Origin: a virus | Direction: 5' to 3' (one strand) | Virus record (IMG/VR): IMGVR_UViG_3300025276_000046 | Span: 1-51,977 of that record | Length of the DNA: 51,977 bases | Shown: positions 1 through 51,977 of the stretch, piece by piece | How positions within the stretch are numbered: the stretch's first letter is position 1 | How the letters are laid out: every line of letters starts with the position of its first letter | The notes under the pieces: generated by a model | What the model saw: the letters and a program-made list of their open reading frames with translations, nothing else | Told to the model about the DNA's origin: nothing | The model's database searches: none | Position numbers and translations under genes: made by a program

Positions 1-90
1 CCTTAATTTCTTCTTCTTCTTTCTTGGGGAATTAGTGTAATTCGTTGGAATTAAACGACCCATTATGTCTATTGGTATTGTTATCTTCAT
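1..90 (-). CDS. Partial small ORF running off the left edge
   Basis: The minus-strand frame opens with ATG at 88-90 (MKITIPIDIMGRL...) and stays open to position 1, ending in a run of lysines (PRKKKKKLR). Its ATG overlaps, as ATGA, the stop of a 25-codon GTG-initiated frame at 87-164, the coupled arrangement seen between other genes of this strand. Only 30 residues are visible, no family is recognisable, and the true length is unknown because the window ends. Confidence 0.4.
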   Translation of the reverse strand, partial: MKITIPIDIMGRLIPTNYTNSPRKKKKKLR

Positions 91-175
91 TCTATTTTGT
101 CTTTTAAAGTCGTGAATAAACAAGACATATTATATGCAATTACATTCTTTAAGGTGTGTTTCACCTCTATTATAT

Positions 176-253
176 TTATTTACATATACTTGTCGTATCA
201 GGGTGGCATCTGAAAACCACCCCTTTAGAGTGTAAAAATTCTTTTGCTTTCAT
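176..253 (-). CDS. Possible 25-aa ORF
   Basis: A short minus-strand frame (MKAKEFLHSKGVV...) starts just beyond the stop of the 127-aa gene at 260-643. Its composition is protein-like, but it is very short and matches no family I know. It contains the GGGTGG/CCACCC inverted repeat at about 201-223, which has no U-tract on either strand and so does not look like a terminator. The alternative is that 91-259 is non-coding trailer. Confidence 0.22.
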   Translation of the reverse strand: MKAKEFLHSKGVVFRCHPDTTSICK

Positions 254-259
254 AACTTA

Positions 260-643
260 TTATATTTCGTGTTCTTTTTTTATGTGTTCGCTTGCTGGTC
301 TGTTTCTATTATACTGGTCTACATTAAAGTTCTTGTCGTAGTTTCTCCTTTCTGCATCTAACTTATAATATAAGAATGCTTGGAAACCGTTAAGGTGTGA
401 GTCAGTAGGAAAGAAATATTTCCATCCTTTTGATGCTCCCTTAACTATGTAGTAACAGAAGGCAACCCCTATTTTACCACTACTTTTTTTAAAGTTAATC
501 ACCGCAGTATGATCTGAAGTTGGTATAACCTCATCGACTTCAAATGATTCATTATTAAAATTTCCTTCTCTATTTTTATGAGAGAATCTCTCCGCTATTA
601 CTTTAGCGAATGTATGTAATTCTTTTGCTATTACTTTTTGCAT
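260..643 (-). CDS. Hypothetical protein, 127 aa
   Basis: I do not recognise this protein. It is mixed alpha/beta in composition, with a charged C-terminal tail (NRNRPASEHIKKEHEI), no signal peptide and no membrane segment. The centre (VAFCYYIVKGASKGWKYFF) is rich in aromatics. It lies downstream of the HNH gene in the leftward set. The 22-bp gap between them and the gap upstream of the HNH gene share the degenerate word GGCCAnACnACTATTA, ending at the ATG here. The role is probably early or accessory, inferred from position only. Confidence 0.6.
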   Translation of the reverse strand: MQKVIAKELHTFAKVIAERFSHKNREGNFNNESFEVDEVIPTSDHTAVINFKKSSGKIGVAFCYYIVKGASKGWKYFFPTDSHLNGFQAFLYYKLDAERRNYDKNFNVDQYNRNRPASEHIKKEHEI

Positions 644-665
644 GGCCAGACAACTATTATGTTTA

Positions 666-1010
666 TCATTTAATTCTTCTTTTATCTGTTACTATTCTAT
701 GGCAATTAGAACATCTAATTTCACATTTATTAATTTCTTTCTGTATAGATTTAATACCATAAGCTCCTCTCATCATATTTGAAACGCATTCTATTTTCTT
801 TCCTCTAACATGATCAAAATCTAACACTAAAGGATTTTTTTCTCCACAATCAACACATTCAGATATACTTTTAATTGCGTCTACGTATTCTTTATTTGTT
901 TTTCTTTGAGCTTTATTTCTTTTGCTCGATCGTTTCTTTATTTTTTTCTTATTGGCTTCATAATGACGTTTAGATGCTGCAGCTTGATCTTTTTTATCTC
1001 TATACGCCAC
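666..1010 (-). CDS. HNH endonuclease, small
   Basis: The 114-aa protein has a strongly basic N-terminus (residues 1-45, many K/R) and then a zinc-stabilised HNH fold. CVDCGEKNPLVLDFDHVRG provides the first CxxC pair and the D-H metal/catalytic core, and CEIRCSNCHRIVTDKR provides the second Cys pair and the final His. The family cleaves DNA with one metal ion. Small free-standing phage HNH proteins are either homing endonucleases or packaging-associated nickases. Here it sits among replication genes far from the terminase, which favours a homing or early role. Translation must start at GTG (1008-1010), because an in-frame TAA lies three codons upstream and no suitable ATG follows. Confidence 0.8.
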   Translation of the reverse strand: MAYRDKKDQAAASKRHYEANKKKIKKRSSKRNKAQRKTNKEYVDAIKSISECVDCGEKNPLVLDFDHVRGKKIECVSNMMRGAYGIKSIQKEINKCEIRCSNCHRIVTDKRRIK

Positions 1011-1053
1011 TTGATATTAAGAAGGCCATACTACTATTAAGATATTGCTACAT

Positions 1054-1245
1054 CTATAATTCATCTTCCATAGATTTAACCATATCCTCTAATAATTTTA
1101 TTAAATTTTTTGCTTTTGATTGAGATTCTTCATACTCTCTTTCCATTAGATGTTCAAAAAGATCTTCTCCAAACTGATGTATGTTTTCACAGGTGAAATT
1201 AATATGTGCTATAGTTTTTTTATCTTCTGGTGCTACTCTTGACAT
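1054..1245 (-). CDS. Hypothetical protein, 63 aa
   Basis: This is a small acidic, probably all-helical protein (heptad-like leucines in NLIKLLEDMVKSMEDEL). It starts with ATG at 1243-1245 and overlaps the end of the DnaA-domain-IV-like gene by 13 nt, suggesting translational coupling. I recognise no family. The overlap and its preserved reading frame are the main evidence that it is real. Confidence 0.55.
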   Translation of the reverse strand: MSRVAPEDKKTIAHINFTCENIHQFGEDLFEHLMEREYEESQSKAKNLIKLLEDMVKSMEDEL

Positions 1246-1655
1246 TTATTTAATAGTTGTTTTAACTCTTTTTGAACATTAATTATGGACAAATTTAACA
1301 ATTTATTTTGTTCTCGCAAATCGTGGAGTTCTTTTTTTATTTGCAAAGGCTTTAGTTCTTCATATTCAGAAGCTTCACCTCTCCATGTAGCAAGAATGAG
1401 TTCATAGTCTCTTTTCATTTGAGGGTATTGGATTAACATAATAGAAAATCCTTTTAGTGCGTGTATGATAGTAGAATGATTTCTTCTAAATTTTAACCCA
1501 ATATATTGTAAAGAAAAAAGACATTCTTCTCTTAATATTTTATAACAAATTACTCTTGCCTTGATAAACTCATCTGTCTTTATTTTAAGGTCAACATCTA
1601 TATTGTAATGAGTATTAACTATATTTTTTATTGCTATTACTTTTTGTTCTTTCAT
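1233..1655 (-). CDS. DnaA domain IV-like DNA-binding protein (stand-alone)
   Basis: Residues about 20-95 resemble the C-terminal DnaA-box-binding domain (domain IV) of DnaA. A helix with ARVICYKILREE is followed by a helix-turn-helix ending in FRRNHSTIIHALKGF, which matches the DnaA signature (D/N)H(T/S)T(V/I)xHA. No AAA+ ATPase domain is present, since the protein is only 140 aa. After the domain comes a coiled-coil tail (about 105-140, rich in L, E, K, N). In DnaA this domain recognises 9-mer boxes at oriC. Here it may direct the phage helicase to an origin or act as a repressor. A second, distinct stand-alone copy lies at 8480-8773. Confidence 0.72.
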   Translation of the reverse strand: MKEQKVIAIKNIVNTHYNIDVDLKIKTDEFIKARVICYKILREECLFSLQYIGLKFRRNHSTIIHALKGFSIMLIQYPQMKRDYELILATWRGEASEYEELKPLQIKKELHDLREQNKLLNLSIINVQKELKQLLNKCQE

Positions 1656-1962
1656 TTAATTTTAAATTTAATAAGTCTAAATATTCGTCCATAGATATAA
1701 GTTGTACATCAGACAATATAGTATACTTAGATTCGTTTTTTATTATTTCTAATGCAAAAGTAATTGGCTCATTTTCATCATCCATAATTAAACCTCCTAA
1801 TACTGTTGATATTAATTTGTTGGTGGGAATATAATCTATATTTTTTTCTATGAAGTTTGCAATTTTTATTCCAGTCCTGATATCCATATCTGAAATGCTT
1901 TCCATAAAATCTTCAGCTACATCATAGCCTGCCTCCCTTATATACTTCTGTTCTGCATCCAT
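1615..1962 (-). CDS. Hypothetical protein, 115 aa
   Basis: This is an acidic protein with no transmembrane segment. Its N-terminus overlaps the VRR-NUC gene by 41 nt and its C-terminus overlaps the DnaA-like gene by the same amount, so all three probably form one translationally coupled block. It is rich in Ile/Asp/Glu with a Lys/Ser/Asn tail. I do not recognise it. The replication-module position is the only functional hint. Confidence 0.55.
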   Translation of the reverse strand: MDAEQKYIREAGYDVAEDFMESISDMDIRTGIKIANFIEKNIDYIPTNKLISTVLGGLIMDDENEPITFALEIIKNESKYTILSDVQLISMDEYLDLLNLKLNERTKSNSNKKYS

Positions 1963-2170
1963 GTTTTTCTAATTCTTTTAATCTGTATTCTTGTAATTTA
2001 GATAATTTACCTGTTGGTTTTTTTACTTCTGAAAACAATACATTACAATTAGGAGGGATAGCAAGGAGGTCGGGGATGCCATTCTTATTAGTCTTTATTA
2101 GCTTAAGAACATAGTATCCTTCCGCCTCCAGTTGCTTAATCCTCTTTGCCTGTATTTGTTGTTCAGTCAC
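1922..2170 (-). CDS. VRR-NUC domain nuclease, 82 aa
   Basis: This minimal virus-type replication-repair nuclease consists of the domain alone. GIPDLLAI (about residues 31-38) supplies the catalytic Asp of the PD-(D/E)xK fold, SEVKKPTGKLSKLQ (about 47-60) supplies the ExK and following helix, and KHGCRTEVY closes the fold. VRR-NUC proteins cut structured DNA such as branches and Holliday junctions, and phages commonly encode this size next to a helicase. The gene overlaps the upstream SF2 helicase by 8 nt, so the pair is probably co-translated and acts together on replication or recombination intermediates. Confidence 0.85.
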   Translation of the reverse strand: MTEQQIQAKRIKQLEAEGYYVLKLIKTNKNGIPDLLAIPPNCNVLFSEVKKPTGKLSKLQEYRLKELEKHGCRTEVYKGGRL

Positions 2171-3404
2171 GAGACAAATTTATAAATTTTCTTCTAAAGT
2201 GAGTAAGGGTGTAGTCTTTCTTCTTAACTACAGCCTTATAAATATCCTTCTCTATACCTCCTTTACTAAATATCCAGTACACATCATTCTTAAGTCTATC
2301 CTTAGTTGTCATACGATCTCTACTCTGCCAGTATGATGTAGCACTAAAGTCAATATTGTAATATACTAAGGCATTAGCCTTTCGTAAACTAATACCTTCT
2401 CTACCACTAACTATCTGAAGGGCAATATTCTTATCTGTTGTATTGAAACAATCTAAATCTACACACAATTCATCTCCGAATACTTCTTTGAGAGCATTAA
2501 GTTCTTCTTTAAATTTATAAAAGATACCTATTTTAAATCCTCTAAATTTTTTCTTTATAAACTCAGCCTTACTTAAATCAATTATCATAGAGTTTCCACT
2601 CTCAAACTTTATAGTTCCGCTACATAACTGATGTACCTTAGTCATTAATTTAACAGCTGTATCAGCCAATATAACCTCAGAATCACCCTCTACTACTAAA
2701 TCTTTTTTTAGTTTGCTTATAAGCTTTGTAGTGGAATCCTTCATCTCAACTTCTAAAACATGCTCAGTAGTTTCAACTACAAACCCAGCATCCTTTTGGC
2801 TAAAGTTAATAGTATAAGGAGACATTGCCTCTATAATTTTCTTACTTCCTTTTGAATAGTCATTGATATATAGCCCTCCTATTTTTTTCTTAACCACACC
2901 TACATAAGTATTAGCAAATTCGTAGAAGTTTCTGTACTGTGAGAAAGGATTATTAGGTATGAAAAATACTTGATGATACATTTGTGAGTATGCCTCTGGA
3001 GTTGGTGTTCCACTAAGTAACATTATATAAGGATCAGATCTAAATATAATATTCTTTACCCTTTTAGATCTTCCGCTTGGTTTTGGAAATGCCCCCATAC
3101 CATGCGCCTCATCGCAAATTACTACATCCCATCCAGTCTGTCTAATCTTATGTAGTGATTCGTAATTTATAACCTCTATTTCAAATTGAGGAATTAGCAA
3201 ATCATAATCACTTTGTATGCTGGAGATGGCTTTTTTCTTAGTTATAAATAAAACTTTCTTAGCCCCAATCTGATCACATATTCCTAAACTCGTTAGTGTC
3301 TTTCCAGTCCTAACCTCCATAGCTAAGTAAAGAAATCTATGTTGCTTTATTATACCAACACCATCTGATATTATTTCCTTTTGGTAGTCTCTAAATTTAA
3401 TCAT
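2163..3404 (-). CDS. SF2 (SNF2-like) DNA helicase
   Basis: This 413-aa protein has the two RecA-like lobes of phage SF2 helicases. Motif I is VRTGKTLTSLG (about residue 32), motif II is the DEAH in VVICDEAHGMG (about 98), and motif III is LLSGTPTPEA (about 130). Lobe 2 ends in GREGISLRKANALVYYN and a QSRDR motif VI (about 335-362). Family members are ATP-dependent DNA translocases in phage replication and recombination. The stop overlaps the start of VRR-NUC, and its own start overlaps the end of the primase-helicase by 8 nt, so it is the second gene of this leftward unit. Confidence 0.88.
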   Translation of the reverse strand: MIKFRDYQKEIISDGVGIIKQHRFLYLAMEVRTGKTLTSLGICDQIGAKKVLFITKKKAISSIQSDYDLLIPQFEIEVINYESLHKIRQTGWDVVICDEAHGMGAFPKPSGRSKRVKNIIFRSDPYIMLLSGTPTPEAYSQMYHQVFFIPNNPFSQYRNFYEFANTYVGVVKKKIGGLYINDYSKGSKKIIEAMSPYTINFSQKDAGFVVETTEHVLEVEMKDSTTKLISKLKKDLVVEGDSEVILADTAVKLMTKVHQLCSGTIKFESGNSMIIDLSKAEFIKKKFRGFKIGIFYKFKEELNALKEVFGDELCVDLDCFNTTDKNIALQIVSGREGISLRKANALVYYNIDFSATSYWQSRDRMTTKDRLKNDVYWIFSKGGIEKDIYKAVVKKKDYTLTHFRRKFINLSRD

Positions 3405-5790
3405 CTTTTACTACTGCATTTAAGTATGTAATCCATTTACCAAGCATATCTTTACCTTGTAAAGGAGTACAATTAAACTTATAATTTCCATAAGACAAGA
3501 GCCATTTACCAAACTTTATTCGGCTCACAGTTAATTTTGCTTTTGGGGCATAATCAGGATACTCATTAATAAAATCTAAATATAAATCATTTTGGTAAAT
3601 TCTTGTATCTAAACACAGCTTAGGATTAGATATCCCATCAATTATACCACACCACTCAGCAAATTCGTGAGAAGTATCAGCAATTAGTACACGAGCCCTA
3701 AGATTTACAAATTCACTTTTTAGTAGACCTTTATCTAAATGTAATTGTAAGCACTGAATCATATAATTATCAAACTGACACCAATCATTATCATTCCATT
3801 CTCCAAACATTAACTTACCAAACTCTACAAGTGGTGTAAACTCTTTTGTGTAAAACTGACTAAGTTCTACATCCCACTTTCTACGAGCAAAAGAATTACC
3901 CTTACCTCTAATTGCATAGTTAGTAGTGATGGCCACCTTTGGAGATTTACTAAATGGTATCTTAATAGAATCTTTATTTTTCTTTTCTAAAGTTAATCCT
4001 TCTGTAACCACACTAAACAATCTCTCAAAGTCAAAATTTTTCTTTACATCATCAAAACATAATATTTGAGTATCAGCAGAAACTAATTGATAAGCAAATG
4101 ATTTATCAAAGTTAAATGACTTACCATCTATAACTACTAACTTTTTCATTTGTGCTAACCCATTCATAAATAATCCCTTTCCTGTTCCTCCTTCAGGATT
4201 ATCTGATATAACCTCATCATTTAATATAGTAGCTGGACAATAGGATAAGTTTTTCCATCCATGTAATAAATAACCCATCGTAGATTCCATAGATAAAGTT
4301 CTCTTCCCATCACTTCCTGATATGTTAGATATAAAGGTTTGGAAATCACAATCAGTAACAGTACAAACATCAAATACTCTATCAATAACATGATCCTTCC
4401 AAACATAACCTCCTAAATCTAAATAATCAATAGGAATAATTTCATCTTTGGTTATCTTAACTGCACAATTTGTATAATAAAGATATGCGGTATTTTTGGT
4501 ATCAGCTACAAAGTATACATTTATAGATCCAAGTAGAGTTAGAAATTCTTCTCTAAAATACTTTACACTTTCAGCAAAGTAATTATATATACTGGTATCA
4601 TCTACATCTAAAAGAAAACTTAATACAAAATCTTTTATTTCTTTTTCAGATGTATGATCAATTAAATTATTAGTTACCTTAACAAACACATAACTCTTAC
4701 TTCCTTCTGGGTTAAATTTATAAAATCCATTGTCTTCTAAAAAATCCTTAAATGAAAGATGAATAATTTTAACAACTCCCTTTTCACTCTTTGTCCAAAA
4801 CTTTTGGTTGTCTTGTTCCTCCTCAAGTCTTCTTACTACATTATCTAAAACATTATCCTCAACATCTAAGCCTTCTGAAATTTGGGATTTAATTTCAGAG
4901 GCAGTAGCCCCCTTTCTTAATTTTCTTTTTACATTATTAACTTTTTCTTCATCTTCATAATATTTTGTTCCAAAGTTTTGTACTTGCTTATATGCTGATT
5001 GTATAGTTCTTATTACTTCATTTTGAGTAAAGTCTTTACTAACAAAATTACCCATAACATATTCTGCTAATGTTTTATTAACTCCAAAATCATTAAAGGC
5101 TGAGGCAAGTATGTAAACATTATTATTTCTCTCCCCACTATTTAATCCATACTTTCTTTCCCACCACTTTAAAAGAATTTCTACAATTTTATTCTCATTG
5201 GTTATTGGTATAGTTTGCACATCTTTATGTTTAACAACCTCTTGATACTCTTGTTCAATAATTTGATTAAAAACACTTGACTGCTCATTTATGAATATTA
5301 AAGGATCATAAGATTCATAACATACTCTTGAAACATTCTTACATGATATATCAAAGTATTCACTATCATAGTGCAGTTGTAGTGAGCCAAAAAATTGTTT
5401 GTGGGTATCTCCTTCTGCTGGTATCTTAACTAATGCCTTTAATCCTAATCCACTTGGCGAAATAAATACTGAGTAAGTATATTTATCTTTAGTTAAAAAT
5501 TCTTTTTGCTCTAATAGTAATTTTTCAGTAGGAAAGTTATCAAAATCTAAACATATTAATCCACTATGTTCAAGTAATGAAGAATCATTTCTTTTACTAA
5601 ATTTACCACTGAAACATACTGCTGGTAATGATTGCTTTAATTTATTTCTTATTTCTTTGTCTTTTTCTACCCTTATTGATCTTACTATGTCTTGGGATGC
5701 TCCTTCTTGAATCCTTTCTAATATTTTTGATACATCTCTGTAGAAAGGTTGAGCAGTATCTTTAATATCTTTAAATATTGTTATTTCCAT
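3397..5790 (-). CDS. Primase-helicase: VirE-N domain plus SF3-type helicase
   Basis: The 797-aa replication protein has two parts. The N-terminal part resembles VirE-N/BT4734-like primase-associated domains of Bacteroidetes elements: SGLICLDFDNF (about 76-86), VFISPSGLGLKALVKI (about 108-123) and a following SRVCYESYDP. The C-terminal part is an SF3/D5-like helicase with Walker A PEGGTGKGLFMNG (about 530), Walker B ILCFDDVKKNF (about 580) and sensor-like KVAITTNYAIRGKGNSFARRKWD (about 620, including the arginine finger region). It probably unwinds and primes phage DNA. It is first in its transcription unit, behind an AT-rich repeat-containing intergenic. Confidence 0.88.
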   Translation of the reverse strand: MEITIFKDIKDTAQPFYRDVSKILERIQEGASQDIVRSIRVEKDKEIRNKLKQSLPAVCFSGKFSKRNDSSLLEHSGLICLDFDNFPTEKLLLEQKEFLTKDKYTYSVFISPSGLGLKALVKIPAEGDTHKQFFGSLQLHYDSEYFDISCKNVSRVCYESYDPLIFINEQSSVFNQIIEQEYQEVVKHKDVQTIPITNENKIVEILLKWWERKYGLNSGERNNNVYILASAFNDFGVNKTLAEYVMGNFVSKDFTQNEVIRTIQSAYKQVQNFGTKYYEDEEKVNNVKRKLRKGATASEIKSQISEGLDVEDNVLDNVVRRLEEEQDNQKFWTKSEKGVVKIIHLSFKDFLEDNGFYKFNPEGSKSYVFVKVTNNLIDHTSEKEIKDFVLSFLLDVDDTSIYNYFAESVKYFREEFLTLLGSINVYFVADTKNTAYLYYTNCAVKITKDEIIPIDYLDLGGYVWKDHVIDRVFDVCTVTDCDFQTFISNISGSDGKRTLSMESTMGYLLHGWKNLSYCPATILNDEVISDNPEGGTGKGLFMNGLAQMKKLVVIDGKSFNFDKSFAYQLVSADTQILCFDDVKKNFDFERLFSVVTEGLTLEKKNKDSIKIPFSKSPKVAITTNYAIRGKGNSFARRKWDVELSQFYTKEFTPLVEFGKLMFGEWNDNDWCQFDNYMIQCLQLHLDKGLLKSEFVNLRARVLIADTSHEFAEWCGIIDGISNPKLCLDTRIYQNDLYLDFINEYPDYAPKAKLTVSRIKFGKWLLSYGNYKFNCTPLQGKDMLGKWITYLNAVVKDD

Positions 5791-6002
5791 TTTATTTGAT
5801 TTATGATGTGTTATTTTAACTTTATTTTAACTTTATGTTAATTTTTTTTACTAACTACTACTTATATATTCTTTATTTATGACTATATGATAAGAAATAT
5901 ATATATAAATAAGTAAAGAGAGTTTAAGTTTAAGACTTATATATAGAGAGTCTATAATTTATAAGAAAACTTATCATCTCATCATTTAAAAGAGGAAAGA
6001 AA
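5791..6002. other. AT-rich intergenic region, candidate origin/promoter
   Basis: About 210 bp without a gene separates the terminator of the early operon from the primase-helicase start. It is almost entirely A/T and holds tandem 11-bp repeats next to the gene, several alternating AT runs and an imperfect AGACT/AGTCT dyad near 5932-5952. No CAAAnnTA (minus-strand TAnnTTTG) box is visible, so the promoter of the primase operon is not of the common type or lies elsewhere. The word TTTATTTATGAC here also occurs upstream of groEL. Confidence 0.5.
5813..5845. repeat. Tandem 11-bp direct repeats (iteron-like)
   Basis: ATTTTAACTTT occurs at 5813-5823 and again at 5824-5834, followed immediately by ATGTTAATTTT at 5835-5845 (two mismatches). 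One repeat per DNA helical turn, next to a primase-helicase gene and inside AT-rich DNA, is the layout of a replication-initiator or repressor binding array. Function is inferred. Confidence 0.6.
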
Positions 6003-6019
6003 AGGGGCAAAAAGCCCCT
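5996..6019 (-). terminator. Intrinsic terminator of the early operon
   Basis: On the minus strand AGGGGC, a five-nucleotide U loop and GCCCCT form a 6-bp GC-rich hairpin followed by UUUUCUUU. It lies 24 nt beyond the stop of the SSB-like gene and ends the long leftward operon that starts near 13.27 kb. The plus strand has no U-tract after the hairpin, so it acts in one direction only. Confidence 0.85.
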
Positions 6020-6042
6020 AATCTATTCTCTTAGATTGAAAT

Positions 6043-6303
6043 TTAGAAAGGTAAATCTTCCTCAACCGCTGGTGCAGTTTCTTTCTTTGGTTCTGGCTTC
6101 CAAGTATCTACTGCTAAGTAATGTGTTTTACCATACTCGTCAGCACCATCTTTTTTAGCTGATACATTAAGTTTAATGTATTTTTTACCATTGTACTCAA
6201 ACATGTGTTCTTGGGGTAAGTCTGATAAACATACACTACAAGAGATCATGCTCCCATCAAATTTTGATGTTCCGTTTCCTACATAGATTTTTTCTTCTGC
6301 CAT
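6043..6303 (-). CDS. SSB-like ssDNA-binding protein, 86 aa
   Basis: This small protein has a beta-rich core (ISCSVCLSDLPQEHMFEYNG, then KYIKLNVSAKK and KTHYLAVDTW). After a proline/alanine linker comes an acidic C-terminus ending EEDLPF. That tail copies the SSB C-terminal peptide (DDDIPF), which recruits replication and repair partners. The core could be a minimal OB fold, but it lacks clear SSB family motifs, so the call rests on the tail, the size and the genomic place next to exonuclease and annealing protein. It is the last gene before a strong terminator. Confidence in a ssDNA-binding role is moderate. Confidence 0.6.
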   Translation of the reverse strand: MAEEKIYVGNGTSKFDGSMISCSVCLSDLPQEHMFEYNGKKYIKLNVSAKKDGADEYGKTHYLAVDTWKPEPKKETAPAVEEDLPF

Positions 6304-6306
6304 GAT

Positions 6307-6480
6307 TTAATTTTTATAAATTATTTTTTCCAACTGATTCATTGTAGCCTCCATGAGATTATCTCTTTCAGCTTGAGTATATAGATTGGTTGGAATTTCA
6401 ATCCATACACTTTTTCTTGTTACATTAAAGTATTTCTCTAATGATATAATTTTCAATATCTTCTTTAGCATTTTTTTCAT
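6307..6480 (-). CDS. Small ORF, 57 aa, between SSB-like and exonuclease genes
   Basis: The frame starts MKKMLKKILKIISLEKYFN and continues through VWIEIPTNLYTQAERDNLM to MEATMNQLEKIIYKN. The first 18 codons overlap the end of the exonuclease gene in another frame. The remainder fills the otherwise empty gap 6304-6424 and ends 4 nt before the SSB-like start. Balanced composition, coupling to both neighbours and a helical C-terminus support a real protein. No family is recognised, and the true start may be internal to the overlap. Confidence 0.5.
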   Translation of the reverse strand: MKKMLKKILKIISLEKYFNVTRKSVWIEIPTNLYTQAERDNLMEATMNQLEKIIYKN

Positions 6481-7162
6481 AAAATTTATTATACACTTCT
6501 ATTGCTTTTTCTACCTTGTCTTTACCATTCATCAAGAAGTTTTGTGATGGATGATATATTCCTAACTCAAATGTAGTCTTGTCAACAACATAGAACACCA
6601 TAGGCTTGTCAAAGAATTGTTGGTATAGGTATGCTTGACTATCATAGTTATACTTTCTTGCGCTATACTTAAAATCCTTTATATTTCCTGTAGTCTTTAA
6701 ATCTATCAAGAAATCATGTCCTACAATATCTGCTTTACCTTTCCACATCATACCCATAACCTCTTGTACTGCTGGTACTTCAAACTGATTACCCTCATCA
6801 TAGATATCCTCAAAGAATTGTAAGTTGTTTTTCATTAAACTAATAGCCTTATCAATCTCTACTTTTTCTTTATCTAACATCATAAGTGATCTTCCGTACT
6901 CAGCTAACTCTTCTTTATACTTTTTAGAATTTCTGCTTGATACATCTATACTTGTAAATTCCTCTGATACTAACTTCTCAGGCTCTAACATTGCAGTATG
7001 GAAATATCTACCAATTAACATAGGTTTTGTAAATTCTTTAGGCTTTCTAAAAGTTTTAGGATCGTTAAGTAATGTTATTATATCTGAATTAGATAAGTAT
7101 TGCTTACCAAATTCTCCATAGTAATGGTCATCATCCTTTAGTTTTTCTAATATATCATTCAT
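6425..7162 (-). CDS. RecE/Cas4-like PD-(D/E)xK exonuclease
   Basis: The 245-aa protein matches the RecE-type phage exonuclease family (DUF3799/PDDEXK-like). A helical N-terminus contains IGRYFHTAMLEPEKL (about residues 50-64, the conserved G-x-x-x-H motif). The active site follows at MWKGKADIVGHDFLIDLKTT (about 142-161: D, then DxK), with the trailing YDSQAYLYQQF helix carrying the conserved Q and Y. The enzyme degrades one strand of double-stranded ends to give ssDNA for the annealing protein encoded two genes upstream. It overlaps the 112-aa gene by 4 nt. Confidence 0.85.
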   Translation of the reverse strand: MNDILEKLKDDDHYYGEFGKQYLSNSDIITLLNDPKTFRKPKEFTKPMLIGRYFHTAMLEPEKLVSEEFTSIDVSSRNSKKYKEELAEYGRSLMMLDKEKVEIDKAISLMKNNLQFFEDIYDEGNQFEVPAVQEVMGMMWKGKADIVGHDFLIDLKTTGNIKDFKYSARKYNYDSQAYLYQQFFDKPMVFYVVDKTTFELGIYHPSQNFLMNGKDKVEKAIEVYNKFYEKNAKEDIENYIIREIL

Positions 7163-7497
7163 AATTTTTTAAATATTTGTCCTCCTTTTTCTCTCATTAA
7201 ATCTATCTTAATTACTTTTTCTTCATCAATAATTTTAACTATATCAAAGTACCACTGAGTAAATTTATCACATGATTCAGGATCAGTTGAGGCTACTGCA
7301 CATATACTTAAAGTATTGTAATATACATTAACGAGTAATTGGTTTTTATCTTTATTAACTCCTATGTTTTTAAAGTAATCTAATCCTACGCTAAATCCTT
7401 GCTCGCTTATTATAGATGAATCATTATGGTCAATCCAGTTTAATTTATCTAACTTAATATTAACAAGTTCTTTGAAATTTTTAAATTTAAACTCCAT
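7159..7497 (-). CDS. Hypothetical protein, 112 aa, between annealing protein and exonuclease
   Basis: I do not recognise this protein. It is mixed alpha/beta with no membrane segment. Its stop overlaps the exonuclease start by 4 nt, and its start overlaps the stop of the annealing protein by 1 nt, so it is tightly embedded in the recombination cassette. A role as accessory factor to the exonuclease/annealing pair is an inference from position alone. Confidence 0.6.
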   Translation of the reverse strand: MEFKFKNFKELVNIKLDKLNWIDHNDSSIISEQGFSVGLDYFKNIGVNKDKNQLLVNVYYNTLSICAVASTDPESCDKFTQWYFDIVKIIDEEKVIKIDLMREKGGQIFKKL

Positions 7498-8099
7498 TAC
7501 TTAATATATTTAGATATTTCCTTCTTTACCAATGGCTTTATCTTATACTTAACCTCTAAATTCTTTACAATTTTAGGTAATCCAAGATCTTTATTGTCAG
7601 ATACATACTTTAATACTTTAGCAAAGTTTTCATCTCCAATATTTAATTCAACATGGGTTGTCTTAGTTGGTACTGGAGTTTTACTAACCGCAACAGATGG
7701 GGTGATAGTTTGAATTGTATCCTCTCCTATCCATAAACTTAATCCTAATCCATGCATAGCAATTGCCTTAGCAGTTGATCTTTGGATAGTAGTATTAACA
7801 TCCATTGAAGTTACCTTAGCAATTGGTATAGAGTTATTTCTATAATCCATAACTGGTAGGTAATCTATATGCTCTAACCCCTCAATAACAATACCTACCT
7901 TACAATAAGCAGAATTACCATCAGTAAAAAAGTTAAGACCAGTATGTTCAGATTCATATACTATTCTTTGAGCAGTAGGATGTTCTAATTTTAGCATACT
8001 CCAAGCTGAAGCCCAAGATAAATAGCTGAATTTACCTTTCTTTTCTGTTTTATCCTTTACGGATATGGAAGCGAGTTCCTTAAAAATGTTTTTCTTCAT
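7497..8099 (-). CDS. Single-strand annealing protein, DUF1071/Sak3 type
   Basis: Residues 1-140 carry the features of DUF1071 (Sak3-like phage annealing proteins). These are an N-terminal helix, the KGKFSYLSWASAWSMLK motif (about 21-37), a TDGNSAYCKVGIVIEG strand pair, and DVNTTIQRSTAKAIAMHGLGLSLWIGED (about 100-127). The C-terminus is a lysine-rich linker plus a small helical tail. The protein coats ssDNA and anneals complementary strands. With the RecE-like exonuclease nearby it forms a two-component recombination system, probably used to repair and concatenate phage DNA. Confidence 0.82.
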   Translation of the reverse strand: MKKNIFKELASISVKDKTEKKGKFSYLSWASAWSMLKLEHPTAQRIVYESEHTGLNFFTDGNSAYCKVGIVIEGLEHIDYLPVMDYRNNSIPIAKVTSMDVNTTIQRSTAKAIAMHGLGLSLWIGEDTIQTITPSVAVSKTPVPTKTTHVELNIGDENFAKVLKYVSDNKDLGLPKIVKNLEVKYKIKPLVKKEISKYIK

Positions 8100-8487
8100 T
8101 TAATTTGATTTTATTTAATTGTTTTTGTCTGTTGGAATACTTAATAATTAAGTTTTCTCTTGTAGTTTTTAATTTTTGTATATGCTTATCGTTTTTACGG
8201 GTATTTACCTCATTCCTAATCTTTTCCTCTATCATGTCTAACTTTCTTTTACAATTCATCATTGATAGTCTTAAGCCTCCCTTTCTCCATCCATGAATAA
8301 AAAACAACTTATATTCATCGTTACTACATTCTTGGAAGTAATCTCCATTCCTACCACAATTAAGTATTTCAGTTTTAGATGGAAATTTTTGAATCTTTAC
8401 GCCGTAATTTATAAAGCTATTGTTTAAAGATTTGTACGTGTGTTTATCTTTTATTGCTTGTTCGTATATATCATCTACACTATACAT
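8080..8487 (-). CDS. Hypothetical basic protein, 135 aa
   Basis: The N-terminal half contains IHGWRKGGLRLSMMNCKRKLDM. The C-terminal half is a long basic helix (about residues 75-135, K/R/N-rich), probably coiled coil. It overlaps the annealing-protein start by 20 nt and the DnaA-like gene stop by 8 nt. No family is recognised. The basic character and coupling suggest a nucleic-acid-associated helper, but this is a guess from composition. Confidence 0.6.
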   Translation of the reverse strand: MYSVDDIYEQAIKDKHTYKSLNNSFINYGVKIQKFPSKTEILNCGRNGDYFQECSNDEYKLFFIHGWRKGGLRLSMMNCKRKLDMIEEKIRNEVNTRKNDKHIQKLKTTRENLIIKYSNRQKQLNKIKLNEEKHF

Positions 8488-8773
8488 TTTGTAGTTTATT
8501 AACTACATCTTGAAAGTCTTGGTCGCTATCAATTAATTCTTTAGCTTTTTTATATCCATGTATTATGGTTGAGTGAGCGGTAGGATGTCCTTGATCTTCC
8601 ATAAATCTCTGTATATAAGAAATTCTTATCGGTCTTTCCATACATAAATAGTACAGCATTTGTCTTGCGTCTACTATATCCCTCCTCTTTGTTTTATCAA
8701 ACATCTGATCAAGTGTCAGATGAAACTGCTTGGCTATTGCTATTGCATAACCATCAAAAATATCTTTTTTCAT
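8480..8773 (-). CDS. DnaA domain IV-like DNA-binding protein, 97 aa
   Basis: Nearly the whole protein is a DnaA C-terminal domain. A first helix (GYAIAIAKQFHLTLDQMF) is followed by KRRDIVDARQMLYYLCM, equivalent to the R-x-x-ARQ(M/I)A-Y basic loop and helix of DnaA. The helix-turn-helix signature AHSTIIHGYKKA then matches DHTTVxHAxxK. It lacks domains I-III. Its own promoter-like box (8820-8827) and a perfect dyad (8799-8814) lie upstream, so the gene may be transcribed separately and autoregulated. It could mark a phage origin or act as a repressor. Confidence 0.82.
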   Translation of the reverse strand: MKKDIFDGYAIAIAKQFHLTLDQMFDKTKRRDIVDARQMLYYLCMERPIRISYIQRFMEDQGHPTAHSTIIHGYKKAKELIDSDQDFQDVVNKLQNV

Positions 8774-8798
8774 ATTTAATTTAATTAGGTTGCTAAGA

Positions 8799-8814
8799 TA
8801 ATACTTTAGTATTA
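8799..8814. promoter_or_regulatory. Perfect dyad (operator candidate) upstream of DnaA-like gene
   Basis: TAATACT-TT-AGTATTA is a perfect 7-bp inverted repeat with a 2-nt centre. It sits just downstream of a minus-strand TAnnTTTG box, about where transcription would begin, 26 bp before the start codon of the DnaA-domain-IV-like gene. A dimeric regulator, perhaps the gene's own product, could bind here. Confidence 0.5.
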
Positions 8815-8819
8815 CTTGA

Positions 8820-8827
8820 CAAAATTA
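8820..8827 (-). promoter_or_regulatory. Promoter -7 box TAATTTTG
   Basis: The minus strand reads TAATTTTG followed by T, matching the Bacteroidetes -7 consensus TAnnTTTG. It lies 47 nt upstream of the DnaA-domain-IV-like start, in the only sizeable gap of this part of the operon. A -33 TTG at correct spacing is not obvious, so the promoter may be weak or need an activator. Confidence 0.4.
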
Positions 8828-8841
8828 TGTTTAACTTATTT

Positions 8842-9135
8842 TTATTTCTTTATAGAATAATCAATGTTATTCCATGCTTCTTTTTTTATCTGAACCCTAT
8901 ATAGTATAAGGTATCCGATTAAATCTAAGATGGTATCCTCTGTTTTATCATTGATACCTACTTGCTTAATCCTACTTAACTTATCATCTATTCGTGCCAG
9001 TATTCCCTCCTTCGGAGACAGCTTAGAAAATATCTTTGGAGGATCATTTGCAGTATCTCCATACGCCTCATTCTTTTCAAGTAATAAATCTATTACCTCT
9101 TTACCTATTTGTTTTATTAAGTATTCTGTTTTCAT
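8842..9135 (-). CDS. DUF1599-like (MazG-related/nucleotide-modification) protein
   Basis: The 97-aa all-helical protein has the DUF1599 pattern: EKNEAYGDTANDP (about residues 20-32), then ILARIDDKLSRIKQ (about 45-58) and EDTILDLIGYLILYRVQ (about 66-82). The spaced E, D and D residues are those expected to bind metal in all-alpha NTP pyrophosphohydrolase folds. Family members in phages often sit with nucleotide-metabolism or DNA-modification genes, though none is seen in this window. Probably an NTP-processing or house-cleaning enzyme. Exact substrate unknown. Confidence 0.65.
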   Translation of the reverse strand: MKTEYLIKQIGKEVIDLLLEKNEAYGDTANDPPKIFSKLSPKEGILARIDDKLSRIKQVGINDKTEDTILDLIGYLILYRVQIKKEAWNNIDYSIKK

Positions 9136-9136
9136 A

Positions 9137-9328
9137 TTATTTTTTTTTAGGTTTAATTTCTTTTTTTCTGTATTGTGGTGTTAAAGATGATAATTTACTA
9201 TTTTTTTCTCTTAAACCGCTGTATCTCCATAATTCATCGGCAGTTAGTACAATAATACCATTTTCTTTTTGCCACTTTTGTTCTTTTTCCATTTGTATTG
9301 CTACATGATGTCTTACTTTCATACCCAA
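9137..9328 (-). CDS. Hypothetical basic protein, 63 aa
   Basis: This is a lysine-rich small protein with a predicted helical first half (HHVAIQMEKEQKWQKENG) and a basic C-terminus (YRKKEIKPKKK). It overlaps the start of its neighbours by a few nucleotides (10 nt with the zinc-ribbon gene), which argues for a real coupled gene. No family is recognised. Confidence 0.5.
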   Translation of the reverse strand: MGMKVRHHVAIQMEKEQKWQKENGIIVLTADELWRYSGLREKNSKLSSLTPQYRKKEIKPKKK

Positions 9329-9627
9329 TATTCCTTATAGCAATACTTAGTACAAAAAGTATCTGCAACTTCTACTATGTCATCACAATTTCTACAAGTA
9401 AAATAATTGTGCTTTTCATTACATGGTGTACAATAATTTTCTTGGTATCCACTTGGCACATCTACTACCTTTAATTCTTCTTCGCAATTATGACAATAAT
9501 CTTTTTCAATTTCTTTATTTTTTTTAAAGTAATCCACCATTTGCTGTAAGTGTTGTATTAGTGTCTTATTTGGTTTTGGTTTTAGTTTCTCCAATAATAT
9601 TCTTTTAAATACTTGCATTTTATTCAT
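9319..9627 (-). CDS. Zinc-ribbon protein, 102 aa
   Basis: A basic helical N-terminus (about 1-40) precedes three CxxC-like pairs: CHNC (about 46-49), CTPC (about 68-71) and CRNC (about 79-82). A terminal FCTKYCYKEYW adds two more cysteines, enough ligands for two zinc ribbons. Such phage early proteins usually bind nucleic acid or host proteins. There is no catalytic motif. The specific role is unknown. Confidence 0.6.
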   Translation of the reverse strand: MNKMQVFKRILLEKLKPKPNKTLIQHLQQMVDYFKKNKEIEKDYCHNCEEELKVVDVPSGYQENYCTPCNEKHNYFTCRNCDDIVEVADTFCTKYCYKEYWV

Positions 9628-9631
9628 ATCT

Positions 9632-10000
9632 TTAATCTATTAAATTAATTTCACTAATTTGTTCTACATATTCATAAGGATCTCCTATTTCAGAATGTAT
9701 TTGCCCATCTTCTCCCAGTCCTACACAAAACACATTTTGCAATAGATAGAGACTATTAGATCTACAAACTTGTTTTTCTAACCAATCAACAATCTCTTTG
9801 CACCAATCATCTGAATCATACCATTTAATGTAATTGAATGTATAAAAGGTTTTATCATTTGGATCTCTTTGCTTATGTATTTTTAGATAATCTCCATCGG
9901 GTTTGTCTACTGGAAATTCATGCTTCCTTAATATGTTATCAAATTCTTTTGACAAATCTCCAGTTTTTACTCCTATAATTACTTTACTTCTATATCCCAT
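9632..10000 (-). CDS. Hypothetical protein, 122 aa
   Basis: The protein starts MGYRSKVIIGV, a strand-like beginning seen in several phage hypothetical families. It then continues through aromatic, acidic segments (FYTFNYIKWYDSDDWCKE) to a glycine/acid-rich C-terminus (GLGEDGQIHSEIGDPYEY). It has no signal peptide or membrane helix. It lies in the early operon 5 nt after the 70-aa gene stop. Function unknown. Confidence 0.55.
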   Translation of the reverse strand: MGYRSKVIIGVKTGDLSKEFDNILRKHEFPVDKPDGDYLKIHKQRDPNDKTFYTFNYIKWYDSDDWCKEIVDWLEKQVCRSNSLYLLQNVFCVGLGEDGQIHSEIGDPYEYVEQISEINLID

Positions 10001-10005
10001 CTTAT

Positions 10006-10218
10006 TTATTGTTTTAGTCCTTCAGTTTCAGAATCAAGATATAATTCTGCCCTATAATTTATTTCTTCAGAAGATAATTCTAACTCAAAATGACCACCTA
10101 CAATTACATATAAAGTTTCCTTATGCTTAATTTGATTATTCATAATCCCATCATTATATATAGTGGGTATATCTTGTAGTTTAAACCATTCTTCTGCATA
10201 CTTAATTTGATTATTCAT
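10006..10218 (-). CDS. Hypothetical protein, 70 aa, with duplicated start segment
   Basis: The first gene after ribozyme motif 1, with its ATG 23 nt beyond the predicted cleavage site. The sequence MNNQIK occurs at residues 1-6 and again at 26-31, and the DNA of both copies is almost identical (about 19 bp, around 10123-10141 and 10200-10218). The second Met could therefore be the true or an alternative start, giving 45 aa. The C-terminus (ETEGLKQ) matches the ending of the 75-aa gene at 11098-11325, and so does the DNA after it. No family recognised. Confidence 0.5.
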   Translation of the reverse strand: MNNQIKYAEEWFKLQDIPTIYNDGIMNNQIKHKETLYVIVGGHFELELSSEEINYRAELYLDSETEGLKQ

Positions 10219-10235
10219 ATTATTTAATTTTAATT

Positions 10236-10336
10236 TATACTGACTACTCTATCTATCACTCAACGCAAACTGATATCCCAGTCCGTTCATTACTTATCAA
10301 GAGTAGTTTCGGATATTAAATCCTCATCAGAGTATA
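10236..10336 (-). ncRNA. Hammerhead ribozyme motif 1 (open at stem I)
   Basis: Read on the minus strand, all hammerhead parts are present in order. Stem I 5' strand is UAUACU (10336-10331), then the box CUGAUGA (10330-10324). Stem II is GGAU-UUAAU-AUCC (10323-10311), then GAAA (10310-10307). Stem III is CUACUC (10306-10301) pairing perfectly with GAGUAG (10249-10244). Cleavage site UC, making GUC, is at 10243-10242, and the stem I 3' strand AGUAUA (10241-10236) pairs perfectly with the 5' strand. Predicted cleavage is between 10242 and 10241. The stem III loop is 51 nt and can fold its own AACG/ACUG...CAGU/CGUU hairpin. Every invariant core base is present. Activity is inferred, not shown. 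Confidence 0.88.
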
Positions 10337-10337
10337 T

Positions 10338-10607
10338 TTATAAGTGTCCTCCATATTGTTTACCTACAATTTCAAATCTCCATTCACTTGGTTCTGACCA
10401 ATCAGTCCAAGCATCATCTAAAGATATGCCAATGCCAAATTCACATTCTACTTTTGACAATTTATCATCTATCTTATGTATATATAAGTCCTCATTATCA
10501 ATTAGATATTGATGTACTTCACTTTCCTCATCTATTAAATTAGGAATTTCTATTTCTACTTCAGCGTATTTATGATATACACTTCTTTGCATTATTTTTA
10601 CTTTCAT
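10338..10607 (-). CDS. Hypothetical protein, 89 aa
   Basis: An acidic protein with alternating strands (MKVKIMQRSVYHKYAEVEIEIP) and a tryptophan-rich region (DDAWTDWSEPSEWRFEIVG). No membrane segment or known family. Its TAA stop (10340-10338) lies one nucleotide before stem I of ribozyme motif 1. Ribosomes finishing this gene would therefore cover the ribozyme's 5' strand. It overlaps the upstream gene's stop by 4 nt. Confidence 0.6.
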   Translation of the reverse strand: MKVKIMQRSVYHKYAEVEIEIPNLIDEESEVHQYLIDNEDLYIHKIDDKLSKVECEFGIGISLDDAWTDWSEPSEWRFEIVGKQYGGHL

Positions 10608-11095
10608 ATTTTAAAATTCCAGGTTAATAAATTAGGATCTAAATCACAAATAATCTCTCCATGCTCTATAACACTTTGTTTAATATCATCTTCATCAGGA
10701 AACTCTACATGTGAAATAGATACATACTGCATATTTATAGACTTACTATGACCTGACTTTAATACCTCATGTACTTCAATTATATAATCATTTTTATGTG
10801 TAAAAACTTTAGATAATTCTTTCTTTAGCATATCTAATTCTTTACAATCTTCATTATAATATATAGTATAATCATCCCAATCTGACTGACTATATCCAGT
10901 ACATGATATTATACATTTTTTATGATAACCATCAGTATCAATTTTTTTGCTTGGTAATACATTATTCATTCTTCTATTGCCATTGTGTACTGCAATATCT
11001 AAATCTTCTGATAAGTTTATTAAATCCTCCTTATATAACTCCCATGATAAATCATTTTGATAATCATTTGTTACTTCTATTACATTCTTTTTCAT
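10604..11095 (-). CDS. Hypothetical protein, 163 aa
   Basis: I chose ATG at 11093-11095 (MKKNVIEVTNDYQ). It starts 2 nt after the upstream stop behind an A-rich leader, whereas the longer form from 11137 would overlap the upstream gene by 40 nt. The protein is acidic, mixed alpha/beta, with aromatic repeats such as SQSDWDDYTIYYNEDCKE. No known family, no signal. The stop overlaps the next gene by 4 nt. Confidence 0.55.
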   Translation of the reverse strand: MKKNVIEVTNDYQNDLSWELYKEDLINLSEDLDIAVHNGNRRMNNVLPSKKIDTDGYHKKCIISCTGYSQSDWDDYTIYYNEDCKELDMLKKELSKVFTHKNDYIIEVHEVLKSGHSKSINMQYVSISHVEFPDEDDIKQSVIEHGEIICDLDPNLLTWNFKI

Positions 11096-11097
11096 AT

Positions 11098-11325
11098 TTA
11101 TTGTTTTAATCCTTCTATTTCTGATATTATTTTCCAACCAAAAAGGTCAGTCATTTGTAATAATGTTAGGCCGCAAAAATCTGTTTCTGTTAATCCTCCA
11201 TTATCTACTGAATGAAAATTAATAAGGTCATTTTTTATATCTTCTAAATCTTCATATATTATAACATTGTATTTATAATCGGTCTTATATTCATTTATTT
11301 GGGTATCATATAGTTTATATTTCAT
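11098..11325 (-). CDS. Hypothetical protein, 75 aa
   Basis: A small acidic protein, tyrosine-rich at the N-terminus (MKYKLYDTQINEYKTDYKYN). It ends EIEGLKQ, like the 70-aa gene at 10006-10218. The DNA from the last codons through the spacer to the next ATG is also nearly the same in the two places, suggesting duplication of a gene-end/start cassette. Coupled by 4 nt to the upstream gene. Unknown function. Confidence 0.55.
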   Translation of the reverse strand: MKYKLYDTQINEYKTDYKYNVIIYEDLEDIKNDLINFHSVDNGGLTETDFCGLTLLQMTDLFGWKIISEIEGLKQ

Positions 11326-11585
11326 ATTAAGTCTCCGTTTATATCAAAACTACCCATAACTTTGTATTGATCATGATTATCTATTGGATTATTATCTTCA
11401 TCTAACTCTGTTATTACACTGGTAAATAGCGTTATACTCTCATCACTATCATCCCATACTTCTATATTGTTAAAGATTATATCAAAATCCTCATCTTCTC
11501 CATTAGTTCTGTTTCCTAATAAGTGTATGTACTTATCTTGGTTTTCTATTTTCTGCAATTCTGCAATCAGTTCTTTTACTATCAT
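11322..11585 (-). CDS. Hypothetical acidic protein, 87 aa
   Basis: A strongly acidic protein (many D/E, e.g. GEDEDFDIIFNNIEVWDDSDE) starting MIVKELIAELQKIENQDKYIHL. The N-terminal helix followed by acidic strands resembles many phage early hypothetical proteins of this size. DNA-mimic behaviour is possible but cannot be shown. Its ATG overlaps, as ATGA, the stop of the 32-aa ORF upstream. Confidence 0.55.
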   Translation of the reverse strand: MIVKELIAELQKIENQDKYIHLLGNRTNGEDEDFDIIFNNIEVWDDSDESITLFTSVITELDEDNNPIDNHDQYKVMGSFDINGDLI

Positions 11586-11680
11586 TTTCTTATTTCTATT
11601 ATTAATAACACATCATTGATGTATTCCATCCATTTATTATAAGTTAAAGCAGTTTGCTTACCTATTTTGTGTACTCTCAT
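11582..11680 (-). CDS. Possible 32-aa ORF
   Basis: The frame MRVHKIGKQTALTYNKWMEY... runs between the lipoprotein gene and the acidic 87-aa gene. It overlaps the lipoprotein end by 23 nt and ends in an ATGA overlap with the following start. It accounts for a gap that would otherwise be unusually long for this operon. Short length and no homology keep confidence low. Confidence 0.4.
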   Translation of the reverse strand: MRVHKIGKQTALTYNKWMEYINDVLLIIEIRK

Positions 11681-11843
11681 TGGTTTCATATCTATCCGTT
11701 TTATTGTTTTTACTATCCTGGTAAGCATTGTAATCGCCAAATCTTAATCCGCAACTGCTTAACGTAAGTGTTATCCATACCACTAATATTGTGTAGTAGT
11801 ATCTTGCTATCCATTTCATTGGTATTCCTAATATATCTTTCAT
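11658..11843 (-). CDS. Small phage lipoprotein, 61 aa
   Basis: I start at ATG 11841-11843 (MKDILGIPMKWIARYYY...) because it overlaps the preceding stop as TAATG. The longer in-frame form from 11912 would add 23 residues before a natural signal peptide. A positive N-region, a hydrophobic core (TILVVWITLTL) and a lipobox LSSC place the lipidated Cys at about residue 31. The mature part is only about 31 polar residues. Phage early lipoproteins (for example T5 Llp) block receptors to prevent superinfection. That role fits the early operon position but is inferred. An outer spanin is less likely because lysis genes lie elsewhere. Confidence 0.65.
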   Translation of the reverse strand: MKDILGIPMKWIARYYYTILVVWITLTLSSCGLRFGDYNAYQDSKNNKTDRYETNESTQNR

Positions 11844-11950
11844 TATGATAATACTATATTTAATGGGTGCAATATAATCCAAATGATAGCAAGTATTAAT
11901 CCTACTGAACATATTATGCTCATAATTCTGTCTTGATTTATTTGTTTCAT
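11843..11950 (-). CDS. Single-pass membrane micro-protein, 35 aa
   Basis: MKQINQDRIM is followed by one hydrophobic helix (SIICSVGLILAIIWIILH) and a short tail. The stop overlaps the lipoprotein start (TAATG), so the two are translationally coupled. It is the first gene beyond ribozyme motif 2, and its ATG lies 33 nt after the predicted cleavage site. It might be a partner of the lipoprotein in the envelope. No family known. Confidence 0.5.
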   Translation of the reverse strand: MKQINQDRIMSIICSVGLILAIIWIILHPLNIVLS

Positions 11951-11977
11951 AATTGTGTGTGTTAATTGGTATCTTAT

Positions 11978-12030
11978 GATACTGACCACCTTTCGGCAGT
12001 TTCGGATATTAAATCCATCTTCAGAGTATC
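11978..12030 (-). ncRNA. Hammerhead ribozyme motif 2 (compact, one-base insertion)
   Basis: On the minus strand the order is as follows. Stem I 5' is GAUACU (12030-12025), then the box CUGAAGA (12024-12018; fits CUGANGA). An extra U (12017) precedes stem II GGAU-UUAAU-AUCC (12016-12004) and GAAA (12003-12000). Stem III is CUGCC/GGUGG with two wobble pairs and a GAAA tetraloop (11999-11986). The GUC site ends at 11984, and stem I 3' AGUAUC (11983-11978) is fully complementary. Cleavage would fall between 11984 and 11983. The 19 nt from stem II to the first stem III bases are identical to motif 1. The extra U between A9 and stem II departs from consensus and may lower activity. The 3' product can refold as GUAUC-AUAA-GAUAC (11982-11969). 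Confidence 0.8.
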
Positions 12031-12046
12031 TCGGCTATATTTTCTT

Positions 12047-12355
12047 CTACATGCTTGTTAAACATTCAGGACAAAAAGAGTGAATATCAGTGTACCTAAC
12101 ATCTTCTTTACAATTCCAGCACTGCACTTCGTGTACTGGTGTAACTCCGCTACTGATTGTGATTTCCAAGCCTTTATACTCGGAATTCCATTCTTCCTGG
12201 GTAGGGTTTTTTGTTTTGTTTAATTCCACTAATCTTTCTAATAATTCTTTATCATTTAAAATTGCTAATTCATATATATCAGTACTATCGCCGTATATAT
12301 ATCCATGATTGGAATTTATATCTTGTATTTGCTCAATTATTCTTTCTCTATCCAT
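12047..12355 (-). CDS. Hypothetical protein with C-terminal zinc ribbon, 102 aa
   Basis: The N-terminal two thirds are acidic and helical (MDRERIIEQIQDINSNHGYIYG...). The C-terminus contains CWNCKEDVRYTDIHSFCPEC, a two-CxxC zinc ribbon. Such a ribbon usually serves protein or nucleic acid contacts. The TAG stop is 16 nt upstream of stem I of ribozyme motif 2. It overlaps the preceding gene by 8 nt. Confidence 0.6.
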   Translation of the reverse strand: MDRERIIEQIQDINSNHGYIYGDSTDIYELAILNDKELLERLVELNKTKNPTQEEWNSEYKGLEITISSGVTPVHEVQCWNCKEDVRYTDIHSFCPECLTSM

Positions 12356-12542
12356 TATAAAAGTATTTTATTGTTTCGTTTAAGTTTAAGTAATATGTTT
12401 GCCAACCATTAACAAAGCAATTTACTTCCCATTCGTTTTTATTTAATCTTATAACTTCCTTTGTAGATAATAGCAGTCTGAAATCTTTATGCTCTCCCAT
12501 TGTCATGTTAAGAAGTTTACTTTCAATTTGTTCTCTTTTCAT
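12348..12542 (-). CDS. Hypothetical protein, 64 aa
   Basis: I prefer ATG at 12540-12542 (MKREQIESKLLNM...), 4 nt beyond the upstream stop and behind an A-rich leader, to the longer form from 12566. The protein has an N-terminal helix and then strand-like aromatic segments (WEVNCFVNGWQTYYLNLNE). No family recognised. Confidence 0.5.
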   Translation of the reverse strand: MKREQIESKLLNMTMGEHKDFRLLLSTKEVIRLNKNEWEVNCFVNGWQTYYLNLNETIKYFYNG

Positions 12543-12546
12543 ATTT

Positions 12547-12828
12547 TTACTGGTATTTAAATTCAAATTCTCTAATTGTTTTTTTCTCTTTGTTTGGGCT
12601 TGTTGAGGTTAAACGGGTGGTTGTGTACCCATACGCTGTATAGCTTTTTTCTTTATATTCTCCCCCTCCTAAACTTCTAAAGAACCTCAACGTTCCTTCT
12701 TCTGTTATGTTTTTGTATTGCTCCTCTGTTATTGTGGTGGTGGCTTTTTTATCCTCTAAATACGTTGTTTTGGTATTTGGGTTTTTTAAAAGATTTGTCT
12801 TGATAAGTTTAATTATTAGATTTTGCAT
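12547..12828 (-). CDS. Hypothetical protein, 93 aa
   Basis: A basic, threonine-rich protein (ATTTITEEQYKNITEEG; TAYGYTTTRLTSTSPNKEKK). It begins with a hydrophobic/basic helix (MQNLIIKLIKTNLLKN) too short and charged for a membrane anchor. It is the second gene of the early operon, 4 nt after the first. Unknown function. Confidence 0.55.
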   Translation of the reverse strand: MQNLIIKLIKTNLLKNPNTKTTYLEDKKATTTITEEQYKNITEEGTLRFFRSLGGGEYKEKSYTAYGYTTTRLTSTSPNKEKKTIREFEFKYQ

Positions 12829-12832
12829 TTTC

Positions 12833-13225
12833 TTATTGGTTTTTATTATTATTAATTTTGTTGTGTAGTTTGTGGATCTGATAAGACATAAAAGAAAAGT
12901 AGTTTTTAATTATACTATCTTCCATTTCTTCTGGATATTCCCCTTTTAACTCTTGTAATTCCTTTGCTAACTCTAAAATTCCATGATTTGTAAATTCAAT
13001 AGGCATTGCAGAAGGTAAACCCATTAACCAGTCGGCAAATCGTTGCTGATGGTTTGGAGTTCTTCTTTTGTTATACTCGCAATCTTGATTATCAAACTCA
13101 TCAAAAACAAAGTTTATTTTTTCCTTTGGTGTGTCTGTCTTTGTGTTAAATTCTGTCCCATCAATTTGGCCTAATAAATAAGCTTCAATATTTTGAGCGT
13201 ATTTTTTTGTGTTTGTTCTTAGCAT
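12833..13225 (-). CDS. First gene of the early operon, hypothetical 130 aa
   Basis: The gene closest to the early leftward promoter and therefore probably among the first expressed. The protein has a helical N-terminus (MLRTNTKKYAQNIEAYLLGQ), a central segment QQRFADWLMGLPSAMPIEF, and a C-terminal basic helix with an N/K-rich tail. I recall similar proteins (the WLMGLPS segment) in Bacteroidetes mobile elements and phages, without a known function. Not a membrane protein. Confidence 0.65.
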   Translation of the reverse strand: MLRTNTKKYAQNIEAYLLGQIDGTEFNTKTDTPKEKINFVFDEFDNQDCEYNKRRTPNHQQRFADWLMGLPSAMPIEFTNHGILELAKELQELKGEYPEEMEDSIIKNYFSFMSYQIHKLHNKINNNKNQ

Positions 13226-13266
13226 GTTTTTAATTATAAAATTAGTATTAGTATTTATTTATTGTA

Positions 13267-13274
13267 CAAAGATA
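13267..13274 (-). promoter_or_regulatory. Early leftward promoter, -7 box TATCTTTG
   Basis: The minus strand reads TATCTTTGTACAAT, a perfect TAnnTTTG box, 42 nt upstream of the first early gene. Transcription would begin near 13260. The -33 region is not clearly TTG. No other good box is found over the following 4 kb, so this promoter probably reads the whole early operon, including both ribozyme motifs. Confidence 0.75.
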
Positions 13275-13430
13275 GTATAATACTTTTTAATAATCCTAAT
13301 AAAAAACAAAGTATTTTTGTTCCACAAGTACAATAGTTTTTAAGTCGTTGATACTTAGGAGCTTAGAGAGGTAATTATTTTGTGTTTTCTTGGTGTTTTG
13401 TTTGTGTGTCGGTGTGTTCGTGGGGGTATT

Positions 13431-13450
13431 AAGGTCAACCCCTTGACCTT
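13431..13450. repeat. Perfect inverted repeat AAGGTCAA-CCCC-TTGACCTT
   Basis: An 8-bp perfect inverted repeat around a CCCC centre, followed on the plus strand by TTTTAACCTTTT. It could be a protein-binding dyad in the control region or, if transcribed rightward, a weak hairpin with a T-rich tail. No gene ends nearby, which favours a binding site. Confidence 0.55.
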
Positions 13451-13728
13451 TTAACCTTTTATTCTGTCTAAAGTGGGGGGAAGGTGGGGGAATGAGTGGG
13501 AAAGCGTAGGCATTAAGCAAGCGAAACAGCAAACAACCAAGCAAGGCAAGGAGCAGAGGAGGAGAGGCGGCAGCCTACACACAGCCCAGAAAATAAAGGC
13601 GGATTAATTGCGTTGCAAATTTTGAAAAGAAGAGGGGGGGGGTTGATTTACAAACTACTTTCTAATGAGGACTACTCAGCGTATGCCATATAATAACCCT
13701 AAGCCCCGAGGTGTCTAAAAAATTTTTT

Positions 13729-13736
13729 TATCTTTG
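13729..13736 (+). promoter_or_regulatory. Rightward promoter, -7 box TATCTTTG
   Basis: TATCTTTG follows a run of seven Ts and is 14 nt upstream of the ATG of the 31-aa lysine-rich gene. It is the first rightward promoter of the window and divergent from the early promoter at 13267-13274. The 5' leader would be only a few nucleotides. Confidence 0.75.
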
Positions 13737-13750
13737 TAAAAAATAAAACA

Positions 13751-13846
13751 ATGACAAAAAAGACAACACCTAAGACTAAGAAGGCTACAACACCTAAGGC
13801 TAAGAAGGCTGTAAGATCAAATACAAAAACAAAACCAAAATATTAA
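13751..13846 (+). CDS. Lysine/threonine-rich micro-protein, 31 aa
   Basis: MTKKTTPKTKKATTPKAKKA... contains two near-identical KTTPK(T/A)KKA units and is almost entirely K, T, P and A. This resembles histone-H1-like tails. It directly follows a consensus promoter and ends 2 nt before the next start. It is a further member of the set of very basic small proteins in this phage. Confidence 0.55.
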   Translation: MTKKTTPKTKKATTPKAKKAVRSNTKTKPKY

Positions 13847-13848
13847 TT

Positions 13849-14076
13849 ATGAAAAAAATGACAAACCCTTTTGTGGGATCGGACAATGTAGGCGGACTTA
13901 ATGTTCAGAACGGAAGATTAATAAATGATCGTGAAGACGGTGAAACGGGTATAGCACAGGCTTCTCGTTATAGAAAGCAGATGGAAAAACAATATAAGAT
14001 TGACTGTATAGCTGACGGTATTGAGCGTGCAGAGATGAGAAAAAAAATGGATCGTTTCGATAGAAATAATTACTAA
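13849..14076 (+). CDS. Hypothetical protein, 75 aa
   Basis: A soluble charged protein, MKKMTNPFVGSDNVGGLNVQ..., with a helical, Arg/Lys/Glu-rich C-terminal half (RYRKQMEKQYKIDCIADGIE). Second gene of the short rightward unit that ends at a hairpin near 14104-14144. No family recognised. Confidence 0.6.
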   Translation: MKKMTNPFVGSDNVGGLNVQNGRLINDREDGETGIAQASRYRKQMEKQYKIDCIADGIERAEMRKKMDRFDRNNY

Positions 14077-14103
14077 GAAGTTTATTTGTTATGTTGTGTT
14101 GAA

Positions 14104-14144
14104 AGAGGTTGGGTGCATTGATTTGTTGCTCACCCTCTTTTTTT
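14104..14144 (+). terminator. Probable intrinsic terminator
   Basis: GGGTG (14111-14115) pairs with CACCC (14131-14135), with extra AGA/TCT pairing outside a bulge, followed by a run of seven Ts. It ends the two-gene unit before groEL. The loop is long, so efficiency is uncertain. Confidence 0.55.
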
Positions 14145-14152
14145 ATATATAT

Positions 14153-14271
14153 ATGACAAGAGTCATCATACTCATGATGACCTAAAAACAAACTCGTCAT
14201 AGCCTAACTAATTGGTTTCTATTATATTATATTTATTTATGACAAGATGACAAGAATAAAGTATTTATTCT
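14153..14271. promoter_or_regulatory. groEL upstream control region with two dyads and TGACAAGA repeats
   Basis: The region contains two perfect dyads: GTCATCAT-ACTC-ATGATGAC (14162-14181) and AGAATAAA-GTA-TTTATTCT (14253-14271). TGACAAGA occurs three times: 14154-14161 and, in tandem, 14240-14247 and 14248-14255. The rest of 14077-14384 is AT-rich and gene-free. These look like operators or activator sites controlling the chaperonin/late promoter at 14385. Confidence 0.5.
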
Positions 14272-14364
14272 ATAAAGAAAAGTATAAAGAAGAATAGTAA
14301 ATATATATATATAAATAGAAAACTTTTTTTTATCATATTAACATTTATTTTTTAATCAAATAGA

Positions 14365-14392
14365 TTGCAGTTATTTTATTTTATTATCTTTG
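14365..14392 (+). promoter_or_regulatory. groEL promoter (TTG ... TATCTTTG)
   Basis: The -7 box TATCTTTG is at 14385-14392 and a TTG at 14365-14367 sits at appropriate -33 spacing, making this the best two-element Bacteroidetes promoter of the window. The leader to the groEL ATG is about 30 nt and A/T-rich, without Shine-Dalgarno. Confidence 0.8.
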
Positions 14393-14424
14393 CATCAAAT
14401 TAAATTAATTTAAATTCTACTACA

Positions 14425-16017
14425 ATGCAAGAGCAAGGTTACATACCTAAAGACTTATCGTTTGATGAAGAAGCGAGAGATAAGTTAATATCGGGAATCT
14501 CCAAAATATCTAAAGCAGTTAAGTCAACTCTGGGGCCACAGGGCCAGACAGTGCTTATTGAATCACAAGAACATACTCAAGGATTAACAGTAACAAAAGA
14601 TGGGGTTACTGTAGCTAAGAGTATATTTCTTATTGATCCTATAGAGAACTTAGCAGTTAGGATGATGAAGCAAGCTTCGGAGAAGACGGCTAACACCGCA
14701 GGTGATGGTACAACTACAGCAATTGTACTTACAGAAGCATTAGTAAAGGCGGGACAGAGTTTTATAACTAAGGAGGATAACCTTATACAGGTTGTTAGAG
14801 AGATTAGAGCGGCTGGTGATGATCTATTAAAGCAAATAAAAAATAATGCTGTAGATGTTACTGATGAGATGCTTGTTGATATTGCAACTATCTCTGCAAA
14901 CAATGATGTGGAGATTGGCGAAATTATTGCCAAAGCATACAAAGAAGTGGGTAAGGATGGTATAGTAACGGTTGAGAGATCTCAAACTGACAAAACTTAT
15001 GCTGAGGTTACTAATGGTATAAAAGTTGATAGAGGGTACACATCCACTATGTTTATTAACGATCAAAGAAAAGACGAGTGTGTTATGGATGGTGTTAAAG
15101 TATTGTTATGCGATACTGAGATTACTAATATACTTCAAATCGAGAATATACTTAAACCAATTATTAATGCTGGAGATAAATTACTTATCATAGGTAACTG
15201 TTCTACTAATGTTATTAATACTCTCGCTGCTAATGTGCAGCGTAATGGGTTACAGTTTTGTAATATACAAGTTCCATCATTTGGATACAAGTCTCACGAG
15301 CTTATGCAGGACATTGCATTCTCAGTAGGAGCTAAATACTTTTCAGAAAAGACTGGAGACGATTTATCTTTGATTAGAATGGAAGACTTAGGTGTTGCTG
15401 ATAAAATTATAGTTGGTAAAGACTCTACTATCATTATAAAAAATGGAGAGATTAGTAAAGAAACAGTTGACAGAGTATTAGAACTTAGAGAACAGCAAGA
15501 AACTTTAACTGCTAAACATGAGCGTGACTTTGTGAATGAGCGTATAGCAAGTTTAGTTGGAGGAATAGGATGTATACAAGTAGGAGCAACATCTGATATA
15601 GAGCAAAAAGAAAAATTTGACAGAGTCGATGACTCTGTTTGTGCAGTTCGTTCCGCACTAAAGGAAGGTATTGTACCTGGCGGCGGATTGTTATTAGCTA
15701 CCTTAGCTAAAGATTATAATTCAGATAGTACTTCTGATAAGATTATTAGACATGCCCTTGTAGCTCCGTTAACTCAGATACTTATAAACGCTGGATTAGA
15801 GGTTGATAAAATATATGATAATGATCTCTTCCATAAAAAAACTGAGAACTTTGGATACAATGTTGTAACTGGAGAGTATGGAGATATGTTTGAGATGGGT
15901 GTAGTTGATCCAGCTAAGGTTACCTCTGAGGCTTTATCTAATGCTATTAGTGTTGCATCTACAATACTTACTACTAACGCTATTGTTACGCATGCAAGAA
16001 TACATACTGATGCTTAG
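14425..16017 (+). CDS. groEL: Phage-encoded GroEL chaperonin
   Basis: The 530-aa group I chaperonin subunit has the classical motifs. STLGPQGQTV is at about 34-43, TKDGVTVAKSI at 57-67, and SEKTANTAGDGTTTA at 85-99 (nucleotide loop with catalytic Asp about 94). The GATSDIEQKEKFDRVDDSV segment has the second catalytic Asp (about 400), followed by KEGIVPGGG. It lacks the C-terminal GGM tail and is slightly shorter than cellular GroEL (about 545). The 14-mer would fold proteins in an ATP-driven cycle with GroES, encoded 63 nt downstream. Phage copies usually serve capsid or tail proteins. It has its own promoter. Confidence 0.95.
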   Translation: MQEQGYIPKDLSFDEEARDKLISGISKISKAVKSTLGPQGQTVLIESQEHTQGLTVTKDGVTVAKSIFLIDPIENLAVRMMKQASEKTANTAGDGTTTAIVLTEALVKAGQSFITKEDNLIQVVREIRAAGDDLLKQIKNNAVDVTDEMLVDIATISANNDVEIGEIIAKAYKEVGKDGIVTVERSQTDKTYAEVTNGIKVDRGYTSTMFINDQRKDECVMDGVKVLLCDTEITNILQIENILKPIINAGDKLLIIGNCSTNVINTLAANVQRNGLQFCNIQVPSFGYKSHELMQDIAFSVGAKYFSEKTGDDLSLIRMEDLGVADKIIVGKDSTIIIKNGEISKETVDRVLELREQQETLTAKHERDFVNERIASLVGGIGCIQVGATSDIEQKEKFDRVDDSVCAVRSALKEGIVPGGGLLLATLAKDYNSDSTSDKIIRHALVAPLTQILINAGLEVDKIYDNDLFHKKTENFGYNVVTGEYGDMFEMGVVDPAKVTSEALSNAISVASTILTTNAIVTHARIHTDA

Positions 16018-16079
16018 GTTGATAGTATGGTTATTTAGCGGGAAATATAAAAATAAATTAGAATCAAATTTAAAAGAGT

Positions 16080-16337
16080 ATGAAACCAATAGGGAAGTAC
16101 ATAGTAATTAAAATGATCAAGGAAGAGCTTAAGACAGAGTCTGGGCTTCTACTATCAGCACAAGATGCTTCAGAATTTAGGTATAAGAAAGGTGAAGTAA
16201 TTAAAGAAGGAACTGATGTTACTGTTATTAATTCTGGAGATATCATATATTATGATGCAGGTGCAGGTCATAATATGTTAATAGAAGATAATCCTTATAC
16301 TATTATTCAAGAGCGAGATATCGTTGTTGTTTTATAA
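16080..16337 (+). CDS. groES: Phage-encoded GroES co-chaperonin
   Basis: An 85-aa Cpn10. MKPIGKYIVIKMIKEE forms the first strands, ELKTESGLLLSAQD is the mobile loop with the hydrophobic GLLL tripeptide that docks on GroEL, and KGEVIKEG, NSGDIIYYD and IIQERDIVVVL complete the barrel. It is about ten residues shorter than bacterial GroES. It lies in one unit with groEL, and its end overlaps the convergent regulator gene by 35 bp. A different, tandem GroES-like protein is encoded at 28461-29024. Confidence 0.92.
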   Translation: MKPIGKYIVIKMIKEELKTESGLLLSAQDASEFRYKKGEVIKEGTDVTVINSGDIIYYDAGAGHNMLIEDNPYTIIQERDIVVVL

Positions 16338-16776
16338 ACTGATTCATCTCTACAATCATATTACGATAAACTTTATCCATGTAAGTGGCATCATTTCTAA
16401 ATAAAGGATTAGCCTGCGGGCTTTCCCCTATCTCTTCTCCGTTTAGTTTTTTGTAAAGAGTGTTTACCAGTCGTTTACCTTTATAAGATAACTCATACAA
16501 AGTAGCTTCTTTACCCTTTCTTTTTCTCCACACGTGTATCCATCCAGACTTAAGTAGCTCATAAAACCTGGATTCATCCCAAGACATACATTCTTCAAAC
16601 TCTTTAAACTTTGTTTTATTAAATATCTGTTCGCTGTATAAGAAGAATAACATATCTATAGCGGGAGTTCCGACTTTGTATTTGGCTTTAGCCCAATACC
16701 TTATCACCCTCCAGTACTTCATGTAATCATGAGAGGGTTGAACTCTATCGTAGTTCTTACGTATTATATTTGGCAT
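16303..16776 (-). CDS. Winged-helix-like protein on the opposite strand, 157 aa
   Basis: I start at ATG 16774-16776 (MPNIIRKNYDRVQPSHDY). The 298-codon open frame further upstream is only the antisense of the lysine-rich gene. The protein has helices (MKYWRVIRYWAKAKYKVGTPAIDMLFFLYSE) and then a turn and wing-like segment (SWDESRFYELLKSGWIHVWRKRKGKEATLYELSYKGKRLVNTLY), resembling MarR/PadR-type winged helices. It is the only leftward gene in the rightward half, so a regulator of the late region is plausible. Its 3' end overlaps groES antiparallel by 35 bp. Confidence 0.68.
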   Translation of the reverse strand: MPNIIRKNYDRVQPSHDYMKYWRVIRYWAKAKYKVGTPAIDMLFFLYSEQIFNKTKFKEFEECMSWDESRFYELLKSGWIHVWRKRKGKEATLYELSYKGKRLVNTLYKKLNGEEIGESPQANPLFRNDATYMDKVYRNMIVEMNQFIKQQRYLALE

Positions 16777-16789
16777 TAAATTTAATTTG

Positions 16790-16797
16790 TATCTTTG
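16790..16797 (+). promoter_or_regulatory. Promoter -7 box TATCTTTG, rightward
   Basis: TATCTTTG lies 23 nt before the ATG of the lysine-rich 130-aa gene. It is back to back, only 6 bp away, with the minus-strand box at 16804-16811, so RNA polymerase can bind in just one direction at a time. Confidence 0.72.
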
Positions 16798-16803
16798 CGG
16801 AAA

Positions 16804-16811
16804 CAAAAGTA
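16804..16811 (-). promoter_or_regulatory. Promoter -7 box TACTTTTG, leftward
   Basis: The minus strand reads TACTTTTG, with a TTGAC about 15 nt further upstream. It is 28 nt before the start of the winged-helix-like gene. Spacing to the TTG is short compared with the usual -33, so this is a fair but not perfect match. Confidence 0.5.
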
Positions 16812-16819
16812 CTAAATTT

Positions 16820-17212
16820 ATGTCAAGCAGAAAAGATAGAAAAAGAAAAGAGATAGATAAAGCAAGAAAAGAGTCTATTGCAAAGGCAAAATTAAAGAGA
16901 GATAAAAAAGTTTCTTCTATTTCAGAAAAAGAAGCTAAGTTAGCGGATAAAGTTGATAAGCTTTCTAAAAAAACTACAGTTACTAAGCCAGCTGATAGAA
17001 CTAAAAGAACAGAAAGAAAAGAAAGAAGAGCTGATAATAAAAGAAACAAATCTATTGATAAGCTTAATGCTTTTAAAAAAGAAAAGTCAGTAAGAAAAAC
17101 AGCAAGAGCAGACAAAAGATTAGCTTCAGCTAAAAATAGAGCAGAGAAAAAAGCGAACAGAAAAAAAAGAAACATGGGTAGTCGTACTCGTTGGGACACT
17201 ACTTGGAATTAA
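16820..17212 (+). CDS. Very basic lysine/arginine-rich protein, 130 aa
   Basis: The start is ATG 16820-16822 (MSSRKDRKRKEIDKARKES). The longer TTG form would begin inside the promoter. Lys, Arg, Ala, Ser, Asp and Glu make up nearly the whole sequence, predicted as one long charged helix with a C-terminal GSRTRWDTTWN. Composition is similar to DNA-condensing or core virion proteins. First of a run of basic genes up to 21.3 kb. No homologous family recognised. Confidence 0.65.
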   Translation: MSSRKDRKRKEIDKARKESIAKAKLKRDKKVSSISEKEAKLADKVDKLSKKTTVTKPADRTKRTERKERRADNKRNKSIDKLNAFKKEKSVRKTARADKRLASAKNRAEKKANRKKRNMGSRTRWDTTWN

Positions 17213-17223
17213 AAAATAATAAC

Positions 17224-17231
17224 TATCTTTG
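17224..17231 (+). promoter_or_regulatory. Promoter -7 box TATCTTTG
   Basis: TATCTTTGTAAAATATT lies 17 nt upstream of the ATG of the 107-aa basic protein, immediately after the stop of the previous gene. Confidence 0.72.
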
Positions 17232-17248
17232 TAAAATATTAAAAAATT

Positions 17249-17572
17249 ATGCCAGATCCAAAAAAAAAGAAAGCAACTACTAAAACCAGAAAGAGATTGT
17301 TTGGTGGAAGTAAGACTGTTACTAAACATTCTGACGGAACTAAAGTAAAAGAAGTTAAAAGAAAAGATGGTAGTACTAAAAAAATTAAAGTTACTAAGAA
17401 AAACAAGGGAACTACTAATACTAATATAACTCAGAAGTATAATAAAAGTGGTATGTTAACAAAAACTAAAGTAAAAGATACTGACGGATTAAGTACTGTT
17501 ACTAAGTATAAAAAAGACGGAACTTTAAAGAGAAAAAAAAGAACAGGTTTAGTTTTTGGAAAAAGATACTAA
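17249..17572 (+). CDS. Basic repeat protein MPDPK..., 107 aa
   Basis: The protein starts MPDPKKKKATTKTRKRLFGG and contains several KxDGT(x)KxxK units (HSDGTKVKEV, RKDGSTKKIK, KKDGTLKRKK). These are repeats resembling the beta-hairpins of MORN/YD-like or toxin-linker motifs. It is extremely basic. It shares the MPDP start and the DGT repeats with the next gene, so the two are paralogues. Possibly a packaged, DNA-binding virion protein. Confidence 0.65.
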   Translation: MPDPKKKKATTKTRKRLFGGSKTVTKHSDGTKVKEVKRKDGSTKKIKVTKKNKGTTNTNITQKYNKSGMLTKTKVKDTDGLSTVTKYKKDGTLKRKKRTGLVFGKRY

Positions 17573-17601
17573 ATAAATATAAAAAATAAATAAAAAAAAT
17601 C

Positions 17602-18138
17602 ATGCCAGATCCAGTAAAGAAAACTGTAGTTAAAAGAAAAAATAGAGTAACCGCTGTAAAGAATGCAGACGGAACTACTACTAAGACAAGAGTTCGTAGA
17701 GATGGTACTACTAAGAAAGTAAAGACTTATAAAGGTAAAAAAACGGTTGCATCTAAAGTTGTTAAATATAGAAAGGATGGTTCTAAGAAAAGATCACTAA
17801 CAAGACCTGGAGATAAAACAGGAACTATAGTTAGGGACTTTAATTCAAAAGGAAAACAATCAGGGCCAGCAAGAAATAGAAAGAAGGTTGTTAAAAAAAC
17901 TGTAAAAGGTATTGCTGTCGCAGCTGCAAGAACCGCAGGATCAGTGGCGGCTATGTCTGCACTATCACCTATTATGCCAGCAATTGCAGGTGTAACAGCA
18001 GCAGGTATTGCAGCTAACGAACTGAAAAAAGCAAGGCCTATAAAAGCTATGCAAAATGCAGCTAAGTGGATTAAGAAAGGAGTTAAAAATAAAATACAAA
18101 CTGGAAACAGAAAAGGAATTACTAAAAAGAAAAAATAA
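17602..18138 (+). CDS. Basic repeat protein MPDPV..., 178 aa, with hydrophobic segment
   Basis: The N-terminal 90 residues carry the same DGT-type repeats as its neighbour (NADGTTTKTRVRRDGTTKK, RKDGSKKRSL). An Ala/Gly-rich hydrophobic region follows (about 105-135, IAVAAARTAGSVAAMSALSP and AIAGVTAAGIAANEL). The end is a very basic tail. Membrane-active and DNA-binding halves together would suit an ejected or core virion protein. That is inference. Confidence 0.65.
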   Translation: MPDPVKKTVVKRKNRVTAVKNADGTTTKTRVRRDGTTKKVKTYKGKKTVASKVVKYRKDGSKKRSLTRPGDKTGTIVRDFNSKGKQSGPARNRKKVVKKTVKGIAVAAARTAGSVAAMSALSPIMPAIAGVTAAGIAANELKKARPIKAMQNAAKWIKKGVKNKIQTGNRKGITKKKK

Positions 18139-18140
18139 TT

Positions 18141-18350
18141 ATGAATTACAAACAAGGTTACAATTCAAGACTTGATGAGTCATTAGCTGCTAAGAACGGA
18201 AAGAAGTCTCAATCAATGAAGTCAAGAAGAAACGAGTCTAAAGCTATGTCATCAAAAGATTACGGTCATGCATACGGTGGAGATCACAACATGTCTTACG
18301 AGTGCATAAGCAACGTAAAGAAAAAGATTGGATCTGCAATACGTAAATAA
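18141..18350 (+). CDS. Small basic conserved-type protein, 69 aa
   Basis: The protein starts MNYKQGYNSRLDESLAAKNG and then SQSMKSRRNESKAM. I recognise this layout (RLDESL... KSQSMKSRR) from small proteins of marine and crAss-like phage structural regions, where the function is unknown. The stop overlaps the next start by 1 nt (TAATG). Confidence 0.62.
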   Translation: MNYKQGYNSRLDESLAAKNGKKSQSMKSRRNESKAMSSKDYGHAYGGDHNMSYECISNVKKKIGSAIRK

Positions 18351-18547
18351 TGGCTGGTAGAACTAAAAAGAAATTCCCACAAATTAAAAAGTCTAATGAA
18401 GGCAAGTTTACTAAGTGGGCAATGAATAACGGATTCAAAGATGCGTGTAGTGGTGCTTCTGCTGTAATGAAGAATACAAATAAGTATTCTAAGTCAGTAG
18501 TAGAAATGGCAAACTATGCTAATAATTTTGGATGTAAAAATAAATAA
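18350..18547 (+). CDS. Small basic conserved-type protein, 65 aa
   Basis: MAGRTKKKFPQIKKSNEGKF is followed by TKWAMNNGF and a VVEMANYANNFGCK ending. The KFTKW...MKN..KYS..VVxMANYAxNFGC layout recurs in structural gene clusters of related phages. Function unknown. Coupled to both neighbours. Confidence 0.62.
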   Translation: MAGRTKKKFPQIKKSNEGKFTKWAMNNGFKDACSGASAVMKNTNKYSKSVVEMANYANNFGCKNK

Positions 18548-18548
18548 T

Positions 18549-18647
18549 ATGATTAAAGCAATAAAATGTAAATGGAACTGGTTATTAAATATGTTAATGT
18601 TTGATACAGAAAACTGTCCTTACCAAACTTGTACTTGTAAAAAGTAA
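18549..18647 (+). CDS. Cysteine-containing micro-protein, 32 aa
   Basis: MIKAIKCKWNWLLNMLMFDT leads to ENCPYQTCTCKK, with four cysteines in a possible zinc or disulfide arrangement. It fits exactly between two genes with 1-2 nt spacing, which supports it. No family known. Confidence 0.5.
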   Translation: MIKAIKCKWNWLLNMLMFDTENCPYQTCTCKK

Positions 18648-18649
18648 TT

Positions 18650-18829
18650 ATGAAAAGAACTCCAACACATCAAATTAAATCAAAAGGCCTGGGAGATAGT
18701 ATAGAAAATTTTACCAGAGCAACAGGAATAAAAACTGTAGTTGACACTGTGGCTAAAGCAGCAGGAAAAGATTGCGGATGTAATAAAAGAAAGGACGCTC
18801 TTAACAGAATGTTTCCTTACGAAAAATAA
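18650..18829 (+). CDS. Small conserved-type protein, 59 aa
   Basis: MKRTPTHQIKSKGLGDSIEN is followed by TRATGIKTVVDTVAKAAG, KDCGCNKRKDALNRMFPY. The ATGIKxxVDxVxxxxGKDCGC...LNxxFPY pattern is one I know from small proteins of related Bacteroidetes/marine phages (function unknown). The KDCGC motif and lysines suggest a zinc-binding or redox site. Confidence 0.62.
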   Translation: MKRTPTHQIKSKGLGDSIENFTRATGIKTVVDTVAKAAGKDCGCNKRKDALNRMFPYEK

Positions 18830-18839
18830 AAAATAAAAC

Positions 18840-19235
18840 ATGGCAACAATACCATTAACAAACAGGTTTCACACTACTACAGAAACTGTACCAACAGCTA
18901 ATTTAGGATCTAAACAATCTAATTCTGACAGAGAATCTTTTTCAATGCAGGATGTTGTAGATACTGTAAATGTGGGTAATATAGCAGGAACAATAACTAC
19001 AGGTCAAGTTGCTTTTGGAGCTGCTACGGCTAACTCTATTGAAGGGAATGCAAATCTTACAACTAACGGAACAGATTTATTTTCAGCAGGTCAAGTAAAT
19101 TTAACTAATTTAAACATAGCTCCAGCTACATCTACTTCAGCAGGAGTATTGGGAGAGATAAGATGGGCAGCAGATGCTGTTTATTTTTGTATAGCAACAA
19201 ACGTTTGGGTTAAAGCAGCATTAACAACATTCTAA
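18840..19235 (+). CDS. Fibre/tail-associated protein, 131 aa
   Basis: Low-complexity Thr/Asn/Ala-rich beta sequence with a C-terminal module SAGVLGEIRWAADAVYFCIA...W, commonly found in phage tail fibres and baseplate decorations as G.IRwdadyiYvCtatN.W. No chaperone or enzyme domain. Likely a virion surface protein. Start after an A-rich leader. Confidence 0.62.
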   Translation: MATIPLTNRFHTTTETVPTANLGSKQSNSDRESFSMQDVVDTVNVGNIAGTITTGQVAFGAATANSIEGNANLTTNGTDLFSAGQVNLTNLNIAPATSTSAGVLGEIRWAADAVYFCIATNVWVKAALTTF

Positions 19236-19247
19236 AAAATAAATAAA

Positions 19248-19775
19248 ATGGCATATCAAAAATTACAAACCAGAGAAGCTTTAGTGGTAATACCATCAGA
19301 TGATGTTCGTATACCAGATCCTAACACAGTTGTTGTATTAGATTTAGGTAGAGGAGCTACAGTAGTTACTGGATCATTTGCTGTTGCAAACACATTAACA
19401 GGCATACTTACTAAGTTTTTAAGTGCAGGTATAAGCCCAGGAGCTATTGTATATAACACTACGGCAGCAAAGGCATACTATGTTGTATCTGTGGATAGTG
19501 ACACTCAGATTACTTTATCTGGAGCTACTGCAGGAGGCGCTGCTGATGTGTATAGTATTTATACTAACGCTACAATTGGATGTACTTTATTTGTTGGTGG
19601 AACGGGTAATCTTAAAGTTCAGATGGCACAAATAAATGGAAACTCTGCAACTTTTGGAGGACCAGCTAATGAGGCGGTAACTTATAAAAATATTGCAGAC
19701 GCATCTTTTTTACCAATACAAGTGGTTAGAGTAGATGATGACAGTACGGCTACTGACATTATAGCAATGTGGTAA
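19248..19775 (+). CDS. Virion structural protein with small beta module, 175 aa
   Basis: The N-terminus reads MAYQKLQTREALVVIPSDDV. The middle (about 42-98) contains ISPGAIVYNTTAAKAYYVVSVDSDTQITLSG ... VYSIY, the pattern G-x-x-V-x-N ... V-x-S-D-T-x-I-x-L ... Y-x-I-Y that recurs in other virion proteins of this window. The C-terminus is beta-rich. A capsid decoration or head-completion role is plausible but not shown. Confidence 0.6.
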   Translation: MAYQKLQTREALVVIPSDDVRIPDPNTVVVLDLGRGATVVTGSFAVANTLTGILTKFLSAGISPGAIVYNTTAAKAYYVVSVDSDTQITLSGATAGGAADVYSIYTNATIGCTLFVGGTGNLKVQMAQINGNSATFGGPANEAVTYKNIADASFLPIQVVRVDDDSTATDIIAMW

Positions 19776-19776
19776 T

Positions 19777-20172
19777 ATGCCTGATAAGAAAAAAACAAAT
19801 GCTGTTAAACTTACTACGGTAGAAAAAAATAAGGCTCTTATGGCCAAGTATAAGAGAGAAAAAAATAATAAGACTAAAACCAAGAGTTCTAAAACTAATC
19901 GTACTACACTTAAGAAGAAAAAAAGAATGGTTGATAAGTGGGGTAATCCTACAAAACACAATAAAGCAACTAATAAGAATTTAGCTTTTGTTAAAAAGAC
20001 TGGTAATGATGTTTTAGCAGGTAAAGATAAGGTTAGTAAAGCATTTAGTTTAGTTGCAGGAGCAGGAGTGTCAGGGGCATTAGCTAAGGTTGCTGCTGCA
20101 AAAAAACTTCATAATACTGCTAAGGTTATTAAAACAACCGCTAAAGTTAAGAAGGGAAATAGTCTTAGTTAA
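19777..20172 (+). CDS. Very basic protein, 131 aa
   Basis: MPDKKKTNAVKLTTVEKNKA starts like the MPDP paralogues. The first 75 residues are dominated by K/T/N. A short Ala/Gly/Val-rich segment (SLVAGAGVSGALAKVAAAKK) follows, then a basic tail. The arrangement basic-hydrophobic-basic is the same as in the 178-aa protein, so it is probably a third member of that family. Confidence 0.62.
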   Translation: MPDKKKTNAVKLTTVEKNKALMAKYKREKNNKTKTKSSKTNRTTLKKKKRMVDKWGNPTKHNKATNKNLAFVKKTGNDVLAGKDKVSKAFSLVAGAGVSGALAKVAAAKKLHNTAKVIKTTAKVKKGNSLS

Positions 20173-20177
20173 TTTTA

Positions 20178-20185
20178 TATATTTG
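20178..20185 (+). promoter_or_regulatory. Possible promoter box TATATTTG
   Basis: TATATTTG fits TAnnTTTG and lies 5 nt before the ATG of a 25-codon frame and 75 nt before the 51-aa membrane protein. A start this close would be leaderless for the first frame, so the box more likely serves the lysis-type genes behind it. Confidence 0.45.
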
Positions 20186-20190
20186 CAGCT

Positions 20191-20268
20191 ATGAATTGGA
20201 TACAAACAAGCACATTAACAGAAGATATAATATATGTATCTACTTCTACAGAATTAAAAAATGACTAA
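20191..20268 (+). CDS. Possible 25-aa ORF
   Basis: MNWIQTSTLTEDIIYVSTST... overlaps the following membrane-protein start by 8 nt. It may be a real micro-protein or simply leader RNA of the next gene. Nothing beyond the frame supports it. Confidence 0.28.
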   Translation: MNWIQTSTLTEDIIYVSTSTELKND

Positions 20269-20416
20269 AGATTTGAAAGATACAGTAGAAGTGATCGCTG
20301 CCAATGGAGGAGCGTTAGGATTAACATTAGTACAGTGTAATGAAATACTTCAATTTATTTCACTTACACTCGCAATAGGATTTACACTTTATAAGTTTAT
20401 TAAGAAAACAAAGTAA
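20261..20416 (+). CDS. Single-TM holin-like protein, 51 aa
   Basis: A short soluble N-terminus (MTKDLKDTVEVIAANGGALG) is followed by one hydrophobic helix (ILQFISLTLAIGFTLYKF) and a basic end IKKTK. It sits 2 nt before the M15 peptidase gene, the usual place of a holin or pinholin. Function inferred from topology and context. Confidence 0.55.
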   Translation: MTKDLKDTVEVIAANGGALGLTLVQCNEILQFISLTLAIGFTLYKFIKKTK

Positions 20417-20418
20417 TC

Positions 20419-20784
20419 ATGAAATATTTTACCTTACAGGAATTTGATTCCTCTGATAAGCCAGGCTCAGGTAAATATATGGATGATGATTTCTTAGAGA
20501 TGATTGATTGTGCACGTGAAGAAGCACAGATTCCTTTTAAAATTAATAGTGGGTTTCGTACTGAAGCTAAGAATAATGCTATCTATAAGAGTTTAGGTAA
20601 GGATCCGATCAAATCCTCACACTTAAAAGGGTATGCTGCAGATATACACTGTGATAATTCACACAATAGATCAATAATAGTTAGGGCATTAGTAAATGTC
20701 GGATTTACACGTTTGGGGATTGCAAAAACCTTCATACATGCCGACAACGATTCATCTAAGCCTAACGCAATTTGGTTATATTAA
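20419..20784 (+). CDS. Peptidase M15-family endolysin (L-Ala-D-Glu/D-Ala peptidase type)
   Basis: The 121-aa protein covers a complete M15A domain. INSGFRTEAKNNAI (about 42-55) precedes SSHLKGYAADIHC (about 73-85), the SxHxxGxAxD zinc motif, and the third ligand lies in KTFIHAD (about 103-109, HxD). It cuts peptide crosslinks of peptidoglycan and probably serves as lysin at the end of infection. No signal peptide is present, so it needs a holin. Candidates are directly upstream (51 aa) and at 21320-21727. Confidence 0.85.
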   Translation: MKYFTLQEFDSSDKPGSGKYMDDDFLEMIDCAREEAQIPFKINSGFRTEAKNNAIYKSLGKDPIKSSHLKGYAADIHCDNSHNRSIIVRALVNVGFTRLGIAKTFIHADNDSSKPNAIWLY

Positions 20785-20785
20785 T

Positions 20786-20941
20786 ATGGCAAAAAAAGGA
20801 AGAACAGGGAAAAAAGTATGTTGGGAGTACGGTAAGGGGAAGTACTGTGGTACATTAATATCAAGTAAAGAAACTTCTACTCATAGATACGCAAGAACAG
20901 AAAACGGAAAGATTAAGTCTTTACCTAAAAATAAAAAATAA
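20786..20941 (+). CDS. Small basic protein, 51 aa
   Basis: I start at ATG 20786 (MAKKGRTGKKVCWEYGKGKY), 1 nt after the peptidase stop. The upstream extension to 20696 lies inside the peptidase. Two Cys (CWEYGKGKYC) and many Lys. Stop overlaps the next start (TAATG). No family known. Confidence 0.55.
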   Translation: MAKKGRTGKKVCWEYGKGKYCGTLISSKETSTHRYARTENGKIKSLPKNKK

Positions 20942-21069
20942 TGGCTAAGAAATTCAAAATACATAATATGTATAGTAAGACTGGTATTAAGAAAGTTGCT
21001 AAAACTATGAAGGATCATTTGTCTTTAAAGAAAAAAGGATATAATCATACGCCAAAGAAGAAAAAGTAA
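20941..21069 (+). CDS. Small basic protein, 42 aa
   Basis: MAKKFKIHNMYSKTGIKKVA continues with MKDHLSLKKKGYNHTPKKKK. It shares its first and last nucleotide with both neighbours (TAATG overlaps), a strong sign of translational coupling. Composition again suggests nucleic acid binding. Confidence 0.55.
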   Translation: MAKKFKIHNMYSKTGIKKVAKTMKDHLSLKKKGYNHTPKKKK

Positions 21070-21323
21070 TGGCAACTCCCAGGAAAGGTAAAGCAAAAGT
21101 AAAAGTAACTGCTTCTGGAAAGAGAGTGAGTTATGGTCAGGCAGGAAAAGCTAAAGGTGGTGGATCAAGAGTAAAGCCTGGTACCTCAAAAGGAGATTCT
21201 TACTGCGCCAGAAGCTATGGAATAAAAATGGGATTACCTATAGGTAAAAGAAATGATCCTAACACTCCCAATAATTTATCTCGTAAGAGATGGAAGTGTG
21301 TAGGTAAAAAATCAAGACGATGA
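21069..21323 (+). CDS. Basic protein with conserved C-terminus, 84 aa
   Basis: The N-terminus is K/G/S-rich (ASGKRVSYGQAGKAKGGG). The C-terminal half reads GDSYCARSYGIKMGLPIGKR then NNLSRKRWKCVGKKSRR. I recall the DSYCARS...NLSRKRWKC layout from phage structural regions, without known function. The two cysteines could bind zinc. Start and stop overlap the neighbouring genes. Confidence 0.6.
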   Translation: MATPRKGKAKVKVTASGKRVSYGQAGKAKGGGSRVKPGTSKGDSYCARSYGIKMGLPIGKRNDPNTPNNLSRKRWKCVGKKSRR

Positions 21324-21727
21324 TAAAAAATATATTAGGAGGATTATTTGGTAAGGTACTTGATAATGCAGAAGGTATATTGGATGAGATTATAACTACC
21401 GATGAAGAAAGAGAACAGGCTAAGTTTGCTATAAAAAAAATTATGTTGGAAGCAGAAAGAGAAGCTTTCAATAAAGAAGTGGAAGACCGTAAAGATGCAA
21501 GGTCTTTATACAAAGATGATGCTATTATTCAAAAAATATTAGCTGCATTATTTACTATAGCTTACTTTCTATTAACCTACACTATGTTTAAATATTTTGT
21601 ACTTCATGATGTTGTTTTATCAGAGTATGAAATAGGTTTTATATCTACAGTTTTTGGAGCCATGTCTGCTAAGGTTAATACAATTATTGACTTTTTCTTT
21701 GGAGGAAGCAGTAAGCAAAATAAATAA
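21320..21727 (+). CDS. Holin of the 3TM family (PF11351-like)
   Basis: The 135-aa protein has an amphipathic N-terminus (MIKNILGGLFGKVLDNAEG) and a charged helix with the typical KEVEDRKDARSLYKDDAI motif. Membrane segments include KILAALFTIAYFLLTYTMFKYF and IGFISTVFGAMSAKVNTIIDFFF. This resembles GTA_holin_3TM proteins. It would form the membrane lesion that releases the M15 lysin. Four nt overlap with the upstream gene. Confidence 0.75.
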   Translation: MIKNILGGLFGKVLDNAEGILDEIITTDEEREQAKFAIKKIMLEAEREAFNKEVEDRKDARSLYKDDAIIQKILAALFTIAYFLLTYTMFKYFVLHDVVLSEYEIGFISTVFGAMSAKVNTIIDFFFGGSSKQNK

Positions 21728-21748
21728 AGTTTATTACATAATTTTTTT

Positions 21749-21756
21749 TATCTTTG
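21749..21756 (+). promoter_or_regulatory. Promoter -7 box TATCTTTG
   Basis: TATCTTTGTAAAATATT follows a run of eight Ts, 29 nt before the ATG of the 80-aa coiled-coil gene, and starts the fibre gene cluster. Confidence 0.72.
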
Positions 21757-21784
21757 TAAAATATTAATAATTAAATAAAATAAA

Positions 21785-22027
21785 ATGAAAAAAATTGAAG
21801 AACAAGAATTAAAAGAACTACAAGAATTAAATTCTGAGTTTTCTAAGTTAAAGATTAATTTAGGAGATTTAGAGTTACAAAAGCATGGTATTTGCTTAAG
21901 AGTAGAAGCAATAAAAAAAGACTTTGGAGCAGTTGAAGTAAAATTAATGGAGAAGTACGGTAAAGATTCTGTTATTAATTTAGAGACAGGAGAAGTAAAA
22001 GATAAAGAGAAAGAGGAGAAAGAATAG
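21785..22027 (+). CDS. Coiled-coil protein, 80 aa
   Basis: The first 55 residues are a heptad-rich charged helix (MKKIEEQELKELQELNSEFS...LGDLELQKHGI) and the end is acidic/basic (GEVKDKEKEEKE). Prefoldin-like or fibre-chaperone-like in appearance. It is immediately upstream of fibre genes, so a fibre assembly helper is possible. Not proven. Confidence 0.6.
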   Translation: MKKIEEQELKELQELNSEFSKLKINLGDLELQKHGICLRVEAIKKDFGAVEVKLMEKYGKDSVINLETGEVKDKEKEEKE

Positions 22028-22028
22028 A

Positions 22029-22811
22029 ATGTCAAGAATTGAATCATACGCTTTAGCTAACAATTTAAAACTTGGAGACAAGTGGATTGGAACTAAAGAA
22101 GGAACTAATGCTACTAAAAACTTTTCAATAGAAGAGGTTATGGAGTTTATTAATGTTACTTCTGCTATTGATTCTCAAACACTAAGATATAAATTTCAAT
22201 ATGTGGCAAACAATTTAGTCACAAGAGAAAAAGGTACAATATCTTTTGATCCTAATACTGGCATTATAAATGGAGCTGCCGTACCATTAAGTACAGTTCC
22301 ATTTAATGCTGGGTTAATTGCTACTACAGGATTTTTATTAAGCGACTTTTCTTTAAAATATTTATCTCAAGGATCACCTACAAACATCGGTACTTTTTAT
22401 CCTCAGTTAGTAGATTCAATAGTTTTTATTAGCAATACTCAGGATATTAGTGAGTTTGGAGTTTTTTCATGGAACTCTGCTGTCCCTAACACTAATCCTA
22501 ATGAACCAGATTTTTATAGGGTTAAATTAAACCATTTAGCTTCTCAAGGCTCCTTCCAGCAAGATAAAGAATATTTTGTATCTTTGCTGAATTGGAACCC
22601 AACTGCAGTAGGTGGTGATAAGACATTTGTTTTTGATCAAGGAGTACCAGCATTAGTTTGGGTGGTGAATCATAATTTAAACAAGTTCCCTTCTGTTTCA
22701 GTAGTGAATACGTTAAAACAACAAGTGTACGGAAAAGTAGATTATATAAATAATAATAAATTAACAATAACATTTAACGCTCAGTTCTCAGGACAAGCGT
22801 TTTGTAATTAA
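22029..22811 (+). CDS. Tail/head fibre protein with receptor-type C-terminus, 260 aa
   Basis: The C-terminal 60 residues carry a module common in phage fibres: FDQGVPALVWVVNHNLNKFP, SVSVVNTLKQQVYGKV, NKLTITFNAQFSGQAFCN (pattern F-x-Q-x-xPxxxWxxxHNLxKFPSVxVV). The N-terminus (MSRIESYALANNLKLGDKWI) probably attaches to the virion. First of four fibre-like genes in a row. Confidence 0.72.
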   Translation: MSRIESYALANNLKLGDKWIGTKEGTNATKNFSIEEVMEFINVTSAIDSQTLRYKFQYVANNLVTREKGTISFDPNTGIINGAAVPLSTVPFNAGLIATTGFLLSDFSLKYLSQGSPTNIGTFYPQLVDSIVFISNTQDISEFGVFSWNSAVPNTNPNEPDFYRVKLNHLASQGSFQQDKEYFVSLLNWNPTAVGGDKTFVFDQGVPALVWVVNHNLNKFPSVSVVNTLKQQVYGKVDYINNNKLTITFNAQFSGQAFCN

Positions 22812-22822
22812 AGAAAAGTAAA

Positions 22823-24718
22823 ATGGCAATAAATTTTTTAGACGGAATAGATTTTAATGGAACAGAAATATCTAAGGTATTAGTAGAGAGTTTAACTTCA
22901 AATCCATCAGGAGCGGCAATCCAAGGTGCGGGACAAATTATTTTTAATTCAACTATAAATAAATTATCTTACTACAATGGAACTGTATGGGTAGCTTTAG
23001 ATTCTTCTGGCGCTCCAGGTACGGTTACTTCTGTTAATGGAGGAACCTCTACATTTGTTACTAATACAGTTACTAATTCTACAAGTGCTGCGGTATTAAC
23101 ATCTACATTAAGTGCTACTGGAACTCCAGGAGTAGGTAATTTTTTAAGAGGTGATAACACTTGGGCAGCTATTCCAGCAAGTATGTCTTTTAACTTTTCT
23201 GATGGTACAAACACCTTTCAGGTTAGTCAAAATAACACTGTTACTGTAGAAAGTTCAAATAGTACAATATCAATTTCAGCAGCTACAGCTGATGAGCTTG
23301 ACTTTAGTTTAGTAAATTCAGGAGTAGCTGCAGGTTCTTATATTTCTGCAAATATTACAGTAGATGCTTTTGGTAGAGTTACAGCAGCATCTGCTGGTGG
23401 TGCTGGAACAATGACTTCTTTTAATGTTGAAGGTAATAGTGGTAGTACACAAACCATTACTAATGGAGAAACTTTGTCTATTGATGGAGTAGGAATTATC
23501 TCTACTGCAATGACTACTGACACTGTTACTATAAAACATGGTCTCTCAGGTGTTACTGCTGCTTCTTATACTAATCCATCTTCACTTGCAGTTAATGCAG
23601 ATGGTCACATTACTTCTATTACTTCAGGAGCTGCACCAGGCACAATGAGTTCTTGGAGTTTAGCTGCTGACAGTGGTTCTGCTCAATCTATAACTAATGG
23701 TAACACAGTAACTATACAAGGTTCTACAGGAATTGACACAGCTGTTAGTGCAACAGATGATTTAACAATTAACTTAGACTTAGCTGAATTACCTACAGCA
23801 TCAGCTTTTGTATCTGCTAATGACAAAGTAGTTATTACAGATAATGGAGCTAATTCACTAATATTAGCATCATCAATACCAATTAATGATTGGGGAACTG
23901 CTGACGGTAATATTGCAATGGGTGCAAATAAATTTACAGGGCTTGCAGTTGGTACTGCTGGTACAGATTCAGTTAATTTATCACAAGTTCAAGCTTTAGT
24001 TGCAGGTGTTGGTGTATTCCAAGGAGCATATAATGCAACTACTAACTCTCCAGCATTAACAGGTTCAAGTAATATTGCTCTTACAACAGGTGATTACTTT
24101 GTTGTATCAGTAGATGGTACTAATGCAGTATTAGGAACACTTGAAGTTGGTGATTTAATATTTGCTAATAATACTATTGCAGCTAATTCTTCTCCAAATA
24201 TTTCTAATTATACAGTAGTAATTCAAGACGCAAACATTGCAGGTGCAGGATCGACAGATGGAGGTACTGAAAAAGGTGTTGCTGGATTTGACTCTGCAAA
24301 CTTTACTGTATCAGTTAATGGTTGGGTTAGATTAGGAGCTTCAGGCGTAACTGCTGGTAGTTACGGAACAGCTTCAACAGTTGGAAAATTCACTGTAGAC
24401 GCTAAAGGGTTAATAACAGCGGCATCAAATGAAACAATAAGCATACCAGCTTCAGGTGTTATTAATTTCTGTAGTGAAGTTGAATCATGTATTTCAACTG
24501 CTACAACTAAAAACGGAATTCTTGGAGCTGGATCTTCATTTACTATTACTCATAATTTTGGAACAAGAGCCGTTCAGGTAGGTGTATACTTAAATAGTGG
24601 TAATTACGATACTGTTTTTGCAAGAATAACAAGACCATCTATAAATTCAATAACAATTTCAGTTGCATCAGCAGTATCAGCAAGTGCATTAGCATATAGC
24701 ATAATTAAGGTAGCATAA
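22823..24718 (+). CDS. Fibre protein, 631 aa, Ser/Thr/Gly-rich repeats
   Basis: The N-terminus is MAINFLDGIDFNGTEISKVL. A module IIFNSTINKLSYYNGTVWVA, typical at fibre bases, follows. Long beta-repeat shaft sequence includes two copies of a GTM(T/S)S...GS(T/A)Q(T/S)ITNG...T unit (about 195-230 and 275-310). The C-terminus SFTITHNFGTRAVQVGVYLN...FARITRP is a terminal binding/knob-like domain. No enzymatic motif. Likely receptor-binding or capsid-decorating fibre. Confidence 0.75.
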   Translation: MAINFLDGIDFNGTEISKVLVESLTSNPSGAAIQGAGQIIFNSTINKLSYYNGTVWVALDSSGAPGTVTSVNGGTSTFVTNTVTNSTSAAVLTSTLSATGTPGVGNFLRGDNTWAAIPASMSFNFSDGTNTFQVSQNNTVTVESSNSTISISAATADELDFSLVNSGVAAGSYISANITVDAFGRVTAASAGGAGTMTSFNVEGNSGSTQTITNGETLSIDGVGIISTAMTTDTVTIKHGLSGVTAASYTNPSSLAVNADGHITSITSGAAPGTMSSWSLAADSGSAQSITNGNTVTIQGSTGIDTAVSATDDLTINLDLAELPTASAFVSANDKVVITDNGANSLILASSIPINDWGTADGNIAMGANKFTGLAVGTAGTDSVNLSQVQALVAGVGVFQGAYNATTNSPALTGSSNIALTTGDYFVVSVDGTNAVLGTLEVGDLIFANNTIAANSSPNISNYTVVIQDANIAGAGSTDGGTEKGVAGFDSANFTVSVNGWVRLGASGVTAGSYGTASTVGKFTVDAKGLITAASNETISIPASGVINFCSEVESCISTATTKNGILGAGSSFTITHNFGTRAVQVGVYLNSGNYDTVFARITRPSINSITISVASAVSASALAYSIIKVA

Positions 24719-24730
24719 ATAAATTAAATA

Positions 24731-25816
24731 ATGGCAATAGAATTTAAGGATTCACTTGTTATTGAGGGGGTAGCTTTAGGAACATTAGCATTTTCAAGTG
24801 CTACTATTCCGACTAATAACAACCAGTTAACTAATGGTCAGGGGTATGTAACTTCAAGTGGAAACACAACTATAGGTATTAATCAAAATAATACTCTTAA
24901 TACTGCCACTGTATTTGCAACTTTAAATTTTACAAATGGTGTTGCTACATCTGCAACAACAAGAACTTTAACTCTTGCTAATCTTGGTATTACTGGTTCA
25001 GGTGGTAATTCTGCAAATTGGAATACTGCATACCTTGACAGTGTGTCAGCTATAACTGCTTCAGGAACTTCTACTACAACAATTACTTTAGGTCAGCCAG
25101 GTGGTATTATTCAAGTGTCATTTAGTAATCCTCAAGGTACAGTAACAAATGTTGCTGCTTCAGTAACTGGTAATGGATTAGCGGTTGCGGTTGCAAATCC
25201 AACAACTTCTCCCTCTATTGTTTTAGATTGGCAAGGATCTTCAACAGAATATATAAGGGGAGATGGAAATAGAAGTACGTTTCCAACAATTCCAACTAAT
25301 AATAATCAGTTAACAAATGGGGCTGGTTATATAACCTCAGTACCAACGTCTAATAAAGGTTCTTGGTCTCCAGAAAATGCACAAACAATAGCTGGAGGTG
25401 GAGCTACTGAAACTCGAGTAACAGTTTTATTTGATACTCCTGAAATAACAGAAGTAGGTATGTCTTCTAATGCAAGTGGAAGTGAAGTAGATATTACTGC
25501 TGCACAATTAGTAATGATTAGCTTTAATTTTGCAAGTGAAAACGGTTCAGTTCCTAATAGATTGTTAGCTGGTGCAGTTGTGCAATACGCTCCAAATCGT
25601 GGTTCCTTCTCAGATATACAAGGAACACAAGTTTTTAATTATGTTAGAGGAAACGGTAGTGTAGATAGAGATAGTGGATCGGCTACAGTTTTACATAATG
25701 TAGGTGCTAACTCAAAAATCAGGGCTCAATTTTGGATACAAGGAAGGACATCAACAACATCAGCACTAATATCTCTTATTAGTGGATGTAGATTATCAAT
25801 AAATCAAATCTCATAA
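24731..25816 (+). CDS. Fibre protein, 361 aa
   Basis: The N-terminus MAIEFKDSLVIEGVALGTLA parallels that of the preceding fibre. IPTNNNQLTNGQGYVTSSG and IPTNNNQLTNGAGYITSVP are two copies of a linker unit (about residues 28 and 184). The C-terminal 140 residues are a more complex domain with FNYVRGNGSVDRDSGSATVL and a final RLSINQIS. Probable fibre with a jelly-roll-like tip. Confidence 0.7.
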   Translation: MAIEFKDSLVIEGVALGTLAFSSATIPTNNNQLTNGQGYVTSSGNTTIGINQNNTLNTATVFATLNFTNGVATSATTRTLTLANLGITGSGGNSANWNTAYLDSVSAITASGTSTTTITLGQPGGIIQVSFSNPQGTVTNVAASVTGNGLAVAVANPTTSPSIVLDWQGSSTEYIRGDGNRSTFPTIPTNNNQLTNGAGYITSVPTSNKGSWSPENAQTIAGGGATETRVTVLFDTPEITEVGMSSNASGSEVDITAAQLVMISFNFASENGSVPNRLLAGAVVQYAPNRGSFSDIQGTQVFNYVRGNGSVDRDSGSATVLHNVGANSKIRAQFWIQGRTSTTSALISLISGCRLSINQIS

Positions 25817-25828
25817 TTTTATTTTTAC

Positions 25829-25836
25829 TACCTTTG
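25829..25836 (+). promoter_or_regulatory. Promoter -7 box TACCTTTG
   Basis: TACCTTTG, 24 nt upstream of the 785-aa fibre gene, matches TAnnTTTG and follows a T-rich stretch just after the previous stop. Confidence 0.68.
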
Positions 25837-25859
25837 TAAAAATTAATAAAAATTGAGTA

Positions 25860-28217
25860 ATGGCAAGAATTGAAAACACCACCGTATATCCTACAATAGT
25901 ACCATCAGCTGACGATTTACTTATTGGTACTGATGTTAGTAACGATAATGAAACGGTTACGTTTTTAGTTAGTAGTTTAACTGGAGGTGCAGGTGTACTT
26001 CAGGGTTTACAATCAGTTTTAAATACAGGTAATACTGCAACACAAAATATTAACTTAACAGGTAATATTGTTGTTGTTGGAACTGTATCACCAACTACTA
26101 TTACAGCAGGAGGTGGAATTGGGACAGCTGGTCAAGTGCTAAGTTCAACAGGCGCAGGTTTACAATGGATTGCAGCATCAGGAGCAAATTCTTCTTGGAA
26201 TGATACTCTATTAATAGGGAATACTGCTACTACAGCATCTGTTGTAAGTGGAACAAGTATGACATTTACAGGTGTAGGAGCTGATTTAATTATTGCATCC
26301 TCTGCTACTTTAACAGGTGTAGGAGTAAGTACTTTTACAGGAAATGTAAATATTAATTCAACAGATTTAATATTTAACTCTACAGGTCAAATAAACGCTG
26401 GTGGATCTACAGGTACAGCAGGACAATGGTTAGTTTCTACAGGAACAGGCTTACAATGGTCATCAACTATTCCAGGATCATCATGCTGTACATTACAAGC
26501 TACATTAAGTGCAGGTAATATTGCTAATAATATTGGGATAACATTTACAGGAACAAGTGTAACTACTTTTTCTTCTGGAAATTCAATTACATCTGCAGCA
26601 GCTAATGTTTGGAGTGGTAACAATACTTTTAGCAATAATGGAACAACTTCAGTTACAGCTGGAATATATTTATCAGGAACGTTGGCGGATTCAACTGGTG
26701 TAGTTGGTACGGCAGGCCAAGTATTAACTTCTACAGGAACTGGAGTGACATGGTCTCCATCTTCATCAGGAACAAATACATTACAACAAGTATTAAATGC
26801 AGGTAATGTTGCTACGGGAGCAAATGCACTTATAAATATAACAGGTTCTCTTACAGCAGGAACTATACTTGACACATCTTTATCTGCTGGAGCAGCAGGC
26901 CAGGTATTAAGCTCAACAGGTTCTGGGTTAGCTTGGGTTGCAACTACATGTTGTAATTTAAATGACACTTTAGCTGTAGGAGCTACTTCAGCTTTAAGTA
27001 TTACCTTAACAGGTACTGCAAGTATTACCTTACCAACAGTTATACCAACAAATATACAGGCTAATGGATCTATAGGATCAAACGGTCAGTTTTTAGGAAT
27101 TAGTGGAGGAATTCTAACATGGATCAATCCAAGTCTTGTAAATACCACTTACACTTATTCAGTTCCAGCTGCTACTACTAATTTAAATCTTCTTGATAAC
27201 AATGGGAATAATCAAAATATAACATTAACGGGAGTTAATGGCGTAGTTATCACAAGAAGTAGTTCTTCTCAATTAGTAATAGCAAATTCTGGAATAATTT
27301 CACTTACAGTAGGTTCTCCACTTATTTCTGCAGGTGCTCCACTTACTACGAGTACTACTAATGGAGTAGTTACTCTATCGCAAAGAGTATACGTTGGAGG
27401 TTCTAACCTTGGTGTAGTTCCATCTGGAGGAACAAACACAACTTTTTTAAGAGGAGATGGTACATGGGTAATACCTTCTGGTGGATCTGTAGGAGTTACA
27501 CAAGTGTTGTTAGGAGCAAGTGGCACATCGGTAGGACAACCTTTAACTGTAACTACTGTGGGAACTGTAGCTACTGTTAGTCCTAAAAGATATGCAGGGG
27601 GAACTTTAGAAGGATTTGTACCGCAGGGAGGAACAAACACAACTTTTTTAAGAGGAGATGGTTCGTGGGTAACACCTTCTGGATCAGGAGGAGGATCAAA
27701 CAATTTTTCAACTAATTTTAAATTTGGAGTTAAAGATGTTAATATGTATCAGGAGTATTATTCTTATGGTAATATATCTCAAGGTTCATGGAGTCCAAGT
27801 GGTGCTGATCAATTAGTTTATGTAAGTACTTCTACTGGATCTGGATGGACTAATTCTCAAAAATTAGGAGCTACAATATATGGTAATGCAAATAATGGAA
27901 CTTCTTCTTGCGCAACTGACACTCTTCAAAGTAATTTATGTGGTGGTGTCGTATCTATAGCTGGTACTTCTGGTGCTCCATTTCTTATAGAATTTTTTAA
28001 ATATGATCCATGTAATGCTTCTTATACTCCTTCAAAAGTTGGAGCCGTATCTATTACTACTACTGGTACAGACAATTTAGTATGTGGTAATGTAAGTTTA
28101 TCTCCAAATTCATTTGTGGGTACAGAAGCTTTATATTTTACTATAACACAATCATCATCAGGTACTGTAAGTGTTCAAGGAAGATGTGATTTAAGATGGG
28201 CATATACAGCAGTATAA
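25860..28217 (+). CDS. Long fibre protein, 785 aa, repeat-built
   Basis: The N-terminus is MARIENTTVYPTIVPSADDL. At least four shaft units of the type G(T/A)AGQxLxSTGxGLxW occur (near 90, 178, 283 and 348), two followed by a CC pair (SCCTL, TCCNL). Two copies of the unit GGTNTTFLRGDG(T/S)WV come near 525 and 592, encoded by an identical 35-bp DNA repeat. The C-terminal 190 residues (from about SNNFSTNFKFGVKDVNMYQE) form a Cys-containing globular tip. Probably the main receptor-binding fibre. It ends 25 nt before the packaging-region genes. Confidence 0.75.
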   Translation: MARIENTTVYPTIVPSADDLLIGTDVSNDNETVTFLVSSLTGGAGVLQGLQSVLNTGNTATQNINLTGNIVVVGTVSPTTITAGGGIGTAGQVLSSTGAGLQWIAASGANSSWNDTLLIGNTATTASVVSGTSMTFTGVGADLIIASSATLTGVGVSTFTGNVNINSTDLIFNSTGQINAGGSTGTAGQWLVSTGTGLQWSSTIPGSSCCTLQATLSAGNIANNIGITFTGTSVTTFSSGNSITSAAANVWSGNNTFSNNGTTSVTAGIYLSGTLADSTGVVGTAGQVLTSTGTGVTWSPSSSGTNTLQQVLNAGNVATGANALINITGSLTAGTILDTSLSAGAAGQVLSSTGSGLAWVATTCCNLNDTLAVGATSALSITLTGTASITLPTVIPTNIQANGSIGSNGQFLGISGGILTWINPSLVNTTYTYSVPAATTNLNLLDNNGNNQNITLTGVNGVVITRSSSSQLVIANSGIISLTVGSPLISAGAPLTTSTTNGVVTLSQRVYVGGSNLGVVPSGGTNTTFLRGDGTWVIPSGGSVGVTQVLLGASGTSVGQPLTVTTVGTVATVSPKRYAGGTLEGFVPQGGTNTTFLRGDGSWVTPSGSGGGSNNFSTNFKFGVKDVNMYQEYYSYGNISQGSWSPSGADQLVYVSTSTGSGWTNSQKLGATIYGNANNGTSSCATDTLQSNLCGGVVSIAGTSGAPFLIEFFKYDPCNASYTPSKVGAVSITTTGTDNLVCGNVSLSPNSFVGTEALYFTITQSSSGTVSVQGRCDLRWAYTAV
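27426..27661 (+). repeat. 35-bp direct repeat inside the long fibre gene
   Basis: An identical 35-nt segment occurs at 27426-27460 and 27627-27661, 201 bp (67 codons) apart and in frame. The flanking codons are similar too. It encodes the GGTNTTFLRGDG unit. A recent in-frame duplication that could expand or contract by recombination. Confidence 0.85.
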
Positions 28218-28242
28218 AATAAAATAAATTAAATAAAATGAA

Positions 28243-28461
28243 ATGGACATTAGAAAAATATCAATTGGCGCAGACTATAAGTCTGGCGCAATGCACTACA
28301 TAGTAGGGCAAGACGTTTTAGGAGGATCTCATAAAATACATCTTATTCAATCAATAGAAGGATCATATAAAATATGGATTCAAAAAGGTGAGGTTGTTTA
28401 TTTATGGAAAGAATTTTTAAATACACTACCAATATCATTAGAGTTTAATATAAACTTTTAA
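28243..28461 (+). CDS. Small conserved-type protein, 72 aa
   Basis: MDIRKISIGADYKSGAMHYI is followed by GQDVLGGSHKIHLI and a terminal ISLEFNINF. I know this pattern from small genes upstream of the terminase in marine phages, function unknown. Start is the second ATG after an A-rich leader, because the first ATG (28238) opens another, short frame. The stop overlaps the next start (TAATG). Confidence 0.65.
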   Translation: MDIRKISIGADYKSGAMHYIVGQDVLGGSHKIHLIQSIEGSYKIWIQKGEVVYLWKEFLNTLPISLEFNINF

Positions 28462-29024
28462 TGAGATCTCCATATAACTTTATTGTTAAACCTTTAAATG
28501 GAAGAAGGTATGACAATATTAAAAAAATAGCAGACACTGAATTTATAACAAGTGTATCTCAAGAAGATCATGTATCTTCTAATCGTTTTGCTGAAGTTGT
28601 GGCATTACCTATAAATTATAGTGGTCCAGTAAAAAAAGGAGATAGTTTGTTAGTACATCATAATGTATTTAAATTTTATTATGATATGAAAGGAAGACAA
28701 AAAAGTGGAAGAAGCTTTCTTAAAGACGATTTATTTTTAATAGACAACGAACAATTTTTTTTATATAAGAATAAAGAAACTTGGATGGCTCATAGTAAAT
28801 ATTGTTTTATAAAACCCATTAAAACTAAAGACTCTTATCTATTTAAAAATTGTGAAGAAGAGCCATTAATGGGAATAGTTAAATATATAAATAAAGAGTT
28901 GTTAGACTTAGGAGTTTCTGTTGGTGATCGTATTTCATTTACACCAGATAGCGATTATGAATTTACAGTAGACGATGAAAAACTATATAGAATGTTTACT
29001 AATAACATAACAATGATATTATGA
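28461..29024 (+). CDS. Tandem GroES-like (Cpn20-type) protein, 187 aa
   Basis: Two successive GroES-like barrels can be traced. Domain 1 (about 5-105) reads NFIVKPLNGRRYDN, then RFAEVVALPINYSGPVKKGD, LLVHHNVF and DLFLIDNEQFFLYK. Domain 2 (about 108-187) reads YCFIKPIKTKD, LMGIVKYINKELLDLGVSVG, DRISFTPDSDYEFTVDDEK and MFTNNITMIL. Both follow the GroES order: first strand, mobile loop, (R)GEV, VGDxVxF, xIxx. The two-domain form resembles chloroplast Cpn20. Phages related to marine myo/podoviruses carry similar proteins annotated as co-chaperonin. It may act with the phage GroEL, in addition to the classical GroES. Confidence 0.68.
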   Translation: MRSPYNFIVKPLNGRRYDNIKKIADTEFITSVSQEDHVSSNRFAEVVALPINYSGPVKKGDSLLVHHNVFKFYYDMKGRQKSGRSFLKDDLFLIDNEQFFLYKNKETWMAHSKYCFIKPIKTKDSYLFKNCEEEPLMGIVKYINKELLDLGVSVGDRISFTPDSDYEFTVDDEKLYRMFTNNITMIL

Positions 29025-29593
29025 TATATACTGTAGATAACTTCATAGATAAAGATTTATTTAAAATAGCTACAAATTATTTAAATAAAGGAGAATTTAT
29101 AAAACATACTGTAGGTGAAAAAAACTTTTACGTTCAAGAGTCTCCAGAATCTTTTAATGAATACGTTTTAAAAAAATTAGAAATAATAGAGGGTAGGTCT
29201 TTAGAAAATATATTAAGTTTTTTTAGAGTATCTACAGATGAGTTCGATAATACTTGGAGAATACATTCTGATTTAAATATAAAAGGAGAAAAACCTGATA
29301 GAGCTGCAGTTATTTATATGTCACCCAGAGAATTAGAGGAGTTAAATGGAACTGCATTTTGGGAGCATGAAATATACGGTAATAGTTTACCTTCTTCTGT
29401 AACAAATGAAGAGTATGATAGAACTATAAGAGAAGACTCAGAGAACTTAGATATGTGGAGATTAATTTCTGTTTCTGGATATGAGCAGAATAGAATCATA
29501 TCTTATCCATCTAATTACTTTCACAGTAAGTATCCTAACAAGTCTTGGAAAGAAGGAAGACAAGTATACGTAATGTTTTATAAATACAAATAA
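29021..29593 (+). CDS. 2OG-Fe(II) oxygenase-like protein, 190 aa
   Basis: The double-stranded beta-helix motifs are visible. WRIHSDLNIKGEKPDRAAVI (about 86-105) has the HxD iron ligands. GTAFWEHEIYG (about 116-126) follows. RIISYPSNYFHSKYP (about 160-174) has the distal His, and KEGRQVYVMFY the 2-oxoglutarate-binding Arg. Related phage proteins hydroxylate unknown substrates. Placement between the co-chaperonin and the terminase genes suggests a virion-assembly or host-modifying role. Start overlaps the preceding stop (ATGATA). Confidence 0.7.
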   Translation: MIYTVDNFIDKDLFKIATNYLNKGEFIKHTVGEKNFYVQESPESFNEYVLKKLEIIEGRSLENILSFFRVSTDEFDNTWRIHSDLNIKGEKPDRAAVIYMSPRELEELNGTAFWEHEIYGNSLPSSVTNEEYDRTIREDSENLDMWRLISVSGYEQNRIISYPSNYFHSKYPNKSWKEGRQVYVMFYKYK

Positions 29594-29871
29594 TGGACAT
29601 AAGAGAAATTAAATTAAGCATAATAGAGGCTGGAGAAAAAGCTGTTAAACAATTAGTTAAAGTAGCTAAAGAAGATATTATTAAGTATGAAGCTGAAGAT
29701 CCATTGGCGGCCGATAGATTAAAAAATGCAGCAGCAACTAAAAAGTTAGCTATTTTTGATGCTTTTGAAATATTAAAAAGAATAGAAGAAGAAAGATCAC
29801 TGTTAGATGGTAATGTTGCCGAAAGAAAAAATAATACACCTAAAGGATTTGCAGAATCAAGATCAAAATAA
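29593..29871 (+). CDS. Possible small terminase subunit, 92 aa
   Basis: An all-helical charged protein (MDIREIKLSIIEAGEKAVKQ ... DPLAADRLKNAAATKKLAIFDAFEILKRIEEE). It lies directly upstream of, and overlaps by 65 nt, the large terminase. The position and helical oligomer-like composition fit TerS, but there is no clear DNA-binding helix-turn-helix, so the call is tentative. Confidence 0.5.
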   Translation: MDIREIKLSIIEAGEKAVKQLVKVAKEDIIKYEAEDPLAADRLKNAAATKKLAIFDAFEILKRIEEERSLLDGNVAERKNNTPKGFAESRSK

Positions 29872-32095
29872 ATTATATAAAGAAGTAACAAAACTTATTC
29901 CTAATACTATTATATCTAATAAAAATAGAGGTAGGTCTTGGTTGTATGGGTATAATGAAAAATACGATGTAGTTGTTATATCTAAAAATGGTCAGATAGG
30001 TTCTATTATTAATATTAATGGATTACAAATAGCCTTACCAAAACCTCCAAAAGAAATATATAAAAGATCTAAAACTAAAGAAGAACAGTATTGGGAAACA
30101 ACTCCAATTTCTAAAGAATTAAATAGAGTTAAATCTATATTTCAATGGCATGAAACTCCAGCTAATTTTAAGTCTCAATGGGTAGACTATATAGAAGAAG
30201 AATTTAATAGAAGAGAGCAGGGTTATTGGTTTATAAATAATGGGAGCCCTACATATATAACAGGGACTCATTACATGTACTTGCAATGGACAAAAATTGA
30301 TGTAGGAAACCCTGACTTTAGGGAAGCTAATAGAATTTTTTATTTATTTTGGGAGGCTTGTAAAGCTGATAAACGAAGTTTCGGTATGTGTTATTTAAAA
30401 ATAAGACGTTCAGGATTTTCTTTTATGAGTTCATGTGAGGGAGTTAATCAAGCTACTATTACTAAAGATTCAAGAATAGGAATACTTTCCAAAAGTGGGG
30501 CGGATGCTAAAAAAATGTTTACCGATAAAGTTGTCCCTATATCAAAGAATTATCCATTCTTTTTTAAACCCATACAAGATGGTATGGATAAACCTAAAAC
30601 TGAATTAGCATATAGAGTTCCTGCATCTAAAATTACAAAAAAGAATATGTTTAATCTCGCTGATGATGAACTGGAGGGATTAGATACAACTATTGACTGG
30701 AAAAACACTGGTGATAATAGTTATGATGGTGAAAAATTACAGTTACTATTACATGATGAAAGTGGTAAATGGGAAAGACCAGATAACATATTGAATAACT
30801 GGCGTGTAACTAAAACATGCTTACGATTAGGTAGTAAGGTTATTGGTAAATGTATGATGGGATCAACATCAAATGCTTTAGATAAAGGAGGTAGAAATTT
30901 TAAATCTCTTTTTGACGATTCACTTCCTTCTAAAAGAAATGCTAACGGACAAACAAAAAGTGGATTGTATTGTTTATTTGTTCCTATGGAATGGAATTTT
31001 GAAGGATATATTGACAGATATGGAATGCCTATATTTAAAACTCCAAAAGCTCCTGTCATGGGAATAGATGGAGAATTAATTAGTATAGGGGCTATAGATT
31101 ATTGGGAAAATGAAGTAGCTTCTTTATCTCAAGATCCTGATGCGTTAAATGAATTTTACAGGCAATTTCCTCGTACTGAGTCTCATGCGTTTAGAGATGA
31201 AAGTAAACAGTCTATATTTAATTTAACAAAAATATATCAACAAGTAGATTATAATGATTCTTTAATAATAGATCATCATATTACAAGAGGATCTTTTTCT
31301 TGGGAAAACGGAATAAAAGATAGCAAAGTAATATGGTCGCCAAACAAACATGGAAGATTTTTAGTAAGTTGGACTCCTCCTCCTGGAATGGATAATAAGG
31401 TAATAATGGAAAGAGGAAAAAAGAAGCCAGGTAATGAGCATATCGGTTCATTCGGTTGTGACTCTTATGATATATCTGGAGTTGTTGTTGGTAAAGGATC
31501 TAATGGATCATTACATGGTCTTACTAAATTTAGTATGGATCAAGCTCCAGTTAATCATTTTTTTTTAGAGTATATAGCTCGACCTCAGACTGCTGAAATA
31601 TTTTTTGAAGAAGTATTAATGGCGTGTATATTTTATGGAATGCCAATACTTTGTGAAAATAATAAACCTCGATTACTTTATCATTTTAAAAATAGAGGAT
31701 ACAGAGGTTATTCATTAAATCGACCAGATAAAGTATACACTAAATTATCTAAAACAGAAAAGGAATTAGGAGGTATTCCTAACACTTCTGAAGATGTTAA
31801 ACAATCACACGCATCAGCTATTGAATCGTATATAGAAAAATATATAGGTATAGATTTTAATGGAGATAATCGTGAGCCAGGAGACATGGGAGTGATGTAT
31901 TTTGGAAAGACTTTAGAAGATTGGGCTAAGTTTGATATAAGCAATAGAACTAAGTTTGATGCTGCTATTAGTTCGGGGTTAGCTATTATGGCTAATCAGA
32001 AGCACTTATATACACCCTCTAAAGAAAAATCAAAAATAAGTATTAACTTTGCGAGATATAATAATTCAAGCAATACAAGTCAAATAATTACATGA
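29807..32095 (+). CDS. terL: Terminase large subunit, 762 aa
   Basis: The packaging motor combines an ATPase and a nuclease. The ATPase domain contains the adenine/P-loop region YLKIRRSGFSFMSSCEG (about 196-212; an atypical P-loop) and Walker B LQLLLHDESGKW (about 312-323; DE). It is followed by the coupling motif KCMMGSTSNAL. The C-terminal nuclease domain contains FGCDSYDISGV (about 552-562, first Asp) and the later acidic LCENNKPRLLYHF (about 623-635). The 762-aa length is typical of crAss-like and marine podovirus terminases. The first 22 codons overlap the upstream gene. Confidence 0.88.
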   Translation: MVMLPKEKIIHLKDLQNQDQNKLYKEVTKLIPNTIISNKNRGRSWLYGYNEKYDVVVISKNGQIGSIININGLQIALPKPPKEIYKRSKTKEEQYWETTPISKELNRVKSIFQWHETPANFKSQWVDYIEEEFNRREQGYWFINNGSPTYITGTHYMYLQWTKIDVGNPDFREANRIFYLFWEACKADKRSFGMCYLKIRRSGFSFMSSCEGVNQATITKDSRIGILSKSGADAKKMFTDKVVPISKNYPFFFKPIQDGMDKPKTELAYRVPASKITKKNMFNLADDELEGLDTTIDWKNTGDNSYDGEKLQLLLHDESGKWERPDNILNNWRVTKTCLRLGSKVIGKCMMGSTSNALDKGGRNFKSLFDDSLPSKRNANGQTKSGLYCLFVPMEWNFEGYIDRYGMPIFKTPKAPVMGIDGELISIGAIDYWENEVASLSQDPDALNEFYRQFPRTESHAFRDESKQSIFNLTKIYQQVDYNDSLIIDHHITRGSFSWENGIKDSKVIWSPNKHGRFLVSWTPPPGMDNKVIMERGKKKPGNEHIGSFGCDSYDISGVVVGKGSNGSLHGLTKFSMDQAPVNHFFLEYIARPQTAEIFFEEVLMACIFYGMPILCENNKPRLLYHFKNRGYRGYSLNRPDKVYTKLSKTEKELGGIPNTSEDVKQSHASAIESYIEKYIGIDFNGDNREPGDMGVMYFGKTLEDWAKFDISNRTKFDAAISSGLAIMANQKHLYTPSKEKSKISINFARYNNSSNTSQIIT

Positions 32096-34527
32096 AAGAC
32101 GTTACAATAAATATAAGGTCAACTGCTTTCCCTGATCAATTTGCTCCTGACAAAGAAAAAGCTAAAGTTGAATTCGGATTAATAGTAGGTCAAGCCATAC
32201 AATATGAGTGGTTTAGAAAGGAAGGAAGTGGTTGTAGGTTTTATGATCAGTGGGGAGAATTTCATAGATTAAGGCTGTATGCACGTGGAGAACAGTCTGT
32301 ATCTAAATACAAAAATGAATTAGCAGTAGATGGTGATTTGTCTTATTTAAATTTAGATTGGACACCAGTTCCAATTATTCCTAAGTTTGTAGATATAGTA
32401 GTTAACGGGATGTCAGATAGATTATTTAAAGTTAATTGCACTGCTATGGATGCAATGTCAGCTGAAAAAAGAAATGAATTTCAGAAAATGGTTCAGACTA
32501 ATGTTGTAGCTCAAGACTTATTTAAACAAATAGAAAAAGACTTTCAGATGGAAGTGTTTCAAGTAGATCCTAAAACACTACCAACAAGTGATGCTGAAAT
32601 GGAATTATATATGCAGCTTAATTATAAACCAGGGATTGAGATAGCAAATGAAATAGCTATTAATACCATGTTTAATGAAAATCATTATGCTGATACAAGA
32701 AAAAGAATTGATCTTGATATTACTACTTTAGGTGTAGGTATAGCTAAACATACTTTTCAAAAAGGAGATGGTATAAAGGTTGAGTATGTAGATCCCGCTA
32801 ATGTTGTTTATAGCTACACAGAAGATCCGTATTTTAAAGATACTTTTTACTGGGGAGAAATAAAAACAGTTCCGATTGGTGAAGTTGTTAAAATTGATCC
32901 AACTATTACTCTTGAACAAATGGAAGAAATATCCAAGTATAGTCAGTCTTGGTATGATTACTATAACAGTCAAGCAATGTATAACAACAGTATGTTCTCA
33001 AGAGATACTTGTACTTTATTATATTTTAATTACAAAAGTACTAACAGTTTTGTGTACAAGAAAAAGAAAATGGCTGAAGGCAACTTTAAGACTGTAGAGA
33101 AAGATGATGAATTTAATCCTCCACAAGAAATGATGGATGAGGGTAATTTTGAAAGAGTAGAAAAAAGAATTGATGTTTGGTATGAGGGTGTTATGGTTAT
33201 GGGAACAAACATTATGCTGGAATGGAAAATGATGGAGAATATGGTTAGACCTAATTCTGCTAACCAATATGCTATGCCTAATTATGTGGCATGTGCTCCA
33301 AGAATGTATAAGGGAAATTTAGAATCTTTAGTTAGAAGAATGATTCCTTTTGCTGATTTAATACAAATAAGCCATTTAAAAATACAACAAGTTGTAGCTA
33401 AAGTAGTTCCAGATGGTGTGTTTATAGATGCAGATGGATTAAGTGAAATAGACTTAGGTACTGGCCAGGCTTATAATCCTGAAGATGCATTACGATTATA
33501 TTTCCAAACAGGTTCCGTTATTGGTAGAAGTTATACTCAAGATGGAGAATTTAATAATGCTAAAGTTCCAATTACTCAACTTACTTCAAACAGTGGACAA
33601 AGTAAAATGCAAATGCTTATTGGGAACTATAATCATTATTTAGGAATGTTAAGACAAGTTACTGGACTTAATGAAGCAAGAGATGCAAGTATGCCAGATC
33701 CTAATTCTTTAGTTGGGGTTCAGAAATTGGCAGCTTTAAATTCTAATGTAGCTACACGACATATTTTACAATCAAGTCTTTACATAACTAAAACTTTAGC
33801 AGAATGTTTATCTATAAGAACTGCTGATGTATTAGAGTATGCTGAAAATAGAGATGAATTTGCTATGCAAATTGGTAAATATAATTTATCAATATTAGAA
33901 GAGATAAAAAATCTTTATCTTCATGACTTTGGTATATTTATTGAAATGAGTCCAGATGAAGAAGAAAAGTCTCAGTTAGAAGCTAATATACAAATGTCTT
34001 TACAACAAGGTGGAATTGATTTAGAAGATGCTATTGATATTAGAACTATTAATAATTTAAAAATGGCTAATCAACTTTTAAAAGTAAAAAGAAAACAAAG
34101 AGCAGCAGAAGTTCAACAGCAAGAACAACAGAAACAAGCTATGCAAGGACAGCAACAACAACAACTTCAACAACAAGCTGCTCAAGCTAAAATGCAACAA
34201 ACTCAAGCTGAACTACAAGCTAAAATACAAATTAAGCAGGCAGAGATAGCATTTGAAATTGAGAAACAAAAAAATGAAGCAGATCTTAAGCGCCAATTAA
34301 TGCAAGTTGAGTTTAACATGAATATGCAGTTAAGAGGAATGGAAGAACAACAAGTTGATGTAAGAGAAAATAAAAGAGAAGATGCAAAAGCTGAACGTAT
34401 AAGTCAAGCTGGAACTCAACAATCTAAAATGATTCAACAAAGAAAAACAGGAGGAACGCCTATAAATTTTGAGTCTAATGAAGATAGCTTAGATGGTTTT
34501 GATTTATCTGAATTTGATCCAAGATAG
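32092..34527 (+). CDS. Portal protein, 811 aa
   Basis: It follows terL with a 4-nt overlap, the usual place. The N-terminal and central part contain mixed segments typical of long portals: WTPVPIIPKFVDIVVNGMSD, VEYVDPANVVYSYTEDPYFK, ADLIQISHLKIQQVVAKVVP and a conserved MPDPNSLVGVQKLAALNSN near the stem/crown. The last 130 residues are a Gln-rich coiled-coil barrel (QQQEQQKQAMQGQQQQQLQQ). Twelve copies would form the DNA channel. Confidence 0.85.
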   Translation: MKDVTINIRSTAFPDQFAPDKEKAKVEFGLIVGQAIQYEWFRKEGSGCRFYDQWGEFHRLRLYARGEQSVSKYKNELAVDGDLSYLNLDWTPVPIIPKFVDIVVNGMSDRLFKVNCTAMDAMSAEKRNEFQKMVQTNVVAQDLFKQIEKDFQMEVFQVDPKTLPTSDAEMELYMQLNYKPGIEIANEIAINTMFNENHYADTRKRIDLDITTLGVGIAKHTFQKGDGIKVEYVDPANVVYSYTEDPYFKDTFYWGEIKTVPIGEVVKIDPTITLEQMEEISKYSQSWYDYYNSQAMYNNSMFSRDTCTLLYFNYKSTNSFVYKKKKMAEGNFKTVEKDDEFNPPQEMMDEGNFERVEKRIDVWYEGVMVMGTNIMLEWKMMENMVRPNSANQYAMPNYVACAPRMYKGNLESLVRRMIPFADLIQISHLKIQQVVAKVVPDGVFIDADGLSEIDLGTGQAYNPEDALRLYFQTGSVIGRSYTQDGEFNNAKVPITQLTSNSGQSKMQMLIGNYNHYLGMLRQVTGLNEARDASMPDPNSLVGVQKLAALNSNVATRHILQSSLYITKTLAECLSIRTADVLEYAENRDEFAMQIGKYNLSILEEIKNLYLHDFGIFIEMSPDEEEKSQLEANIQMSLQQGGIDLEDAIDIRTINNLKMANQLLKVKRKQRAAEVQQQEQQKQAMQGQQQQQLQQQAAQAKMQQTQAELQAKIQIKQAEIAFEIEKQKNEADLKRQLMQVEFNMNMQLRGMEEQQVDVRENKREDAKAERISQAGTQQSKMIQQRKTGGTPINFESNEDSLDGFDLSEFDPR

Positions 34528-34552
34528 CTTAAAAAAAGAATTAAATTAGTAT

Positions 34553-34560
34553 TAACTTTG
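34553..34560 (+). promoter_or_regulatory. Promoter -7 box TAACTTTG
   Basis: TAACTTTG, 20 nt before the scaffold-like gene, fits TAnnTTTG. It starts the scaffold-capsid unit, allowing higher expression of capsid than of portal and terminase. Confidence 0.7.
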
Positions 34561-34580
34561 CACAAATTAAATTAAATAAA

Positions 34581-35687
34581 ATGGAAAACCAAGAAAAATT
34601 TATCGTCAAGGACGTTAGTGGGATTGAAAAATCCAAAGTAGAAGTAGAAGAGCAATTACTTAAGGAGCATGAAGAGAAGTTTGATCCAGTAAGTGAAGAA
34701 GAAAAAATAGATAAGGTAGAAATACCTACAGAAAAAACTTCAGCGCCAGAGTTAAATGACGCAGACGTTCTTTCATATATTAAAAATAGATACGATAAAG
34801 ATATCGAATCGGTAGATCAATTGTTTGAAACGAAAGAATCAAATGAAGAATTACCTGAAGATGTATCAGCGTATTTTAAGTACAAAAAAGAAACTGGTCG
34901 TAGTATTCAAGACTTTGTAAGATTACAAAAAGATTACACTGATATGGATGGCGATCAAATACTAACTGAGTATTATTCATCTACAGAAGAAGGATTAGAT
35001 GCAATAGATATTCAAGATATTATTGAGGATAAGTTTTCGTATGATGAAGACTTAGATGATCCTAAAGATATTAAGAAAAGTCAGTTAGCTAAAAAAAGAG
35101 AACTTGTAAAGGCTAAAAAGTTTTTAAATGAACAGAAAGATAAATATAACATTCCTCTTGAGTCAAGTGGGGATGGATTATCTGCAGATCAACTTGAGAA
35201 TTTTAATAGCTATAAAAGTTATGTAGAGGAATCTACTACTGCAAAAGAAGCACAGAAGAAAAGGTATGATTACTTTTTAGATAAGACTGATGAGGTCTTT
35301 AACGATGAGTTCAAAGGTTTTGAGTTCAATATCGGAGATAAAAGTATGGTCTTTAAACCTGGTGATAACGAGGAGCTGAAAAGTAAACAGTCTAACGTAA
35401 ACAATTTCGTGGATAAATTCATGGATAAGGAATCGGGACTGATGAATGACGCTAAAGGTTATCATAGAGCAATGTCAGTAGCTATGAATCTTGACAAATT
35501 TGCTGAATTCTTTTATAATCAGGGTATGACACAAACTGTAGAAAATGTTTCTAAAAAATCAAAAAACATTAATATGGATATGCGTCCAACCCCACAGAAT
35601 TTTAGTAAAGATGGATTGAAGATTAGAGCTGTAAGCGATACAGGCAGTGGAAGTGGACTCAAAATTAGAAGTGCAAAAAAATTATAA
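34581..35687 (+). CDS. Scaffold-like protein, 368 aa
   Basis: A strongly acidic, mostly helical protein (MENQEKFIVKDVSGIEKSKV; long E/D/K-rich stretches), with a basic C-terminal end (LKIRAVSDTGSGSGLKIRSA KKL in two similar GLKIR units). Acidic helical body plus basic C-terminus, right before the major capsid gene, is the classic scaffolding protein arrangement. No protease motif seen. Confidence 0.72.
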   Translation: MENQEKFIVKDVSGIEKSKVEVEEQLLKEHEEKFDPVSEEEKIDKVEIPTEKTSAPELNDADVLSYIKNRYDKDIESVDQLFETKESNEELPEDVSAYFKYKKETGRSIQDFVRLQKDYTDMDGDQILTEYYSSTEEGLDAIDIQDIIEDKFSYDEDLDDPKDIKKSQLAKKRELVKAKKFLNEQKDKYNIPLESSGDGLSADQLENFNSYKSYVEESTTAKEAQKKRYDYFLDKTDEVFNDEFKGFEFNIGDKSMVFKPGDNEELKSKQSNVNNFVDKFMDKESGLMNDAKGYHRAMSVAMNLDKFAEFFYNQGMTQTVENVSKKSKNINMDMRPTPQNFSKDGLKIRAVSDTGSGSGLKIRSAKKL

Positions 35688-35707
35688 ATTAATAAAAAAG
35701 AAACAAA

Positions 35708-37156
35708 ATGCCAGTAATTACACCCCCAGGCTTTGACTTGCAGCCAAGTGGCCAGCAAGTAGCCTTAGCAACAAACTACATCACTAACTTTGATTTTCTT
35801 AATCAGTATCTTCCAGATACATACGAGAAAGAATTTGAGCGTTATGGTAATAGAACAGTAGCATCATTCTTAAGAATGGTAGGCGCTGAAATGCCTTCAA
35901 ACTCAGACCTTATTAAATGGGCTGAACAAGGAAGGTTACATACTAAATACACAGGAGCAACATCTGCAGCAGCACCTGGAGTTGCTGTTGACACATGGAC
36001 TATCCCAGTAGCACAACAAAACCCACCTGCTCCAGCATCAAGTGCTCCAGCAAATGGATTTTCAGCTATTAGAGTTGGACAGACTCTTATGATCTCTGAT
36101 GAGACTGCAGGATCTGTATTAAGTAACAAAGCAATTGTAACTGCAGTAAATGCAGCAAATGGAGCAGTAACAGTAGCTTACTATGAGGCAGGAGGAAAAA
36201 CTATGTTAGCAGCAGCTAATTGTACTATCTTTATTTACGGTTCTGAATTTCAAAAAGGAACTTTAGGTATGGCTGGATCAATAGAAGCTCAAGACCTTAT
36301 TTTCCAAAATTCTCCAATCATCATCAAAGACACTTACGAAGTAAGCGGTTCTGACATGGCACAAATTGGATGGGTTGAGATTCAAACAGAAAACGGAGGT
36401 ACAGGATACCTATGGTACTTAAAATCTGAGCACGAAACAAGACTTCGTTTTGAAGACTATCTTGAGACTGCAATGGTTGAAGCGGTTCCAGCAGCAGCAG
36501 GTTCTGGTGCAGCAGCAATTGCTTTAGGTGCAGCAGGAGGTATGGGTAACAAAGGTTCTGAAGGAATTTTCTTTGTAGTTAATAACAGAGGAAATGTTTG
36601 GAATGGAGGTAACCCAGTTGCTCTTGCAGGATTTGACAGTGTTATCCAGAGATTAGATAAGCAAGGTGCTATTGAAGAAAATGTTATTTTCTGTAACAGA
36701 CAATTCTCATTTGATATTGACGATATGTTAGCTGCTCAAAACTCTTACGGAGCTGGAGGAACTTCATACGGTTTATTTGATAATGACGAAGAAATGGCTT
36801 TAAACTTAGGTTTCACAGGATTCCGTAGAGGTTATGACTTCTACAAGTCTGACTGGAAATACTTAAACGATCCTACAATGAGAGGTGGTTTAACAGGAGG
36901 AGCAATCAATGGACTTATGGTTCCAGCTGGTTCAACTACTGTATATGACCAAATCTTAGGTAAGAACGCTAAGAGACCATTCTTACATGTAAGATACAGA
37001 GCTTCTGAAACTGAAGATAGACGTTACAAAACTTGGATCACTGGTTCAGCTGGTGGAGCAAGAACATCTTCTTTAGATGCAATGACTGTTAATTTCTTAT
37101 CTGAAAGAGCTGTATGTACTTTAGGTGCAAACAACTTCTTCTTATTTAGAGATTAA
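35708..37156 (+). CDS. Major capsid protein, 482 aa
   Basis: Starts MPVITPPGFDLQPSGQQVAL and DKEF-like NQYLPDTYEKEFERYGNRTV. The centre has an inserted beta module (VGQTLMISDETAG...TIFIYGSEF, about 118-182). The C-terminal half has GLFDNDEEMALNLGFTGFRR and TYK-rich assembly segments. Size, codon use richer in preferred codons than the neighbours, position after scaffold, and a strong terminator right behind it indicate the HK97-fold major capsid protein. It is similar in size to crAss-like MCPs. Confidence 0.82.
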   Translation: MPVITPPGFDLQPSGQQVALATNYITNFDFLNQYLPDTYEKEFERYGNRTVASFLRMVGAEMPSNSDLIKWAEQGRLHTKYTGATSAAAPGVAVDTWTIPVAQQNPPAPASSAPANGFSAIRVGQTLMISDETAGSVLSNKAIVTAVNAANGAVTVAYYEAGGKTMLAAANCTIFIYGSEFQKGTLGMAGSIEAQDLIFQNSPIIIKDTYEVSGSDMAQIGWVEIQTENGGTGYLWYLKSEHETRLRFEDYLETAMVEAVPAAAGSGAAAIALGAAGGMGNKGSEGIFFVVNNRGNVWNGGNPVALAGFDSVIQRLDKQGAIEENVIFCNRQFSFDIDDMLAAQNSYGAGGTSYGLFDNDEEMALNLGFTGFRRGYDFYKSDWKYLNDPTMRGGLTGGAINGLMVPAGSTTVYDQILGKNAKRPFLHVRYRASETEDRRYKTWITGSAGGARTSSLDAMTVNFLSERAVCTLGANNFFLFRD

Positions 37157-37172
37157 TAAATAACAATTATGA

Positions 37173-37199
37173 GGGGAGGAGAAATCCTCCCCTTTTTTT
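37173..37199 (+). terminator. Strong intrinsic terminator after the capsid gene
   Basis: GGGGAGGA-GAAA-TCCTCCCC, a perfect 8-bp GC-rich hairpin with a GNRA-type tetraloop, followed by seven Ts. The strongest terminator of the window. Confidence 0.93.
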
Positions 37200-37221
37200 A
37201 ACTTTAATTAAATTATATCCA

Positions 37222-37977
37222 ATGAAAAAAACAAAAACCGCTGTTACAAAACAGTACAGATTAAAAGGAGACGTGGCGCCATTATGCTTCATGTTAGCCT
37301 CAAACCACAATAAAAGAACCTCATTACTTTATTTTGATGAAGAGAAAGGAACAAACAGACCTCTTCGTTATGCAAGAAATCAAAAAAGCCCATTTGAAGA
37401 TGAGCAAGATGGAAATGCTATTTTAGAACCTGTTGTATTTGAAGATGGATTCTTAAGTGTAGATAGAGCTAATCAAGTTCTTCAAGAATTTTTACATTAT
37501 CATCCAGGTAACGGAATGATCTTTGAAGAAATAGATAATAAAAAAGATGCTGCTGAAGAATTAGAAATTGAAGAATTAATTTTAGACGCTCAACTTTTAG
37601 CAAGAGACTTAGATATTGCAATGCTTGAAACAGTAGCAAGAGTTCTTATTGGTGCTAATTCAGACAAACTAAGTACAGCAGAACTTAAAAGAGATATATT
37701 GGTTTTCTCAAGAAATTATCCTGAAGAGTTTATTGACGTATTAAATGATCCTGCTTTACAAATGTATGATGATGTTGTTCAATTTTTTGGAAGTCAATTA
37801 ATCCAACTAAGAAATCAAAACAGAGATGTATACTTTAACTTATCTAAAAATAAAACTAAAATGTTAACAGTACCTTATGGTGAAGAACCTAATGATATTG
37901 TAGCTTCTTACTTTCAAACAGATGATGGAGTAGAAACTTATAAGCTATTAAAAAACAATATGAATAAGAAAAAATAA
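37222..37977 (+). CDS. Conserved-type structural-region protein, 251 aa
   Basis: The N-terminal 115 residues contain PLCFMLASNHNKRTSLLYFD, then LRYARNQKSPFEDEQDGNAI, VVFEDGFLSVDRANQVLQEF and HYHPGNGMIFEEID. This family is familiar from marine T4-like and podo-like phages, without a known role. The C-terminal part is helical, with SQLIQLRNQNRDVYFNLSKN and TVPYGEEPNDIV. The gene sits between capsid and neck genes with a terminator on each side, so a virion or head-assembly role is likely. Confidence 0.65.
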   Translation: MKKTKTAVTKQYRLKGDVAPLCFMLASNHNKRTSLLYFDEEKGTNRPLRYARNQKSPFEDEQDGNAILEPVVFEDGFLSVDRANQVLQEFLHYHPGNGMIFEEIDNKKDAAEELEIEELILDAQLLARDLDIAMLETVARVLIGANSDKLSTAELKRDILVFSRNYPEEFIDVLNDPALQMYDDVVQFFGSQLIQLRNQNRDVYFNLSKNKTKMLTVPYGEEPNDIVASYFQTDDGVETYKLLKNNMNKKK

Positions 37978-38001
37978 TTTCTTATTATATACTACAGAAA
38001 G

Positions 38002-38028
38002 AGCACCTTAATAGGGTGCTTTTTTTTT
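38002..38028 (+). terminator. Intrinsic terminator fused to a promoter
   Basis: AGCACC and GGTGCT form a 6-bp hairpin with a 7-nt loop, followed by nine Ts. The T-run is followed within 4 nt by the promoter box TATCTTTG (38032). Confidence 0.88.
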
Positions 38029-38031
38029 GTT

Positions 38032-38039
38032 TATCTTTG
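38032..38039 (+). promoter_or_regulatory. Promoter -7 box TATCTTTG
   Basis: The box lies directly behind the T-run of the preceding terminator and 33 nt before the ATG of the 92-aa gene. The hairpin DNA occupies the -33 region. Confidence 0.78.
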
Positions 38040-38072
38040 TACTTTATTAACCCATTAAAAACTTTTTATAAA

Positions 38073-38351
38073 ATGGAAAAATTCTTATCAATCCCAGTTA
38101 CAGGCGCAGGGAACGTTCTTTTGAACGTAAATGAAGTCCTGTCAGTAACAGCTGCAACCGCAACAAATGTAGAAACAGTTATTACTTACCTTAACGGTAA
38201 CACTGCAACAATTACAGCGGCAGCTCAAGTAGCATTTAGTGTTAGAAAAGAAATTCAAGACGCAATGGTATTTGCTCTTCAAACTTCTTGGACAAGAGTA
38301 GTTTACAAAGTAATTCCTTCTAAAGCTGTTTCTGCAATAGTAATAGCATAA
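38073..38351 (+). CDS. Small virion-type protein, 92 aa
   Basis: The start is ATG 38073 (MEKFLSIPVTGAGNVLLNVN). The longer frame from 38016 runs through the promoter. Beta-rich and Ala/Thr-rich, with an end AMVFALQTSWTRVVYKVIPS. The ends resemble those of the next protein (MGKFINVPLP..., LMIDTLESNWKHIVNEMPL), so the two are probable paralogues. Stop and next ATG overlap (TAATG). Perhaps a capsid decoration or head-tail protein. Confidence 0.62.
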   Translation: MEKFLSIPVTGAGNVLLNVNEVLSVTAATATNVETVITYLNGNTATITAAAQVAFSVRKEIQDAMVFALQTSWTRVVYKVIPSKAVSAIVIA

Positions 38352-39124
38352 TGGGAAAGTTTATTAATGTGCCTCTCCCGCTTTACAGTGTAACAGCGGA
38401 CATGGCTACACCAGCTATAGCAGGAACTTCTTCGGGAGCTGCGACTGGTAAATTAACTTTCGCTACAGGTGGCTTTAATGCTACGGTAGCAGTAGGATAT
38501 GTAGTTTTAAATACTGCAACATTTACTGTGTCTACAGTAACTGCTGTAGATAGTGATACTGTTTTAAGTATTTCTGGAAACGGTAACGCTACTTTAGAAG
38601 CTTCAGGAGCTACATTTAAAATATGGTCTGCTACAGCTGCTTTTGAATTTTTAGTTGCTTCTGGAAATTTTAAAACTGACGTTAGAGTAGGCGATGTTGT
38701 TGTTAATTTTACTTCTGGTAGAACTGCTACAGTTGCTAAAGTAAACAGTGACATTTCATTACAATTAGATCGTGTAATTTTTGATGATAATGGTAGTGAT
38801 GCTGCTGTCGTAATATCTCAAAATGGATTTGGAGGTAGATTAGTTAACATAGAAAATGTTCTTAATTCATCTCCAATAATTGGAGGCGCTGGAACTGCAC
38901 CTGTTGAATTAACTTATAGAACTAAAACTGCAGCTACTGACACTCTAACTATTAATATCTCAGAAGCACAAGCTAATTATAGTTGGCAAATGGCTTTTGA
39001 AGAACTTATGATTGACACATTAGAGTCTAACTGGAAACATATTGTAAATGAAATGCCTTTAATTGCTTCTCCTTCAGGATCGGGAGCTCCAATATTATAT
39101 GCAACATCTGTGACTTTAGCTTAA
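38351..39124 (+). CDS. Virion-type protein, 257 aa, with two inserted beta modules
   Basis: The N- and C-terminal pieces resemble the 92-aa protein. The middle holds two copies of the recurring beta module: GYVVLNTATFTVSTVTAVDS, then DTVLSISGN...FKIW (about 48-97), and VRVGDVVVNFTSGRTATVAK, VNSDISLQLD (about 112-142). The module recurs in other virion proteins of this window. Role unknown, probably structural. Followed by a terminator. Confidence 0.6.
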   Translation: MGKFINVPLPLYSVTADMATPAIAGTSSGAATGKLTFATGGFNATVAVGYVVLNTATFTVSTVTAVDSDTVLSISGNGNATLEASGATFKIWSATAAFEFLVASGNFKTDVRVGDVVVNFTSGRTATVAKVNSDISLQLDRVIFDDNGSDAAVVISQNGFGGRLVNIENVLNSSPIIGGAGTAPVELTYRTKTAATDTLTINISEAQANYSWQMAFEELMIDTLESNWKHIVNEMPLIASPSGSGAPILYATSVTLA

Positions 39125-39144
39125 GTTATATTATATATATTAAC

Positions 39145-39179
39145 AGAGGCCTACAAATAAAGTGGGCCTCTTTTTTTTT
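39145..39179 (+). terminator. Intrinsic terminator fused to a promoter
   Basis: AGAGGCC and GGCCTCT form a perfect 7-bp stem around a 13-nt loop, followed by nine Ts. The next promoter box (39182) begins right after the T-run. Confidence 0.88.
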
Positions 39180-39181
39180 AT

Positions 39182-39189
39182 TATCTTTG
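39182..39189 (+). promoter_or_regulatory. Promoter -7 box TATCTTTG
   Basis: TATCTTTGTAAAAATG lies behind the terminator and 18 nt before the ATG of the 317-aa gene. It starts the neck/tail unit. Confidence 0.78.
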
Positions 39190-39207
39190 TAAAAATGTTT
39201 AAATAAT

Positions 39208-40161
39208 ATGGCGGCATCAATAAACGAAGTAAGAAATACTGTATTAGCAATAGCGAATAAAAATAACTACGGATATATATCTCCACAAGACTTTAACCTT
39301 TATGCAAAGCAAGCTCAAATGGATATGTTTGAGGACTACTTTTATTCATATAATAATTGGATCAATAGAGAAAATGGAAGAACTTCTGGAACAGGATATG
39401 CTAATATAACAAAAGGATTAGTTGAGGTAATGGATGGTTTTTCTACTCAAGTTTTTTTAGGTCAAGCAAATGCAAATACATTTAATTTGCCTAATGATTA
39501 TTATCTAATAAATAAATTATTTTATTATTCTACTGTTTTATTTACAGGAACAGCAACAGGTGTTAATACTAATCAATTAATAGATGCTGCAGCTGTAGGA
39601 TGGACTACAATACCAGCTTCAGCACCAACGCCAAAAATAGGTGCAATAGTAGTAAATACAAGTACGCTACAACAAGCATATATAACTGGGGTAGTAAGTA
39701 CTAATACAATTACTTTAAGTTCTGATATATTTTTAGCAGTAGGAAATAGTTATGCTATATATTCTAATACTAATATTAGAGAAGTAGAAAGAGTAAATCA
39801 AAATAAAATATTTCTTTTAACTAATTCCATGTTAACAGCTCCAAATAAAACATATCCAGCGTATGTACTGGACGGAAATATAATTACAGTATATCCATCT
39901 ACTGTTTTAAATGTAGGAGATATACAAGCACAATATATAAGATATCCACTTTCTCCAAGATGGACTTTTCAAAATTTATTATTAGGAGAACCACAATTTG
40001 ATCCTAATCAAGCTGACTTTCAAGAATTTGAATTACCAGATTCTGACGAACCTACTTTGATTGCAAAGATTTGTCAGTATGTAGGAATAGAAATTAGAGA
40101 GGCTGATGTTTATAATTTTGGATCAACTGAAGAAAATAACGATACACAAGAAACAAGTTAA
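39208..40161 (+). CDS. Ring/neck-like structural protein, 317 aa
   Basis: The N-terminal helices MAASINEVRNTVLAIANKNN and YGYISPQDFNLYAKQAQMDM precede a beta-rich middle. The middle includes the recurring module (IGAIVVNTSTLQQAYITGVV, SSDIFLAVGNSYAIYSNTNI, about 148-192). The C-terminus has VLDGNIITVYPST and ADFQEFELPDSDEPTLIAKI. Genes of this layout follow capsid genes in related podo-like phages and form neck rings below the portal. The specific ring number cannot be assigned. Confidence 0.65.
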   Translation: MAASINEVRNTVLAIANKNNYGYISPQDFNLYAKQAQMDMFEDYFYSYNNWINRENGRTSGTGYANITKGLVEVMDGFSTQVFLGQANANTFNLPNDYYLINKLFYYSTVLFTGTATGVNTNQLIDAAAVGWTTIPASAPTPKIGAIVVNTSTLQQAYITGVVSTNTITLSSDIFLAVGNSYAIYSNTNIREVERVNQNKIFLLTNSMLTAPNKTYPAYVLDGNIITVYPSTVLNVGDIQAQYIRYPLSPRWTFQNLLLGEPQFDPNQADFQEFELPDSDEPTLIAKICQYVGIEIREADVYNFGSTEENNDTQETS

Positions 40162-40163
40162 CT

Positions 40164-41084
40164 ATGGCATATATTACAGATTATCAATACTACGAAAATG
40201 GAGGAATAGTACCTGAAGATGCGAATTGGGGTTCTTATCAATATGTTACATTAGAAAATATTGTAAATAATTTTATGTTAATGTATCAAGGTAATAATGA
40301 ATTAATTAATAACATTAATCGTTATCAAGTATTATTTCATGCAAAAAGAGGAGTTCAAGAATTGAACTATGATGCAATGAAAGAAATAAAAATATTAGAG
40401 TTAAGGGTGTGTGATCAATTAAGATTTATATTACCACAAGATTATGTTAACTGGGTAAGAGTTTCAGAAATGAGAGATGGAATGTTATTTCCTTTAACTG
40501 AAAATATTCAAACAAATTGGAGCGGAGCTTACTTGCAAGACCATGACTGTAAAATATTATTTGATGTAGATGGTAATGTTTTAAAACCTCATAATTCTGT
40601 CTTTGATATTGCAAGATTAGCTGGTCAACAAAAAAATATGTATTTAGGAAGTGGTCCTTATAATGGTCAAATGGGTTATTGTTGTGATGGTAACTGGGCT
40701 TTTGATTATAATGTACAAGGAAGATTTGGTTTAAATACAGAAACAGCAAACATAAACCCTACTTTTAGTATTAATAAAAAGGGAGGTGTAATTAATTTTA
40801 CATCAGTAATGGCAGGTAAGTATGTGGTATTAGAATATGTTTCTGATGGAATGGAAAATGGTGATGACTCAAGTGTAAGTGTAAATAAAATGTTTGAAGA
40901 CTTTATTTATGCATATATTAAATATGCTATTTTAAACAGTAAACATGGAGCGCAAGAATATATTATTAATAGAGCAAGAAAAGATAAATCTTCTTTATTA
41001 AGAAATGCTAAAATAAGATTAAGTAATATACATCCAGGAAGACTTTTAATGAATATGAGAGGTCAGAATAAATTGATAAAATAA
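40164..41084 (+). CDS. Ring/neck-like structural protein, 306 aa
   Basis: The helical N-terminus (LENIVNNFMLMYQGNNELIN; VLFHAKRGVQELNYDAMKEI) leads to ILELRVCDQLRFILPQDYVN, a beta-sandwich core and FSINKKGGVINFTSVMAGKY. The C-terminal helical segment ends GRLLMNMRGQNKLIK. Pattern and position (2 nt after the 317-aa gene, before the muzzle-like protein) fit another ring/adaptor protein. Confidence 0.65.
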   Translation: MAYITDYQYYENGGIVPEDANWGSYQYVTLENIVNNFMLMYQGNNELINNINRYQVLFHAKRGVQELNYDAMKEIKILELRVCDQLRFILPQDYVNWVRVSEMRDGMLFPLTENIQTNWSGAYLQDHDCKILFDVDGNVLKPHNSVFDIARLAGQQKNMYLGSGPYNGQMGYCCDGNWAFDYNVQGRFGLNTETANINPTFSINKKGGVINFTSVMAGKYVVLEYVSDGMENGDDSSVSVNKMFEDFIYAYIKYAILNSKHGAQEYIINRARKDKSSLLRNAKIRLSNIHPGRLLMNMRGQNKLIK

Positions 41085-41085
41085 T

Positions 41086-44000
41086 ATGGCTAAATCATCA
41101 ACTAATTTCATAGGTGGTAAGATGAATAAAAGCGTGGATGAACGTTTAGTTCCACCAGGTGAATATATAGACGCTCTTAATGTACGTTTAGGATCTACTG
41201 AAGCTACTGAAATAGGAGCTGTAGAAAATTCTAAAGGTAACACTGCTCTTACAGCAGTTCAGTTTTTAGGAGAAAACATAAGTCCATCAGCAAGAACGAT
41301 TGGTTGTTATGAAGATGGGGTTAATGAAACTCTTTACTGGTTTATAACTGATCCTGATAATTCACTTTCTATTGTTACAGGTAAAGTTGATTTAATAGTT
41401 TCTTACAATACACAAACATCTACGTTAGTGTATCATGTTATTAGTACTCAAGTTTTAAATTTTGATAAAGAATTTTTAATTACAGGTGTTAGTAAAATAG
41501 AAGATCTTTTATTTTTTACTGATGATTTAAATCCTCCAAGAGTTATAAACGTACAAAAATCACCACCAGGATATTTACTTCCACTTCCTTCAGGTTTAGA
41601 TCAGTTAGTTGAAGAGGATATTAGTGTAATTGTAAAGCCACCTGGCTATGAGGAATATGGTGTAGGTACACCAGGGATTCGTCCTTTAGCAACTCCTTCT
41701 GTACAATTAATTAATATTGAACCACCTACAGCAAATAATGTTTTATTGCCTGATGAAATAGTAGTTGGAGGACAAGAAAATTATATAAAGACAAGATTTT
41801 TATCTTTTGCTTATAGGTATAGATATGAAGATGGTGGATATAGTGCTATATCTTTATTTTCAGTTCCCGCATTTCAACCTTTGACATTTGAATTTAGTAT
41901 TCAAACCTATTTAAATGCTGGTATGTTTAACAGATTTAATGCTTGTAATGTTACTTTTTCTACAGGACCAAAACAAGTAGTAGAAGTAGATTTACTTTAC
42001 AAACAGACCACAAGTAATGTTATATATGTAATTAAAAGATATAACAAAGTAAACGAGGGATGGGCTAATAATGATTTTAAGACTATTTTATTTGACAATA
42101 GTGAAATATATACTACGTTAGGATCAGATGAATTATTAAGATTATATGATAATGTTCCAAGAATTGCTAAAGCTCAAACTATTCAAGGAAATAGATTAGT
42201 TTATGGTAACTACATAGATGGGTATGATATTAAAGATGCTCCAGATGGAAATGAAATAAAAATAACTTATAATACTCAACCATTTTCAGAAGAGATTTCA
42301 GGTGTAACATTAGGTGATGATACTGTTCCTAATCCTTTTCTTTCTACTTTAGCTTATACTATAGGGCCAGGGGATCCAGGAGTTGACTCTGTAATTACAT
42401 GGGATTTATCAAAAGTAGATGTTGATTTACCAACTGGTATTCCAGAAGGCGTAGTATTTAACTTTAGATTTGAAATGTCTTCTCAAACTGTAACTTCAAG
42501 TGGATATACTCAAGAATCTCCGTTTACTATAAGTATGACATATACTGTTGCTACAATTGGTGGATTTCCTAATGTGGCTGCTATGTGTGCATCAACAGAA
42601 TTTAAAAATAGAATTGGTGGCTCATTAGCTCAAAATCAAGGAACATTGGCTCAAAATCTTTATCCTTGTAATAACTCTGATCAAGGGACAACATTAACAG
42701 ATAAATTTTATTCAGAAGCATTAGCAATAGAACCATCAACAGGTTTTGAATTAGTAAATGGTGGTAGATTTACTGGAGATACCTGTGTTTTTCCTACAAC
42801 ATCTTTTCCTGCTCCTTGTACTTCTACTGCTTTTGGAAGTGGAATAACTTATTGTGGTCCACAAGTACCTCCATTAACTGTTGCTTTAGGACCTTGTACA
42901 GCAGGGCTTTTAACAGATGAGAGTGGTGTAGATTTTACTGATACCACTCAATATCCACCCCTTGGCGTTTTAGCTGGTGATATAGTTAAAGATAATATAA
43001 CAGGGTTTATAGCAACAATTTCAGCGGTTACCGCTACTACATTAACAATAGCTAATATAACACCTATTGCTCCTGCTGTACTTCAAGATGCTGTTTCATT
43101 ATTAGAGGTTTCAGGTCGTTCATATCAACTGTTCCCAGGTGGAGCGGGAACTGCCCTTTGTTCTCCTCAAGGATTTGAATACACTTCTGATGCAACTACT
43201 CCAGATGGATTTAGTCTTGCTATCCCTGCTACTCAATATTATGATGCTGGTGGCCTAAGTAACTTCTTATTTTATGAGTTTGTTTTATATGGATGTAGTG
43301 CTGGATATATTCTGGATGCAGATCAAGGTAGTTTACATTCTAACAGAGATTATGAAACAGGGGTTGTATATTTGGATAATCAAGGTAGAGCATCTACTGT
43401 ATTAACAAGTGATAATAATACAACATTTTTTGATCCTAAGACTTCAGTATATAAAAACAAAATAAAAGTAACACTTGAAAATAAACCTCCTTATTGGGCT
43501 ACTCATTATAAGTTTGTAGTTAAACCAAGTGAAGGAACTTATTTTACTGTATTCTCTAATATATTTTATGCTCAAGATGGTACTGGTAAAAATGAAGCAG
43601 GTTATAGTAATGAAAACGATCCAAGTTTAGTATGGTTTCAATTAAATGGTAACAACCAAAATTTAATAAAAGTAGGTGATGAGCTTATAGTAAAAGTTGA
43701 TACTGCAGGTCCAATTCAAGACGAAGAAAAAACTACAGTATTAGCAGTTGAAGGCTTTGGATCAAAAGGTATTACGAATAAATCTTTAGCTGGATTATAT
43801 ATGTTACTTAAACCATCTGGCTGGACTATTGAATCTCAAAAGAAAAGTTATTATAGAGGAAATAAAAGTAAAGACGCAGAAGATAGTAAGGGATCTGATA
43901 GATATTCATCTGGATGTATTTCTAATTATTCTTTAAATGAAGATGAATCGGTAACCCCTCCAGTTCCTTATGATATACCTGCTGGATCAACTATTAGAAT

Positions 44001-46404
44001 AAAAATTAGTAATTGGAGAGGTGGTGGTGGTGGAAAATGTGATAGTAAAAGATTACGATATGATAAAAGTTTTGTTTCTACAACTGACTACCCAAATTTT
44101 TATACATGGGCAGTAGGTGATGACTTATTAAGTCAAATGAATTGTACTAATGCAGATGAATGTTTTGAAACTGAAATTGAGTTTAGGAATACTTTAGGTA
44201 CAACTACACTTTTAACAAGTCCATTTCTTCCTTCCTTAACAATTAGTTTTAGTTCGGGATGTGTGAATGATGCTTTTAAAGCTGTGTGTTCAGTAAGTGA
44301 AGAGCCATCAGGAGCAATGTATTTTGTTAATTCTTGTGGCATACCCAGATGTTGGGAATGGACAGAATATTATAATGGTCATTGTTCTACTCTTATTGAA
44401 GTAACAAGAGGGGGATCGTTATTAGTATGGGAAACAGTACCTCAAGATGCAGATCCAAACTTGTTTTATGATGCTTCTGATTTATTAGAAATTGATGTAA
44501 ATCGAAATCATCAATCTGAAAGAACTTTTTCTTTAGTACCAAGTCCTGGATATAGTTTAGATGATGGAGGTCAAGATCAAGATTTTGCTTTAGGTGTTCC
44601 TTTGATTACAGATTTAGATTTTATAAACTGTTTTACTTTTGGGAATGGTGTAGAAAGTTTTAGAATTCAAGATAGTCCTGTAGGTAAAAGTTTTAATTTA
44701 GGAGAAAGAGTTTTAGCCGTTTCTAATCAAGACTTTAAAGAGGCAGATCGGTTTGCTGGATTAACATATAGTGGCGTTTATAGTGATTCTAATAATTCTA
44801 ATAATTTAAATGAATTTAACTTAGGATTAGTGAATTATAAAGACTTAGAAACTTCCTTTGGACCTATACAAATATTACATTCCAGAGAGACAGATATATT
44901 AGTTTTACAAGAAGACAGAATATCTTATGTATTAACAGGTAAAAATGTTATTACAGACTCTACAGGTGGTGGGGCAATTGCATCAGTAAAAGAAGTATTA
45001 GGTACACAGGTAGCGAGGATAGAAGAATTTGGTATTAGTTTTAATCCTGAAAGTTTTGCTGTTTGGGGAAGTGAAATATTTTTTACAGATGCTAAAAGAG
45101 GTACTGTACTTAATTTAAGAGGTTCAGATCGAACTAATGATCAATTACAACTTGTTTCTCGCTTTGGTATGAACTCATTTTTTAGAGATAGATTTACTGA
45201 AACTTTAACAAGTCAAAAATTAGGGGCTTATGATCCTTATATGAATGAGTATGTGTTAACTATCAACAATGAATCAGTACCAAGACCAAAACAAAAACTT
45301 CCTTGTAACACAACTATTAGTCAATTAGGAATTAGTACAACTCTTTTATATGATGTTGATTTAGGAACGGGTACAGGTGTCATTAATATACCTTATATTA
45401 TAACTTCAGGAAGTATTATTATTAATGTTGTTTGGAATAATACTACTTTTACTTCAGGAACTTTAACTACTGCTTCAACTACACCTTTTAGTTTTTTGAA
45501 AAATACAGCAACTCCTAATATTGCTGCAGTAGAAATTACAGTAGTTAATGCACCAGCTACTTACGAAATTACATTAGAGTGTGCGCCTGAAATTCCTCTA
45601 ACACTTATACAGGTAGTAGTTAACTCAGCTAATTATGCTACTGAAACTATACATACTAATTATAGATGGACAGACGGTTCATACATCAGTAATTTTACAG
45701 GATTTTCTCCTGCAGTATTAGTTGTACCACAGGCTTCTGAATATTCAGTAAGTACAGGAATAAGGGGACAGGGTAATTATCCTTCTACTGTTTCAGACAT
45801 AACACTTAGAACTCAGAGAATACTTCCTGATAATTTTAATTTTGATCCATTAATTCATAAGCTTAAACTATTATCTTCTAATACTTTATATAATAATAGT
45901 CCTGGAGATATTGCTAATTTATTAGCAACAGCTACTGTAGTTAATGGTGGTACATATACTAATCCAAGTCCTGGAGTATTCCAAGGAACTGAGTTAGCAT
46001 TTAATCAACCACTTGGTAATCAATACTTATATTTAGTTTGGGAATTTGTTCTTGAAAACAATTTATTTGTATGCTACTGTCCTAATAGTGCTGTTGAGGC
46101 ATGTTGTGAATGTATTGTTCCATGTGAGCAAGCTTACTTTGGTCCTGTAACACAAAATGTATCACAAGTATGTACTACAGATAGTAATACTCCAGGTAAT
46201 CTTGGTCTATTAGGATTTAATGGTACAGGATCTACACCTCAATTAGGGAACGTTGTTTTCGGAGGAGATGGTTGTGATGCTGGCAGTTATTTAGCAACTG
46301 GTTTTTATATTGTAACAGCGGGCCCTGGCCCTACAATTGGTCCTAAAAATTGGGTTCAAATAGGCGTTAATGGTGAAGTAATAAATACAGGAGTTTGTCC
46401 TTAA
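41086..46404 (+). CDS. Large tail stabilisation/muzzle-like protein, 1772 aa
   Basis: The N-terminus NFIGGKMNKSVDERLVPPGE and YIDALNVRLGSTEATEIGAV matches a family of phage stabilisation proteins (P22 gp10-like or muzzle proteins of crAss-like phages). The body is beta-rich with propeller-like segments and internal insertions. One insertion (about 630-665, LGVLAGDIVKDNITGFIATI) is the recurring beta module. The C-terminal 120 residues are Cys-rich (CYCPNSAVEACCECIVPCEQ) and end in a domain with VNGEVINTGVCP that resembles the end of the next gene. It probably closes the portal/tail channel. Confidence 0.75.
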   Translation: MAKSSTNFIGGKMNKSVDERLVPPGEYIDALNVRLGSTEATEIGAVENSKGNTALTAVQFLGENISPSARTIGCYEDGVNETLYWFITDPDNSLSIVTGKVDLIVSYNTQTSTLVYHVISTQVLNFDKEFLITGVSKIEDLLFFTDDLNPPRVINVQKSPPGYLLPLPSGLDQLVEEDISVIVKPPGYEEYGVGTPGIRPLATPSVQLINIEPPTANNVLLPDEIVVGGQENYIKTRFLSFAYRYRYEDGGYSAISLFSVPAFQPLTFEFSIQTYLNAGMFNRFNACNVTFSTGPKQVVEVDLLYKQTTSNVIYVIKRYNKVNEGWANNDFKTILFDNSEIYTTLGSDELLRLYDNVPRIAKAQTIQGNRLVYGNYIDGYDIKDAPDGNEIKITYNTQPFSEEISGVTLGDDTVPNPFLSTLAYTIGPGDPGVDSVITWDLSKVDVDLPTGIPEGVVFNFRFEMSSQTVTSSGYTQESPFTISMTYTVATIGGFPNVAAMCASTEFKNRIGGSLAQNQGTLAQNLYPCNNSDQGTTLTDKFYSEALAIEPSTGFELVNGGRFTGDTCVFPTTSFPAPCTSTAFGSGITYCGPQVPPLTVALGPCTAGLLTDESGVDFTDTTQYPPLGVLAGDIVKDNITGFIATISAVTATTLTIANITPIAPAVLQDAVSLLEVSGRSYQLFPGGAGTALCSPQGFEYTSDATTPDGFSLAIPATQYYDAGGLSNFLFYEFVLYGCSAGYILDADQGSLHSNRDYETGVVYLDNQGRASTVLTSDNNTTFFDPKTSVYKNKIKVTLENKPPYWATHYKFVVKPSEGTYFTVFSNIFYAQDGTGKNEAGYSNENDPSLVWFQLNGNNQNLIKVGDELIVKVDTAGPIQDEEKTTVLAVEGFGSKGITNKSLAGLYMLLKPSGWTIESQKKSYYRGNKSKDAEDSKGSDRYSSGCISNYSLNEDESVTPPVPYDIPAGSTIRIKISNWRGGGGGKCDSKRLRYDKSFVSTTDYPNFYTWAVGDDLLSQMNCTNADECFETEIEFRNTLGTTTLLTSPFLPSLTISFSSGCVNDAFKAVCSVSEEPSGAMYFVNSCGIPRCWEWTEYYNGHCSTLIEVTRGGSLLVWETVPQDADPNLFYDASDLLEIDVNRNHQSERTFSLVPSPGYSLDDGGQDQDFALGVPLITDLDFINCFTFGNGVESFRIQDSPVGKSFNLGERVLAVSNQDFKEADRFAGLTYSGVYSDSNNSNNLNEFNLGLVNYKDLETSFGPIQILHSRETDILVLQEDRISYVLTGKNVITDSTGGGAIASVKEVLGTQVARIEEFGISFNPESFAVWGSEIFFTDAKRGTVLNLRGSDRTNDQLQLVSRFGMNSFFRDRFTETLTSQKLGAYDPYMNEYVLTINNESVPRPKQKLPCNTTISQLGISTTLLYDVDLGTGTGVINIPYIITSGSIIINVVWNNTTFTSGTLTTASTTPFSFLKNTATPNIAAVEITVVNAPATYEITLECAPEIPLTLIQVVVNSANYATETIHTNYRWTDGSYISNFTGFSPAVLVVPQASEYSVSTGIRGQGNYPSTVSDITLRTQRILPDNFNFDPLIHKLKLLSSNTLYNNSPGDIANLLATATVVNGGTYTNPSPGVFQGTELAFNQPLGNQYLYLVWEFVLENNLFVCYCPNSAVEACCECIVPCEQAYFGPVTQNVSQVCTTDSNTPGNLGLLGFNGTGSTPQLGNVVFGGDGCDAGSYLATGFYIVTAGPGPTIGPKNWVQIGVNGEVINTGVCP

Positions 46405-46437
46405 TTAAATTAAATAAAATAAAAAATATATATAAAT

Positions 46438-48777
46438 ATGTCGTGTAATAATCAACTACAAGTATACTGGAGTGGAACTTCTTTCTTTTCAGCTACTGCA
46501 TTTTTTAGTGATGCTGCTCTTTCAAGTCCATCCCCTGACGGATTTTATGCCTTTGGAGGTTTTGTTCGTGAAATATCAAATGGTATTTTATTAGCTGCGG
46601 TTCCTTGCGAATCATGTATAATACCTTGCGGTGATCCTTTTTACTTTAACGGTGGATCAACTGGTGAATATAACATTGTATTTGGTATGGGTGTTAATCC
46701 AGGTGCAGCTATTATTACTTTTAGTCCTGGCCTTAACAACAGTACTTATTTCCCTGTTCCAGATCAATGTACATGGACTTACGTTAGTCCATCAACTCCT
46801 TATGGTGAGATAAAAAGATCAGAATATTCTCAGCTAACAGGTGGTTATTTAAAAGGACTTATCGGAGGTTTTGATAGTCCAACTTATGCATCTGGAAATC
46901 CATGTTTATCTCTACAAAGTCCAGTTGGGCCTTTAATTAAAACAGGACTTGGGACTGTTAATTCACAATCACTTGGAACAATTTATGATTATAATTATGC
47001 TTCATCAATTTTTAATATATCCAATGTCAACCAACCATTAGGTAGTATAATTTCTCCGATTGGATGGACAGGAATAGTTAATAATACAGGAGATTATCAA
47101 TCTACATTATTAAATTGGAATTGTATTGATAAGTCTACAAGTAACTGTAATTGTAGTACAAGCATTTCAACTTGTAGTACAGCATTAGGAGTTCCTGCAA
47201 GTCCTTATAATAACAATGTTGCTTTAGCTCCAAACTTAATGCCATTTTCTGCAGGAGGAAATACTCAATTTCAGGCGTGTGGTTTATCAGTTAAACCAGC
47301 AGTTATGGTAGTGCCATCTCCTCCAGGGATACCTCAAACAAATTTAAAGGTAAGTGTAGTTGGTCCTTGTACATCAACATGGTGGGGTATTGATGTTAAG
47401 TGTCCCGAATTATTAGCGCCTATACTTTCATCAACTCAATTTGGGGACTTGGAAGATGATCAAACTCCAGCTGGTCAATTAACTAAAACACCTCTTGCAG
47501 ATGTTTGTGATTACGTAGTAGATACAACTTTCTATCATGTACCTGTAGATAACTGGGGTAATACTAATCCTAATTCTTATTATTATAATGGTGACTCTTT
47601 TTCAGCAGCTGGTGTTGTTCCATTAGGGCAACCAAATGGGGTTTTAGGATTATCAGACTGGATATATGAAGATCCTTATGGAGTAACGCCTGTTGCTGTT
47701 GGTGTTTATAAAATGCAATTTGATGCTTTGGATGGAGGAGGAGTTCAAAATTGGGCAGTGCAAGTTGGCCCAAGAGAGTATAAAGACGTATCTAATACAG
47801 GTACTCCTGGTCAATTTAATCCATTGCCACCTGAAGATTATGTAGGGCAAACTTGGTCTCCAGATTGGAATGCAGGAATTACAGCTTCTGATGTGCAATC
47901 AACAGGAGCAAGAGTACCTGGTATAGTTCGGTCAATTACACCATGTACTGCTATTCCTATTGCTCCTTGTGGAGGAAGTTTTAATGGAACTAACTTATCA
48001 AATGGGCAATACAATATAGATATGGATGCGGGCGCAGCAACAGGAGCTGTTATTATTCGTCTGAAATCATTTAACGTTCCTGATAAATGTACATGGACTT
48101 ATGATGGTAATAGTGCAAGTGAATATTCTTCTCCAATTTTTGGTTATCTCCAAGGAGCAATAGGAAGTATAGCTGGTGGAGGAAGTCCATGCCCTTGCCC
48201 TCCAGGATTTGATTCCTGTTTAACTTCAGGTGTTGGGGGAGTTGATGGAACAATTACAAATGCGCTTGGTTCAAATGGTATAACGTATGATGGACTATCG
48301 CATATTTGGGATCCTAACATTCCTGCGTTTGTTGCAGGTGCATCAATTGTTATGGGGCCTTATACTGATCAAGCTTCGGGTGGTGTTACTTTAACTCAAA
48401 ACGCACCAGGTTATGCTATGATGGTAGTACCAAAACCTAATGCAGCTCCATCTTTAGTACAAATACAGTTAGAAGGACCATGCAATAATACAGGATTTGA
48501 ATGTGAAGCGTATTGTCCTGTTAAATTATCTGTTAAAAATAGAGGTGATGTTGGCGGGGCATGTAAAGTTTACACTACTAATTTTTACACAGCATCTCCT
48601 AACGTAAGCACTGGCTTAAGTCCATCAAATTTAGAAGTTCATGATTGGGTGTTTGAAGATGAAGATGGAGTAACTCCTTTACCTGCAGGTGTTTATGCTG
48701 CAAAATGGCCAGGAGGTCCAGATAAGGAAATGGTAGTTTCAGTTAATGGTGTTATTACTAATCTTGTTAATTGCTAA
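46438..48777 (+). CDS. Cys-rich duplicated virion protein, 779 aa
   Basis: The protein consists of two homologous halves. Copy 1 has PCGDPFYFNGGSTGEYNIVF...DQCTWTYVSPST...GYLKGLIG (about 63-142) and later LSDWIYEDPYGVTPVAVGVYKM (about 404-425). Copy 2 has PCGGSFNGTNLSNGQYNIDM...DKCTWTYDGNSASEYSSPIFGYLQGAIG (about 510-575) and VHDWVFEDEDGVTPLPAGVYAA (about 736-757). Both contain paired cysteines. The N-terminal IIPCGDPF and the C-terminal VSVNGVITNLVNC echo the end of the preceding 1772-aa protein. Probably an adhesin-like tail or capsid appendage. No enzymatic motif. Confidence 0.68.
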   Translation: MSCNNQLQVYWSGTSFFSATAFFSDAALSSPSPDGFYAFGGFVREISNGILLAAVPCESCIIPCGDPFYFNGGSTGEYNIVFGMGVNPGAAIITFSPGLNNSTYFPVPDQCTWTYVSPSTPYGEIKRSEYSQLTGGYLKGLIGGFDSPTYASGNPCLSLQSPVGPLIKTGLGTVNSQSLGTIYDYNYASSIFNISNVNQPLGSIISPIGWTGIVNNTGDYQSTLLNWNCIDKSTSNCNCSTSISTCSTALGVPASPYNNNVALAPNLMPFSAGGNTQFQACGLSVKPAVMVVPSPPGIPQTNLKVSVVGPCTSTWWGIDVKCPELLAPILSSTQFGDLEDDQTPAGQLTKTPLADVCDYVVDTTFYHVPVDNWGNTNPNSYYYNGDSFSAAGVVPLGQPNGVLGLSDWIYEDPYGVTPVAVGVYKMQFDALDGGGVQNWAVQVGPREYKDVSNTGTPGQFNPLPPEDYVGQTWSPDWNAGITASDVQSTGARVPGIVRSITPCTAIPIAPCGGSFNGTNLSNGQYNIDMDAGAATGAVIIRLKSFNVPDKCTWTYDGNSASEYSSPIFGYLQGAIGSIAGGGSPCPCPPGFDSCLTSGVGGVDGTITNALGSNGITYDGLSHIWDPNIPAFVAGASIVMGPYTDQASGGVTLTQNAPGYAMMVVPKPNAAPSLVQIQLEGPCNNTGFECEAYCPVKLSVKNRGDVGGACKVYTTNFYTASPNVSTGLSPSNLEVHDWVFEDEDGVTPLPAGVYAAKWPGGPDKEMVVSVNGVITNLVNC

Positions 48778-48790
48778 TAAATAAATAATT

Positions 48791-49624
48791 ATGCCAGTAT
48801 ACAAACCAAAAACATTAACATACGCTCCCGATGTAAAAGGGTGGCCATCTTTTTATTCTTATTTAGCAGACTACATGGTAGGTATGAATGGCTTTTTTTA
48901 TACTTGGTCAGGAGGAGATTTATTTAGACACAATACAAATCCAATACGTAATAATTATTATGGAGTACAGTATAACTCTACTATAACATCTGTTTTTAAT
49001 TCTGATCCAATGACTATTAAACTTTTTAAGACTATGTCTTTTGAGTCAGACGATACATGGGAATGCACTTCTTTGTTTTCTGATTTAAGTACAGGATCAA
49101 TGCTATCTACTTTTTTTGTTCAAAAAGAAGGAGAATGGTTTACATTCTTAAGAGAGGATGATGCTACAACAAACTTTAAAGCAAGATCATCAGCTGGTAT
49201 AGGAACTATACTTAGTGCAACAGGACCTATAAATGCTGTTGTTGTAACGTTTAATTTAGGTGATTTAGGAAGTGTCATTAGTATAGGTGATATAGCTTAT
49301 CAAGTACTACCTTCTTTAGTGATTCCTACTCCTGCGAATCCAAACCCTCCAGCTGGCCCTCCTACTTTAATAGGACCTATAACCGCTATAAATAGATTTA
49401 GTGTAACAGATATTGTTACAGGAGCGATTACTTTACCTTCTATTACAATAAATTCTGGGGGTGTTATTCCTTTAGTTGGAAACTATTGTTTAGGGTTAAA
49501 AAATTCAGTTGCAGAGTCTCATGGTGCACGAGGATATTATTTACACTTTACGCTTGAAAATACAAATACTAATGCTGTTGAATTGTTTTCTGTAGGTAGC
49601 AGTGTAATGAAAAGCTTTCCATAG
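48791..49624 (+). CDS. Tail-region structural protein, 277 aa
   Basis: Starts MPVYKPKTLTYAPDVKGWPS and contains FYSYLADYMVGMNGFFYTWS, RNNYYGVQYNSTITSVFNSD and MTIKLFKTMSFESDDTWECT. This set matches the C-terminal part of stabilisation proteins in related phages, split here from the large protein. The C-terminus is a Pro-rich linker (TPANPNPPAGPPTLIGP) and a beta domain. Probable component of the tail hub. Confidence 0.65.
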   Translation: MPVYKPKTLTYAPDVKGWPSFYSYLADYMVGMNGFFYTWSGGDLFRHNTNPIRNNYYGVQYNSTITSVFNSDPMTIKLFKTMSFESDDTWECTSLFSDLSTGSMLSTFFVQKEGEWFTFLREDDATTNFKARSSAGIGTILSATGPINAVVVTFNLGDLGSVISIGDIAYQVLPSLVIPTPANPNPPAGPPTLIGPITAINRFSVTDIVTGAITLPSITINSGGVIPLVGNYCLGLKNSVAESHGARGYYLHFTLENTNTNAVELFSVGSSVMKSFP

Positions 49625-49632
49625 AATTTTAC

Positions 49633-49640
49633 TATCTTTG
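49633..49640 (+). promoter_or_regulatory. Promoter -7 box TATCTTTG, leaderless start
   Basis: The box ends only 5 nt before the ATG of the GNAT-like gene, so the transcript should begin at or next to the start codon. Confidence 0.7.
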
Positions 49641-49645
49641 CATAA

Positions 49646-50056
49646 ATGAAATTAAATATACTACCACTAAAAAAAACAGACTATGAAAATATTCTATGTA
49701 AGTGGTGGGAAGAATGGAGATGGACACCTCCTTCAAAAGATTTTTTACCCGATGATGGTATGGGTGGTTTTATTGTTTATGATGGAGATACACCAATTTG
49801 TGCTGGGTTTATGTATTTAACTAATTCAAAAGCTGTATGGTGTGATTGGATAATATCTAATCTTCAATATAAAGACAGGCAAAAAAGAAAAGAAGCTTTA
49901 GAGTTATTAGTTCAAACTATTAGTGATATTGCAGAAGATTTAGGGAAAAAGTATGTTTACGCATTGATTAAAAATAAACCTCTAATTAATGTATATAAAA
50001 AAATAGGTTTTATTGAGGGGGCTTCTTATACTCATGAAATGATTAAAAAAATATAA
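49646..50056 (+). CDS. GNAT-like acetyltransferase, 136 aa
   Basis: The fold is that of GNAT enzymes in compact form. The first strand-helix is MKLNILPLKKTDYENILCKW, followed by GGFIVYDGDTPICAGFMYLT strands. The acetyl-CoA region DRQKRKEALELLVQTISDIA replaces the usual R/QxxGxG/A loop, then KKYVYALIKNKPLINVYKKIGF is the terminal alpha-beta part with the typical N-x-x-x-x-x-Y-x-K-x-G-F. The P-loop is degenerate, so activity is uncertain. Similar genes occur in phage late regions without a known substrate. Confidence 0.68.
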   Translation: MKLNILPLKKTDYENILCKWWEEWRWTPPSKDFLPDDGMGGFIVYDGDTPICAGFMYLTNSKAVWCDWIISNLQYKDRQKRKEALELLVQTISDIAEDLGKKYVYALIKNKPLINVYKKIGFIEGASYTHEMIKKI

Positions 50057-50057
50057 T

Positions 50058-50864
50058 ATGGCAGCAGTAACAACAGCAGTAATAGGAATAACAATGGGAG
50101 CAGCTTCAGCAGTACAGGGTTTTTCAGCAGCAGCTAAAGCAAAAACTGCGGCAGATGAGGCAAATACAGCTGCAGCTAAAGCAATGGCAGAAGCTAAAAG
50201 AAAAGCAGAGAAAGATAACTTTGCTGGATTAGCAGTTCCTTTAGATGCGTATGAAGCAGAATTTGAAAACAATTTAGCAGTTCAACAACAAAATGTAGAG
50301 GCTTTACAAGAAGGAGATTCCAGAGGTTTAGCGGCAGGTGTTGGTAGGGTAGGTGCTCAAGGAAATTTAGCGGCTGAAGGAACTCGTATTAAAATGGGCC
50401 AAGAACTTTCAGATTTAAATATGATGAAAGCTGAATCTAAGGAAGCTATAAATCAACAGCTTATAGAGATGGATGTGGCTGGAGCAAAAGAACAAAACCA
50501 AAGGATGAGAGACGCACAAGCTGCAAGAGCTCAAGGTATTTCTCAAGGAATACAAGGTGTTGGAGGGGCACTTTCATCAGCAGCAGCCTTAGCTCCATTG
50601 TATGGACAAAGCACAGCTGATAGAAGGGGTAATAAATTAGCATCACAGTTTGGTGATTCTAAATCAAAAGGAAGTTTAACGGACTCACAATTTGGGGCAA
50701 ATATAGGAGCAATGGATTTAAGCAAAAAACAATTTAGGGATTTGAAAGCAGGAGGTGCTGATAATTTTAATAAGTTTCTTTTTGAAAATAAATTTAAAGG
50801 TCAAGGAGTGTCTCCTGATGATTATTATCAAATGGGGATTTCTGACTGGTCACAACAAGATTAA
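50058..50864 (+). CDS. Internal virion (ejection) protein candidate, 268 aa
   Basis: The N-terminus is a glycine/alanine membrane-like segment (MAAVTTAVIGITMGAASAVQ). It is followed by a long Ala/Gln/Glu-rich helical body (AAKAKTAADEANTAAAKAMA ... LAVQQQNVEALQEGDSRGLA) and a Gly-rich hinge. Composition and position match podovirus internal core proteins that are ejected with the DNA. The next, truncated gene appears to be of the same class. Confidence 0.65.
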   Translation: MAAVTTAVIGITMGAASAVQGFSAAAKAKTAADEANTAAAKAMAEAKRKAEKDNFAGLAVPLDAYEAEFENNLAVQQQNVEALQEGDSRGLAAGVGRVGAQGNLAAEGTRIKMGQELSDLNMMKAESKEAINQQLIEMDVAGAKEQNQRMRDAQAARAQGISQGIQGVGGALSSAAALAPLYGQSTADRRGNKLASQFGDSKSKGSLTDSQFGANIGAMDLSKKQFRDLKAGGADNFNKFLFENKFKGQGVSPDDYYQMGISDWSQQD

Positions 50865-50874
50865 TAAATAAACT

Positions 50875-51977
50875 ATGGCATTACCACCTAAAAAAAATAT
50901 AGACTTTGATGTTTATGAAAGACAAGATCCTACATCTACAGTAGATTGGGCGGGAGCTGCTGCAGATATTACGAAGACATTTGCAACTATTCGTGATACA
51001 AGACAAGCAAGAAAAGATGATTTAGAAAAAAACATTACAGAACAGGAGACTGCCCTTAATGATATTGGTGAATATGATTCACCCACCCTACGACAAGTTG
51101 CTTTAGACTCGTCTCAACAGAGTGCTGATGAGCTTGCAAGAAAAGCAGATTTAATGAGAAGAGGTTTGTTAAAACCTAATGATATGATGAAATTTAAATC
51201 TAATCAAAGTTCTGGATGGACTCAGTTTAAAAATAATGCAGAAAATTGGAATTCAAAGTATGTAGAATATACAGAAAGAATGAATGCAGTACCCCCTGTT
51301 AGTGCTAAATTAGAACAACAATTAGCTCAATCTTTAGAAGGATTTGGTAATTTAAAAAATTTAAAGTTTCTTACTGATGATGATGGTAATATGTCTTACA
51401 CAAGAATAGATGATAAGGGTGAAATTATTCCAGGAGAGTCTATGAGTGCTAATGAAATGACAAATCTTTTAAATCAAAAAATTGATAACTTTGATTCTGT
51501 AGGTACAGCAAAAAATCTGGCAGATAAAATTGGTATAATAATTAAAGAAAAGTTAAATAAAGATGGTATAGTAACATCTGTTAACTCAGTAGAAAGATCA
51601 AGGGCAGAGTCTACGTATTTAGGTAGTGATGAAATGCAAGAAACATTAGATCTTTACGCTAAAGAGCTTACTGCCGTTCCTCAAAATTTAGCAGTAATGT
51701 TAACGCAAAACGTTAATGTACCTGGAGGTGCAGAGGTATATCAAGGAGATTTTGGAGGAAAATTACATGATGCTTGGGCAGCAGATCCAGCAAACTCTGA
51801 TAAACCCGCAGGTGAGAACCCTTATATAGCAATGAGATTTGACGGTAATAATTACCTTCCAGATGTTACTCCAGAACAAAAAGCAGTAGCTGATGAGTAT
51901 GCTCGAGGTTTAGTAAGATCATCTCTTAATATTAAAGAGACTGTTAAAGATGTAAAGAAAATTCAAAAAACTCCCGC
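50875..51977 (+). CDS. Large virion protein, 3' truncated by the window
   Basis: An uninterrupted frame of 367 codons starts at ATG 50875 (MALPPKKNIDFDVYERQDPT) and continues past the edge. The sequence is hydrophilic, helical and Asp/Lys/Ala/Gln-rich (SAKLEQQLAQSLEGFGNLKN). It resembles the long internal or cargo proteins that follow the tail genes in podo-like phages. Its end and any lysozyme or polymerase domain lie outside this window. The gene begins 10 nt after the 268-aa gene. Confidence 0.75.
   Translation, partial: MALPPKKNIDFDVYERQDPTSTVDWAGAAADITKTFATIRDTRQARKDDLEKNITEQETALNDIGEYDSPTLRQVALDSSQQSADELARKADLMRRGLLKPNDMMKFKSNQSSGWTQFKNNAENWNSKYVEYTERMNAVPPVSAKLEQQLAQSLEGFGNLKNLKFLTDDDGNMSYTRIDDKGEIIPGESMSANEMTNLLNQKIDNFDSVGTAKNLADKIGIIIKEKLNKDGIVTSVNSVERSRAESTYLGSDEMQETLDLYAKELTAVPQNLAVMLTQNVNVPGGAEVYQGDFGGKLHDAWAADPANSDKPAGENPYIAMRFDGNNYLPDVTPEQKAVADEYARGLVRSSLNIKETVKDVKKIQKTP

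Follow-up and report, generated by a model that had tools for sequence, protein, structure and literature searches.

The window, by which we mean the whole stretch of DNA that was analysed, is a virus record of 51,977 bases. Genes on its minus strand serve replication and recombination: they encode a primase/helicase, a helicase, a Sak-like annealing protein and an exonuclease. The plus strand has GroEL, portal and virion genes. By portal protein, the closest named relatives were the uncultured podovirus MW202828 (66%) and Maribacter phage Panino (49%), followed by Flavobacterium phages of the genus Elemovirus (47%) and then by Cellulophaga phages. These relatives indicated that the virus is likely a tailed phage of Bacteroidota, and probably of Flavobacteriales. 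Two elements with the layout of type I hammerheads, HHR-1 and HHR-2, are located on the minus strand, in the same operon as the single-strand annealing recombinase gene (Table 1). Family searches with the 70-aa gene downstream of HHR-1 and with the 102-aa gene upstream of HHR-2 yielded no match.

Table 1. Features of the two hammerhead loci in the window (window positions).
Feature	Position	Strand	Basis or remark
HHR-1, complete type I hammerhead	10236..10336	minus	exact core, three stems, GUC/A site; match to model R1
HHR-1 stem I, 6 bp, TATACT/AGTATA	10336-10331 with 10241-10236	minus	sequence
HHR-1 core CTGATGA	10330-10324	minus	sequence
HHR-1 stem II, 4 bp, GGAT/ATCC, loop UUAAU	10323-10320 with 10314-10311	minus	sequence
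HHR-1 GAA	10310-10308	minus	sequence
HHR-1 stem III, 8 bp including A15.1-U16.1	10307-10300 with 10250-10243	minus	sequence
HHR-1 predicted cleavage site, C17 at 10242 / A at 10241	10241..10242	minus	predicted from hammerhead consensus position
HHR-1 stem III loop, 49 nt	10251..10299	minus	GCAA instead in L122; same 49 nt in L124
Gene upstream of HHR-1, 89 aa, ends ...YGGHL	10338..10607	minus	stop 1 nt ahead of stem I
Gene downstream of HHR-1, 70 aa	10006..10218	minus	unrelated genes in its place in relatives
HHR-2, type I hammerhead	11978..12030	minus	core, three stems, GUC/A; match to model R1
HHR-2 predicted cleavage site	11983..11984	minus	predicted from consensus position
HHR-2 extra U, between A9 and G10.1	12017	minus	insertion like CChMVd plus-strand hammerhead
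Possible 5' hairpin of HHR-2 downstream product, GTATC-ATAA-GATAC	11969..11982	minus	competes with stem I
Gene upstream of HHR-2, 102 aa	12047..12355	minus	ORF
First ORF past HHR-2, 35 aa, hydrophobic	11843..11950	minus	ATG 33 nt after predicted cut
1742-nt RNA that would be freed if both ribozymes cut	10242..11983	minus	two predicted sites

A first-pass annotation had described HHR-1 as a complete hammerhead with its elements in the right order and every invariant core nucleotide in place, and this description was confirmed for 10336-10236 on the minus strand. Read 5' to 3', the element consists of TATACT, CTGATGA, GGAT, TTAAT, ATCC, GAA, ACTACTCT, the 49-nt loop, AGAGTAGT, C and, beyond the predicted cut, AGTATA. 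Stem III comprises 8 bp rather than the stated 6 when the A15.1-U16.1 pair is included. The upstream stop codon was correctly placed 1 nt ahead of the element, but the downstream ATG follows 17 nt past stem I instead of 18 (23 nt past the predicted cut). The loop contains a 13-codon ATG..TAG frame, terminating just beyond it, that probably arose by chance.

The annotation's mention of an intercistronic pair was also correct, with the second copy, HHR-2, at 12030-11978 on the same strand. It reads GATACT, CTGAAGA, T, GGAT, TTAAT, ATCC, GAA, ACTGCC, GAAA, GGTGGT, C and, beyond the predicted cut, AGTATC. Its stems measure 6, 4 and 6 bp (stem I GATACT/AGTATC; stem II GGAU-UUAAU-AUCC; stem III capped by a GAAA tetraloop), and its CUGAAGA core is exact save for one U inserted after A9. 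The sequence of the possible downstream hairpin is retained in L010, L101, L125, L131 and L141. Post-cleavage hairpins of this type, in which a downstream repeat pairs with the stem I strand, are present in HHR-2 and some lineages. They were rejected as a general feature, not being clearly enriched (at least 6 pairs in 17 of 216 cases, where tails that had been swapped or shuffled would give approximately 6-8).

A structure scan that demanded the core, three stems, the A15.1-U16.1 pair and H17 detected two hammerheads only in the window, HHR-1 and HHR-2, and both passed its strict test. Over 300 dinucleotide shuffles of the whole window, hammerheads averaged 0.16 per window under relaxed and 0.0033 under strict criteria, in agreement with the earlier assessment that a chance origin is very unlikely. 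An Rfam search, which had been suggested as a check with lack of a match as grounds for refutation, gave no match for HHR-1 or HHR-2 at the gathering threshold or, locally, at E ≤10. As a refutation this result would have misled. On eleven other phage loci, Rfam listed few of the many copies, all under gathering scores. Since Rfam overlooks most evident relatives, the lack of a match is uninformative here, and failing its threshold is a property of the Rfam model rather than of the hammerhead fold. RF00163 (Hammerhead_1) and RF03152 (RAGATH-1-hammerhead) share core and topology with the phage elements and scored some related phage copies at 25-42 bits, but matched neither window copy. A possible cause is their A/T-rich 6-bp stem I, together with a large stem III loop or an extra U.

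Model R1, a covariance model trained on 27 hammerheads from unrelated phages, recovered HHR-2 with 49.9 bits (E 1.3e-9) and HHR-1 with 30.0 bits (E 8.6e-5), and found nothing beyond these two in the window up to E 10. The lower score of HHR-1 arose because the model aligns just part of its long stem III. ViennaRNA folding with 100-nt flanks on either side, which leaves out tertiary contacts, gave low mean stem I pairing probabilities (0.13 for HHR-1 and 0.01 for HHR-2), which calls for caution.

Covarying stems in related phages, whose absence would have counted against the first-pass interpretation, were found in ten relatives and in Elemovirus haplotypes. Among the ten window relatives, changes on both sides occurred in all six stem I pairs and in three of the four stem II pairs; among 27 unrelated hammerheads they occurred in 12 of 16 pairs. 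Because rows in both alignments were chosen by pairing, full pairing there holds by construction. The Elemovirus haplotypes showed compensated stem II variation in records that were not chosen by pairing. BLASTN searches with hammerhead sequences had no match among named phages. The covariance model identified one hammerhead in Elemovirus elemoF (44 bits), with no match in MW202828 or in the searched part of Maribacter phage Panino. In total, 68 records of Elemovirus, which are cultured Flavobacterium phages, carry the hammerhead site. Stem II is GGTT/AACC in 49 exactly matching records, GACT/AGTC in nine, and a mismatched GACT/AACC in five (three isolates). Among isolates on Flavobacterium sp. 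BAL314, elemoA_15-9B and elemoA_7-9A have an intact stem II, and elemoF_6-3D and elemoD_13-5B the mismatched one. The remaining five are about one base off the GGTT/AACC type; in the sequence of one of these, elemoB_14-3B, stem II is GGTT/AACC and N7 is T. Apart from stem II, the sites are at least 98% identical. Over the hammerhead, on the opposite strand, the Elemovirus annotation has a small 'hypothetical protein' (L202, 16030-16137), which is likely a spurious gene call.

The base inserted after A9 was U in 34 and A in one of 35 distinct natural cases, and never C or G. The plus-strand hammerhead of CChMVd resembles HHR-2 in having an extra nucleotide between A9 and G10.1, although there it is an A and serves circular RNA replication, whereas the phage copies almost always have U and lie in phage mRNA. 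In CChMVd, replacement of the extra A by U gave a 3-4 fold faster rate, while C or G was harmful (PMC3705267). This match between the phage bias and viroid biochemistry points to selection for catalysis.

The first-pass annotation had regarded such a pair as unusual in phages. This view was not sustained: viral contigs contain hundreds of similar predicted hammerheads, and clusters of hammerheads in prophages had been described in 2011. A core pattern that was silent on stems I and III and allowed any base after A9 matched at least 119 IMG/VR loci. Among the matches listed, stem I, stem III and H17 were complete in 130 of 138 distinct motifs with enough flank, vs 0.4 motifs with stems I and III when flanks were shuffled. 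The same pattern gave 27 motifs in 85,000 cellular genomes, with stems in four of them, and this difference indicated a mainly phage element. Some phage contigs contain multiple copies, up to 12 in 11 kb in a stricter scan. Eighty loci found via the window's annealing protein contained 45 hammerheads in 26 loci (0 to 3 per locus), 45/45 on the early-gene strand. Where neighbouring genes were called, both were on the same strand for 216 of 242 hammerheads. Loop II has the form U...U in 195 of 197 cases and an A follows the 6-bp stem I in 221 of 225, sequence counts that would fit a tertiary contact between loop II and stem I. Taken together, the exact core, three stems, covariation, R1 matches and intercistronic sense position support, by every available sequence test, identification of both window elements as type I hammerheads, for which self-cleavage is predicted.

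Further variants were observed in other contigs. A complete hammerhead was present in a named bacterial isolate, probably in a prophage (Flavobacterium sp. A45 contig, L217 4192-4216). In L004, L016, L030 and L061, a stem I subgroup (e.g. CACGC/GCGTG) is followed by a conserved downstream element like GGAGTCTCCC..GGGGAATAACTGGAGACC. A stem III insert, ACAAACCACGNTGGTAGATNATTAC, is conserved across different phages (L060 3398-3422, L092 3964-3988, L235 6727-6751, L139 near 3104), and all four of its exact IMG/VR matches lie inside such hammerheads. Rfam gave no support to a similarity between the L060/L092/L139 insert and the hatchet ribozyme, and assignment of stem III inserts to a known RNA family was rejected for lack of an Rfam match. 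Stem III inserts in L037 (2533-2566) and L215 (near 1334) share AAAAGCCTAANAGATT..GCA..AAAGCTCCC (85% over 34 nt) and had no Rfam match. Stem III of L059 (near 3439) and of L065 (near 10598, minus strand) has a structured loop of 51 nt and is 96% alike over its whole length in the two contigs.

The hammerheads occupy a fixed position between genes. The distance from upstream stop to stem I had a median of 0 nt in relatives and -1 nt in others, and the stop is often formed by TAA in stem I or by the core's UGA; stop codons within the motif partly force this overlap. The median distance from cut to next ATG was 23 or 25 nt; both distances are based on mechanically called ORFs. Members of the 89-aa gene family lie upstream of every copy with stem I TATACT, and HHR-1-type copies combine this one upstream family with four unrelated downstream families. 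In HHR-2-type copies the leader is retained, with three gene families upstream and five downstream. A 99.8% identical phage (L123) is without HHR-1 and the 70-aa gene and has a different gene there, which indicates that HHR-1 is dispensable. From these comparisons, the ribozyme motif stays at the HHR-1 slot while downstream genes are exchanged.

We consider it probable that both type I hammerheads punctuate one operon and that their self-cleavage yields separate mRNAs. As the minus-strand transcript emerges, each ribozyme would fold and cut itself after GUC, which, as had been proposed for HHR-1, would most likely split the operon mRNA. The upstream mRNA would then have the stem II/III hairpins and a 2',3'-cyclic phosphate at its 3' end, just beyond the stop codon, and the downstream mRNA would begin with a 5'-OH about 20-33 nt ahead of the start codon. 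Decay that requires a 5' monophosphate acts poorly on a 5'-OH end, and exonucleases are slowed by a 3' hairpin; the cleaved pieces would therefore be stabilised. A likely effect is that neighbouring genes would be expressed from separate mRNAs with a standard short leader, uncoupled from their neighbours' fate, so that accessory genes could be exchanged in hammerhead slots.

A more specific proposal, which we regard as tentative and rather unlikely, is that the hammerhead and its approximately 25-nt leader form a reusable joint between phage genes into which any gene could be plugged, with a ribosome at the upstream stop gating cleavage. With the leader in place and the 5' end overlapping the stop, the message of any inserted gene would be processed independently. 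Ribosomes that terminate inside stem I and the core, or beside them, would couple cleavage to upstream translation. It is less probable still that the hammerheads act chiefly as DNA-level homology joints for accessory-gene exchange, with cleavage secondary. Retention of hammerhead and leader in front of four to five unrelated groups of downstream genes, the annealing recombinase gene in the operon and the mixing of stem II strands in one Elemovirus haplotype would fit such a role. However, compensatory changes preserve the RNA stems, not the DNA sequence, and the inserted base obeys catalytic rules, which is unlike a pure homology tract.

Control of HHR-1 by a ligand or protein, with the 49-nt stem III loop as sensor, seems very unlikely. 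About 30 other phage hammerheads also have large stem III loops, a few of which are conserved between phages, but L122, a phage with 99.2% identity over 7 kb, has the GCAA tetraloop at the same site, and the HHR-1 loop matches no Rfam family and is present in one other contig only (L124). We give about as little weight to release of the RNA between the two sites for ligation into a circle or for splicing, as in retrozymes or viroid-like RNAs. This segment lies between two same-sense hammerheads, whose cleavage would produce 5'-OH and 2',3'-cyclic phosphate ends that can be joined, but hammerhead number and spacing differ between relatives, the flanking genes are variable, and Perreault et al. 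detected no circular or spliced RNAs when they looked for them with prophage clusters (PMC3088659). That the hammerheads are decayed, inactive remnants without a role, as the broken stem II of one natural haplotype and the loss of HHR-1 from a near-identical phage might suggest, is highly improbable given the core and stems kept in nearly all IMG/VR motifs listed and the 63 of 68 Elemovirus records outside the broken haplotype.

Punctuation of the operon by self-cleavage, the interpretation that we prefer, has a precedent in the prophage hammerhead clusters of Perreault et al., for which cleavage was observed both in vitro and in E. coli, and processing into operon- or gene-length mRNAs was proposed (PMC3088659). 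As in those clusters, several copies of the hammerhead core flank one gene or a short block of genes within phage operons, and sense-strand intercistronic copies were found repeatedly (two in the window, every copy in its relatives). The published clusters are from prophages of, for example, Agrobacterium, Azorhizobium and Clostridium, whereas the window phage is related to Flavobacteriales phages. Unlike them, the phage copies analysed here have a fixed stop/start geometry and number up to 12 in 11 kb in other contigs. Hammerheads flanking prophage genes were thus already known in 2011; the fixed geometry and the natural alleles are the addition. These elements represent a common phage hammerhead subgroup that Rfam annotation overlooks. 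What hammerheads do in bacteria and phages is acknowledged to be an open question (PMC6155905), for which phage hammerheads provide a large comparative set with fixed geometry. Since Elemovirus isolates on one host carry intact and broken alleles in near-identical backgrounds, this role is directly testable.
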